From NCBI GenBank assembly GCA_025057975.1, contig JANWUV010000020.1, positions 240 through 36,823 on the forward strand: 36,584 nucleotides of DNA. Reading direction: 5' to 3'. Below, one piece after another: positions 1 through 36,584 of the stretch. The position numbers and the translations under genes are program-made. This DNA is from Chloracidobacterium sp. Its GTDB lineage: Bacteria > Acidobacteriota > Blastocatellia > Chloracidobacteriales > Chloracidobacteriaceae. The notes below the pieces were generated by a model. It ran no database searches and had not been told where the DNA came from. It was given only the letters and a program-made list of their open reading frames with translations. Each line of letters opens with the position of its first letter. Position 1 is the stretch's first letter.

Positions 1-602
1 AGCAAGTCCTCCCCAAACGCCCCGCCCAACACCTCACTCACCGCCAGCACACACCCGCCCAACGCCTCCAACACCACCTCCTCCCCCTCCCGATACGTCA
101 CCTCCTGCTGATATCGCCCCGTCGCCTCCTCCGGCTCCCGGCACACCACCACACACCGCCGCCGCCAATCCACCACCACATACACCGGTACTCCGCGCCG
201 CGCATACTCCTCACGCTTCTTCCCGTAGTCGTCCCGCCAGTTCTCGCTCGCCACCTCCACCACCAACACCACCGGCACGCCCAGCCGTACCACCCCGGCT
301 TCTTCTTCCTCCTTCACCGCCGCGTCCTCCCGCCGACACACCACCAAGTCGGGAATCCGCGCCAGGTACTCGCTGATCTGCAACCCCAGCTGCGTCACCG
401 CGTACGGCAGTCGCCGCTCGCTGATCCAGCGCATCAGGCGCACGGCCAAACTCAAGACAATCCACTGGTGGCGTTTGTTCGGCTGCGGCATCTCGACGGG
501 GACACCATCCACGAGTTCATAGCGCACGCCCGGCTCGCCGTAGTCTAAGAACTCTTCAAAGGTCATCAAGCGGGGCGGCGTGGCGGTCAACGGCGTGGAC
601 AT
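1..602 (-). CDS. Uma2-family (DUF820) putative endonuclease, C-terminus cut by window edge
   Basis: About 200 residues read from ATG at 602 to the left edge with no stop, so the 3' end lies outside the window. The protein begins MSTPLTATPPRLMTFEEFLD and continues with YELVDGVPVEMP, IPDLVV, VVLVVEVASENW and GVPVYVVVDW. This order is typical of Uma2/DUF820 proteins, which have a PD-(D/E)XK nuclease fold; the Asp of IPDLVV and the Glu of VEVAS are the expected acidic residues. A GGAGG lies 10 bases before the ATG. These genes occur in many copies in Cyanobacteria, Chloroflexota and some Acidobacteriota, and their natural substrate is unknown. The second half is very rich in GTG valine codons. 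The family call is firm; the function is inferred from the fold. Confidence 0.85.
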   Translation of the reverse strand, partial: MSTPLTATPPRLMTFEEFLDYGEPGVRYELVDGVPVEMPQPNKRHQWIVLSLAVRLMRWISERRLPYAVTQLGLQISEYLARIPDLVVCRREDAAVKEEEEAGVVRLGVPVVLVVEVASENWRDDYGKKREEYARRGVPVYVVVDWRRRCVVVCREPEEATGRYQQEVTYREGEEVVLEALGGCVLAVSEVLGGAFGEDL

Positions 603-787
603 CGCGTGCGTACCTCCAAGGTCTGTCCAAGGGCTGTGTTGGGTCTGCGTCCACGGGCGGCGTCGCCCATCTGCGGGACACAACCATACCACACGAAAGT
701 TATTGCCGCGTCGCAGGCGTCGGCGACTCGCGCGCTTTCCGAGAAAATGTAGCGAGTCTGCCCGTTCGTCCTTTCTTCATCCCTCAT
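587..787 (-). CDS. Possible 66-aa ORF between the DUF4384 and Uma2 genes
   Basis: The ORF starts at ATG 787, three bases after the stop of the DUF4384 reading frame, with a GGAGG five bases upstream, and overlaps the Uma2 start by 16 bases. It contains FVWYGCVPQMGDAARGRRP, a composition that resembles translated repeat or intergenic DNA more than a folded protein. I do not recognise it. It may be non-coding, or a dispersed repeat. The interval 603-789 contains nothing else I can support. Confidence 0.2.
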   Translation of the reverse strand: MRDEERTNGQTRYIFSESARVADACDAAITFVWYGCVPQMGDAARGRRPNTALGQTLEVRTRCPRR

Positions 788-789
788 CC

Positions 790-1723
790 CTACCTCCTAC
801 ACCGCAACCACACCGGCACGACAATGACGGTATCGGCCTCAACCGCCGCCGCGTACACCGACTGTGGCAGCGGCCCGTCGCACTTCAGCCGACGTTCCGC
901 CACCGCGCCGCTCTCTAGGCTTCGCTCGACGTTCCGCCGTTGATTCCCACCCGTCGCTGCGATTTCCTCCAATGTTTCCGCTTCTCCTTCGCCGCTCTCC
1001 AATTCGTAGAGTTCGCCCGGTGACGCCTGCCGCTCCAGCGCCGCCGTCAACTCCCGATTCCCAATGACGTGATCGGCCGCCGTCTTCCATCCGTCAATCC
1101 GTCAATCCGACGCGGCGACAAAATCACCCACAGCGCCTCGCCGGCATAGTTCGGATCGGATGAGACAATCCGAAAGTACGGCCAGTCTTCCAGCCGGTCG
1201 GGAACATCCACGACTTCGCCGGGCCGCACGAAGTTGTTTACTGCTGCGCGTTCGGGAAACAGCAGTACGGGTTTGCCGAGGCTTCTGTCGCGGCGCAGTT
1301 CACGGTTGAGGATGTAGAGATACCCTTCCCGCGCCGCCTCGACCGTCAGCCGCACGATGTCGTTGGGGACGACGGGACGCGCGAAGCTTGAACGCTCCGG
1401 CACGCGCCAGTGCCAGCCGGATTGGTCGGCGTTTTGCACCTTGACGGCGTCGGCGGCGGACTCTCCGGCACGCAGCTCGCGTAATCGCCACAACGTGAGT
1501 CCGAGCAGTTGCGGCGATGCAGCTTGACCGGTTTTGACGACCTTGCCGCCCGCGCCGGACACAGCGCCGGAAGACGACTTGGCTTCACTGCCTACGGCAT
1601 CCGAAACCTTCCGCCGGTAGCGCGGACGCGGGCGGCCGTAGCACCCGGTCCGCCCGCTGCGGACGCCGCGATGCCGACTGGACGATTCCGAGCGAAGTCT
1701 TCTGACTTAAGCAACGTAGGCAT
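790..1723 (-). pseudogene. DUF4384-domain protein, broken by two frameshifts
   Basis: Three frames are needed. The first starts at ATG 1723, seven bases after a GGGGGG Shine-Dalgarno, begins MPTLLKSEDFARNRPVG and runs to a TAG near 1595. The middle frame (about 1600-1100, also opened by a GTG at 1562) carries the DUF4384 core: LGLTLWRLRELRAGE, PNDIVRLTVEAAREGYLYIL, VLLFPERAAVNNFVRPGE. The third frame (about 1090-790) carries the expected C-terminus ASPGELYELESGEGEAETLE ... PLPQSVYAAA ... VIVVPVWL. The middle-to-last switch lies exactly at an 8-bp tandem duplication, and removing one copy restores one frame. The first switch is less certain and lies in a low-complexity linker. DUF4384 is a beta-rich domain of unknown role, often in secreted or signalling proteins of Acidobacteriota. 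Restored length is about 308 residues. Confidence 0.75.
1091..1106 (+). repeat. 8-bp tandem duplication (CCGTCAAT x2) that causes the DUF4384 frameshift
   Basis: CCGTCAAT occurs twice head to tail. On the coding (minus) strand this reads ATTGACGG twice. With both copies the protein ends ...RRIDGLTDGRRRPITSLG... at a nearby TGA. With one copy it reads RRIDGWKTAADHVIGNREL and runs straight into the conserved DUF4384 C-terminus. The unit is not a multiple of three, so slippage gains or losses would switch the gene. Confidence 0.85.
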
Positions 1724-1747
1724 AACATTACCCCCCTTAAGGCCCCC

Positions 1748-2079
1748 TTAAGAAAGTACCGACGGTAAGACGCTGATGCCATGCTGCGCCTCCCAGTCTA
1801 AAATTGAAGCCTCAAGACGCTTCGCCTCTGAATTCATTCCCAGTCGCCGATAATGATACAGTCCGACGAAGACCGCCTCAATCTCTTCGCATTCTTCGTA
1901 AGCCCTGTAGACGACGCCCATAGCGCGTCAAACCCCTCGTCCGTTCCGTAACGCTCACGCCAATACTCGCGGACGGATTCCTTCTCGGCTTGCCCAATCC
2001 ATTCGTATGGAATCGCCGCCCCGGTTATAGCTTTGTACCAGCGGCGCGCAATATCTCCCTTGCTGAAAACCCCTTCCAC
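1748..2079 (-). pseudogene. Small unknown protein gene with a 1-base frameshift
   Basis: GTG at 2079 has a GGAGG eight bases upstream. The first frame reads VEGVFSKGDIARRWYKAITG and continues to YGTDEGFDALWA. At about 1919-1925 the coding sense moves to another frame, VVYRAYEECEEIEAVFVGLY, then HYRRLGMNSEAKRLEASILD, ending at TAA 1748-1750. Inserting one base after GCG-CTA-TGG-GC joins the halves into about 110 residues (FDALWA-VVYRAYEE). The gene ends 25 bases before the DUF4384 start, so the two formed an operon. I do not recognise the family; the acidic, Arg/Tyr-rich C-terminal half looks helical. A sequencing deletion would look the same. Confidence 0.55.
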
Positions 2080-2119
2080 CGCAAAACCTCCGTACGTATT
2101 TGTTCACCCTCTTCCGGCG

Positions 2120-2227
2120 TTACCCCCGCCAGACGGTACAATAACCCCGGTTTCCGTTTTTGATGACCCGGCCTTCGCTCAGGTCAAAGGGCGAAGCGGT
2201 CGCTTCTGTTTTAGGAAAGTTGGACAT
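2120..2227 (-). other. Possible 35-codon ORF in the 2080-2392 gap
   Basis: The gap 2080-2392 has no clear gene. ATG at 2227 opens MSNFPKTEATASPFDLSEGR, ending at TAA 2120-2122, with no Shine-Dalgarno. A second frame just downstream reads LLYRLAGVTPEEGEQIRTEV before running into the broken gene at 2079. Both are short but protein-like, so this may be the decayed 5' part of the same unit. The rest of the gap (2228-2392) shows nothing I can name. Confidence 0.2.
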
Positions 2228-2392
2228 GGCGCAAACGACTTGGGCGCAGGAGGCGTTTCACCGCTTGAGCGGGCGGACTCACGGCCCGCCAACGTCTTCC
2301 GGGCGTGCGCCGCCCGCCGTATGTTTCGCTTGGGGGCAAGGATACCATGCCGACCGATGGCGGCGCGGCGCTTTGTTGTCCCAGAAAGCACA

Positions 2393-2722
2393 TCATTTGT
2401 GCGTCAGTTTGAGCAGTACAATGCCGCCGACCACCAGCGCCAAACCCGCCAGCCTCCCAAGGTCGCGCGGCTCGCCGAGAAACAACAAACCCACCAACGC
2501 CGTGCCGCCGGCGCCAATCCCGACCCATACCGCATACGCCGTACCCACCGGCAACGTTCGCACAGCGACCGACAGCCCGTACATGCTGAGCGCAATGAAC
2601 AGCACCGTCACCACCGACGGCAGAAACCGCGTAAACGATTGAGTGCGCGGCATCATCACCGCGTACACCACCTCGCAAAGCCCCGCAAAGAGCAGCCACA
2701 ACCACGGATGACCTGCCTGCAT
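2393..2722 (-). CDS. SMR-family small multidrug/guanidinium exporter (SugE/Gdx-like)
   Basis: 109 residues, the normal SMR length, with four predicted membrane helices. The essential acidic residue of the family is Glu17 in LFAGLCEVVYAVM. The signature PVGTAYAVWVGIGAGGTALV (residues 59-78) and the end LLKLTH resemble the SugE/Gdx branch more than EmrE. Gdx proteins are proton-coupled guanidinium exporters acting as dual-topology dimers; the substrate here is inferred. ATG 2722 is chosen because the protein then begins directly before helix 1. The 5' leader shows no guanidine riboswitch that I can recognise but does contain a perfect palindrome (2786-2802). It is transcribed divergently from the TPR membrane protein. 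A single SMR gene suggests a homodimer. Confidence 0.85.
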   Translation of the reverse strand: MQAGHPWLWLLFAGLCEVVYAVMMPRTQSFTRFLPSVVTVLFIALSMYGLSVAVRTLPVGTAYAVWVGIGAGGTALVGLLFLGEPRDLGRLAGLALVVGGIVLLKLTHK

Positions 2723-2785
2723 ACCCCACCCCCGCCGCCGCGCCCCATACGCGCCAATGTCACACGACGCCTCGTTCAGCCGCGA

Positions 2786-2802
2786 CCGGTTTCCCAAACC
2801 GG
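2786..2802. promoter_or_regulatory. 17-bp palindrome in the SMR leader
   Basis: CCGGTTT-CCC-AAACCGG is a perfect 7-bp inverted repeat around a 3-base centre, about 64 bases before the SMR start. There is no T-run beside it, so a terminator is unlikely. An operator or a leader hairpin is possible. Confidence 0.35.
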
Positions 2803-2844
2803 CTCCAAAAATCATTGACGAAGCCAACCCCGGCAAGCTTATCT

Positions 2845-2872
2845 TGTTTCACAAGCCAGTCCTGTTTCACAA
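2845..2872. promoter_or_regulatory. Two TGTTTCACAA sites between divergent SMR and TPR genes
   Basis: TGTTTCACAA occurs at 2845-2854 and 2863-2872, starts 18 bp apart. The first copy sits in a longer perfect inverted repeat CTTGT-TTC-ACAAG; the second keeps TGT-TTC-ACA. Tandem palindromic boxes in a divergent intergenic region look like a transcription factor binding pair. No regulator gene is adjacent, so the factor is unknown. Confidence 0.4.
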
Positions 2873-2924
2873 ACGGGCGTCGCCTTTCTCCACCACGCAT
2901 CGCCTGCGGAAAACTTACGGCGTC

Positions 2925-5078
2925 ATGACCAGCAGCGTCTCCGCAACCGAGCCGATACCGAGCGTCTCGCCGGCGTCGCCGACTCGCCCGCTGCGCTGGC
3001 TTTACAACGGCCCGGTTGACCTCATCATCGGCTGCGGCCTGTGGTCGTTGCCGCTGTTGCTGACGGCGTACCTCGTTGAACCACACTTCACCGGACACTT
3101 CGCCGTCGCCTTTTACGCCGTTGCGCTTGTGTGCAACTACCCGCACTACGCGGCGACGTGGTACCGCGCCTGCGCACGGCCGGCGGATCGCATACGCTAC
3201 GGGCGCGTACTGGCTTGGTCGTCGCTGCTGACGGCGGCCGGGCTGCTGCTGGTTCACGCCCACCCACCGCTGTTGCGCTGGGCCTTCACGCTGTACGTCT
3301 TCTGGAGTCCGTGGCACTACACGGGGCAAAACTACGGACTGGCGCTGATGTTCGCCCGGCGTAACGGCGTGACGGCCCTTGACGCGGCGACGACGCGCCG
3401 GCTCTGGTGGGCGTTCGCTCTGCCCTACGCCATGCTGCTGACGGCGTTCAACAGCGGCCCGTCGGCCGACCCCCTTCTGCTGTCCGCCGGCCTGCCGCCG
3501 TTCGTCGCCAAGACGCTGATTGTCGTCTGCGGTCTCATCTTCCTCACGATAACTTTTATTATCGGACGTAAGTTGCTCCACGAATCTCCCCAGCCCGCCG
3601 TCGCGCCGACGCTGACGCTGTTGGCCACCCAGGCGCTGTGGTTCATCCCCGCCGCCGTCGTCGTCCTCAGCGGCGAAACCGTGTTCCAAGTCCGCTACAG
3701 CTCCGGCATGCTGGCCGTTCTGCACTCGGCGCAGTACCTGTGGGTGACTTCCTACTACGCACGGCGGGAAAGCGGCGCGCAGTGGCGACCCGGACGCTAC
3801 GCGCTGGTGCTGTTCGCCGTCGGCGTCGCGTTGTTCATTCCGGGGCCGTGGGCGGCAAGCCTCGCTTTCGGTATGGACTTCACCACCAGCTTTCTTGCGT
3901 TCACCGCGCTGGTCAACATCCACCACTTCATTCTGGACGGCGCGGTGTGGAAGCTCCGCGAGCCGCAGGTGGCGGCGGTGCTGGTTCAGGACGGCGCGGT
4001 GGGCGATGTGGAAACCACCGTTCCCCATCGTTCACTGTGGCGGCGGTTCGGCCTGACGGCGGCGACGACGGGGCTGGCGCTGCTGGCCGGTCTCGATCTG
4101 GCTAAGTTCGTTCTGGGTGGGCGCACAATGGACGCAACGTCCCTACAGCAAGCCCTCAAACTCAATCCCAACGACGCCCTCATCGCCGCCCGACTGGCGC
4201 GCGCGGCGCTGGCGGAAGGCGACCGCCTGCGCGCCCGCGAGGCGCTCGAACGCGCCGTCGCCATCAATCCCTACGACGCGGAAAGTCAGGCGATGCTCGG
4301 ACAAATGCTCATCGAGCAAGGCGAATACGATGCGGCCTACCGCCACTACCAACGTTTCCACGAACACCTGCCGAACAACGTCGCGGCGCTCGTCAATCTG
4401 GGAACACTGGCGGCGCAGCAGGGCGCGGAAGGCGACGCCGTGGCGGCCTGGGAACGCGCCGTCCAACTCGACCCCAACGGTCAACCCATCGCTTGGGCCA
4501 ATCTGGGCGACGCCTACATGCGCGCCGGCCGTACGAAGGAAGCCGCCGAAGCCTACGAGCAGGCGCTCCACCACGCCTCCCCCAGTGACCGCCAACGGCT
4601 CGAATGGATGCTTAAACTGGGCGACGCCTACACCGGCGCGCAAAACTTCGGGCAGGCCGAAACCAACTACGCGCGCGTGTTTGACGCGGCGCAGGCCGCC
4701 GGCGACGCGGCGCTGGCAAGTAGCGCCGCCACACGGCAGGCTGGACTGTACGCGGCGCGGCAAGACATACCACAGGCCGTAGCGCGCCACCAGACGGCTT
4801 TACAGCTCGCCGAAGCCAGTCAAGACGCCTACGCGCAAGGTGCGGCGTGGTACGAATACGCACTGCTGATGGCCAAACATGGCGCTCCGGCGGACTTCAT
4901 TTACGCGGCATGCCTCCTGGCCGAAACCTCTTTCGGCGAAACACCGCGCGGCGCAGCCGTCCGGCCGACGGTCGCCGCCCGCCGCGCTGCTGTTGAACAA
5001 AAACTCGGTCCGCGCGCGGCGGAAGTTCGCGCACGGCTGCGCACCGTCAGCGACGAAGCCCGTCGGTGGCGGCCGTAG
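2925..5078 (+). CDS. Polytopic membrane protein with conserved His motifs and C-terminal TPR repeats
   Basis: 717 residues from ATG 2925; the open frame extends upstream but that part overlaps the putative operators and has a different composition. Residues about 25-400 hold roughly ten hydrophobic segments with His-rich motifs: NYPHYAATWYR (about 71-81), SPWHYTGQNYGLALMF (128-143), LHSAQYLWVTSYYARR, and NIHHFILDGAVWKLR (331-345). From about residue 405 to the end are TPR-like repeats, for example EAESQAML-type helices and GDAYMRAGRTKEAAEAYEQA. I believe homologues exist as uncharacterised proteins in Acidobacteria, but no function is known to me. Recurring His-His and Trp-His motifs facing the bilayer could bind metal or haem; that is inference. 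It is followed, after 220 bases, by egtB on the same strand. Confidence 0.8.
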   Translation: MTSSVSATEPIPSVSPASPTRPLRWLYNGPVDLIIGCGLWSLPLLLTAYLVEPHFTGHFAVAFYAVALVCNYPHYAATWYRACARPADRIRYGRVLAWSSLLTAAGLLLVHAHPPLLRWAFTLYVFWSPWHYTGQNYGLALMFARRNGVTALDAATTRRLWWAFALPYAMLLTAFNSGPSADPLLLSAGLPPFVAKTLIVVCGLIFLTITFIIGRKLLHESPQPAVAPTLTLLATQALWFIPAAVVVLSGETVFQVRYSSGMLAVLHSAQYLWVTSYYARRESGAQWRPGRYALVLFAVGVALFIPGPWAASLAFGMDFTTSFLAFTALVNIHHFILDGAVWKLREPQVAAVLVQDGAVGDVETTVPHRSLWRRFGLTAATTGLALLAGLDLAKFVLGGRTMDATSLQQALKLNPNDALIAARLARAALAEGDRLRAREALERAVAINPYDAESQAMLGQMLIEQGEYDAAYRHYQRFHEHLPNNVAALVNLGTLAAQQGAEGDAVAAWERAVQLDPNGQPIAWANLGDAYMRAGRTKEAAEAYEQALHHASPSDRQRLEWMLKLGDAYTGAQNFGQAETNYARVFDAAQAAGDAALASSAATRQAGLYAARQDIPQAVARHQTALQLAEASQDAYAQGAAWYEYALLMAKHGAPADFIYAACLLAETSFGETPRGAAVRPTVAARRAAVEQKLGPRAAEVRARLRTVSDEARRWRP

Positions 5079-5298
5079 CGTCGGAGCGGCGTCGGACGGC
5101 GGCGCGGCTGCACAGGTGACATTGCCCATCGGCTGGCTACACGCCGTCCCGTCAGTCATGCAACGACGCTGACTGTCCCCGCCCACGACCCTGCCTGACA
5201 CCTAGCGCTTTGCAGAACGGAGATTGTGTGACAAAACTGGCGTACGCCGCCGACCTGAAACAACCCTATAAACAACGCTCCCGCAAACGACCAGCGAT

Positions 5299-6603
5299 AT
5301 GGAAGCCGCCCGTCAACCTAAGCCCGCCCAACCTGACCGCGCCGCCGACCGCGCTGCCTGGGTGGAACGATACCGCACCGTCCGTGCTGTCTCGGAAGCG
5401 ATTTGCCGTCCGCTCGAAGTTGAAGACTATGTCGTCCAACCGATGCCGGATGTCAGCCCGCCTAAGTGGCATCTCGCCCATACGAGCTGGTTTTTTGAAA
5501 CCTTTGTCCTCAAGCCCTACGCCGCCGATTACCGGCTGTTTCATCCGCGCTACGGTTACCTATTTAATTCATACTATGAAGCCGTTGGCGACCGTCACCC
5601 GCGCGCCCAGCGCGGGCTGGTGACGCGCCCCACCGTCCGCGAGGTGTACGCCTACCGCGCGCATGTGAACGCCGCCGTGGAACACTTCATCACGCACGCC
5701 GACGCCAAAACTTGGGCGACGGCCCAACCCGTTCTGGAGTTGGGGCTGCACCACGAACAGCAACACCAAGAGCTGCTCTTGACCGACATCAAAGCGATTC
5801 TTGCCGCCAGCCCACTTGACCCGGCGTATCTGCCGCCGCCGGAACGCGCGCCTACCGCACCGTCTGCGCCGCCTGTTCCGGCGGACGGCTGGTACGCCGT
5901 TGAAGGCGGCAAGTACGCCGTCGGCTGCTCCGGCGACGGGTTCGCCTTCGACAACGAAGGGCCGCGCCACGATGTCTGGCTGCGTCCCTTCCGCATCGCG
6001 GCGCGTCTGGTGACGAACGGGGACTTTCTGGCCTTTATGGCGGACGGCGGCTACCGGCGGCCGGAACTGTGGCTCTCCGACGGCTGGGCGACCGTCACCA
6101 CGCATGGCTGGCGCGCGCCGCTTTACTGGCGGCAAGCCGCAGACGGCGACTGGTGGACGCTAACCTTGTACGGCCTTCGGCCGGTTGATCCCGCTGAACC
6201 CGTTTGCCACATCAGCTTCTATGAAGCCGACGCCTACGCCCGCTGGGCTGGAAAACGCCTGCCGACCGAAGCCGAATGGGAAGTCGCCGCCCGCAGTCGG
6301 CCTGTCACTGGCAACTTCTATGAATCCGGCGCGCTGCATCCGCTTCCACAGGCGGCGGATGCACCTTTCTACGGCGATGTCTGGGTCTGGACGGCGAGTC
6401 CCTATACGGCGTATCCGGGGTTTCGTCCACTGGCCGGAGCGCTAGGCGAGTACAATGGAAAGTTCATGTGTAACCAGATGGTGTTGCGCGGCGGCTCCTG
6501 CGCCACGTCGGTGACGCATATTCGCGCAACGTACCGGAACTTTTTTCCGCCGGATGCACGGTGGCAGTTCACCGGCGTTCGGTTGGCGGAGGATTTGTCA
6601 TGA
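5299..6603 (+). CDS. egtB: EgtB, ergothioneine-type sulfoxide synthase (non-haem iron)
   Basis: 434 residues. EgtB couples N-alpha-trimethylhistidine to a cysteine thiol using O2 and Fe(II). The N-terminal DinB-like part has PPKWHLAHTSWFFE (54-67) and LELGLHHEQQHQELLLTDIK (146-165), giving His61, His152 and His156 as probable iron ligands. The C-terminal FGE/sulfatase-modifying domain has FAFDNEGPRHDVWL, RLPTEAEWE and the hallmark VLRGGSCATSVTHIRATYRN. Adjacent Tyr92-Tyr93 in FNSYYEAVGDRH match the active-site tyrosine pair I recall for the Chloracidobacterium thermophilum enzyme, which uses free cysteine rather than gamma-glutamylcysteine. No egtA or egtC is present here, which fits. A TATAAA at 5267-5272 may be its -10. 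Its stop overlaps the egtD start as ATGA. Confidence 0.93.
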   Translation: MEAARQPKPAQPDRAADRAAWVERYRTVRAVSEAICRPLEVEDYVVQPMPDVSPPKWHLAHTSWFFETFVLKPYAADYRLFHPRYGYLFNSYYEAVGDRHPRAQRGLVTRPTVREVYAYRAHVNAAVEHFITHADAKTWATAQPVLELGLHHEQQHQELLLTDIKAILAASPLDPAYLPPPERAPTAPSAPPVPADGWYAVEGGKYAVGCSGDGFAFDNEGPRHDVWLRPFRIAARLVTNGDFLAFMADGGYRRPELWLSDGWATVTTHGWRAPLYWRQAADGDWWTLTLYGLRPVDPAEPVCHISFYEADAYARWAGKRLPTEAEWEVAARSRPVTGNFYESGALHPLPQAADAPFYGDVWVWTASPYTAYPGFRPLAGALGEYNGKFMCNQMVLRGGSCATSVTHIRATYRNFFPPDARWQFTGVRLAEDLS

Positions 6604-7604
6604 GCCATCCCCAGCCAAGTCAGGCGACGCGACCCTCCTATGGCTACATCGTGTCGTTTCATGACCTGCATCCGACGCCGGCGGCCTTTCGGGAGGAGGT
6701 GCTCGCCGGTTTACGGCAGCCGTATAAGGCGATCCCGGCGAAGTTCTTCTATGACCGGCGCGGTTCGGCGCTGTTTGATGAAATCTGTCAACTGGAGGAG
6801 TACTACCTGACGCGCACTGAAATCGCCCTACTTGAACAGCATGCGGCCGAAATTGCGGCGCTGGTCGGCGATGAAGCGCTTTTGATTGAGTACGGCAGTG
6901 GCAGTGGACGCAAAATTCGCATCCTGCTTGACCACCTGCCTACGTTGGCCGCCTACGTGCCAGTGGACATCTCCAAGGAGCATCTGCTAGCGGCGGCGAC
7001 CGAGCTGGCTCAGGCCTACCCGTTCCTGCGGGTGACACCAGTCTGCGCCGACTACACGCAGGAGATGGACTTTCCCGACTTCGAGGAGTTTCCCTACCGA
7101 CGGCGGGTTGTGTTCTTCCCCGGCTCCACCATCGGCAACTTTACGCCGGCGGCGGCTGAAGCCTTTCTCCGACACGCCGCCGAAGTCGCCGGACACAACG
7201 GGGCGCTCCTCATCGGCGTGGACTTGAAAAAAGACCCGGTTGTGATTGACGCCGCCTACAACGACAGTCGCGGCGTCACTGCCGAGTTCAATCTGAACCT
7301 CCTGCGGCGCATCAACATCGAACTGAACGCTGACTTTGACTTGCGGCTGTTTCAGCACCGCGCCTTCTATGACCCAATGCACGGACGGGTCGAAATGCAT
7401 CTGGTCAGCACTCAGGCGCAAACGGTGCATATTGGGGATGAGACGTTTACCTTCGCTGAAGGTGAGACCATTCACACTGAAGATTCCTACAAGTATGACC
7501 TCGAAGCATTCCAAGCGATGGCGGCGCGCGCCGGCTGGTCGGTTGGGGCGGCATGGCAGGATGAAAGGCGCTACTTCGCAGTTTGTTTTTTTACCGTAGC
7601 GTAG
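6600..7604 (+). CDS. egtD: EgtD, L-histidine N-alpha-methyltransferase
   Basis: 334 residues from the ATG that overlaps the egtB TGA (ATGA), so the two are translationally coupled. EgtD transfers three methyl groups from SAM to the alpha-amine of histidine, giving hercynine, the substrate of EgtB. The family start motif AIPAKFFYDRRGSALFDEIC (44-63) precedes the SAM site LIEYGSGSGRKIRILL (95-110), PVDISKEHL, and FFPGSTIGNF. Near the end are DPMHGRVEMHLVS and the TEDSYKYDLEAF segment that helps hold the substrate. Length and motif order are normal for the family. No terminator is evident; about 250 bases separate it from gltB. Confidence 0.95.
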   Translation: MSHPQPSQATRPSYGYIVSFHDLHPTPAAFREEVLAGLRQPYKAIPAKFFYDRRGSALFDEICQLEEYYLTRTEIALLEQHAAEIAALVGDEALLIEYGSGSGRKIRILLDHLPTLAAYVPVDISKEHLLAAATELAQAYPFLRVTPVCADYTQEMDFPDFEEFPYRRRVVFFPGSTIGNFTPAAAEAFLRHAAEVAGHNGALLIGVDLKKDPVVIDAAYNDSRGVTAEFNLNLLRRINIELNADFDLRLFQHRAFYDPMHGRVEMHLVSTQAQTVHIGDETFTFAEGETIHTEDSYKYDLEAFQAMAARAGWSVGAAWQDERRYFAVCFFTVA

Positions 7605-7669
7605 ACGCGCGGACGCCGAGTGGCGTGTGGACTTGGCGTGGATTATCACCAAAGCCAATCGCTCGAATG

Positions 7670-7691
7670 TCGGCGTAGACTCGGCGTAGAC
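7670..7691 (+). repeat. 11-bp tandem repeat (TCGGCGTAGAC x2) upstream of gltB
   Basis: TCGGCGTAGAC occurs twice head to tail in the 7605-7854 intergenic stretch. Related CGTAGAC occurs just before it, at the end of egtD. No function can be read from it. Confidence 0.6.
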
Positions 7692-7720
7692 ACCGAGCTG
7701 ATTTCCAGCCAGCCTACCCA

Positions 7721-7770
7721 ATTGGTTAACCTTTCCGGCGATTGGTTAACTCTGGCGTCCCGTCTAAAAT
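7721..7770 (+). promoter_or_regulatory. Paired ATTGGTTAAC boxes and possible gltB promoter
   Basis: ATTGGTTAAC is repeated exactly at 7721-7730 and 7741-7750, 20 bp start to start (two helical turns), each containing the palindrome GTTAAC. The second copy overlaps a weak -35 (TTGGTT, 7742-7747) that is 17 bases from a TAAAAT -10 (7765-7770). This layout suggests a regulator binding one face of the DNA at the gltB promoter. Confidence 0.45.
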
Positions 7771-7854
7771 TTTTTGTTCAAGGCGGTAAGCGCCGCCAGC
7801 GCTTATCCGGCCTGTTTGGCTGTTTGGCTTATCCCGTGGCGGGAGGAAAGTGAC

Positions 7855-10800
7855 GTGTGCGCCATGCGCGTTGAAAGGGCCGCTTGCGGCGTCGGTTTTG
7901 TCGCTTCACGGCGCGGCGCGGCGGAGCGCGGCGTCGTGGAAGCGGCGTTGCATGCTCTGCGCTGCGTCGAACACCGTGGCGCCTGCGCTGCTGACGGCCT
8001 GACTAGCGACGGCGCGGGACTGATGACCGACCTGCCGTACGCCCTGTTTGGCTATCCGCCGGAAAGCGTCGCCGTTGCGTTTCTGTTCCTGCCCTCTGAT
8101 GCGCTCCGCAGCACCAAGGCGTTTGACATCTTCGCCGACACCTTTGAGTTCTATGATTTGCACGTTCTAGAAAGCCGCGATGTGCCTACCAACCCGACCG
8201 TGCTTGGCCCGATAGCCCGCCGTACACTCCCGACGCTCCGACAAGCCATTATCAAACGACCGGCGCAGGCGCGGACGCTCGCCGCGTTTGAGCGCCAGCT
8301 CTACGCCGCCAAACAGATGACGCGCAAGCGGTGGCGCAAGTACGGCCTGGACACAAGTTGTTTTTTCACGTCGCTTTCAGCGACGACGGTGGTTTACAAG
8401 GCGCTAGTGCGCGCCGCCGAGCTCGACCGATTCTACCTTGACTTGCAGCATCCGGCTTTTGTGTCGCGCTTCGCCTTGTTTCACCGGCGATTCAGCACCA
8501 ACACCCGGACTGCCTGGGATCGTGCGCAGCCGTTTCGGTTGATTGCGCACAACGGTGAAATCAACACCATTGCCGGTAATCGCGCCTGGGCCGCTTCGCG
8601 CGAGCGGTCGCTGGGGCTGGAAGCTGGTGAACTCCTAACGCAAGCCGGCATCAGCGATACCGGCAGCCTCAATGAGATGATCGAGGCGTTGCGCCACCGC
8701 AGCGGCATGCTTAGTTTGGCTGAGGCGCTGGCCGTCGTCATGCCGCCGGCCGAAAACAATGCCTACCATACGTTCTGGGGACGGGCGCTCGAACCATGGG
8801 ACGGCCCGGCGATTGTCGCCTTCGCCGACGGGCAGGTCGTCGGCGCACGGCTTGACCGGAACGGCTTCCGTCCGGGCCGCTGGGTGGAAACCAACGACGC
8901 CTTCTATTTGGCGTCCGAGGCTGGCGTCTTCGCTGTAGATGAGGCGGAAGTGTGCGCCAAAGGGGCGCTGCACGCCGGAACCGGCGTCGTCGTGGATTTA
9001 CGCTCCGGCGGCGTCAGCTTCACCGAGCCGCGCGCCCAACCGATGGTCGCCGGAGCGGTCTTTGACCCGCGGACGCGCCGACTGCCGGACGCTCCGCCGC
9101 CGACTGAACCAACCACGGCGCATCTGGCTTTGGCTTTTGGGTACACTTACGATGATATGCAGGCGGCGCTGGCACCAATGGCTGCGACTGGCAAAGAACC
9201 CATCGGCTCGATGGGCGACACCGCCTGTTTGGCCGTGCTGTCTGATCTCCCGCGCCCGCTGTTTGATTTCTTCTACCAAGACTTCGCCCAAGTGACAAAT
9301 CCGCCTGTGGACTACCTCCGCGAGGCGTTGGTGATGAACACCACGGTTCACCTTGGGGCGAAACCCAACATCTTTGCGCCGAAAACGCTAGTCCCGCCGC
9401 CGCCCGCCATTGAACTGGACGGCCCGGTGTTGTCACTGGCGGACATGGCAAGTTTGTACGCCGCGCTGGGAACAACGCGCTTAGGCGTTCATATCGCGGC
9501 GTTGGACGCCACCTTTGCCGTCGCCGACGGCGCAGCGGGCTTGCAAACAGCGCTGGCCGAACTTCAGCGGCAAGCTCTGACGTTGACCGAACACGGCGCG
9601 TCCGTCCTTGTGGTCAGCGATCGCGGCGTTGGGGCGGCGCGCGCGCCCATACCGTCCTTGTTGGCGCTGCGTGCCATCGTCAATGGACTCAACGAAGCTG
9701 GCATGCTGCTTGACGCCGCGCTTGTGATGGACACTGGCGAAGCGCGGACGGCGCATCACGTCGCAGCCCTCATCGGCTTCGGTGCAGCGGCCGTCTGCCC
9801 CTATGTCGCGCTGGATTGCGCGCGGTTCGGCCGCCATCCCCAACTGGACAATTTGCCGCCCGACATACGCGAGGCCAATCTCATCAAAGCGCTGACCGGC
9901 GGCGTCCTGAAAATCATGGCCAAGATGGGCATTTCCGTTTTGGCCAGCTACCAGAACGCCCAACTCTTCACGCCGGTCGGTCTTGGGCCGAAGTTGCTTG
10001 AGATATTCTTTCCCAACAAGGAAAGCTATCTGGGTGGGCTTGAACTGGAGGATATCGCACAACGTCAACTTGACAACCACCGGGCTTGGCTGGCTGCGGC
10101 AGCTAGCGGCCATGACGCGCTCGATCTGCGCCGACTGCCGCGTCATTTTCGTTTCAAGGAGGATACACAGGGCGTACAGGGCGAACGCCATGCCATGACG
10201 ACGGCTCGTGCGCGGGTTGTCCATGCCTTCGTCCGTGCGGCCGCGCCGTCGCCGGAACGCTATGCCGAGTATCTGGCGCTAGGCGCAGCAAGCGAACCAA
10301 TCAGTCCGCGCCACCTGCTAACGCTCCGCACGGACACAACACCGCTGCCGCTGGAAGCTGTGCAGCCGCGAACAGCAATTCTGCAAACCTTTGGCACAGC
10401 CGGCATGTCGTTCGGCGCGATCAGCGCCGAGTCCCAGCGCGATCTCATTGTGGCGATGGAGCGCCTTGGCGGGCGCAGCAACAGCGGCGAGGGTGGCGAA
10501 AATCCCTACTACTTTGAGACCGGCGTCACCGCCGCCGTCAAGCAAGTTGGTTCGGCGCGGTTTGGCGTTACCGCGCGCTATCTCGTCACGGGGCGGGAAA
10601 TTCAGATCAAGATGGCGCAGGGCGCCAAGCCGGGCGAAGGCGGACAGTTGATGCGTTACAAAGTGACACCCGAAATTGCACGGGCGCGTTACGCCACCCC
10701 CGGCATAGACTTGATTTCGCCGCCGCCGATGCATGACATCTACAGCATTGAAGACCTCAAACAACTCATTGAAGAACTCAAAAACCTGCATCCGCAGGCG

Positions 10801-12240
10801 CGCGTCAGTGTCAAGCTTGTCGCCGGCGCCAATATCGGCGTCATCGCCGTCGGCGTCGCCAAAACCGGGGCGGACATCATTCATATCGCCGGCGGGGACG
10901 GCGGCACCGGTGCAGCCGGACTGGTCTCAATGGCGCACGCCGGCCTGCCGTGGGAAATCGGTTTGGTGGAAACCCATCGCGCGCTGTGTGAAGAGGGGCT
11001 GCGTGGGCGGGTCACGCTGCGGGTGGACGGTGGGTTGTCCAGCGGACTTGATGTCGTATTGGCGGCGATCCTCGGCGCGGAAGAGTTTGACTTTGGCAAA
11101 CTGGCGCTCGTCGCGCAGGGCTGCATCATGGCACGAATCTGCGAAACTAATCAGTGTCCGGCCGGCATCGCTACCCACGATCCAAAGCGCAAAGCCAAAT
11201 ACACTGGACAGCCTGAGCATGTCGTACGGTGGTTCGAAGCCGTCGCCGATGATGTGCGCCAGTGGCTGGCTAGAGCCGGCCTGCCAACGCTGGCGTCCGC
11301 TGTTGGCCGCACCGACCTGCTGACGCCCAACCCTCGTCACGCTGAACGTCTAGCTGACCGGCGGCTAGATGTGTCGTTTTTCCTTGCTTCGACGCCGCCA
11401 TTGCCGCCGCCGACGCCGCGCCCAGCTTTTCAAGTGGGCGACCTCAATCAACGGATTCTGAGGGATGTACAGGCGAGTGTGGCGGCCGGACGCACCGCCT
11501 ACACCGGCGACTATGCGATTACGAATCTTGACCGCGCTGTACCAGCGACGCTAGCCGGCTGGTTGGCGCGCGCCGCCCACGCGCGGGACTTCCAACCTAA
11601 CGGCGACGGCGGCCTGCCGACTACGCCTGTGTCCGTCACACTTCGCTTCACCGGCAGCGCCGGTCAAGGGTTCGGCGTGTTTTTGACCGACGGCCTACAA
11701 GTCGGCTTACAGGGAGAAGCTAACGATTCCGTTGGCAAGGGGATGAGCGGCGGGAAGATTGTCATCCGGCCGCACCCTGCCGCGCGTGGTGAGACGGAAA
11801 CCAATACGCTGGTCGGCAACGCGGCGCTCTACGGCGCGACAGGCGGGACGCTTTACGTCGGCGGCTTCGCCGGCGACCGTTTCGCCGTCCGCAACAGTGG
11901 AGCCACGGCTGTTGTCCACGGCGTCGGACTGCACGCCTGCGAGTATATGACTGGCGGACTGGTGGTGATTCTGGGTCCGACCTCAAAAAACCTTGGCGCA
12001 GGGATGACTGGCGGCCGGATTTACATCTATGGCGGCGCTCCGGCGGCGCATGTCAACTGGGACTTCCTCACCGAACGCGCGCTGACGCCGGATGAAAGCG
12101 ACGCGCTGCGGGCGCTGTTACTGGATTTCATGGTAGAAACAGACGGCCGCGCCGTACGCCGGTTGCTGGAGCAATGGGAAACCAGCGCCGCTCGGTTTGT
12201 CGCTTACGTACCGCGTCCACCGGATGAGCGCCGCGCCTGA
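7855..12240 (+). CDS. gltB: Glutamate synthase large subunit (GltB / Fd-GOGAT type)
   Basis: 1461 residues from GTG 7855, which has GGAGG eight bases upstream; ATG 7864 is the alternative. The enzyme makes two glutamates from glutamine and 2-oxoglutarate. Domains run in the usual order. The class II amidotransferase has its nucleophile at Cys11 in AACGVGFVA (preceded by a short propeptide) plus FHRRFSTNTRTAWDRAQPFR and IAHNGEINTIAGN. The central domain is followed by an FMN barrel with SFGAISAESQRDLIVAMERL, GGENPYYF and GAKPGEGGQL. The 3Fe-4S cysteines are Cys1090, Cys1096 and Cys1101 (C-x5-C-x4-C in GCIMARICETNQCPAGIATH). The C-terminal GXGXG domain has GKGMSGGKIVI and GAGMTGGRIYIYGG. No gltD lies nearby, so it may use ferredoxin or a distant small subunit. 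Confidence 0.95.
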   Translation: MCAMRVERAACGVGFVASRRGAAERGVVEAALHALRCVEHRGACAADGLTSDGAGLMTDLPYALFGYPPESVAVAFLFLPSDALRSTKAFDIFADTFEFYDLHVLESRDVPTNPTVLGPIARRTLPTLRQAIIKRPAQARTLAAFERQLYAAKQMTRKRWRKYGLDTSCFFTSLSATTVVYKALVRAAELDRFYLDLQHPAFVSRFALFHRRFSTNTRTAWDRAQPFRLIAHNGEINTIAGNRAWAASRERSLGLEAGELLTQAGISDTGSLNEMIEALRHRSGMLSLAEALAVVMPPAENNAYHTFWGRALEPWDGPAIVAFADGQVVGARLDRNGFRPGRWVETNDAFYLASEAGVFAVDEAEVCAKGALHAGTGVVVDLRSGGVSFTEPRAQPMVAGAVFDPRTRRLPDAPPPTEPTTAHLALAFGYTYDDMQAALAPMAATGKEPIGSMGDTACLAVLSDLPRPLFDFFYQDFAQVTNPPVDYLREALVMNTTVHLGAKPNIFAPKTLVPPPPAIELDGPVLSLADMASLYAALGTTRLGVHIAALDATFAVADGAAGLQTALAELQRQALTLTEHGASVLVVSDRGVGAARAPIPSLLALRAIVNGLNEAGMLLDAALVMDTGEARTAHHVAALIGFGAAAVCPYVALDCARFGRHPQLDNLPPDIREANLIKALTGGVLKIMAKMGISVLASYQNAQLFTPVGLGPKLLEIFFPNKESYLGGLELEDIAQRQLDNHRAWLAAAASGHDALDLRRLPRHFRFKEDTQGVQGERHAMTTARARVVHAFVRAAAPSPERYAEYLALGAASEPISPRHLLTLRTDTTPLPLEAVQPRTAILQTFGTAGMSFGAISAESQRDLIVAMERLGGRSNSGEGGENPYYFETGVTAAVKQVGSARFGVTARYLVTGREIQIKMAQGAKPGEGGQLMRYKVTPEIARARYATPGIDLISPPPMHDIYSIEDLKQLIEELKNLHPQARVSVKLVAGANIGVIAVGVAKTGADIIHIAGGDGGTGAAGLVSMAHAGLPWEIGLVETHRALCEEGLRGRVTLRVDGGLSSGLDVVLAAILGAEEFDFGKLALVAQGCIMARICETNQCPAGIATHDPKRKAKYTGQPEHVVRWFEAVADDVRQWLARAGLPTLASAVGRTDLLTPNPRHAERLADRRLDVSFFLASTPPLPPPTPRPAFQVGDLNQRILRDVQASVAAGRTAYTGDYAITNLDRAVPATLAGWLARAAHARDFQPNGDGGLPTTPVSVTLRFTGSAGQGFGVFLTDGLQVGLQGEANDSVGKGMSGGKIVIRPHPAARGETETNTLVGNAALYGATGGTLYVGGFAGDRFAVRNSGATAVVHGVGLHACEYMTGGLVVILGPTSKNLGAGMTGGRIYIYGGAPAAHVNWDFLTERALTPDESDALRALLLDFMVETDGRAVRRLLEQWETSAARFVAYVPRPPDERRA

Positions 12241-12327
12241 AACGCGACGGGCGCAAAACGGCGTCAAGTCGTCGTCGGCCGCTCGTCCTGAACTACATTG
12301 AGCCGGGCAACGATTACAGTATGACCT

Positions 12328-12825
12328 ATGGCAAAGGACAACTCATTTGACATCGTTTCGCAGGTTGACATGGCGGAGGTCGTCAACGCCGTCAATCAGG
12401 CGATGAAGGAAATCGGTCAACGTTTTGACTTCAAGGGCAGTCAGAGCCGGATTGACCTTGAAGGACGCGAGCTCGTGTTGACGGCGGATGACGAGTACAA
12501 GCTCAAGAGCGTCATTGACATTCTTCAGTCAAAACTCATCAAGCGCAACGTGTCGCTCAAGGCGCTCGAGTACGGCAAAGTCGAGCCGGCGGCGGGTGGA
12601 ACGGTTCGACAGCGCATCAAGCTGCAACAGGGCATTCCGACCGAGAAGGCCCGCGAAATCGTTAAGTTCATCAAGGAAACCAAAGCTAAAGTGCAAGCCG
12701 CCATTCAGGGCGATATGGTGCGCGTCAGCGGCAAGGATCGGGATGTGCTGCAGGAGGTCATCGCCAAACTTCGGGCGCACGACTTCGGCATTGACATGCA
12801 GTTTACGAACTATCGCTCGAACTGA
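12328..12825 (+). CDS. yajQ: YajQ-family nucleotide-binding protein
   Basis: 165 residues, the full YajQ length. It starts [18 protein letters not shown] and contains the family segments [14 protein letters not shown] and [18 protein letters not shown], ending [11 protein letters not shown]. YajQ proteins have two ferredoxin-like folds and bind nucleic acid or nucleotides; some Gram-negative members bind cyclic-di-GMP. The role here is not shown by the context, which is gltB upstream (87 bases) and an NFACT gene 39 bases downstream on the same strand. Confidence 0.95.
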
Positions 12826-12864
12826 CCGCTGCGGCTCGGGCCGCTAACTTGATGGGGTCGCCTA

Positions 12865-14559
12865 ATGGACGGTTTTCTACTGGCGGCGCTGGTAAGGGAA
12901 CTGAACACCGCGCTGACCCAACTTGATCGTGGGCTGCCGGTCGGCAAGGTCGCAGCGGCTGGCCGCGACGCCGTCCTGCTTGACTTACGGCGACGCGACG
13001 GACGTTGGCTGTTTCTCGCTGCCCGTCCGCACGACAGCCGCCTGCATCCGACCGACTGCCGGCCGCGTGACGCCGACGCCACAAGTGAGCCGCCGTTTGT
13101 GGCGCGGCTGCGCAAGGCGCTGCGCGGCGCGCGCCTGACGTACATCGTCAAAGCGGCAGGGGAGCGTTCGGTGACGTTGACGTTTGACGGCTTTGACGAC
13201 ACAGAACAGCCTACTCGCTGGCTGCTGCGCCATGACCTGACGGGCCGCTACGCCAACCTGTGGTTGCTGACCGCAGACGAAGTGGTGGTGGACGCCCTGC
13301 GTCCGTGGGATGGGACGCCGGGGGAGCCGTACCGGCATCGGGGCGGCGAAGACCGGCGGTTGACGTGGGACGCCGTGACGCCGGATGTGTTGCCGGGTTC
13401 GGCGGCGGCTTTGGAGCGCTTTCTGCTCGATCACGTACGGGGTTGTCGCCCGTCCGTGGCGCGCGAGGCGGCGTTTCGAGCGCAGTCTGCGGGAATGTGG
13501 GCGGCGTTTGAGAGCGTCCGGGCGGAGCTTCTATGCCCAACGGCGTTTTTCCTCTATGAACGGCCGGACGGCCCGGAGCTTTCGCTAGTTCGGTTGACGC
13601 ATGCGCCGGAAGCGCCAGCGATGACCTTCACTTCGGCGCAGGAAGCCGCCGCCGCCTTTTTTGAACGACTAGAACACCAAACGGCGCAGTCGGAACGCCG
13701 CCGGCGTTGGCGGCGCGCGGTAACAACATGGCGTCAACGGTTGGAGCGGGCGTTGCAGAAGTTGGATGAAGCGGACGCGGCAGCGCGCGACGCCGAACAG
13801 TGGCGACGGTGGGGCGAGCTGCTGTACGCCAATTTGGCGACAGCGCGGCGGACACCCGCCGGCGTTGAGGTCGTGGACTACTACACCGAGACACAGCCGA
13901 CCATCGTTATCCCGTTGGCGTCGGTGGAAGAAGACCTGACTGCCGCCGCCCAGCGTTTTTTTCAGCGCTACCAACGGGCGCAACGAACGCTGGCGGCCAA
14001 CGCTGAACGACGCGCGACGCTGGAAGCCGAACTGGCCGCCGCCGTACGCCTTGAACAAATGACAGCCGCCGCCTCTGAAGCTGAGGAGGAAGCATGGTTC
14101 GCCGAGCTGTGCGCACGGCTTCCGTTTGACCTCCAACCGCGTGAGGATGCGCCAGCGGGAAAAACGCCGCGCGAGCCAAACGATTGGGCCGGGCTACGGC
14201 GGTATCGCGGTCCTGAAGGCTACGAAATCGTCGTGGGTCGAACAGCGCGCGACAATGACCGGCTGACGTTTACGCTGGCGCGTCCGCATGATCTCTGGTT
14301 GCATGCGGCGGATTATCCGGGAGCGCATGTTGTGATTCGGAACCCCCAGCGGAAAACCGTCCCGCCGCAGGTCATTCTGGCGGCGGCAGAACTGGCGGCG
14401 TACTTTTCGCAGGCGAAGCAGGCGGCGTGGGTGGATGTCCAGGTAGCGGAGCGGCGGCATGTGGCGCGTCCGCGCAAGGGAGCACCGGGAGAGGTGCTGG
14501 TGCGCGAAAGCCGGACAGTGACAGCCGCTCCGCGCGAAGTTCTCCCGCGTATGGCTTAG
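12865..14559 (+). CDS. NFACT-family protein, RqcH-like (ribosome quality control)
   Basis: 564 residues. NFACT-N occupies about 1-200 and starts MDGFLLAALVRELNTAL. A coiled-coil region lies at about 270-400, rich in Arg/Glu/Ala. The C-terminal NFACT-R domain has VVGRTARDNDRLTFTLARPH, DLWLHAADYPGAHVVIRNPQ and VQVAERRHVARPRKGAPGEV. Bacterial RqcH binds stalled 50S subunits with peptidyl-tRNA and adds alanine tails; the older name is fibronectin-binding protein FbpA. The Asp-Arg pair required for tail synthesis in the Bacillus enzyme appears here as Glu100-Arg101 (AAGERSVT), as I align it by eye. Convergent with the M50 gene; a 14-bp palindrome lies between. Confidence 0.9.
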   Translation: MDGFLLAALVRELNTALTQLDRGLPVGKVAAAGRDAVLLDLRRRDGRWLFLAARPHDSRLHPTDCRPRDADATSEPPFVARLRKALRGARLTYIVKAAGERSVTLTFDGFDDTEQPTRWLLRHDLTGRYANLWLLTADEVVVDALRPWDGTPGEPYRHRGGEDRRLTWDAVTPDVLPGSAAALERFLLDHVRGCRPSVAREAAFRAQSAGMWAAFESVRAELLCPTAFFLYERPDGPELSLVRLTHAPEAPAMTFTSAQEAAAAFFERLEHQTAQSERRRRWRRAVTTWRQRLERALQKLDEADAAARDAEQWRRWGELLYANLATARRTPAGVEVVDYYTETQPTIVIPLASVEEDLTAAAQRFFQRYQRAQRTLAANAERRATLEAELAAAVRLEQMTAAASEAEEEAWFAELCARLPFDLQPREDAPAGKTPREPNDWAGLRRYRGPEGYEIVVGRTARDNDRLTFTLARPHDLWLHAADYPGAHVVIRNPQRKTVPPQVILAAAELAAYFSQAKQAAWVDVQVAERRHVARPRKGAPGEVLVRESRTVTAAPREVLPRMA

Positions 14560-14589
14560 AAGGCTACTCATTTTCCCGCACGACAAGCC

Positions 14590-14603
14590 CGCCAGCGCTG
14601 GCG
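14590..14603. repeat. Perfect 14-bp palindrome between convergent genes
   Basis: CGCCAGCGCTGGCG lies in the 55-base gap between the NFACT gene (+) and the M50 gene (-). It has no T-run, so it is not a standard intrinsic terminator, though the convergent position would suit transcription-end structure. Confidence 0.4.
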
Positions 14604-14614
14604 CCACTTGCCAA

Positions 14615-15547
14615 TCAACGCGCCGTCGCCGTTGCACCATACTGTCCGGTTGGACGACGAAAGATCAGCCAGAGCGTTGCGCCCAGCAACAGTACCCCGG
14701 AAAACAGCCAGAGCGTCGCCCAGACCATCGCTGGAATCCCCGTTAGGCGTGCCATGTTGGCTGCATCGCTTTGTACGTTGGTCAGCGCGGAAAGGAAAAA
14801 CAACGTCTTGAGGTCCGACAATGCATCAAGGCAGCACTGAACAGCCAAGAAGTTCACAATGAACTGCCCCACAGCCGGCTTAGTCAGCACACCAAGGACG
14901 ACAAGGCTGACGCCGACGCTCAAACCCACAATCCAGCTGTAAAGTGTTCCAGTCAGGACGCACAACACCGCCAGCAAGAATAACAGTAGCCCTCCTGCGC
15001 CAAGCATTCCCCACCGTACCGGCATTGGGAGCTTCATCCGCAAGCCGCCAAGCAGCAGCGTACCGGCCAGCGCCAGCGGCAGCACCATCAACCACGACAC
15101 TTGGCCGTTGACAAACAGAATGGTCAGCAAAAGAACGAGCATCCCCGACCCAACCAGCAACAGACCGGCTCGGTCACGGCGTTGCGCCTGGTACAGCAGC
15201 CAGACGCCAAACAGCATTGTCCCAAGGTAGCCTGCGCTAGCGATAAACCAGTTCTGTCCGGCGGTGAGCGTCAGCCCGCTGCCGTCCCAGTGAACCGTCA
15301 TGCGGATGACATGATAGCCGCTCAACAGCGCCGCCAGCGCGTGGCTGCCTTCGTGAATGAAAGTCACAAACATGCGGATGGGGAACGTGACGACCGAAGC
15401 CAGCGGCAGCGCCATCAACATCAAGGTGACGGCGGTCGCCAAAATGAGCCAGAGCAACGAGGAGTTGCGGCTGTTTTCGGCAGGAATGGTGATAACCCGC
15501 CCTTGTGGAAAGAGGCGGCGAGCCGGAGCATCGTCGGTATGGCGCAT
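14615..15547 (-). CDS. M50B-like membrane metalloprotease
   Basis: 310 residues from ATG 15547. Upstream in-frame sequence overlaps birA and is not used. The zinc motif HEGSH (65-69) lies in RMFVTFIHEGSHALAALLSG, followed by HWDGSGLTLTAGQNWFIASA. The remaining protein has about eight hydrophobic segments, as in peptidase M50B-like (DUF of the HExxH inner-membrane type) proteins. Site-2 proteases cleave within the membrane, but M50B-like members lack proven substrates. The conserved distal Asp of true S2P enzymes is not obvious; the nearest candidates are DALSDL and SDAANM near the C-terminus. It follows birA by 73 bases on the same strand. Confidence 0.8.
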   Translation of the reverse strand: MRHTDDAPARRLFPQGRVITIPAENSRNSSLLWLILATAVTLMLMALPLASVVTFPIRMFVTFIHEGSHALAALLSGYHVIRMTVHWDGSGLTLTAGQNWFIASAGYLGTMLFGVWLLYQAQRRDRAGLLLVGSGMLVLLLTILFVNGQVSWLMVLPLALAGTLLLGGLRMKLPMPVRWGMLGAGGLLLFLLAVLCVLTGTLYSWIVGLSVGVSLVVLGVLTKPAVGQFIVNFLAVQCCLDALSDLKTLFFLSALTNVQSDAANMARLTGIPAMVWATLWLFSGVLLLGATLWLIFRRPTGQYGATATAR

Positions 15548-15620
15548 GGTCGGGACTCCAAAAGGCGAGGCTGCGATCCAGGGACCGGTGGGGCTATAGT
15601 TATGCGTTGCGGCGTACTCG

Positions 15621-16241
15621 TCAATGGAAGACGACGTTCCGGGAATGATCGGCGACAAATTCCACCGGCGCGGCGATGAACGCTTCCCAATGTGTTTGGA
15701 TGTTGTCAAGAAGGCTATGTAAAACCGCTTCCCGCGTTGGCGCGGCGTCACCCAATGCCAACCGCAGCGATGTAGCCGGATGACGCAGCCCATCGGGAAA
15801 TGAAACCTGCCCGACGTTGACGCCGATGCCGATAATCAGGAACTCTAACGCTCCCCGCTGCCACTCGGCCTCGACTAAAACGCCAGCGACCTTTCCGCCG
15901 TCAAGGAAAACATCGTTGGGGCGCTTGAGGCTGAGGCGCGTCGAGTCGCCGACAAATTCCGTTAGCGCACGGTGAACCATCAAACCGGCAAACGTTGTGA
16001 CGCACGCCACGTCGGCGGTCGCCGGCGCCGTCCGCCGCAGAATCGAAAGATACAGTCCTTGCCCGGCCGGAGAGTGCCAGCTGCGCCCGTACTGCCCGCG
16101 GCCGGCAGTCTGCTCGTCGGCGCACAGACACAAACCATCCGGGGCGCCGCCGCGCGCCAACGCCTTGAGAGCCGTGTTGGTGGAATCCACCCGCGTGACC
16201 CACCGCACTGTGAAACGCCCCGAACGACTGGACGCTGCCAT
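15621..16241 (-). CDS. birA: Biotin-[acetyl-CoA carboxylase] ligase (BirA without HTH)
   Basis: 206 residues. The enzyme activates biotin as biotinyl-AMP and attaches it to the carboxyl carrier protein. The motifs are TRVDSTNTAL, GRGQYGRSWHS (48-58), KRPNDVFLDGGKVAGVLVE (106-124; KRPND replaces the usual KWPND) and IIGIGVNVG. It lacks the N-terminal DNA-binding domain, so it is a class I ligase with no repressor role. ATG 16241 sits four bases after the TolC-like stop, indicating co-transcription; the longer start at 16277 would overlap the upstream gene. Confidence 0.92.
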   Translation of the reverse strand: MAASSRSGRFTVRWVTRVDSTNTALKALARGGAPDGLCLCADEQTAGRGQYGRSWHSPAGQGLYLSILRRTAPATADVACVTTFAGLMVHRALTEFVGDSTRLSLKRPNDVFLDGGKVAGVLVEAEWQRGALEFLIIGIGVNVGQVSFPDGLRHPATSLRLALGDAAPTREAVLHSLLDNIQTHWEAFIAAPVEFVADHSRNVVFH

Positions 16242-16245
16242 TAGT

Positions 16246-17994
16246 TTACGGCATCGGATCGGACGACTTGATTTCAATGCCGTTGGCCGCCAACGAGGTG
16301 CCCAGTGTTCGCTGGAGCTGCGCTACGGCTTTGTTGTAATCAGTTAGGGCTTGAATCTCATTGCCGCGCGCAATGGACAGCCGGTTTTGGCGGTCAAGAA
16401 TCAAAAAAGTTGTAGAAAGACCAGCTGCGTACCGCTGCTGCTCGCCACGCAGTTGGGTTTCCGCCGCAATGCGCGCCGCACGGGTCGCCTCTACCCGTTG
16501 GCGAGCGGAAGCGACCGCCTGCAGGCCATTTCGCACTTCAACTTGGATGCTTTGCTGAAGGCTGCGTTCCTGCGCCTTGAGTTGGCGTCTGGTGGCGAGC
16601 GCCCGTCCAACGGCGGCTTCGGCCGTACGGTTGCGGAAAGTAAACGAAATGTTCGCCCCAACCGTGTAGGTGGGAAAATCAAAGGAGAAAAGGTTGTTGA
16701 GCGCCGTCCCGTAACCGCCGATGAACCGCTGGTTGATCAGCGTCGGGCCGCCGGGCAGGTTAGCAACCCGCGACGTACCCGCCAGCCCGTTCAACGTCAG
16801 CGCCGTAAAGGCGTCTACCTGTGGTTTGCGCTGGTTTTCGGCAAAGGCCCGCTCAATGTCGTTGAGTTCTTGCTGGAGTCGAAGCTGCTCCAGTTCCGGG
16901 CGGTTGCGAAGCGCGCTGGCTAGCGCCTGCTGCACATCGAGTTCAACGGGCGTGAAATCCACGTCGTCGGTCGGCTCAATGGCCGCCTGCCACGCATCGG
17001 CTTGCGGATCACCCAGAATCAGTTGCTTGAGCTGGTTTTCCGCCGTCGTAATCAGCTGAAGCGCCGCAATCGCCGCGTTTTTGCGGTTTTCAAGCTCGGA
17101 CTCGTTTTCGACGACATTGATGGGCGCGCTGGTTCCGACTTCGACCTGCCGGCGCGTTACGGCGAGCGAGATGTCCGCCAGCTCAACAGCGTCACGCTGA
17201 ATCTGAAAGTTACGAATGGCGAAAACCAAATCCCAGTAGGCAGATTGGACGGCGGCAATCGTCGTTAGCACACGCTGCCGGAACTGCGCGTCGCTGATGG
17301 TAAGCTGCTTGCGACTGATTTTGACCAGCCGTTCATTGGCGCTTGACCGGAAGTTCCGAAACAACGGCTGCGTAAAACGGAAATCAAGCGTAGTGAAATA
17401 CTGGGGACTCAATCCGGCTGAACCAGCGTTGTTGGTTTCACGACTGTTCGAAAAAGTAATCACGTAGTTCCCGCCGGTCGGCAAGTTTTGCACCAGTGTC
17501 GGCGTGAACTGAAACTGTTTACGTTTGAACGCCCCGCCTTCCGCACCGATGAAAGTTTGCGCCGTCGGCGACGTAGAAGATTGAAACTGCACTGTCGCCT
17601 GCAAAATCGGGTCGTAACTTCCCCACGCGCCGCGCTCGTTTTGCTGCGCAAGCTGTACGTTAGCTCGCTCAATCTCGATGTCCTGATTGTTGCGGAGCGC
17701 CATGAGAATGGCGTCGCGGAGCGTCAGCCGCAGCGTTCGGCCTGGCGTAATGCCGACGCGCGTCGTCGGCAGGTCGTCCAGCGCACGCTTGGTTCGTTGA
17801 TCGGCGACCGGAAGCGGCGGCGCTTGGCCGCTCCCTGTTGGCGGTGTCGGGCTTTGGGCGACGATGCCGGCCAGCGGGGCGTCTAACACTCCTGCGTGCT
17901 GGGCGAATGCGGACGAGGCAGCAAGGCCAAAGAGAACAGCGAGCATCGTGAGGTGGCAAAACCGGAGGCGGCAAAACTGTTGGTTGGGCGGCAT
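16246..17994 (-). CDS. TolC-like outer membrane efflux protein
   Basis: 582 residues. Signal peptide: CHLTMLAVLFGLAASSAFAQ (residues about 13-32) ending AFA-Q. The mature protein has two OEP repeats with long helices, for example NIEIERANVQLA-type helix DIEIERANVQLAQQNERGAW, then RQLTISDAQFRQ-like QLTISDAQFRQRVLTTIAAV, and near the end EIQALTDYNKAVAQLQRTLG, the classic TolC C-terminal signature. It forms trimeric channels spanning the outer membrane and periplasm, fed by inner-membrane pumps. It begins an operon with birA and the M50 gene. The RND pump at 25-28 kb has no outer-membrane gene of its own and may use this one. Confidence 0.93.
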   Translation of the reverse strand: MPPNQQFCRLRFCHLTMLAVLFGLAASSAFAQHAGVLDAPLAGIVAQSPTPPTGSGQAPPLPVADQRTKRALDDLPTTRVGITPGRTLRLTLRDAILMALRNNQDIEIERANVQLAQQNERGAWGSYDPILQATVQFQSSTSPTAQTFIGAEGGAFKRKQFQFTPTLVQNLPTGGNYVITFSNSRETNNAGSAGLSPQYFTTLDFRFTQPLFRNFRSSANERLVKISRKQLTISDAQFRQRVLTTIAAVQSAYWDLVFAIRNFQIQRDAVELADISLAVTRRQVEVGTSAPINVVENESELENRKNAAIAALQLITTAENQLKQLILGDPQADAWQAAIEPTDDVDFTPVELDVQQALASALRNRPELEQLRLQQELNDIERAFAENQRKPQVDAFTALTLNGLAGTSRVANLPGGPTLINQRFIGGYGTALNNLFSFDFPTYTVGANISFTFRNRTAEAAVGRALATRRQLKAQERSLQQSIQVEVRNGLQAVASARQRVEATRAARIAAETQLRGEQQRYAAGLSTTFLILDRQNRLSIARGNEIQALTDYNKAVAQLQRTLGTSLAANGIEIKSSDPMP

Positions 17995-18207
17995 AGAGCG
18001 TCAAAAAGCGTTGGAAAGGACGGAAGGAGTCAAAAACTAAGGCGATGTCGTCGGCGCTTTACGCCGCCGTCGCCGAACAAGTTCCACAGAAATGATGTGG
18101 GTGCAGTTGAGTCGGCGTGTAATCTTTATGCGCGGCGCACTGCGCAAGCGTGTGATGTTCTACACGAACGGGGGGCGCGTTGCTCAAGGGCAAACAGCGC
18201 TCCTGCG

Positions 18208-18239
18208 AAAAACAAAGGGACGGGCGCACGCCCATCCCC
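18208..18239 (-). terminator. Rho-independent terminator after tRNA-Ala
   Basis: On the minus strand a GC-rich hairpin GGGATGGGCGTGCGCCCGTC (plus CC) with one mismatch is followed by TTTGTTTTT. It lies 24 bases after the tRNA 3' end, the expected place. The remainder of the interval 17995-18207, up to the TolC-like start, shows no gene. Confidence 0.8.
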
Positions 18240-18262
18240 AAAACCCGATCACGTCTCGCCTG

Positions 18263-18338
18263 TGGTGGAGATGAGGGGGGTCGAACCCCTGACCTCTGCA
18301 TTGCGAACGCAGCGCTCTACCAGCTGAGCTACATCCCC
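18263..18338 (-). tRNA. tRNA-Ala (anticodon CGC)
   Basis: 76 bases including an encoded 3' CCA. The acceptor stem is GGGGATG with CATCTCC. The D arm is GCTCAGCTGGTAGAGC. The anticodon stem CTGCG/TGCAG closes the loop TTCGCAA, giving CGC, which reads codon GCG. The T arm holds GGTTCGACC. Discriminator base A. GCG is heavily used in this genome. Confidence 0.97.
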
Positions 18339-18369
18339 ATAATAAAAGGCTTCACGAGGCGGTTCTCGA

Positions 18370-18398
18370 CGGTAAAACCACTGGGAAGCGGTTGTCAA
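18370..18398 (-). promoter_or_regulatory. Possible tRNA-Ala promoter
   Basis: On the minus strand a perfect TTGACA (-35, 18393-18398) is separated by 17 bases from TTACCG (18370-18375), a weak -10. It lies 32 bases before the tRNA and overlaps the last codons of the RNase D gene. Confidence 0.4.
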
Positions 18399-19591
18399 GC
18401 CGTGCCCTCAGCTCCAGACGACTCCGGCCGGATAATCCGCAGGCCACCGGGGGCGGTCGGTGCAATCTGTAGCAGCGCCTTTCCCGCGACCAAGTCAAGC
18501 AGCAAATCGCCGACGGCTGCGCGCCGCCATCCGTGCAGTAGGGGAAAATCGCCCGCCTCAGCGGGAGAGCCGCCCTGCAGAATCCATCCGGCGAAGCGGA
18601 GCAGGTCGTCGCGCGTCGCCAGGAGGTTCGGCGCAATATCCAGCGCCCCCGCCCGTAGGCGAACAACGGCGCCAAGCAGGCTGGCCAAGCCGTCCAATGT
18701 CGGGTCATACTCACGAGTCGTCACCGCTTCCGGCCACTCGCTTTCCGGCAACGCCAACGCCTGCTGGATGGTCTCAAGAATCTCCGTCACCGCTTCGCGC
18801 GACAGGTTACCGGCGCCGCGCACCTGCCGGAGCGCCGCCTCCGTACGCGGCATCGTATAGGCAATCTGCCGCAGGGCGTCATCGTGCAAAATGCTCCCAA
18901 CCGGACGGTTCCGGCTGCGCGCCGCCGCTTCCCGCCACTGGCACAACTCGCGTAGGACGGCCAACTCGCGCCGACTCAATCCGCCCAGTTTCCCAATTTT
19001 GAGATACTCCTGCCCGGCTTCGCGCCCTTTGACGGCCTGTGCCACGGCGTCCGCGCAGGCGTCCAGCGCCCACGCTATCCGGCCCCGCCGCTCCAGTTCC
19101 TTCAGCAGCCCGTCGTAAACGGGGAACAGGTAGCGTACGTCATTGAGGGCATACTCCAGTTGCTCCGGCAGCAGTGGGCGGCGCGTCCAGTCCGTGAATT
19201 GCTGCTTTTTGCTTAGGGAAACCTTGGTAAATCGCTGAACCAGCGCGGCGTAGCCCGCGGCCTCGCCATAGCCTAGAAATGCGGCGGCGATTTGCGTGTC
19301 GAACACGTTGACCGGAATGGCGTTTGTCTCGCGCCGGAGCAAGGCGATGTCTTGCGCGCCGGCGTGAAAAATTTTCCGCACCCGCGAACTCGTCAAAACC
19401 TCAGCTAGCGGCGCAAGGTTGACGCGAAACGGGTCAACTGCGACACAAGCTTCACGCAGCCCAAGTTGCACAAGACACACCAGCGGCATGTAGCGCCCTT
19501 CACCCTGAAACTCCAAATCAATGGTGAGTTCGGTGTGCGTAAGCGCCCGGCGGCAAAAGTCCTGAAAGGCGCGGTCGGTGTCAATCCACAT
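18395..19591 (-). CDS. Ribonuclease D-like 3'-5' exoribonuclease with HRDC domain
   Basis: 398 residues from ATG 19591 (MWIDTDRAFQDF); the frame stays open upstream but that part is low-complexity. RNase D trims tRNA and other RNA 3' ends. The DEDD exonuclease has ELTIDLEFQGEGRYMPLVCL (Asp25, Glu27), then FDTQIAAAFLGYGEAAGYAA and LPEQLEYALNDVRYLFPVYD carrying the last acidic and Tyr residues. An HRDC-type domain follows (about 205-280). The last 100 residues (DPTLDGLASLLGAVVRLRAG onward) resemble the C-terminal RNase D region. It is the last protein gene of the minus-strand run and is followed by tRNA-Ala, a plausible substrate, though this pairing may be chance. Confidence 0.88.
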   Translation of the reverse strand: MWIDTDRAFQDFCRRALTHTELTIDLEFQGEGRYMPLVCLVQLGLREACVAVDPFRVNLAPLAEVLTSSRVRKIFHAGAQDIALLRRETNAIPVNVFDTQIAAAFLGYGEAAGYAALVQRFTKVSLSKKQQFTDWTRRPLLPEQLEYALNDVRYLFPVYDGLLKELERRGRIAWALDACADAVAQAVKGREAGQEYLKIGKLGGLSRRELAVLRELCQWREAAARSRNRPVGSILHDDALRQIAYTMPRTEAALRQVRGAGNLSREAVTEILETIQQALALPESEWPEAVTTREYDPTLDGLASLLGAVVRLRAGALDIAPNLLATRDDLLRFAGWILQGGSPAEAGDFPLLHGWRRAAVGDLLLDLVAGKALLQIAPTAPGGLRIIRPESSGAEGTA

Positions 19592-19652
19592 GACGCAAAA
19601 GATGACGCATAGTAACGCCGATCTCAATCCCTCGCTCTTGATGTTGCGCGGC

Positions 19653-19669
19653 GGCGGAGCGGCTCCGCC
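19653..19669. repeat. GC-rich hairpin between JAMM and RNase D genes
   Basis: GGCGGAG-CGG-CTCCGCC is a perfect 7-bp stem with a 3-base loop, followed on the + strand by a further GGCGGAGCC. No T-run follows on the minus strand, so it is more likely an mRNA structure or small repeat than a terminator. Confidence 0.45.
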
Positions 19670-19694
19670 GGGCGGAGCCTGTCTGCGCCGACTT

Positions 19695-20465
19695 TTAGGA
19701 AATGTCTGCGTCGCGGTAGTGCGCAAGCGCAGCGCTAAGACCGTGCCGTACGGCGTCGAACTCCGCCATCAAACGGCGCCGCAACGAAACGTCGCCGCTT
19801 GGGCGCGGCTCGGTAGCGTTCGCCGGCGGCAACGGCGGCGGAAAACCCTCCGCTTGCGCGTCAAAAAGATACCAACCCGCAAGGTGCTTGGAGTCCCTGC
19901 CGTAGAAGACACCGTACTCACCGTTGAGCGGGTCATAGACGACCGCCACCTGCCACGGCATGCCGAAGACATCGCGCTGGGTGGCTTGGTCCGTACCGGA
20001 CATAAAAACGCCGAAGCCGGGGTGCGTATGATACCAGCCGACAATGCGCAAGTCCGCCTCGACTTGCCCCTGTCGCTGTTCACGTAAGCGTCGCAGGTGG
20101 TCGGCGACGGCCAACAGGTCGGCCACTCCCATCTCGACAAAGGTGGGACCAGCGGCGGCTTCCTGCGCCGGAACGGCGTCCACAATTGCGGTAAAGGTGA
20201 CGGTGCAGCCGCTGAGTTCGGCGACGTACACATTCCCGATCAGCAGCCCGCCGCACTCGTTTTCACCGAGAAACGCGCGCGCTAAATCAGGCATTGTCTC
20301 GGCCGGTTTCTCCGGCGGAGCGGCCAGCAGGATTTTTTCCTCCGCCTGCTTTGACAGGAAAACCTGCAGGCCGTCGGTGGGCGGTCGCCCAACGGTTTCG
20401 AGAACCTGCGGCAGCGGCCGCCGCATCGGTGTTACTTCACGGACGACTTTGATATGGAACGTCAT
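19695..20465 (-). CDS. JAMM/MPN (JAB1) domain metalloprotease
   Basis: 256 residues. The zinc motif is complete: Glu70 in GENECGGLLIG, then His146, His148 and Asp159 in GWYHTHPGFGVFMSGTDQAT (H-x-H-x10-D), with the conserved Ser just before it. JAMM enzymes remove ubiquitin or ubiquitin-like tails; bacterial relatives act in cofactor sulfur transfer, cysteine release or Ub-like pathways. The core is residues about 30-190; the last 60 residues are Pro- and Arg-rich and unlike the family. No E1, E2 or recognisable Ub-like gene is in the window. The start overlaps the stop of the 127-aa gene as ATGA, so the two are translationally coupled. Confidence 0.88.
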   Translation of the reverse strand: MTFHIKVVREVTPMRRPLPQVLETVGRPPTDGLQVFLSKQAEEKILLAAPPEKPAETMPDLARAFLGENECGGLLIGNVYVAELSGCTVTFTAIVDAVPAQEAAAGPTFVEMGVADLLAVADHLRRLREQRQGQVEADLRIVGWYHTHPGFGVFMSGTDQATQRDVFGMPWQVAVVYDPLNGEYGVFYGRDSKHLAGWYLFDAQAEGFPPPLPPANATEPRPSGDVSLRRRLMAEFDAVRHGLSAALAHYRDADIS

Positions 20466-20845
20466 GGCGTGAGCGGCCCTGGTTCAAAGGGGAAAACTTC
20501 ATTGTGTTTGACATCGAAGGCGAAGCTCTGCACGTCGTCCATACGAACGTAGAGTTTGCGGAAATGCGCCGTCGGCATGTGGTTTTGGAAGTGTTCGACC
20601 TCGCAGTCATCCAGCTCGAGCACATCGGTTTCGATGCGGACACGGCTGACGTTTTCCAGTCGCGCGTCGCGCGCCAACGAAAGCGTATCAGTAACGGTTC
20701 GGGAAATCCGCCCGCGCACGATGCCGTACGGCATGTAAAGCACCAGCAACGGACGCGCGCCGCCAGTGTCGAGCGCGGCGCGGATGGCCGTAAAGAGCGT
20801 GTCGCTCATGCGAAACTTCATCGTCGGCGCATCCAGTTGGCTCAT
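20462..20845 (-). CDS. Unknown 127-aa protein coupled to the JAMM protease
   Basis: No family recognised. The sequence alternates short beta-like stretches and acidic turns: ARPLLVLYMPYGIVRGRISR (30-49), DTLSLARDARLENVSRVRIE, DVLELDDCEVEHFQNHMP, then FRKLYVRMDDVQSFAFDV. The pattern of a GxVxGxI strand followed by a LxLxDxxV strand is reminiscent of Sm-like small beta barrels, but I cannot confirm that. A GGGAG lies 12 bases before ATG 20845. The stop overlaps the JAMM start (ATGA), which suggests the products are made together and may form a complex or a protease-substrate pair. Confidence 0.7.
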   Translation of the reverse strand: MSQLDAPTMKFRMSDTLFTAIRAALDTGGARPLLVLYMPYGIVRGRISRTVTDTLSLARDARLENVSRVRIETDVLELDDCEVEHFQNHMPTAHFRKLYVRMDDVQSFAFDVKHNEVFPFEPGPLTP

Positions 20846-20847
20846 GG

Positions 20848-21075
20848 CTATTTATCTCCCTCACCCTGTAGAGCCGCCGCTCGTATGCGGCGCAGATGTT
20901 CAGAAATCAAGACATTTGGGAAGCTAACAGGTTTCAAGGTGGGATAAAACACCTTGGCCGCCTGACTGACAAGCAGCAGGCAAGGCGCGTCGCTTGGAAG
21001 CTCATCTGCTACGGTGTGAAGTTGTACAGCTTCAGACGCGGATGGTGCGGCCCAAAGGTCACAATGTTGAGGCAA
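20848..21075 (-). CDS. Possible small ORF between the phosphatase and the 127-aa gene
   Basis: Reads up to 75 residues from a TTG at 21075, overlapping the phosphatase C-terminus by 67 bases; the part outside the overlap is about 54 codons (ADELPSDAPCLLLVSQAAKV ... FYPTLKPVSFPNVLISEHLR). It ends two bases before the 127-aa start. Codon use is less GC-biased at third positions than in neighbours, and there is no ATG or Shine-Dalgarno. It could be a short real gene starting at an unusual codon or only an intergenic frame. Confidence 0.25.
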   Translation of the reverse strand: MPQHCDLWAAPSASEAVQLHTVADELPSDAPCLLLVSQAAKVFYPTLKPVSFPNVLISEHLRRIRAAALQGEGDK

Positions 21076-21623
21076 CCGTGGTCTTGCTCAAGGCGAACCA
21101 AGTGTTCGTCCGGTAAGCCTAACGCCCAGCCTAAAATCACACGGTTGACGCCCGAATGGAGCGCCAACGCCACTGTTTGTCCCGCATGCCGCGCCAGCAG
21201 GCCCTCGACCGTCGGCAGCACGCGCTGCTTAACTTCCTGAAAACTCTCGCCGTTTGGAAACTGGCAGGTCGCCGGATTGGCGCGCCACGCCGCAACCGTC
21301 GCCGGAAAACGCAGTGGCAGCTCATCCACCAGACACCCTTCAAGATCGCCAAAGTTAATTTCCCGCAGTTCCGGCTGAATCACCGGGCGAAGGTCGCGCC
21401 CAGCGGCTAGTAACTCCGCCGTATGGCGCGAGCGCGCTAGGTCGCTGGCGTAGAGGGCGTCCACACGCTGGTTCTGCAAATATCGCGCCAGCCGCTCAAT
21501 TTGCCGGACGCCTTCCGCCGAAAGCGGCAAATCTGTCCAGCCGTGGCAGCGCGGCGCCGGGCCGTCCGTCGTCTGACCGTGCCGAATCAAAAGCAATGTT
21601 GTTACGGGTGATTCAAACGACAT
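21009..21623 (-). CDS. Histidine phosphatase superfamily protein (phosphoglycerate mutase-like / CobC-like)
   Basis: 204 residues from ATG 21623 (MSFESPVTTLLLIRHGQTTD); a GTG at 21668 overlapping the elaA stop is the alternative start. The catalytic RHG lies in LLLIRHGQT, with YASDLARSRHTAELLA, the acid-base region REINFGDLEG, and the second His in VALALHSGVNRVILGWALGL. This is the cofactor-independent-substrate-promiscuous branch often annotated as phosphoglycerate mutase or alpha-ribazole phosphatase. No cobalamin genes are nearby, so the substrate is not assigned. Confidence 0.9.
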   Translation of the reverse strand: MSFESPVTTLLLIRHGQTTDGPAPRCHGWTDLPLSAEGVRQIERLARYLQNQRVDALYASDLARSRHTAELLAAGRDLRPVIQPELREINFGDLEGCLVDELPLRFPATVAAWRANPATCQFPNGESFQEVKQRVLPTVEGLLARHAGQTVALALHSGVNRVILGWALGLPDEHLVRLEQDHGCLNIVTFGPHHPRLKLYNFTP

Positions 21624-21664
21624 GTCGTTGGGAGAAGCGCGCCGCCGCCCTTGCGTGACGGCGC

Positions 21665-22153
21665 TCACCGGCCGTCGCGCAGCATCTCAACATGCGGCAG
21701 GCCGTCTTCATCATATGGCGCGGAAACCGTCCGGTAGCCGAACGCCCCATAAAACCGTTCCAGATACTGCTGCGCGGAAATGCGATTGCCCTGCCCCGGA
21801 TAGAGCGCATCGTGTAACGCCAGCGCGCGCCGCATCAGTTCTTTTCCCAGTCCTTGCCCGCGCCCGGCTGCCGTTGTGATGACGCGCCCGATAGACGGCT
21901 CGGCGTACTTGACGCCCGGCGCGACCAGCCGACAGTAGGCGACCAACACCTGCCCGCTCGGCGTCGGTCGCCACCCCATGATGTGGTGGGCATAGCGATC
22001 CACACCGTCCGCATCCTGATACACGCACTGCTGCTCGACGACAAACACCGCCAGCCGCGCCTGCAGCACGGCGTAGAGGTCGTCCACAGTGAGTTCCGCG
22101 AAGCGGGCTGTCCGCCATTCAACCGGCGCGGTTGCGACCATTTCCGGTGTCAT
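21665..22153 (-). CDS. ElaA-like GNAT N-acyltransferase
   Basis: 162 residues. The ElaA order is clear: TVDDLYAVLQARLAVFVVEQ, QCVYQDADGVDRYAHHIMGW, IGRVITTAAGRGQGLGKELM (the acetyl-CoA pyrophosphate loop, Q/RxxGxG/A), and FYGAFGYRTVSAPYDEDGLP ending PHVEML. Such enzymes acetylate small molecules or amines; substrates of ElaA are unknown. It is first in a minus-strand run and divergent from the tetR gene. Confidence 0.92.
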   Translation of the reverse strand: MTPEMVATAPVEWRTARFAELTVDDLYAVLQARLAVFVVEQQCVYQDADGVDRYAHHIMGWRPTPSGQVLVAYCRLVAPGVKYAEPSIGRVITTAAGRGQGLGKELMRRALALHDALYPGQGNRISAQQYLERFYGAFGYRTVSAPYDEDGLPHVEMLRDGR

Positions 22154-22201
22154 AGGTGGAAAACTAGCTTGTCACCGCGCCGGATGCCAGTGTAAGGTTG
22201 C

Positions 22202-22240
22202 AAGTAAGTGCATACTAACTAACGTAAGCTAACGCACACT
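22202..22240. promoter_or_regulatory. Candidate TetR operator in the elaA/tetR divergent gap
   Basis: The AT-richer stretch contains repeated TAAC units (ACTAACTAACGTAAGCTAAC) flanked by GTGC (22208-22211) and GCAC (22234-22237), giving weak dyad symmetry. Its place just before the tetR start suits an autoregulatory site, but the symmetry is imperfect. Confidence 0.35.
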
Positions 22241-22252
22241 GTTCCGCCCACG

Positions 22253-22957
22253 ATGACCAGCGCCCCGCCGACCATCACCGCTGACGCGCTCCACGACGCC
22301 GCACCCCGCCGCATGTCGGGGGAAGACCGGCGACGGCAAATTGTCCGCATTGCTATGCGGCGGTTCTCTGAAAAAGGCTTTAACGGCGTCACCACCAAGG
22401 AAATCGCCGCCGAAGCCGGCGTCAGCGAAGCGATTATCTTCCGGCATTTCGCCACCAAGCAGGACCTTTACGCCGCTATCCTTGACCAAAAGATGAAGGA
22501 CGCTGACGCGGCAGCCTTCTGGACGCGCATGCGCGAGTTAGCCGCTTGCCGCGACGACCGGCGGTTTTTTGAAACCATCATGCAGCATGTCATCGAGCGC
22601 CACCGCGCCGATTACTCCTTCCAACGCCTGCTGTTTTTTAGCGCGCTCGAAGGCCATGAACTCTCTGAGATGTTTTTCCGCCTCTACGTGCGGGACATTT
22701 TTGATTTTCTGGGCGATTACATTGAAACCCGCATCCGTGAGGGCGCATTTCGGGAAGTGAATCCGCAGGTGGCGGCGCGGTCACTCTTCGCTATGCCGTT
22801 CCTTCAAACCATGTTTGAGCAACTCCACGGCGACCAGACCGTAACCGGCTCGCCGGAGGCGCTGGCGCGCGCTTACGCCGCAATCTTCCTTGACGGCATA
22901 CGGCGGCCGGCGACGCCAACCACATCCACCACCCCTTCCCCAACGGACAAGCTATGA
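22253..22957 (+). CDS. TetR/AcrR-family transcriptional regulator
   Basis: 234 residues. The N-terminal HTH is RQIVRIAMRRFSEKGFNGVT then TKEIAAEAGVSEAIIFRHFA (48-67), with TKQDLYAAIL directly after. The C-terminal ligand domain is helical and variable. It most likely represses the efflux genes that follow; the stop overlaps the adaptor start as ATGA, so regulator and pump share one transcript. ATG 22313 (MSGEDRRRQ) is an alternative start; neither has a good Shine-Dalgarno. Confidence 0.92.
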   Translation: MTSAPPTITADALHDAAPRRMSGEDRRRQIVRIAMRRFSEKGFNGVTTKEIAAEAGVSEAIIFRHFATKQDLYAAILDQKMKDADAAAFWTRMRELAACRDDRRFFETIMQHVIERHRADYSFQRLLFFSALEGHELSEMFFRLYVRDIFDFLGDYIETRIREGAFREVNPQVAARSLFAMPFLQTMFEQLHGDQTVTGSPEALARAYAAIFLDGIRRPATPTTSTTPSPTDKL

Positions 22958-24189
22958 CTGCCTTGTGTCTCCGCTCCAAGCAAGCCGGGTTTTGGTTGGT
23001 GACAGCGCTCTTAGCGCTCTGTCTGACCGGCTGCTCCCGCAAAAAGGAAACCGTTAGCGCCGCCGCACCCGACACGTCCGCCCCGCCGCCGGCGATCGAA
23101 GTCAAGACGACAACCGCCGTCGAACGCCTTATCCGCAAATCTATTGAAACCGTCGGGTCGCTTGTACCGGATGAGCAAGTCGTCGTCGCCGGACAGGTCG
23201 GCGGTGAAATCACCGAACTCACGGTGGATGTCGGCAGTCCAGTTAGAGCCGGTCAGGTCATCGCCCGCATCTCGCCCAAGGAATATGAACTTAAGCTCCA
23301 GCAGGCGGAGGCGGCGCTGGCGCAGGCGCGCGCCATGCTGGGCGAAGCCGGCCGGCGCGACCCTGTTGATATTGACGCCGTACCGGCTGTCCGGCAGGCC
23401 AAAGCCGCTCTTGACGACGCCCGCGCCCAGATGGAGCGCACCGAGCGCTTGGTAGCGTCCGGCGATCTGCCGCGCCAGCGGTGGGATACTGTGGAAGCCA
23501 ACTACCGCGCCGCCGAAGCCCGCTATCAGGCCGCCCGTGATGAAGCCGTCATGCGCCTTGGCGTCATCGAACAGCGCCAAGCCGAGGTGCGCTTTGCCCG
23601 GAAGAAACTCGAAGACTCCACCGTCCGTGCGCCCATCAGCGGCTTTGTCAGTGTTCGCCACAAGTCACGCGGCGACTTCATCAATGAGCAAGGCGGCAAC
23701 CGCGACATTGTCACCATTGTGCGGCTCGATCCGATTCGCGTTCAGGCGAATGTCGCCGAAGCTGGTGTTTCGTACGTCAAGGTGGGCATGGCGGCGCGCT
23801 TCACAACGGATGCCTACCCAGGCCGCGACTTTTCGGCGCGCGTGGCGCGCATCAGCCCTGTTCTTAATCAGCAGGCGCGGTTGCTGATGGTGGAGGCCGT
23901 CGCCCCAAATCCGCAGGGCCTGCTCAAGCCGGGCATGTTTGTGCGCGTTTATGTGGACATCGCCACCGACGTACCGGCGGTGTTCGTGCCGTCCAGTGCT
24001 GTCGTCAGCGCAGCCGGCGTGGACAAGGTGTTCGTCGTGGCGGACGGCAAAGCTGTGGCGCGGCGCGTTCGGCTGGGCAAGCGCGACGGCGAAGCGGTGG
24101 AAATCACCGAAGGTCTCAAACCCGGTGAAAAAGTCATCACCGACAACCTCGACCGTCTGACCGACGGAACGCCGGTCAAAACCTTCTAA
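22954..24189 (+). CDS. RND efflux periplasmic adaptor (HlyD/MFP family), lipoprotein
   Basis: 411 residues with a lipoprotein signal: LLALCLTGCSRKK, modified Cys27. The mature protein has the barrel-sandwich halves around a coiled-coil hairpin: VVVAGQVGGEITELTVDVGS, then QAEAALAQARAMLGEAG, and KKLEDSTVRAPISGFVSVRH, followed by the beta-barrel and the C-terminal VITDNLDRLTDGTPVKTF. It bridges the RND pump and an outer-membrane channel. It overlaps tetR by four bases and lies 21 bases before the dehydrogenase gene. Confidence 0.94.
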   Translation: MTALCLRSKQAGFWLVTALLALCLTGCSRKKETVSAAAPDTSAPPPAIEVKTTTAVERLIRKSIETVGSLVPDEQVVVAGQVGGEITELTVDVGSPVRAGQVIARISPKEYELKLQQAEAALAQARAMLGEAGRRDPVDIDAVPAVRQAKAALDDARAQMERTERLVASGDLPRQRWDTVEANYRAAEARYQAARDEAVMRLGVIEQRQAEVRFARKKLEDSTVRAPISGFVSVRHKSRGDFINEQGGNRDIVTIVRLDPIRVQANVAEAGVSYVKVGMAARFTTDAYPGRDFSARVARISPVLNQQARLLMVEAVAPNPQGLLKPGMFVRVYVDIATDVPAVFVPSSAVVSAAGVDKVFVVADGKAVARRVRLGKRDGEAVEITEGLKPGEKVITDNLDRLTDGTPVKTF

Positions 24190-24210
24190 CGGCCGACAGC
24201 GGATGCCCGT

Positions 24211-24990
24211 ATGGAACTCAATGGCAGCGTCGTCATCATCACCGGGGCCTCCAGCGGCATTGGAGCCGCGACGGCGCAACATCTGGCCGCGTGCGGCGCG
24301 AAAGTCGTGTTATTTGCCCGCCGCGCTATCGAAATGCACAGGGTGGCGGACGCCATCCAGCAGGACGGCGGCGCGGCGTTGGTCGTACCCGGCGACGTGT
24401 CGCAGAGCGCCGATGTCCAGCGCCTCATGCGGGAAACGCTGGACGCCTTCGGCCGACTTGACGCGCTGGTGAACAACGCTGGCATGGGCGGAGGTCTTAA
24501 CCTGTGCGACACCCGCGACGACCTGCTCAGGCGGGTGCTGGAGGTCAACGTTTTGGGGTGCGCGCTATGCGCCAAGTACGCCATACCACATCTGCCGCGC
24601 GGCGGCGTCATCGTCAACGTTGGTTCGGTGGCTGGCGAGGTGGCGACGGTTGGGATGTACACCGCGTCAAAGTTCGCTGTGCGCGGCTTCAACGACGCCC
24701 TCCGGCGTGAAGTCAAGCCGCGCGGCATTCACGTCGTCTTGATTGCGCCCGGTTTCATTCGGACAGAAATGACCGCTGGGCTGCGTTACAGCATGCCGGG
24801 GCCGGAAATCGTCGCCCGCGCCATTGAAAAAGCCATTCGGTCGCCCCGGCGCAAAATCGTTGTGCCGTGGTGGTACCGCCCGCTGATGTACCTTGGCAAG
24901 ATTCCCCCCATCGCCGACGCCATTTTTGGTAATCCGAAAACGCAGGCCCGCTACCGCGACCGTGACAGCGTGAAAAAACTCGCCAACTAA
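24211..24990 (+). CDS. Short-chain dehydrogenase/reductase (SDR)
   Basis: 259 residues. The classical SDR features are TGASSGIG (11-18) for NAD(P), LVNNAGMGG, GSVAGE with Ser139, and YTASK with Tyr150 and Lys154. The C-terminal tail has PWWYRPLMYLGKIPPIADAI, similar to membrane-associated SDRs that act on lipid-like ketones. The gene lies between the adaptor and the pump, 21 and 39 bases from each, so it is co-transcribed. It may modify a pump substrate; this is inference. Confidence 0.92.
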   Translation: MELNGSVVIITGASSGIGAATAQHLAACGAKVVLFARRAIEMHRVADAIQQDGGAALVVPGDVSQSADVQRLMRETLDAFGRLDALVNNAGMGGGLNLCDTRDDLLRRVLEVNVLGCALCAKYAIPHLPRGGVIVNVGSVAGEVATVGMYTASKFAVRGFNDALRREVKPRGIHVVLIAPGFIRTEMTAGLRYSMPGPEIVARAIEKAIRSPRRKIVVPWWYRPLMYLGKIPPIADAIFGNPKTQARYRDRDSVKKLAN

Positions 24991-25029
24991 CGTCGCCGAC
25001 GGCGGTTACAGCCGTCCCTTCAGGAAGTT

Positions 25030-28000
25030 ATGCAAAAACTCGCCGAACTCTGCATCAAGCGCCCGGTCTTCGCCACGATGCTCGTCATGGCGTTTATCGT
25101 CGTTGGGGCGTTTTCCTACTTCAAGCTGGGCGTTGACCTGTTTCCGAAAATTGACTTGCCGACCGTCACAATCACGACGCGGCTCGACGGCGCTTCGCCG
25201 GAAGAGGTCGAGTCACAGGTGACGAAACGCATCGAGGAAGCCGTCAACACTATCAGCGGCGTGGATGAAATCCGGTCGGTATCGGCCGAAGGTGTCTCGC
25301 AGGTGTTTGTCGTCTTCGTGCTGGAGCGCGACATAGACGAGGCCGCGCAAGATGTGCGCGACAAGGTCAACCGCATTCTGGGCGAACTACCTTCGGACGC
25401 TAGGGCGCCTATCATTGAAAAGCTTGACCCTGACACCCAGCCGGTGCTGTCACTGGCGCTGTCGGGGAATCGGTCGGCGCGGGAAATCACCGAAATTGCC
25501 GATAAAGTCATTAAGCGAAACCTGGAATCGCTCAACGGCGTTGGGCGCGTGTCCTTCATTGGCGATCGGAAGCGTGAGATTCAGATTGTGCTCGACGCGG
25601 CCAAAATCGCCGCCTACAACCTCAGCGTGGACGCCATCAAGCAGGCGCTGCGCGCCCAAAACGTCGAAATCCCCGGCGGCCGTCTTGACGACGGTCGGCG
25701 CGAGCTGTCTTTGCGGACGCTGGGGCGCATCACCCGCGTGGAAGACTTCGCCAACATTATTGTCGGGACGGCCAACGGTTTACCGATTTACGTCAAGGAC
25801 ATCGGCTATGTCGAGGACGGTGTAGAGGAGCCGCGTTCGCTCGCCCGGCTGGACGGACAACCGGCCGTGATTCTGGAAATCCGCAAGCAGTCGGGAACCA
25901 ACACACTCGAAGTCGTCCGGCTGGTCAAGGAGCGCGTGGCGGAGTTGGCCGCGCAGTTGCCGCCGGATTGCCGTGTGCAGTACCTCAAGGATCAATCCAT
26001 TTTCATTCAGGACGCTTTCGATTCCGTTCAGGAGCACCTGATCCTAGGTGGGATCATGGCGGCGCTCGTCATGCTGCTGTTTTTGCGCAGTTGGCGTTCG
26101 ACGGTCATTGCCGCCGTCGCCATTCCGGCGTCGGTGGTGGCGACCTACGGGCTGATGTACGCCATGGGCTTCACGCTCAACCGCATGACGATGCTGGCGT
26201 TGGTGTTGAGCGTCGGGATCGTCATTGACGACGCCGTGGTGGTGCTCGAAAACATCTACCGCTTCATGGAAGAGAAGGGCATGTCGGCCTTCGAGGCAGC
26301 GAAGGAAGCCACGGCCGACATCGGCTTCGCCGTGTTGGCGACGACGCTCTCGCTGGTTGTCATCTTCGTGCCGGTGGCGTTCATGGGCGGCATCGTTGGG
26401 CGCTTTATGTCGTCGTTCGGTTTTACCTGCGCCTTTGCCATTTTGGTCTCGATGTTCGTCAGCTTCACGCTGACGCCGATGCTCTGTTCGCGGTTTCTGC
26501 GCCCGGCGAAGGTCGGCGCGGGCCATCGCTCGTCACGGACAAGCGGCGTTTATGGGCGGCTGGAGCGCGGCTACGTTTGGTTGCTGGAATGGTCGCTGCG
26601 GCGACCGCTCGCCATTGTCGGTATTTCCATTTTGACCGTTGCTTCAGTCGTCCCGATCTCTTCTGTGATCGGCAAAAACTTTATTCCGTTTGACGACGTG
26701 GCGATGTTCGAGGTGGCGGTCAAACTGCCGGAGGGTGTGACGTTGGCGGAGGCTGAAAAACAAATGACGGCGCTGGAAGCCATCGTCAAAACAACGCCGC
26801 ATGTGACGCACTGCCTGACGACGCTGGGCGGGGACGAACAGCGCCGCGTCAATCGGGGCAACATCTTTGTGCAACTTACGCCGCTCACAGAGCGCAAGCT
26901 GACGCAGGCGGAGTTGATGCAAATGGTCCGCGACAAGCTCGCCGATCAGCGGGACAAACGCATCTCGGTGCAGTACGTGCAGGCGATTTCCGGCGGCGGG
27001 AACTCGGCGGCGCCCGTACAGTACGTCGTACGCGGACCCGACATCGCCAAACTGACCGACGCCTCGCAGCGGCTGGTGGATTTTCTCAAGACCGTACCCG
27101 GCGTGGTGGATGTGGACACGACCCTGGAAGTCGGCAAGCCGGAAATCCGCGCCGCGATTGACCGTGAAAAAGCCGCCAACCTGGGCGTCAACGTGGGAAC
27201 CGTTGCGTCGGCGTTGCGGACGCTGGTCGCCGGCGAGATTGTCGGCGCATACCGCGAGGGCGACGACCGCTACGATGTCCGGTTTCGGCTGCGCGGCGCA
27301 GACCGGACAGGTCCCGATACGCTGCTGCGGTCATATGTACCGTCAACGAAGCTTGGCAACGTCCCTCTTGCGAACCTTGTGACGCTGACCAGCGGAACAG
27401 GACCGGCGCAGATTGACCGTTACAACCGGCAGCGGCAGGTGACGATTTCAGCCAACTTGCAGGAAGGCTACTCGCTCGACCGCGTCTTGCAGGCGCTTGA
27501 TGAAAAAGCCAAGGCGCTCAATCTCGGGCCGGAATACCGCGCCGCCAAGTTGGGTCAGAGCAAGGAGTTGGGCAAGGCGGCGGCCAACTTTCTGATGGCG
27601 TTCGTGCTGTCGTTTGTTTTTATGTACATGATTTTGGCGGCGCAGTTTGAAAGCTTTTTGCATCCGGTGACGATTTTGTTGAGCTTGCCGATGGCGGTGC
27701 CGTTTGCGCTGCTGTCGCTGCTGCCCTTTGGGCAGACGCTCAACATTTTTTCGGCGTTGGGGATTTTGATGCTGTTCGGCGTCGTCAAGAAGAACTCGAT
27801 TCTCCAGATTGACCACATCAACGTTTTGCGCGCCGGCGGGCAGGAACGCTATGCCGCGATTGTCGCGGGGTGCCGCGACCGGCTGCGGCCAATTCTGATG
27901 ACGACGCTGGCGTTGGTCGCGGGGCTGATTCCGATGGCGGTGGCGCAGACGCCCGGCTCGGCGGCGCTGCGGTCGGTCGCCATCATTATCATTGGGGGAC

Positions 28001-28182
28001 AGAGCCTGTGTCTCCTGCTGACGCTGGTGGCGATTCCGGTGTTTTATCAACTTTTTGACACGCTGACGGACAGTTCGTGGTGGCGGGCGCGTTTCGACGC
28101 CGTTCGTACCCTGTGGCGGCCTGCGCCGGCCGAGGAAGCGCCGGTGGATGTTTCGGCGGCTGCCCGCGAGCAAACGCCGTAA
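25030..28182 (+). CDS. RND (HAE1/AcrB-type) multidrug efflux transporter
   Basis: 1050 residues, normal for AcrB. It starts MQKLAELCIKRPVFATMLVM with AGGAAG just upstream. The proton-relay pair is Asp400-Asp401 in SVGIVIDDAVVVLENIYRFM (TM4), and the TM10 lysine region is FGVVKKNSILQIDH. Two porter halves are present (GASPEEVESQVTKRIEEAVN in the first). It pumps lipophilic compounds or antibiotics out in exchange for protons, with the adaptor above and an outer-membrane channel. Its TAA overlaps the ATG of the NorD-like gene (TAATG). Confidence 0.95.
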   Translation: MQKLAELCIKRPVFATMLVMAFIVVGAFSYFKLGVDLFPKIDLPTVTITTRLDGASPEEVESQVTKRIEEAVNTISGVDEIRSVSAEGVSQVFVVFVLERDIDEAAQDVRDKVNRILGELPSDARAPIIEKLDPDTQPVLSLALSGNRSAREITEIADKVIKRNLESLNGVGRVSFIGDRKREIQIVLDAAKIAAYNLSVDAIKQALRAQNVEIPGGRLDDGRRELSLRTLGRITRVEDFANIIVGTANGLPIYVKDIGYVEDGVEEPRSLARLDGQPAVILEIRKQSGTNTLEVVRLVKERVAELAAQLPPDCRVQYLKDQSIFIQDAFDSVQEHLILGGIMAALVMLLFLRSWRSTVIAAVAIPASVVATYGLMYAMGFTLNRMTMLALVLSVGIVIDDAVVVLENIYRFMEEKGMSAFEAAKEATADIGFAVLATTLSLVVIFVPVAFMGGIVGRFMSSFGFTCAFAILVSMFVSFTLTPMLCSRFLRPAKVGAGHRSSRTSGVYGRLERGYVWLLEWSLRRPLAIVGISILTVASVVPISSVIGKNFIPFDDVAMFEVAVKLPEGVTLAEAEKQMTALEAIVKTTPHVTHCLTTLGGDEQRRVNRGNIFVQLTPLTERKLTQAELMQMVRDKLADQRDKRISVQYVQAISGGGNSAAPVQYVVRGPDIAKLTDASQRLVDFLKTVPGVVDVDTTLEVGKPEIRAAIDREKAANLGVNVGTVASALRTLVAGEIVGAYREGDDRYDVRFRLRGADRTGPDTLLRSYVPSTKLGNVPLANLVTLTSGTGPAQIDRYNRQRQVTISANLQEGYSLDRVLQALDEKAKALNLGPEYRAAKLGQSKELGKAAANFLMAFVLSFVFMYMILAAQFESFLHPVTILLSLPMAVPFALLSLLPFGQTLNIFSALGILMLFGVVKKNSILQIDHINVLRAGGQERYAAIVAGCRDRLRPILMTTLALVAGLIPMAVAQTPGSAALRSVAIIIIGGQSLCLLLTLVAIPVFYQLFDTLTDSSWWRARFDAVRTLWRPAPAEEAPVDVSAAAREQTP

Positions 28183-30737
28183 TGTTGCTCAGGACTTGGA
28201 CGCGCCTGTTTCGCCCGCATGCGCCGGAGCGCCCGCCGGAGGCAGGGTTTGTTCCGGCTCTGACGGCGGCTTCGGTGTCGGCGGCGCCGCTTCCGGCGAC
28301 AGCGGCGACGGCGCTTGGCGCGGTCGGCGCGGCGCTGGAACGGTTGTCGCCGCGCGCGGCCGAGGATTTTGCCGCTCGCGCATCGGCGTTGGTCGGTCGG
28401 CTGGGCGAAGAGGTCTTTGCTGAAGTCTGCCGGTTGTTGACGGTGGCGAGCGCGACGCGGCACACGGCGCGGCTGGCGGACATCATTCAAGAAACCTGTC
28501 GGGCGGCGGAGGCGCTGGCCGGCGACGAGCGGAGTACAGCGTTGTTAGGTGCGGCGGCGTCGCTCTACGCCGAGCAACCATTGTTGGGCGCGGCGGCGTT
28601 GCGCGTAGCGGCGCAGCACCCGGAACTGACGGTTGAAGCCTTTGCGGCGTGGTTGGCGGCCGGACGCGCCCTATGCGGAAGTGACGCAGTGAAGCTGGGG
28701 CCGTACGTGCGACTGGAGACGGCTCAGGCGCGGAACATTTTGGAGTCATGCCTGCCGGGGCTGCCGCTGAGCGAAGTCGCGCCGACGCTTCAGCATTACT
28801 TGCGCGCCCTGACTGGACGCGCGTTTCGCCTTGCAACGCCGACTTCGGATGCCGTTGGCGGCGATGTCGGCGGGCGTGTGACACCAACTGGCGATGCGCC
28901 GACGCTCATCCTGCCGCGCCGCGTCGCCGTCTTTGCGGAGCGTGACCGGAACTTTCTGCTCTACAAACTGTTGGCGGCGCAGGGTGCGGGACGGCTGTTG
29001 TTCGACACGCACACGCCGGACACGCCGCCGCTGATTGCCGCGTACGAGGCGACGCGGGCGTTTTTTAGTGATTTGGGCGCAGGCGCGGGCGGGCTGTCGC
29101 ACGTAGATTTCGCCGTCGTCCGCGACCGGGCGGCGGAGCGTGTATTGCCTCCGCGTCCAGCGTCCGTTACGGTCGGCGACGCTCTGGCGTTATTTCCCGA
29201 CATGGAAAGCGCCGAGGCGTTGTTTGACGTGATTGAGATGGCGCGCATTGTGCGGCGACTGCGCAGCCGGTATCGCGGCGTCGAACGCGACCTAGCGGCG
29301 CTGGCGGAGCCGTTGTTGGCGAGTCGTCGGTCGTTGGCGGGTGCGTCGTTGACGGCGGCGGCGGTTGAACTGTTGTTCCGGCTGGCGCTGGTTGGGCGTG
29401 TAGGGGCGGACATTCAGGCCGAATACGCCGCCTTGACTGAAACGCTGGCAGCGGCGTTGGCACCATGCTTGACGGAGGGGGCGACGGTGGCCGACTCGCT
29501 GCGGGTGACGCTGGACATTTACCGGCTGTTGCCGCCGCCGACGCAGCGGCGCTGGTCGCCGGAGATCGCTGCGCCGCCCTTGCGGGAGCGTCCGTCTGCG
29601 CCGGTGGTCGGCGCGGTGTCGGTCGGCGCGGCGGGTGAAGCGCAGACGCCGACTCGTGCTGCGACTGATGTTTCGATTGAGGGCGACCAAGCTGCCGCGG
29701 CGGACGACGCTGCGGACGACTTGGAGCAGGACACGCCGGCCGCCCGGACGCCGGATGTGTCGGCGACGGTCGGCGAGCCGTTGGGGCGGTGGGTGGTGGT
29801 CGGAGCGCATCAGTATCCGGAGTGGGACGTTCGTCTGGGCGACTATCGGCCGGACTGGTGCCGGGTGTTGGATTTGAGTGTTGCGGATGAGTCGGCGGCG
29901 GCGCTGGGTATGGCCGACGATGCCACGGCGGCGCGTTTGCGGCGGGCGTTTGAACGGTGGCGTCCGGCGGAGTTGAACTGGGTGCGGCCGACGACGGACG
30001 GGCAGGAAGTGGTTGTGGACGCCCTGATTGAGCGCCGGATTGAACGCCGGCGGCGGTCGTGGGCGTCGGACGCGGTGTACGCCGTTCGGCGGCATGTGAC
30101 TCGTTCGGTGGCGGCTTTGTTGCTGCTCGATGTTTCGCGTTCCACTGGTGAGCGCCTGGATGAGCGCCCGGACGCGCGCCAGGGTGAGTGTGCGGATGCG
30201 GGCCTGGCGGCGGACGCGGCGCGGCGGGTACTGGATGGTGAAATTGAAAGCGCGCGGTGCTTGGCGGCGGCGCTGGAACAGCTTGGGGATCGGTTCGCCG
30301 TGTATGCGTTCAACAGTCGGGGACGGGGTGCGGTGCATTGTTTTCGGTTGAAGGCGTTTGGCGAGTCGGCGGGGCGGCTGTCGCGCCGGCTGGCGGCGCT
30401 GACGCCGGCGGCGAACACGCGCCTTGGCGCAGCGGTACGGCATGCGACGCGCTTACTGGCGGCGGAATCGGCGCGTCAACGCTTGTTGTTGGTGGTGACG
30501 GACGGCCTGCCGCAGGACGGTGATTATGGGGATGTGACGTACGCCGTGGCGGATACGGCGCAGGCGTTGGCGGAGGCGCAGGCGGTTGGCGTACGGCCGC
30601 TGGGGATCATTTTGGAGGCGGGACAGTCGGAGGGGTTGTTGGAGGTACTGTTTGGGCGGGGGCGCTATGCGCGCCTTCGGGCGGCGTCTCACTTACCGGA
30701 AGCGCTTCCACGCCTCTACCGACGATGGACGTTTTAG
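28182..30737 (+). CDS. NorD/CbbO-like VWA-domain protein, translationally coupled to the RND pump
   Basis: 851 residues from the ATG that shares its A with the pump stop (TAATG). The last third is a clear NorD-type VWA domain. It has VRLGDYRPDWCRVLD before it, then LLLLDVSRSTGE with MIDAS Asp650, Ser652 and Ser654, LGDRFAVYAFNSRGRG, NTRLGAAVRHATRLL (MIDAS Thr/Asn region) and LLLVVTDGLPQDGDYGDVTY, ending LPRLYRRWTF. The N-terminal two thirds are alpha-helical and Ala/Arg-rich, with an acidic linker (about 495-530). NorD and CbbO normally work with an AAA+ ATPase (NorQ/CbbQ) to insert metal or remodel an enzyme. No such ATPase, nitric oxide reductase or Rubisco gene is in the window. Its target is unknown. 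Confidence 0.85.
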   Translation: MLLRTWTRLFRPHAPERPPEAGFVPALTAASVSAAPLPATAATALGAVGAALERLSPRAAEDFAARASALVGRLGEEVFAEVCRLLTVASATRHTARLADIIQETCRAAEALAGDERSTALLGAAASLYAEQPLLGAAALRVAAQHPELTVEAFAAWLAAGRALCGSDAVKLGPYVRLETAQARNILESCLPGLPLSEVAPTLQHYLRALTGRAFRLATPTSDAVGGDVGGRVTPTGDAPTLILPRRVAVFAERDRNFLLYKLLAAQGAGRLLFDTHTPDTPPLIAAYEATRAFFSDLGAGAGGLSHVDFAVVRDRAAERVLPPRPASVTVGDALALFPDMESAEALFDVIEMARIVRRLRSRYRGVERDLAALAEPLLASRRSLAGASLTAAAVELLFRLALVGRVGADIQAEYAALTETLAAALAPCLTEGATVADSLRVTLDIYRLLPPPTQRRWSPEIAAPPLRERPSAPVVGAVSVGAAGEAQTPTRAATDVSIEGDQAAAADDAADDLEQDTPAARTPDVSATVGEPLGRWVVVGAHQYPEWDVRLGDYRPDWCRVLDLSVADESAAALGMADDATAARLRRAFERWRPAELNWVRPTTDGQEVVVDALIERRIERRRRSWASDAVYAVRRHVTRSVAALLLLDVSRSTGERLDERPDARQGECADAGLAADAARRVLDGEIESARCLAAALEQLGDRFAVYAFNSRGRGAVHCFRLKAFGESAGRLSRRLAALTPAANTRLGAAVRHATRLLAAESARQRLLLVVTDGLPQDGDYGDVTYAVADTAQALAEAQAVGVRPLGIILEAGQSEGLLEVLFGRGRYARLRAASHLPEALPRLYRRWTF

Positions 30738-30873
30738 AGTGATAGGGAATGCGGACGACCCACACCTGAACCAGCTCTTCCCGCTCGAAGACCTCTCTAC
30801 CGCCTGTGGTCTGACACTCAATACGCTCGGTGGCTTCAAGCATGTCCCGCAAGTGTTCCGTCGGGTCTCTCAT
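30607..30873 (-). pseudogene. Truncated HepT (HEPN RNase toxin)
   Basis: ATG 30873 overlaps the mntA stop (ATGA). Residues 1-41 are typical HepT: MRDPTEHLRDMLEATERIEC ... REVFEREELVQVWVVR. After about position 30751 the frame leaves the family (IPYHSKTSIVGRGVEALP) and runs antisense into the 3' end of the NorD-like gene. The catalytic R-x4-6-H motif and the tyrosine that MntA modifies lie in the missing part, so toxin activity must be lost. Confidence 0.75.
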
Positions 30874-31160
30874 AACGGCACGGCTTCCGCCAGCACGCGC
30901 TCGCGTAGGCGCGGCTTGATGCCGCGCGCGCTGACAACGTCCACTTTGCAACCTAGCAGGCCATTCAGCTCGACCCAGAGCGCCCCGTGATCAAACAGGC
31001 TGCGTCCCGGCTCAAACTCCACTAAAAGGTCAATGTCGCTTGCGTCGTCGGCTTGTCCACGGGCGACAGAGCCGAAGAGACACACTTTGTACGCGCTATG
31101 CTTTGCGCAAATACGCAGAATCTCTTCCCGCTTACTTCGAAGCATCTCTTCCAGCTTCAT
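30870..31160 (-). CDS. MntA-type nucleotidyltransferase antitoxin
   Basis: 96 residues from ATG 31160 with AGGGAG nine bases upstream. The minimal nucleotidyltransferase motif is present: Gly30-Ser31 in VCLFGSVARGQ, then Asp42 and Asp44 in SDIDLLVEFEPGRSLFD (GSx10DxD), and a third acidic residue Asp74 in CKVDVVSA. MntA neutralises HepT by adding AMP to a tyrosine. The partner toxin that follows is truncated, leaving this as an orphan antitoxin. Confidence 0.88.
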   Translation of the reverse strand: MKLEEMLRSKREEILRICAKHSAYKVCLFGSVARGQADDASDIDLLVEFEPGRSLFDHGALWVELNGLLGCKVDVVSARGIKPRLRERVLAEAVPL

Positions 31161-31182
31161 AACCTGACTCCCTGTGGTTTCA

Positions 31183-31581
31183 TCAAATTGCCGCCGCCCC
31201 TCGACGCCATGCAGCAGGTGTGCCGCTCGGTACTGTGTGCCGGTCCCGCCGCAAGGTTCTCTCCGGGGAGGGACATTTCGCCCGAATAAGGCGGCCAGGA
31301 AAAGCGTCCCCACACGGAATCCACTCCCGCCCGTGGTAGTGCTGCACCACCTGCTCCGCCGTGAACAACGAACCGCTCACACAGCTCAGACGCTTGCTGA
31401 AGCCAGACGGCGCTTCCCAAGTACGGGTCGGGACTCGTCCACCGCCCCGGCAGACTGTCCAGCTGCCGATACAGCCGGTGGTCGTACCACTGCCCGCATC
31501 CCGCTCGTGACCCGTGTACTGCCGCCGCGTCGCCGTCGGCCCATACTGTCGCGACACCCAAAAGTAGGGGATTGACCTCAT
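31183..31581 (-). pseudogene. Frameshifted remnant of an RHS repeat-associated core
   Basis: Pieces of one RHS core appear in two frames in the correct order. RRQYTGHERDAGSG (31527-31486, one frame) is followed by YDHRLYRQLDSLPGRWTSPD and PYLGSA (about 31490-31409, second frame). Then GSLFTAEQVVQHYHGREW (from about 31374) returns to the first frame. Intact cores read YTGHERDAGTGLDYMHARYY ... GRFTSPDPYLGSA ... then a DPxG motif, which is missing. It is followed directly by mntA, so the gene is a dead fragment. RHS proteins are large surface or toxin-delivery proteins. Confidence 0.8.
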
Positions 31582-31877
31582 GCGGCACGCCGCTCCTTCG
31601 CCGTACCCCTCCGCCGCGTGCCCCCGCGCTCGACCGTGAGCCTCACCGTCGTCGTCACATCCCCAACCCGTCCGGCCACGAGCGCCGTCCCGACCCCGAC
31701 CGCCTCCGCAAAGCCCTGTTCCGTCACCCGCAACACGCTCGGATCAGACGACGACCACGTCGGCGTCAGCCCGTTCACCGGCGTTGGCGTGCATTCGGCG
31801 GCAGAGGGCGGCCCGCATAGCAAGCAAGGACAGAGCCGCCCCTTCTTGTCCAGCAGGGACGGCCCGGTGTCACCCAC
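31578..31877 (-). pseudogene. BIG2 (bacterial Ig-like) domain fragment
   Basis: An isolated 99-residue frame contains one BIG2 repeat: TPTWSSSDPSVLRVTEQGFA then EAVGVGTALVAGRVGDVTTT and VRLTVE. BIG2 domains occur in repeats in adhesins and large surface proteins. Here only one unit is left, with no signal peptide or anchor, and its TGA overlaps the ATG opening the RHS remnant. It is probably the remains of the same large surface protein. The interval 31878-31977 holds nothing I recognise. Confidence 0.65.
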
Positions 31878-31977
31878 ATCGCCGACTGGGAGGTCGTCGC
31901 GTTATTGCACGACTGCTAAGCCCGGTGTTGATTTGACCTGCTCCGGCACCGACCTGTGAAGCGATTCAGGCGGCGGC

Positions 31978-32703
31978 TCATCCATCAAGAGAAGCTTCGG
32001 TTCCCTGTGTTTCTTCCTCCTGCCGTGCTTTGGAGAGGGCTGAGGCAATAATGCCGGAGGGGAGTGCCACTATGCCCAGCCCAATAACAAGCACTACGAA
32101 CGTAAAGAACCGCCCGCCCGCCGTCACCGGATAACTATCGCCGTAGCCCACAGTGGTCAGCGTTGCCACCGCCCACCACAGACCGTCGAACATCGAAGTA
32201 AAAACCTCCGGTTGGGCTTCGTGTTCAAAGTAGTAGATGCCAACCGCCGCCAGATAAATCAGGATGAGCGCCGTCGCCGCGCACAGCAACAACTCTTCCT
32301 TAGAGATAAGCAAAGCGCGGTGAAAACGTCTCATGGCGCGGCTGTAGCGGGCCAGCTTCAGGATGCGCAGCAGGCGCAAGAAGCGCAGCGAACGGACGGA
32401 ACGTAGGTCTATTGTCAGCCCGACATAGAACGGCAGAATCGCCAGCAAATCCACCACTCCATAGAAGCTAAAAAGATATTTTATTATCGGACGTGCACCG
32501 CAAACGCGCACAAGGTACTCCACTGTAAAAACGCTCACCGAAAAAATTTCAAAAGCCTCTAGCCAGAAGCGTTGATTCGGCGTTAGGTTTGGAAGCGTCT
32601 CTAGCGTGAAGTCGGCTAGCGAGAGAAAAATGATAGCCTGGATGAATAGTTCACCCTTTCCAAAGCTGATTTGTCCATCGTGGTCACGGGTAACGAGAGG
32701 CAT
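31978..32703 (-). CDS. Voltage-gated-type potassium channel (ion transporter family)
   Basis: 241 residues, six membrane segments. S4 carries regularly spaced arginines (RSVRSLRFLRLLRILKLARY, 101-120), the pore has GLWWAVATLTTVGYGDSYPV with the K+ filter TVGYGD at 184-189, and S6 is FTFVVLVIGLGIVALPSGII. The short tail (about 20 residues) has no cyclic nucleotide or RCK domain. It is the last gene of the five-gene operon, 51 bases after pgpA. Whether it is truly voltage-gated is not shown. Confidence 0.92.
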   Translation of the reverse strand: MPLVTRDHDGQISFGKGELFIQAIIFLSLADFTLETLPNLTPNQRFWLEAFEIFSVSVFTVEYLVRVCGARPIIKYLFSFYGVVDLLAILPFYVGLTIDLRSVRSLRFLRLLRILKLARYSRAMRRFHRALLISKEELLLCAATALILIYLAAVGIYYFEHEAQPEVFTSMFDGLWWAVATLTTVGYGDSYPVTAGGRFFTFVVLVIGLGIVALPSGIIASALSKARQEEETQGTEASLDG

Positions 32704-32754
32704 GCTTTTCCAGCAGGAACTTGCTACGCCCAGCTTGCAAACACGGCTGAGGCT

Positions 32755-33333
32755 TTAGGTAAGGACAACATACTCGACCAGTTTTGCTAGCGTCAGTAGG
32801 GTGACGCCGGACTGGACGCCGGCTACAATGTCGTCGGCCATCACCCCCAAACCGCCGCGCAGGGCTTCGCACTGTTGCGCCGGATAGGGTTTGAGTACGT
32901 CGAAGACACGAAAAGTCACGAAGCCGGCGATAACCCAAAGCTCAAACCCACCCTTGAGGGCGGCCAGTTTAGGAACTAGCGGAAGAAAAAGATACGCGAT
33001 GAGCTGCCCGGCGAACTCATCTATGACGACTTCATTCGGGTCCTTGGCACCGAAAAAATTCACGGCGCGGTCGGCCGCCCAGACGCCGGTGTAACTAACC
33101 AGCATCGCCGCCAGTAATAATCCCCAAACGGCATCCAGCGCAAAAGGCTCAAAAAGACCGAACTTCCCGGCCGCATAGTAGAGCGCCGCCACAACTGCTG
33201 AGCCGGCCGTCCCGGGCGCGATAGGCGCATAACCCGCAAAAAAGCCCGTCGCCCACACCAGCGCCAAGTAATCTCCGACGGTGCGCGGCGGCGTCCGGGG
33301 AGGGTTGGACGCCACAGTTTTGGTCAGTCGCAC
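32755..33333 (-). CDS. pgpA: Phosphatidylglycerophosphatase A
   Basis: 192 residues from GTG 33333, overlapping the upstream gene by 10 bases; a GTG at 33315 is possible. PgpA removes the terminal phosphate of phosphatidylglycerophosphate to give phosphatidylglycerol. The motifs are GYAPIAPGTAGS (34-45), KDPNEVVIDEFAGQ (97-110), FRVFDVLKPYP (141-151) and GVMADDIVAG (163-172), all diagnostic. Four hydrophobic segments fit an inner-membrane enzyme. Confidence 0.93.
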   Translation of the reverse strand: MRLTKTVASNPPRTPPRTVGDYLALVWATGFFAGYAPIAPGTAGSAVVAALYYAAGKFGLFEPFALDAVWGLLLAAMLVSYTGVWAADRAVNFFGAKDPNEVVIDEFAGQLIAYLFLPLVPKLAALKGGFELWVIAGFVTFRVFDVLKPYPAQQCEALRGGLGVMADDIVAGVQSGVTLLTLAKLVEYVVLT

Positions 33334-34025
33334 GACGCGCCTCCAACCGGACGGCGGCGCCGGGGCGTATTCGGCGGCTGCGTCGGCCGGTAGCGCGCCG
33401 GGTCGCCGGACGCCAGAACCTCGGCGATCTGGCGAAAGGTTTCTGATTGGCTGGGCGTTTCACCACTTCCAAGATCGGGATGCCGCCAAGCGTCCAGCGT
33501 CAGCAACTTCGGAATGTCCGGTGGGATGCGCGCCCGCAATTCATCTTCCGTCGCCAACAGATCGTCACGGTACGCCTCGGTCAACCAACGGAGTAACTCA
33601 TCGCTGCGCCACCGTCGGCCATATGCGATGGGGCTTCCGTCCAGATTGCACACCGGTGACTGATCTGGAAGTTGAATGACACGGCCGCGCAGGCGGATAG
33701 TACGCGCTTCACGCCGCACTCGGCCGCGATCATCAAAGGTCTGCCCCTCGTCGCTGTCCGCCGTCGGGTAAAGATAGTCATCCGGTGTGACGCCCGGTGG
33801 GCGACTCAGACAGTTCCCAAAAACATGCAGACAGTTGTCAATAGCCGCGTGTCCTGCGTCCCACACGTGACAACCCAGTGTTTCAATGACCATCGCCCAG
33901 CGGTCGGGATCACGGTAGGCGTGAAGCCGCGCCGCCGCCAACCGGAAGCCGGGCGCATCAAGCATCGGAAAAACCAATCGGTCGGCGCAATCGTCCAACT
34001 GCGCCAAAATTTCGGCGGCCGTCAT
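33324..34025 (-). CDS. Unknown protein, DUF7003-like
   Basis: 233 residues, soluble, no signal. It reads MTAAEILAQLDDCADRLVFP, then LHAYRDPDRWAMVIETLGC, HAAIDNCLHVFGNCLSRPPG and DDYLYPTADSDEG. I match this from memory to the DUF7003 group of uncharacterised proteins; the match is moderate. ATG 34025 overlaps the flotillin stop (ATGA) and its end overlaps pgpA. Its family function is unknown; the tight coupling suggests a role with flotillin. Confidence 0.65.
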   Translation of the reverse strand: MTAAEILAQLDDCADRLVFPMLDAPGFRLAAARLHAYRDPDRWAMVIETLGCHVWDAGHAAIDNCLHVFGNCLSRPPGVTPDDYLYPTADSDEGQTFDDRGRVRREARTIRLRGRVIQLPDQSPVCNLDGSPIAYGRRWRSDELLRWLTEAYRDDLLATEDELRARIPPDIPKLLTLDAWRHPDLGSGETPSQSETFRQIAEVLASGDPARYRPTQPPNTPRRRRPVGGASCD

Positions 34026-35617
34026 CCCTCTTTCGGCGTCGGCTTGGGTGCGGCCGTCCCTGTCCGTGACGGCGTTTTCTCCGTCTTACCGTTCGCGCCC
34101 GAATCAACCAATGAACCTAAGTAAGCTGGCAATTCAACACCGGCCTGCCGGGCGATTTCCTGAAGGGGCGGCAACGATGAGACAAAGTTGCGGATGAAGT
34201 GCGCCGTGGATGAGCCGTCGCCGTTGCCGCCCGAATCCCAGACCGTAATTTTGTCGATCTTGAGGTTGGCGATGGCTTCGACCTGTTTTTCGACAATAGT
34301 TTCCAGCTTCTCAAGCAGAATCAGCTTGGCGGCGGTGTCGGGGTCGTTGCCGCAGGCGCGGATGATGTTGTGATAGCCCTCAGCTTTCGCCAGCAGGAGT
34401 TGCTTCATGCCGTCGGCGTCAGCCTTGTACTTGAGAAGGATGGCGTCGGCTTCGCCTTGCGCTACACGTCGGATGCGTTCGGCTTCAGCGTCGGCTTCCA
34501 CCTGTCGCTTGAGTTTCTCAATTTCTTGGCGGACGAGTTCCTCTTTCTCAAGAAGGGCTTTTTCGCGCTGCCGTTGCGCGATAAGGATTTCACGTTCGGC
34601 GTTGGCTTTGGCGACTTCGGCGCGTTGCTGGGCGGCGGCCTGCCGTTCGGCCAACATCGCGTTCGATTCAATAACAGCCGCCCGCGCCATGTTTTCTTTC
34701 GCCGCCGTTTCAGCCTCCAGCTCGGCGATGGAAATGCGCTGTTGGGCTTCGGCGCGCTTGACACCTACTTCGGCTTCGGCGCGTTCGGCGGCGATGTCAA
34801 TGGTTTTCTTACGGTTGGCCTGAGCTTCGGCGATCGCCGCTTCAGCTTCCAACTGGGCCGTCACCATGCGCATTGTCCGCTCGGCTTCCTTTTTTCCCTT
34901 CTCCGTTTCAGTTGCTTCAAGGGCAACCTGTACGGTGCGTTCGCGAACGGCCTTCGCCTCGCCCACCGCGCCGAACCGTTCCTGCTCAGCGACCTCAACG
35001 CGCGCCTTATTAATAGCCTCGGCGGCCGACTTCTTACCGATGGCTTCGATGTAGCCGGAGGCGTCCGTGATGTCACGGACGTTGACGTTGAGCAACTCTA
35101 AACCGAGCTTGTGGAGCTCGGCGGCGACATTTTTATTGACCTGCTGAAGAAACACTTCGCGGTCGCGGTTGATTTCCTCAATGGTCAACGTCGCAATGAC
35201 CAGTCGCAATTGACCGAGGATGATTTCCTGCGCCTGTTCCTTGATTTGGCGTTCATCAAGCCCCAGCAATCGTTCAGCGGCGTTGTTCATAATCGCCGGG
35301 TCGGTTGAGATGGCAACGGTAAAGGTGCTGGGTACATTGACGCGGATGTTTTGTTTCGAGAGCGCCCCCGTGAGGTTGATCTCAATCGGCATCGGTTGGA
35401 GGCTCAGGAACTGGTAATCCTGAATCACCGGAATCACAAACGCGCCGCCGCCGTGGATGCACTTGGCGCTGCGGCCGCCGCCGACCTTGCCGTAAATGAC
35501 AAGAATGCGGTTCGACGGGCAGCGTTTGTACTGATTGATGATGACGCCGATGACAATCAACACCGCCAAAGCGGACAAGCCGACGGTGGCCACCAGCGCA
35601 AGACTGATTTCACCCAT
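34022..35617 (-). CDS. Flotillin-family SPFH membrane scaffold protein
   Basis: 531 residues. One N-terminal membrane helix (ISLALVATVGLSALAVLIVI, about 4-28), an SPFH domain (about 45-200: ILVIYGKVGGGRSAKCIHGG, then INLTGALSKQNIRVNVPSTF), then a long Glu/Ala coiled coil (200-410) of the flotillin type. After that LAKAEGYHNIIRACGNDPDT and a C-terminal segment with NFVSSLPPLQEIARQAGVEL. Flotillins form rafts or microdomains that organise membrane proteins. It overlaps the NfeD-like gene by eight bases. Confidence 0.93.
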   Translation of the reverse strand: MGEISLALVATVGLSALAVLIVIGVIINQYKRCPSNRILVIYGKVGGGRSAKCIHGGGAFVIPVIQDYQFLSLQPMPIEINLTGALSKQNIRVNVPSTFTVAISTDPAIMNNAAERLLGLDERQIKEQAQEIILGQLRLVIATLTIEEINRDREVFLQQVNKNVAAELHKLGLELLNVNVRDITDASGYIEAIGKKSAAEAINKARVEVAEQERFGAVGEAKAVRERTVQVALEATETEKGKKEAERTMRMVTAQLEAEAAIAEAQANRKKTIDIAAERAEAEVGVKRAEAQQRISIAELEAETAAKENMARAAVIESNAMLAERQAAAQQRAEVAKANAEREILIAQRQREKALLEKEELVRQEIEKLKRQVEADAEAERIRRVAQGEADAILLKYKADADGMKQLLLAKAEGYHNIIRACGNDPDTAAKLILLEKLETIVEKQVEAIANLKIDKITVWDSGGNGDGSSTAHFIRNFVSSLPPLQEIARQAGVELPAYLGSLVDSGANGKTEKTPSRTGTAAPKPTPKEG

Positions 35618-36278
35618 GGGGAAGTTCCTCGTGTGATGGCGCTAAAGCCTGCCGACCGGCTGCGGCTTCAACAGGTTGGGAAGTAGGCTCGGAAGACGGG
35701 TATGCGCTGAGCAGTGACTCCGGCACAACCATCAAAACGCCGTTGCTGACACTGTGAACGAACACTCGTGAACCGGTTGGAATCGCCGGTCCATCCGTGA
35801 CGGCTTCCAAGGTCGCCAGCCGCCCTTGGACTTCAATTTGCACCTGTCCACTCCCTTGTCCATACGCCGGTATCGTCAGGTATACCGTTCCAAAGTTGCC
35901 GATGGCGTTGGCGACGCGGAGCGTCCCATCGGATTCAATGCGGCGGGCCTGGCGGAGCATCCAGACGGTCGTCGCAAAGGTGATCAGACCGGCGCTTACC
36001 GCCGTTCCCAGCACCATCGTTGGCGACAGGCGCGTCATCTGGAAGCACAGAACACCGCTCCACCCCATGACCATCAATCCGGCCAGCATCGCGTTGAGGC
36101 CGCCGCCGGGCAACGAATCACCGTGACCGAACAGGTCAAAGCTTCCGTCAAGGTGGCCGTCAAGGCCGTCGAGGAGCGCCCCTAGGAGCAGCTTGGCGAC
36201 CAGCAGAGCCGTTGAAAACAAAGCAATTCCCCAGCATAGCCATTCCAGAGCCGAACCTGCCACCAACCACTCCACCAT
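35610..36278 (-). CDS. NfeD/YuaF-like membrane protein with OB-fold tail
   Basis: 222 residues with about four hydrophobic helices (LEWLCWGIALFSTALLVAKL first) and a soluble C-terminal beta domain: AIGNFGTVYLTIPAYGQGSG, QVQIEVQGRLATLEAVT, GSRVFVHSVSNGVLMVVPES. This matches YuaF/NfeD-type OB-fold partners that accompany flotillin genes; the overlap with flotillin supports it. The second half of the membrane part contains a Gly/Asp loop (LDGLDGHLDGSFDLFGHGDS), unusual in the family. Confidence 0.8.
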   Translation of the reverse strand: MVEWLVAGSALEWLCWGIALFSTALLVAKLLLGALLDGLDGHLDGSFDLFGHGDSLPGGGLNAMLAGLMVMGWSGVLCFQMTRLSPTMVLGTAVSAGLITFATTVWMLRQARRIESDGTLRVANAIGNFGTVYLTIPAYGQGSGQVQIEVQGRLATLEAVTDGPAIPTGSRVFVHSVSNGVLMVVPESLLSAYPSSEPTSQPVEAAAGRQALAPSHEELPHG

Positions 36279-36352
36279 AGGACGTTCCGAACCGCAACGG
36301 GGCTTTCACCGGGAGGGAAGACAAACAATAACGGCTAAAAGTGCGGAAAAGA

Positions 36353-36381
36353 ACATTAGTGACGCCATCCGCCTTGGTCAA
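36353..36381 (-). promoter_or_regulatory. Putative promoter of the NfeD-flotillin operon
   Basis: TTGACC (-35, 36376-36381) and TAATGT (-10, 36353-36358) on the minus strand, 17 bases apart, lie 75 bases before the NfeD-like start. Confidence 0.45.
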
Positions 36382-36420
36382 GCACAGGTTGATTGGTTTT
36401 CGCGGGGATACAGGAGGTGC

Positions 36421-36584
36421 CTAAGCACGGACCACCGTCACACTGCGCCCGCCGGGCGTCACCGCCACGTACGCCCGCGTCCGCTCCGCCACCGACGCCT
36501 GCCCCTTCCGCTGGTCAAAAATCACCAGCCACCCCACCGCCTGCTCCCCTAGCCCCGCCAGATAAGCCTCCAACTGCTCCAGCC
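36421..36584 (-). CDS. C-terminus of an ATP-binding/PD-(D/E)XK-type protein, N-terminus outside window
   Basis: 53 residues end at TAG 36421-36423. The tail LEQLEAYLAGLGEQAVGWLV then IFDQRKGQASVAERTRAY and VTPGGRSVTVVRA resembles the ends of AAA-type ATP-binding proteins with a C-terminal nuclease-like domain, which commonly finish with LDxYLxxLG...GWLVIFDRR...TPGGRRVTVVRA. With so little sequence the family is tentative. Its start lies beyond the right edge. Confidence 0.45.
   Translation of the reverse strand, partial: LEQLEAYLAGLGEQAVGWLVIFDQRKGQASVAERTRAYVAVTPGGRSVTVVRA

Follow-up and report, generated by a model that had tools for sequence, protein, structure and literature searches.

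A JAMM metalloprotease gene that overlaps a predicted Sm-like gene in Chloracidobacterium, and its probable place in a dispersed ubiquitin-like conjugation system

In Chloracidobacterium sp., the gene of a JAMM metalloprotease overlaps that of a 127-aa protein, which raises the question of whether the two form a system of their own or whether the protease serves a pathway whose other genes lie elsewhere in the genome. An earlier note on the window (the whole stretch of DNA analysed here, 36,584 nucleotides), made from its letters, had proposed the pair as a self-contained, undescribed two-gene system. The features on which the discussion turns are listed below.

18395..19591, minus strand: RNase D (exonuclease and HRDC domains, by Pfam/NCBIfam), the next gene downstream of the JAMM gene
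19695..20465, minus strand: JAMM/JAB metalloprotease of 256 aa, Rpn11-like (open reading frame with Pfam JAB and Prok-JAB), a predicted UbL-processing or deconjugating protease
19989..20030, minus strand: part of the JAMM zinc motif, H146-x-H148-x7-S156-x2-D159, whose columns are invariant in 16/16 JAMMs
20256..20258, minus strand: JAMM residue E70 within ExxGxLxG, the presumed catalytic glutamate, invariant in 16/16
20462..20465, minus strand: ATGA stop/start overlap of 4 bp between the 127-aa gene and the JAMM gene, in 7/7 Chloracidobacterium genomes
20462..20845, minus strand: gene of the 127-aa protein, predicted Sm-like (LSm), a lineage-specific upstream partner of the JAMM gene (open reading frame, AlphaFold2, fold matches and a weak profile match to 5mki)
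20507..20803, minus strand: predicted Sm-like domain of the 127-aa protein, residues 15-113 (aligned range of the best Sm match)

The genome to which the window belongs (G000) comprises 86 contigs, totals 3.52 Mb and is 99.9% complete. Chloracidobacterium and Blastocatellia MAGs are the nearest named relatives of the gene pair, and two of these MAGs count as congeners of G000. Its order is represented by 14 genomes, among which G297, G298 and G299 were taken as the same as G302, G300 and G301, with which they share their match places, and counted once. Genes were called with a simple codon-usage script, and some were found instead by profile search, tblastn or reading; those missed by the script include the TM/zinc-ribbon genes of G304 and G305, the 127-aa gene of G267, and the JAMM, E2 and UbL genes of G303.

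The zinc motif of the JAMM protein is complete, as the earlier note had stated: E70, H146, H148, S156 and D159 are invariant in all 16 aligned JAMMs, and E70 is presumably the catalytic glutamate of the JAMM motif. Pfam JAB (3.5e-7) and Prok-JAB (1.4e-6) both match above cut-off and are the sole Pfam matches up to E = 1; a RadC domain is not among them, and a RadC identity was rejected. A sequence comparison with the PDB gave 48 matches at E <= 1, led by 6fjv, a regulatory subunit N11-like protein (1.2e-7) that we take to be the archaeal Caldiarchaeum Rpn11 (CsRpn11) of Fuchs et al., and followed by Rpn11, CSN5, AMSH and BRCC36 chains, with an unrelated lysozyme (0.86) as the last. The closest solved relatives by sequence are thus Rpn11-type proteins. 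An AlphaFold2 model of the JAMM protein reached a mean pLDDT of 32.9 and was left out of all comparisons. Matches at 1e-82 or better are present in 14/14 genomes of the order. When the window was compared with six congeners, dN/dS was 0.047-0.142 for the JAMM gene and 0.015-0.052 for the 127-aa gene (dS being partly near saturation); these values show purifying selection on the two genes, neither of which is therefore a chance open reading frame.

The ATGA overlap also proved genuine, since the stop codon of the 127-aa gene shares these letters with the JAMM start codon in every one of the seven Chloracidobacterium genomes. The earlier note had further placed the pair in one run with RNase D and a histidine phosphatase. 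The first half of this holds: RNase D (TIGR01388, 298.7 bits, just below the cut-off of 298.95) follows the JAMM gene in 7/7 Chloracidobacterium genomes. The histidine phosphatase, however, is found upstream in only 2/7 and therefore lies outside the unit. The block of 127-aa gene, JAMM and RNase D is kept in all seven genomes with four different upstream contexts, and this constancy suggests that the link between the 127-aa gene and JAMM may be useful. RNase D also follows JAMM in G303, a genome of the same family outside the genus, so that this adjacency is older than that of the 127-aa gene and JAMM; it is absent in G051 and G063.

The shared overlap and the block that persists through four upstream contexts would both suit a dedicated two-protein module of JAMM and 127-aa protein, independent of any ubiquitin-like protein. 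However, the two genes are unlinked in all seven other genomes of the order, where the 127-aa gene adjoins JAMM in 0/7, and G304 and G305 have JAMM without any 127-aa gene, the protease gene lying there beside E2 and UbL. The gene-neighbour survey that the earlier note had suggested thus speaks against a self-contained two-gene system, and such a module appears very improbable. A physical or regulatory link between the two proteins is possible, and the narrower idea that they physically work together we regard as somewhat doubtful.

The 127-aa protein itself was examined by structure prediction and family searches. As the earlier note had recognized, it does not resemble a ubiquitin-like substrate, as it ends in GPLTP and has no terminal di-Gly, and its AlphaFold2 model has an Sm-like fold. 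No Pfam or NCBIfam family matched it up to E = 1 and no PADLOC model up to 0.01; a Pfam search up to E = 10 over 15 members of its family returned seven chance-level families, the best at 0.046. With four close sequences as input, the AlphaFold2 model has medium confidence (mean pLDDT 64.6, core blocks 79-86). Three of the five models score 63-65 and two are poor (44 and 38), and the Sm fold therefore rests on a medium model. This model consists of a helix (15-26) and five strands (33-37, 41-47, 75-85, 93-101 and 107-111); strands 2 and 3 are joined by a less certain segment that contains two helices (49-57 and 61-70).

Two structural searches with the model gave the same kind of result. The best Foldseek match had E 3.4e-3 and probability 1.00, with 0/822 matches at E <= 0.001, and the best 50 of the 822 belong either to Sm/LSm proteins or to small chains in snRNP/spliceosome entries, the latter taken as Sm/LSm subunits. 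VIA gave a best Z of 9.3 (rmsd 2.3, 76 aligned residues) and 20/957 chains at Z >= 8, on a scale on which a best Z of 7-8 is unremarkable; the best 50 of the 957 are again of these two kinds. In an independent sequence profile search of the PDB, the sole match up to E = 10 was the Like-Sm protein 5mki, a weak one at E 1.1-1.2. Taken together, the model-based comparisons make an Sm fold likely.

Sm proteins carry an Sm1-type motif G-x3-G and an Sm2-type motif R-G. The residues L17, Y37, G41, V43, G45 and E77 and an E84-H85-x3-H89 motif are invariant in 15/15 members of the 127-aa family, in which the two glycines of the first motif (G41 and G45) are thus always present, while the Arg at the Sm2 position is found in 13/15 and the Gly after it in 0/15. 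Compared with the Sm/LSm/Hfq superfamily, the model shares the N-terminal helix and five strands of a bent sheet, but the protein matches no Pfam family, lacks the Sm2-type Gly in all 15 members and has the invariant E84-H85-x3-H89; its model also has two additional helices of low confidence inserted after strand 2 and before strand 3. An Hfq identity was rejected, there being no Pfam match up to E = 1 and a separate Hfq in the genome; Hfq (PF17209) is found above cut-off in 14/14 genomes of the order.

The 127-aa family occurs in 19 of the 162 genomes of the class, namely 12/14 of the order (it is absent from G304 and G305) and seven outside it, including a fragment at a contig end in G428, and is therefore an older, independent family. 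None of the seven carriers outside the order matches the order's UbL profile, and at least two of them (G219 and G259) have their own, more distant E1/E2/JAMM set. Adjacency to JAMM is specific to Chloracidobacterium; elsewhere in the class, the neighbours of the gene include no partner common to families. These neighbours, named by sequence reading without a family search, are a carboxylase-like run in G267 and G306, an amidase in G219, and subtilisin-like and other protease genes in a further family (f3). Hence the 127-aa gene, which probably encodes a ring-type (Sm-like) protein, has probably joined JAMM recently.

The earlier note had also stated that the locus fits no ubiquitin-like operon known to its author. 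The statement is correct for the window alone. At the genome level it fails, as the window's own genome encodes, besides the JAB protein of the window, E1, UbL and E2 at the following places on contig C5.

G000:C5:36967-37212: UbL of 81 aa (profile search)
G000:C5:37760-38920: E1 match
G000:C5:213352-213897: E2 match

UbL, E2 and JAMM are each present in 14/14 genomes of the order. The UbL of the window's genome is a one-domain protein of 81 aa that ends in ...IFLNTRGG. It matches Pfam Rad60-SLD (SUMO-like) above cut-off at 2.5e-6, and YukD and ubiquitin below cut-off. When compared with the PDB, its profile found ubiquitin chains; single ubiquitins scored about 0.01-0.1, and the very low E-values come from tandem or fused ubiquitin chains with their repeats. 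NTRGG is present in all 14 UbLs, at the very end in three and before a tail in 11, which makes a C-terminal Gly available for activation. The tail after NTRGG has no residues in G000, G165 and G302, one residue in G304-G306 and 7-21 residues in the other eight; no common sequence was seen by eye among the tails. Over the 162 class genomes, the UbL profile at E <= 0.01 found the 14 genomes of the order and, besides them, G316 (6.5e-7) and G149 (0.005) only. Among 396 sampled genomes of the phylum, eight of them from the order, it found these eight and G257 (6.2e-4). More distant UbL/E1/JAB/E2 operons of their own exist in G316 and several other acidobacteria.

In 14/14 genomes of the order, the active site of the E2 reads HPH...C (e.g., L089:7341-7901), the catalytic Cys being preceded by HPH and not by HPN. 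Its match to Pfam UQ_con (5.6e-5) is below the curated cut-off, and a profile built from seven E2 sequences, of which two come from the order, leads to Rad6/UBE2A-B, with Rad6/UBE2B as the best match (5.9e-14). In the passages considered of PMC4630614, the Ube2w family is described as the only one to have HPH where other E2s have HPN, and a member of this family is reported to take ubiquitin on its N-terminal amino group. The E1 is ThiF/MoeB-like (Pfam ThiF, 4.3e-46); each genome has 2-4 E1-like matches, mostly of the ordinary ThiF/MoeB type, of which the best one was used.

Between E1 and UbL lies the gene of a short protein whose N-terminal part holds a hydrophobic segment and whose C-terminal part holds a CxxC...CxxC ribbon (L088:7250-7573, with equivalents in 14/14 genomes). 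This TM/zinc-ribbon gene adjoins UbL in all 14 genomes of the order, and 13 of them have E1 directly beside it; the G303 contig breaks off within the TM/zinc-ribbon gene, which places E1 beyond view. No Pfam match was found for the two copies scanned. The protein is a candidate anchor or E3-like helper, and no E3 family was recognized in the system. The proteasome family PF00227 is found in 13/14 genomes of the order, a match that does not separate HslV from other types.

Comparison of the 14 genomes provides a view of how the genes of the system came apart. Within the sister family (f2), a single run in G304 and in G305 comprises the E1, TM/zinc-ribbon, UbL, E2 and JAMM genes, and G306 has the same cluster with a 634-aa open reading frame inserted between E2 and JAMM (L172:2087-3991). 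The JAMM thus does sit within a contiguous ubiquitin-like run in relatives of the window's genus. In G267 of the same family, the genes from E1 to E2 are together and JAMM is on another contig. In the window's own family (f1), G051, G063 and G303 have E2 and JAMM together beside a divergent UbiE gene, with the TM/zinc-ribbon and UbL genes elsewhere (next to E1 in G051 and G063). In Chloracidobacterium, the E1, TM/zinc-ribbon and UbL genes are at a first place, E2 at a second and JAMM at a third with the 127-aa gene upstream; E2 is still divergent from UbiE, without JAMM, in 7/7 genomes. The order UbiE/E2-JAMM-RNaseD in G303, compared with 127aa-JAMM-RNaseD in all seven Chloracidobacterium genomes, implies a break between E2 and JAMM, with the 127-aa gene in the place of E2. 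The cluster was therefore broken up stepwise in the window's family, and the genes of the system are now kept at three separate places in the window's genome.

Trees were built for JAMM (14/14 genomes of the order) and E2 (12/14). Both recover G304 with G305, the group of the window's family, and G303 next to Chloracidobacterium; the JAMM tree pairs G051 with G063, which the E2 tree leaves unresolved, and neither tree resolves the sister family as a single group. The two trees are near-congruent with each other and broadly follow the split between the families. In each of them the order stands on one side, with support that is modest (68/96 for JAMM and 66/62 for E2), and the outgroup branches are long. 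The system was thus apparently inherited vertically, which the trees fit without proving it. By tblastn between the window's genome and the four genomes of the sister family, UbL is 77-81%, E2 62-68%, E1 48-53% and JAMM 47-50% identical.

Considering the presence of these genes, their active-site residues, the RGG end and tails of UbL, the gene order with its stepwise dispersal and the near-congruent JAMM and E2 trees, it is quite likely (probability about 0.85) that the JAMM protease matures and removes the UbL of a bacterial ubiquitin-like conjugation system. From these observations we infer every biochemical step of the system as well as its targets. A one-domain UbL would be produced, which in most relatives bears a variable tail behind Gly-Gly, and JAMM would cut off this tail where it is present. 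The ThiF/MoeB-type E1 would activate the C-terminal Gly of UbL, and the E2, by its HPH...C active site, would take UbL over and pass it to proteins, a transfer in which the small membrane-anchored zinc-ribbon protein perhaps helps. JAMM would also remove UbL from conjugates. As the UbL of the window's genome already ends at GG, trimming would not be needed there, and deconjugation would be the main remaining role of JAMM. In Chloracidobacterium, the 127-aa Sm-fold protein would have replaced E2 upstream of JAMM, and translational coupling would make both proteins together.

Some bacterial JAMMs trim sulfur-carrier proteins, and the ThiF/MoeB-like character of the E1 would also fit a role of this kind, in which JAMM trims a carrier of the CysO/Mec or MoaD type and not a protein tag. 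However, the orthologues of the window's JAMM adjoin E2 in G051, G063, G303, G304 and G305, and an E2 is not needed for sulfur transfer. Moreover, the same genome has a second small JAMM (open frame of 160 aa) near a ThiF-type gene, which would fit the role better. On these grounds a CysO/MoaD-type identity was rejected, and this explanation appears very improbable. The second JAMM and the ThiF-type gene, likely of the sulfur-carrier type, lie outside the window at G000:C7:22682-22975 and 23428-23940, and second, weaker JAMM matches of the small sulfur-carrier kind were seen in 9/14 genomes of the order.

Phage defence would be another explanation, in which the dispersed UbL system would have Bil, 6A-MBL or CBASS ancillary genes as its relatives. 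JAMM weakly matches the 6A-MBL model cap2_3 (6.3e-4, 18.4 bits against a cut-off of 320), and E1 and E2 weakly match PADLOC E1-E2 models. Presence in all 14 genomes of the order, dispersal and apparently vertical inheritance argue against it, and so, though not decisively, do the 10 neighbours of E1, E2 and JAMM searched with PADLOC in the window's own genome, nine of which had no match and one of which matched an amino-acid-transporter model (5.2e-11). A defence role therefore seems unlikely. A further, rather improbable reading is that the order runs a housekeeping, eukaryote-like ubiquitylation (with a highly conserved one-domain tailed UbL, a Ube2w-type HPH E2 and an Rpn11-like protease) in which, in Chloracidobacterium, JAMM is translationally coupled to an Sm-like protein beside RNase D. 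Tag removal would then be tied to RNA metabolism, and the protease would have the Sm-like ring as its adaptor, its inhibitor or its target.

Order-wide fixation, apparently vertical inheritance and the higher conservation of UbL (77-81%) compared with E1 and JAMM (about 50%) give the UbL conjugation system more the look of a core function of the cell than that of a mobile unit of defence. To our knowledge, bacterial ubiquitin-like systems are compact operons, several of which are linked to phage defence.

The conjugation system is of the same kind as the UbL/E1/E2/JAB, Bil and Bub systems described in bacteria. Bacterial UbL/E1/E2/JAB operons were predicted in 2006 (Iyer et al., PMC1779556), and the rows considered of that survey place them in proteobacteria, low-GC Gram positives, cyanobacteria, Bacteroides and actinobacteria; in these operons E2-E1-JAB are fused, the UbL is a poly-UbL or the E2 is without the classical His. 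The present system has the same four kinds of components, whose genes adjoin one another in G304 and G305 and, but for one insert, in G306, but here they are separate proteins, the UbL has a single domain with RGG, and the genes are dispersed in the window's genus and fixed in the order. The bacterial ISG15-like BilABCD also comprises UbL, E1, E2 and a JAMM protease, and processing exposes a C-terminal Gly, whereas BilA, as described in the part considered of PMC11354881, has two Ub-like domains and the genes of the window's genome are not one operon, nor was evidence of a defence role found for them; membership in Bil was rejected, since the 81-aa UbL has one Ub-like domain. Bub, a bacterial ubiquitination-like pathway (Ye et al. 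2026; Gong et al. 2025), is compared here via its description in the passages considered of PMC13373217 only, in which it is presented as putative immune operons with phage protection not yet reported, 219/544 lying beside CapW or CapH+CapP and 59/544 beside CapK+CapS.

Outside bacteria, Caldiarchaeum subterraneum has a system of CsUb, E1, E2, E3 and CsRpn11 (Fuchs et al. 2018, PMC6043591), whose Rpn11, in the passages considered, cuts the ubiquitin precursor exactly after Gly-Gly with removal of nine residues and also acts on conjugates. Both systems have a one-domain UbL with Gly-Gly and a short tail, an Rpn11-like JAMM, E1 and E2. In contrast, the present one is bacterial, is scattered in Chloracidobacterium and has a TM/zinc-ribbon protein instead of a recognized RING-type E3; its E2 has HPH, and its tail is not conserved in sequence and is absent in three species. 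What is distinct about the predicted system is thus its fixation in the order, dispersal in the window's genus, variable precursor tails, HPH E2 and lineage-specific Sm-like neighbour.

Among the open-access papers listed by the searches, a scope that gives no proof of absence, none was found to deal with a ubiquitin-like system of Chloracidobacterium or of the order to which it belongs: PMC12816986 does not mention 'ubiquitin', and the Chloracidobacterium passages considered of PMC7203096 concern taxonomy and photosynthesis. Chloracidobacterium has cultured members, as noted in part of PMC12816986, and therefore UbL conjugates could be sought directly. Our results indicate that neighbourhood surveys can miss UbL systems once their genes scatter. 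The Sm-like gene that overlaps JAMM also offers a concrete case for asking whether a newly gained operon partner becomes functional. Elsewhere in the window's family, the 127-aa gene is present as tandem duplicates in the two large genomes G051 and G063 (L037:7590-8845 and L038:7693-8962), beside an EutN/CcmL-like gene and a kinase-GGDEF-TPR giant.
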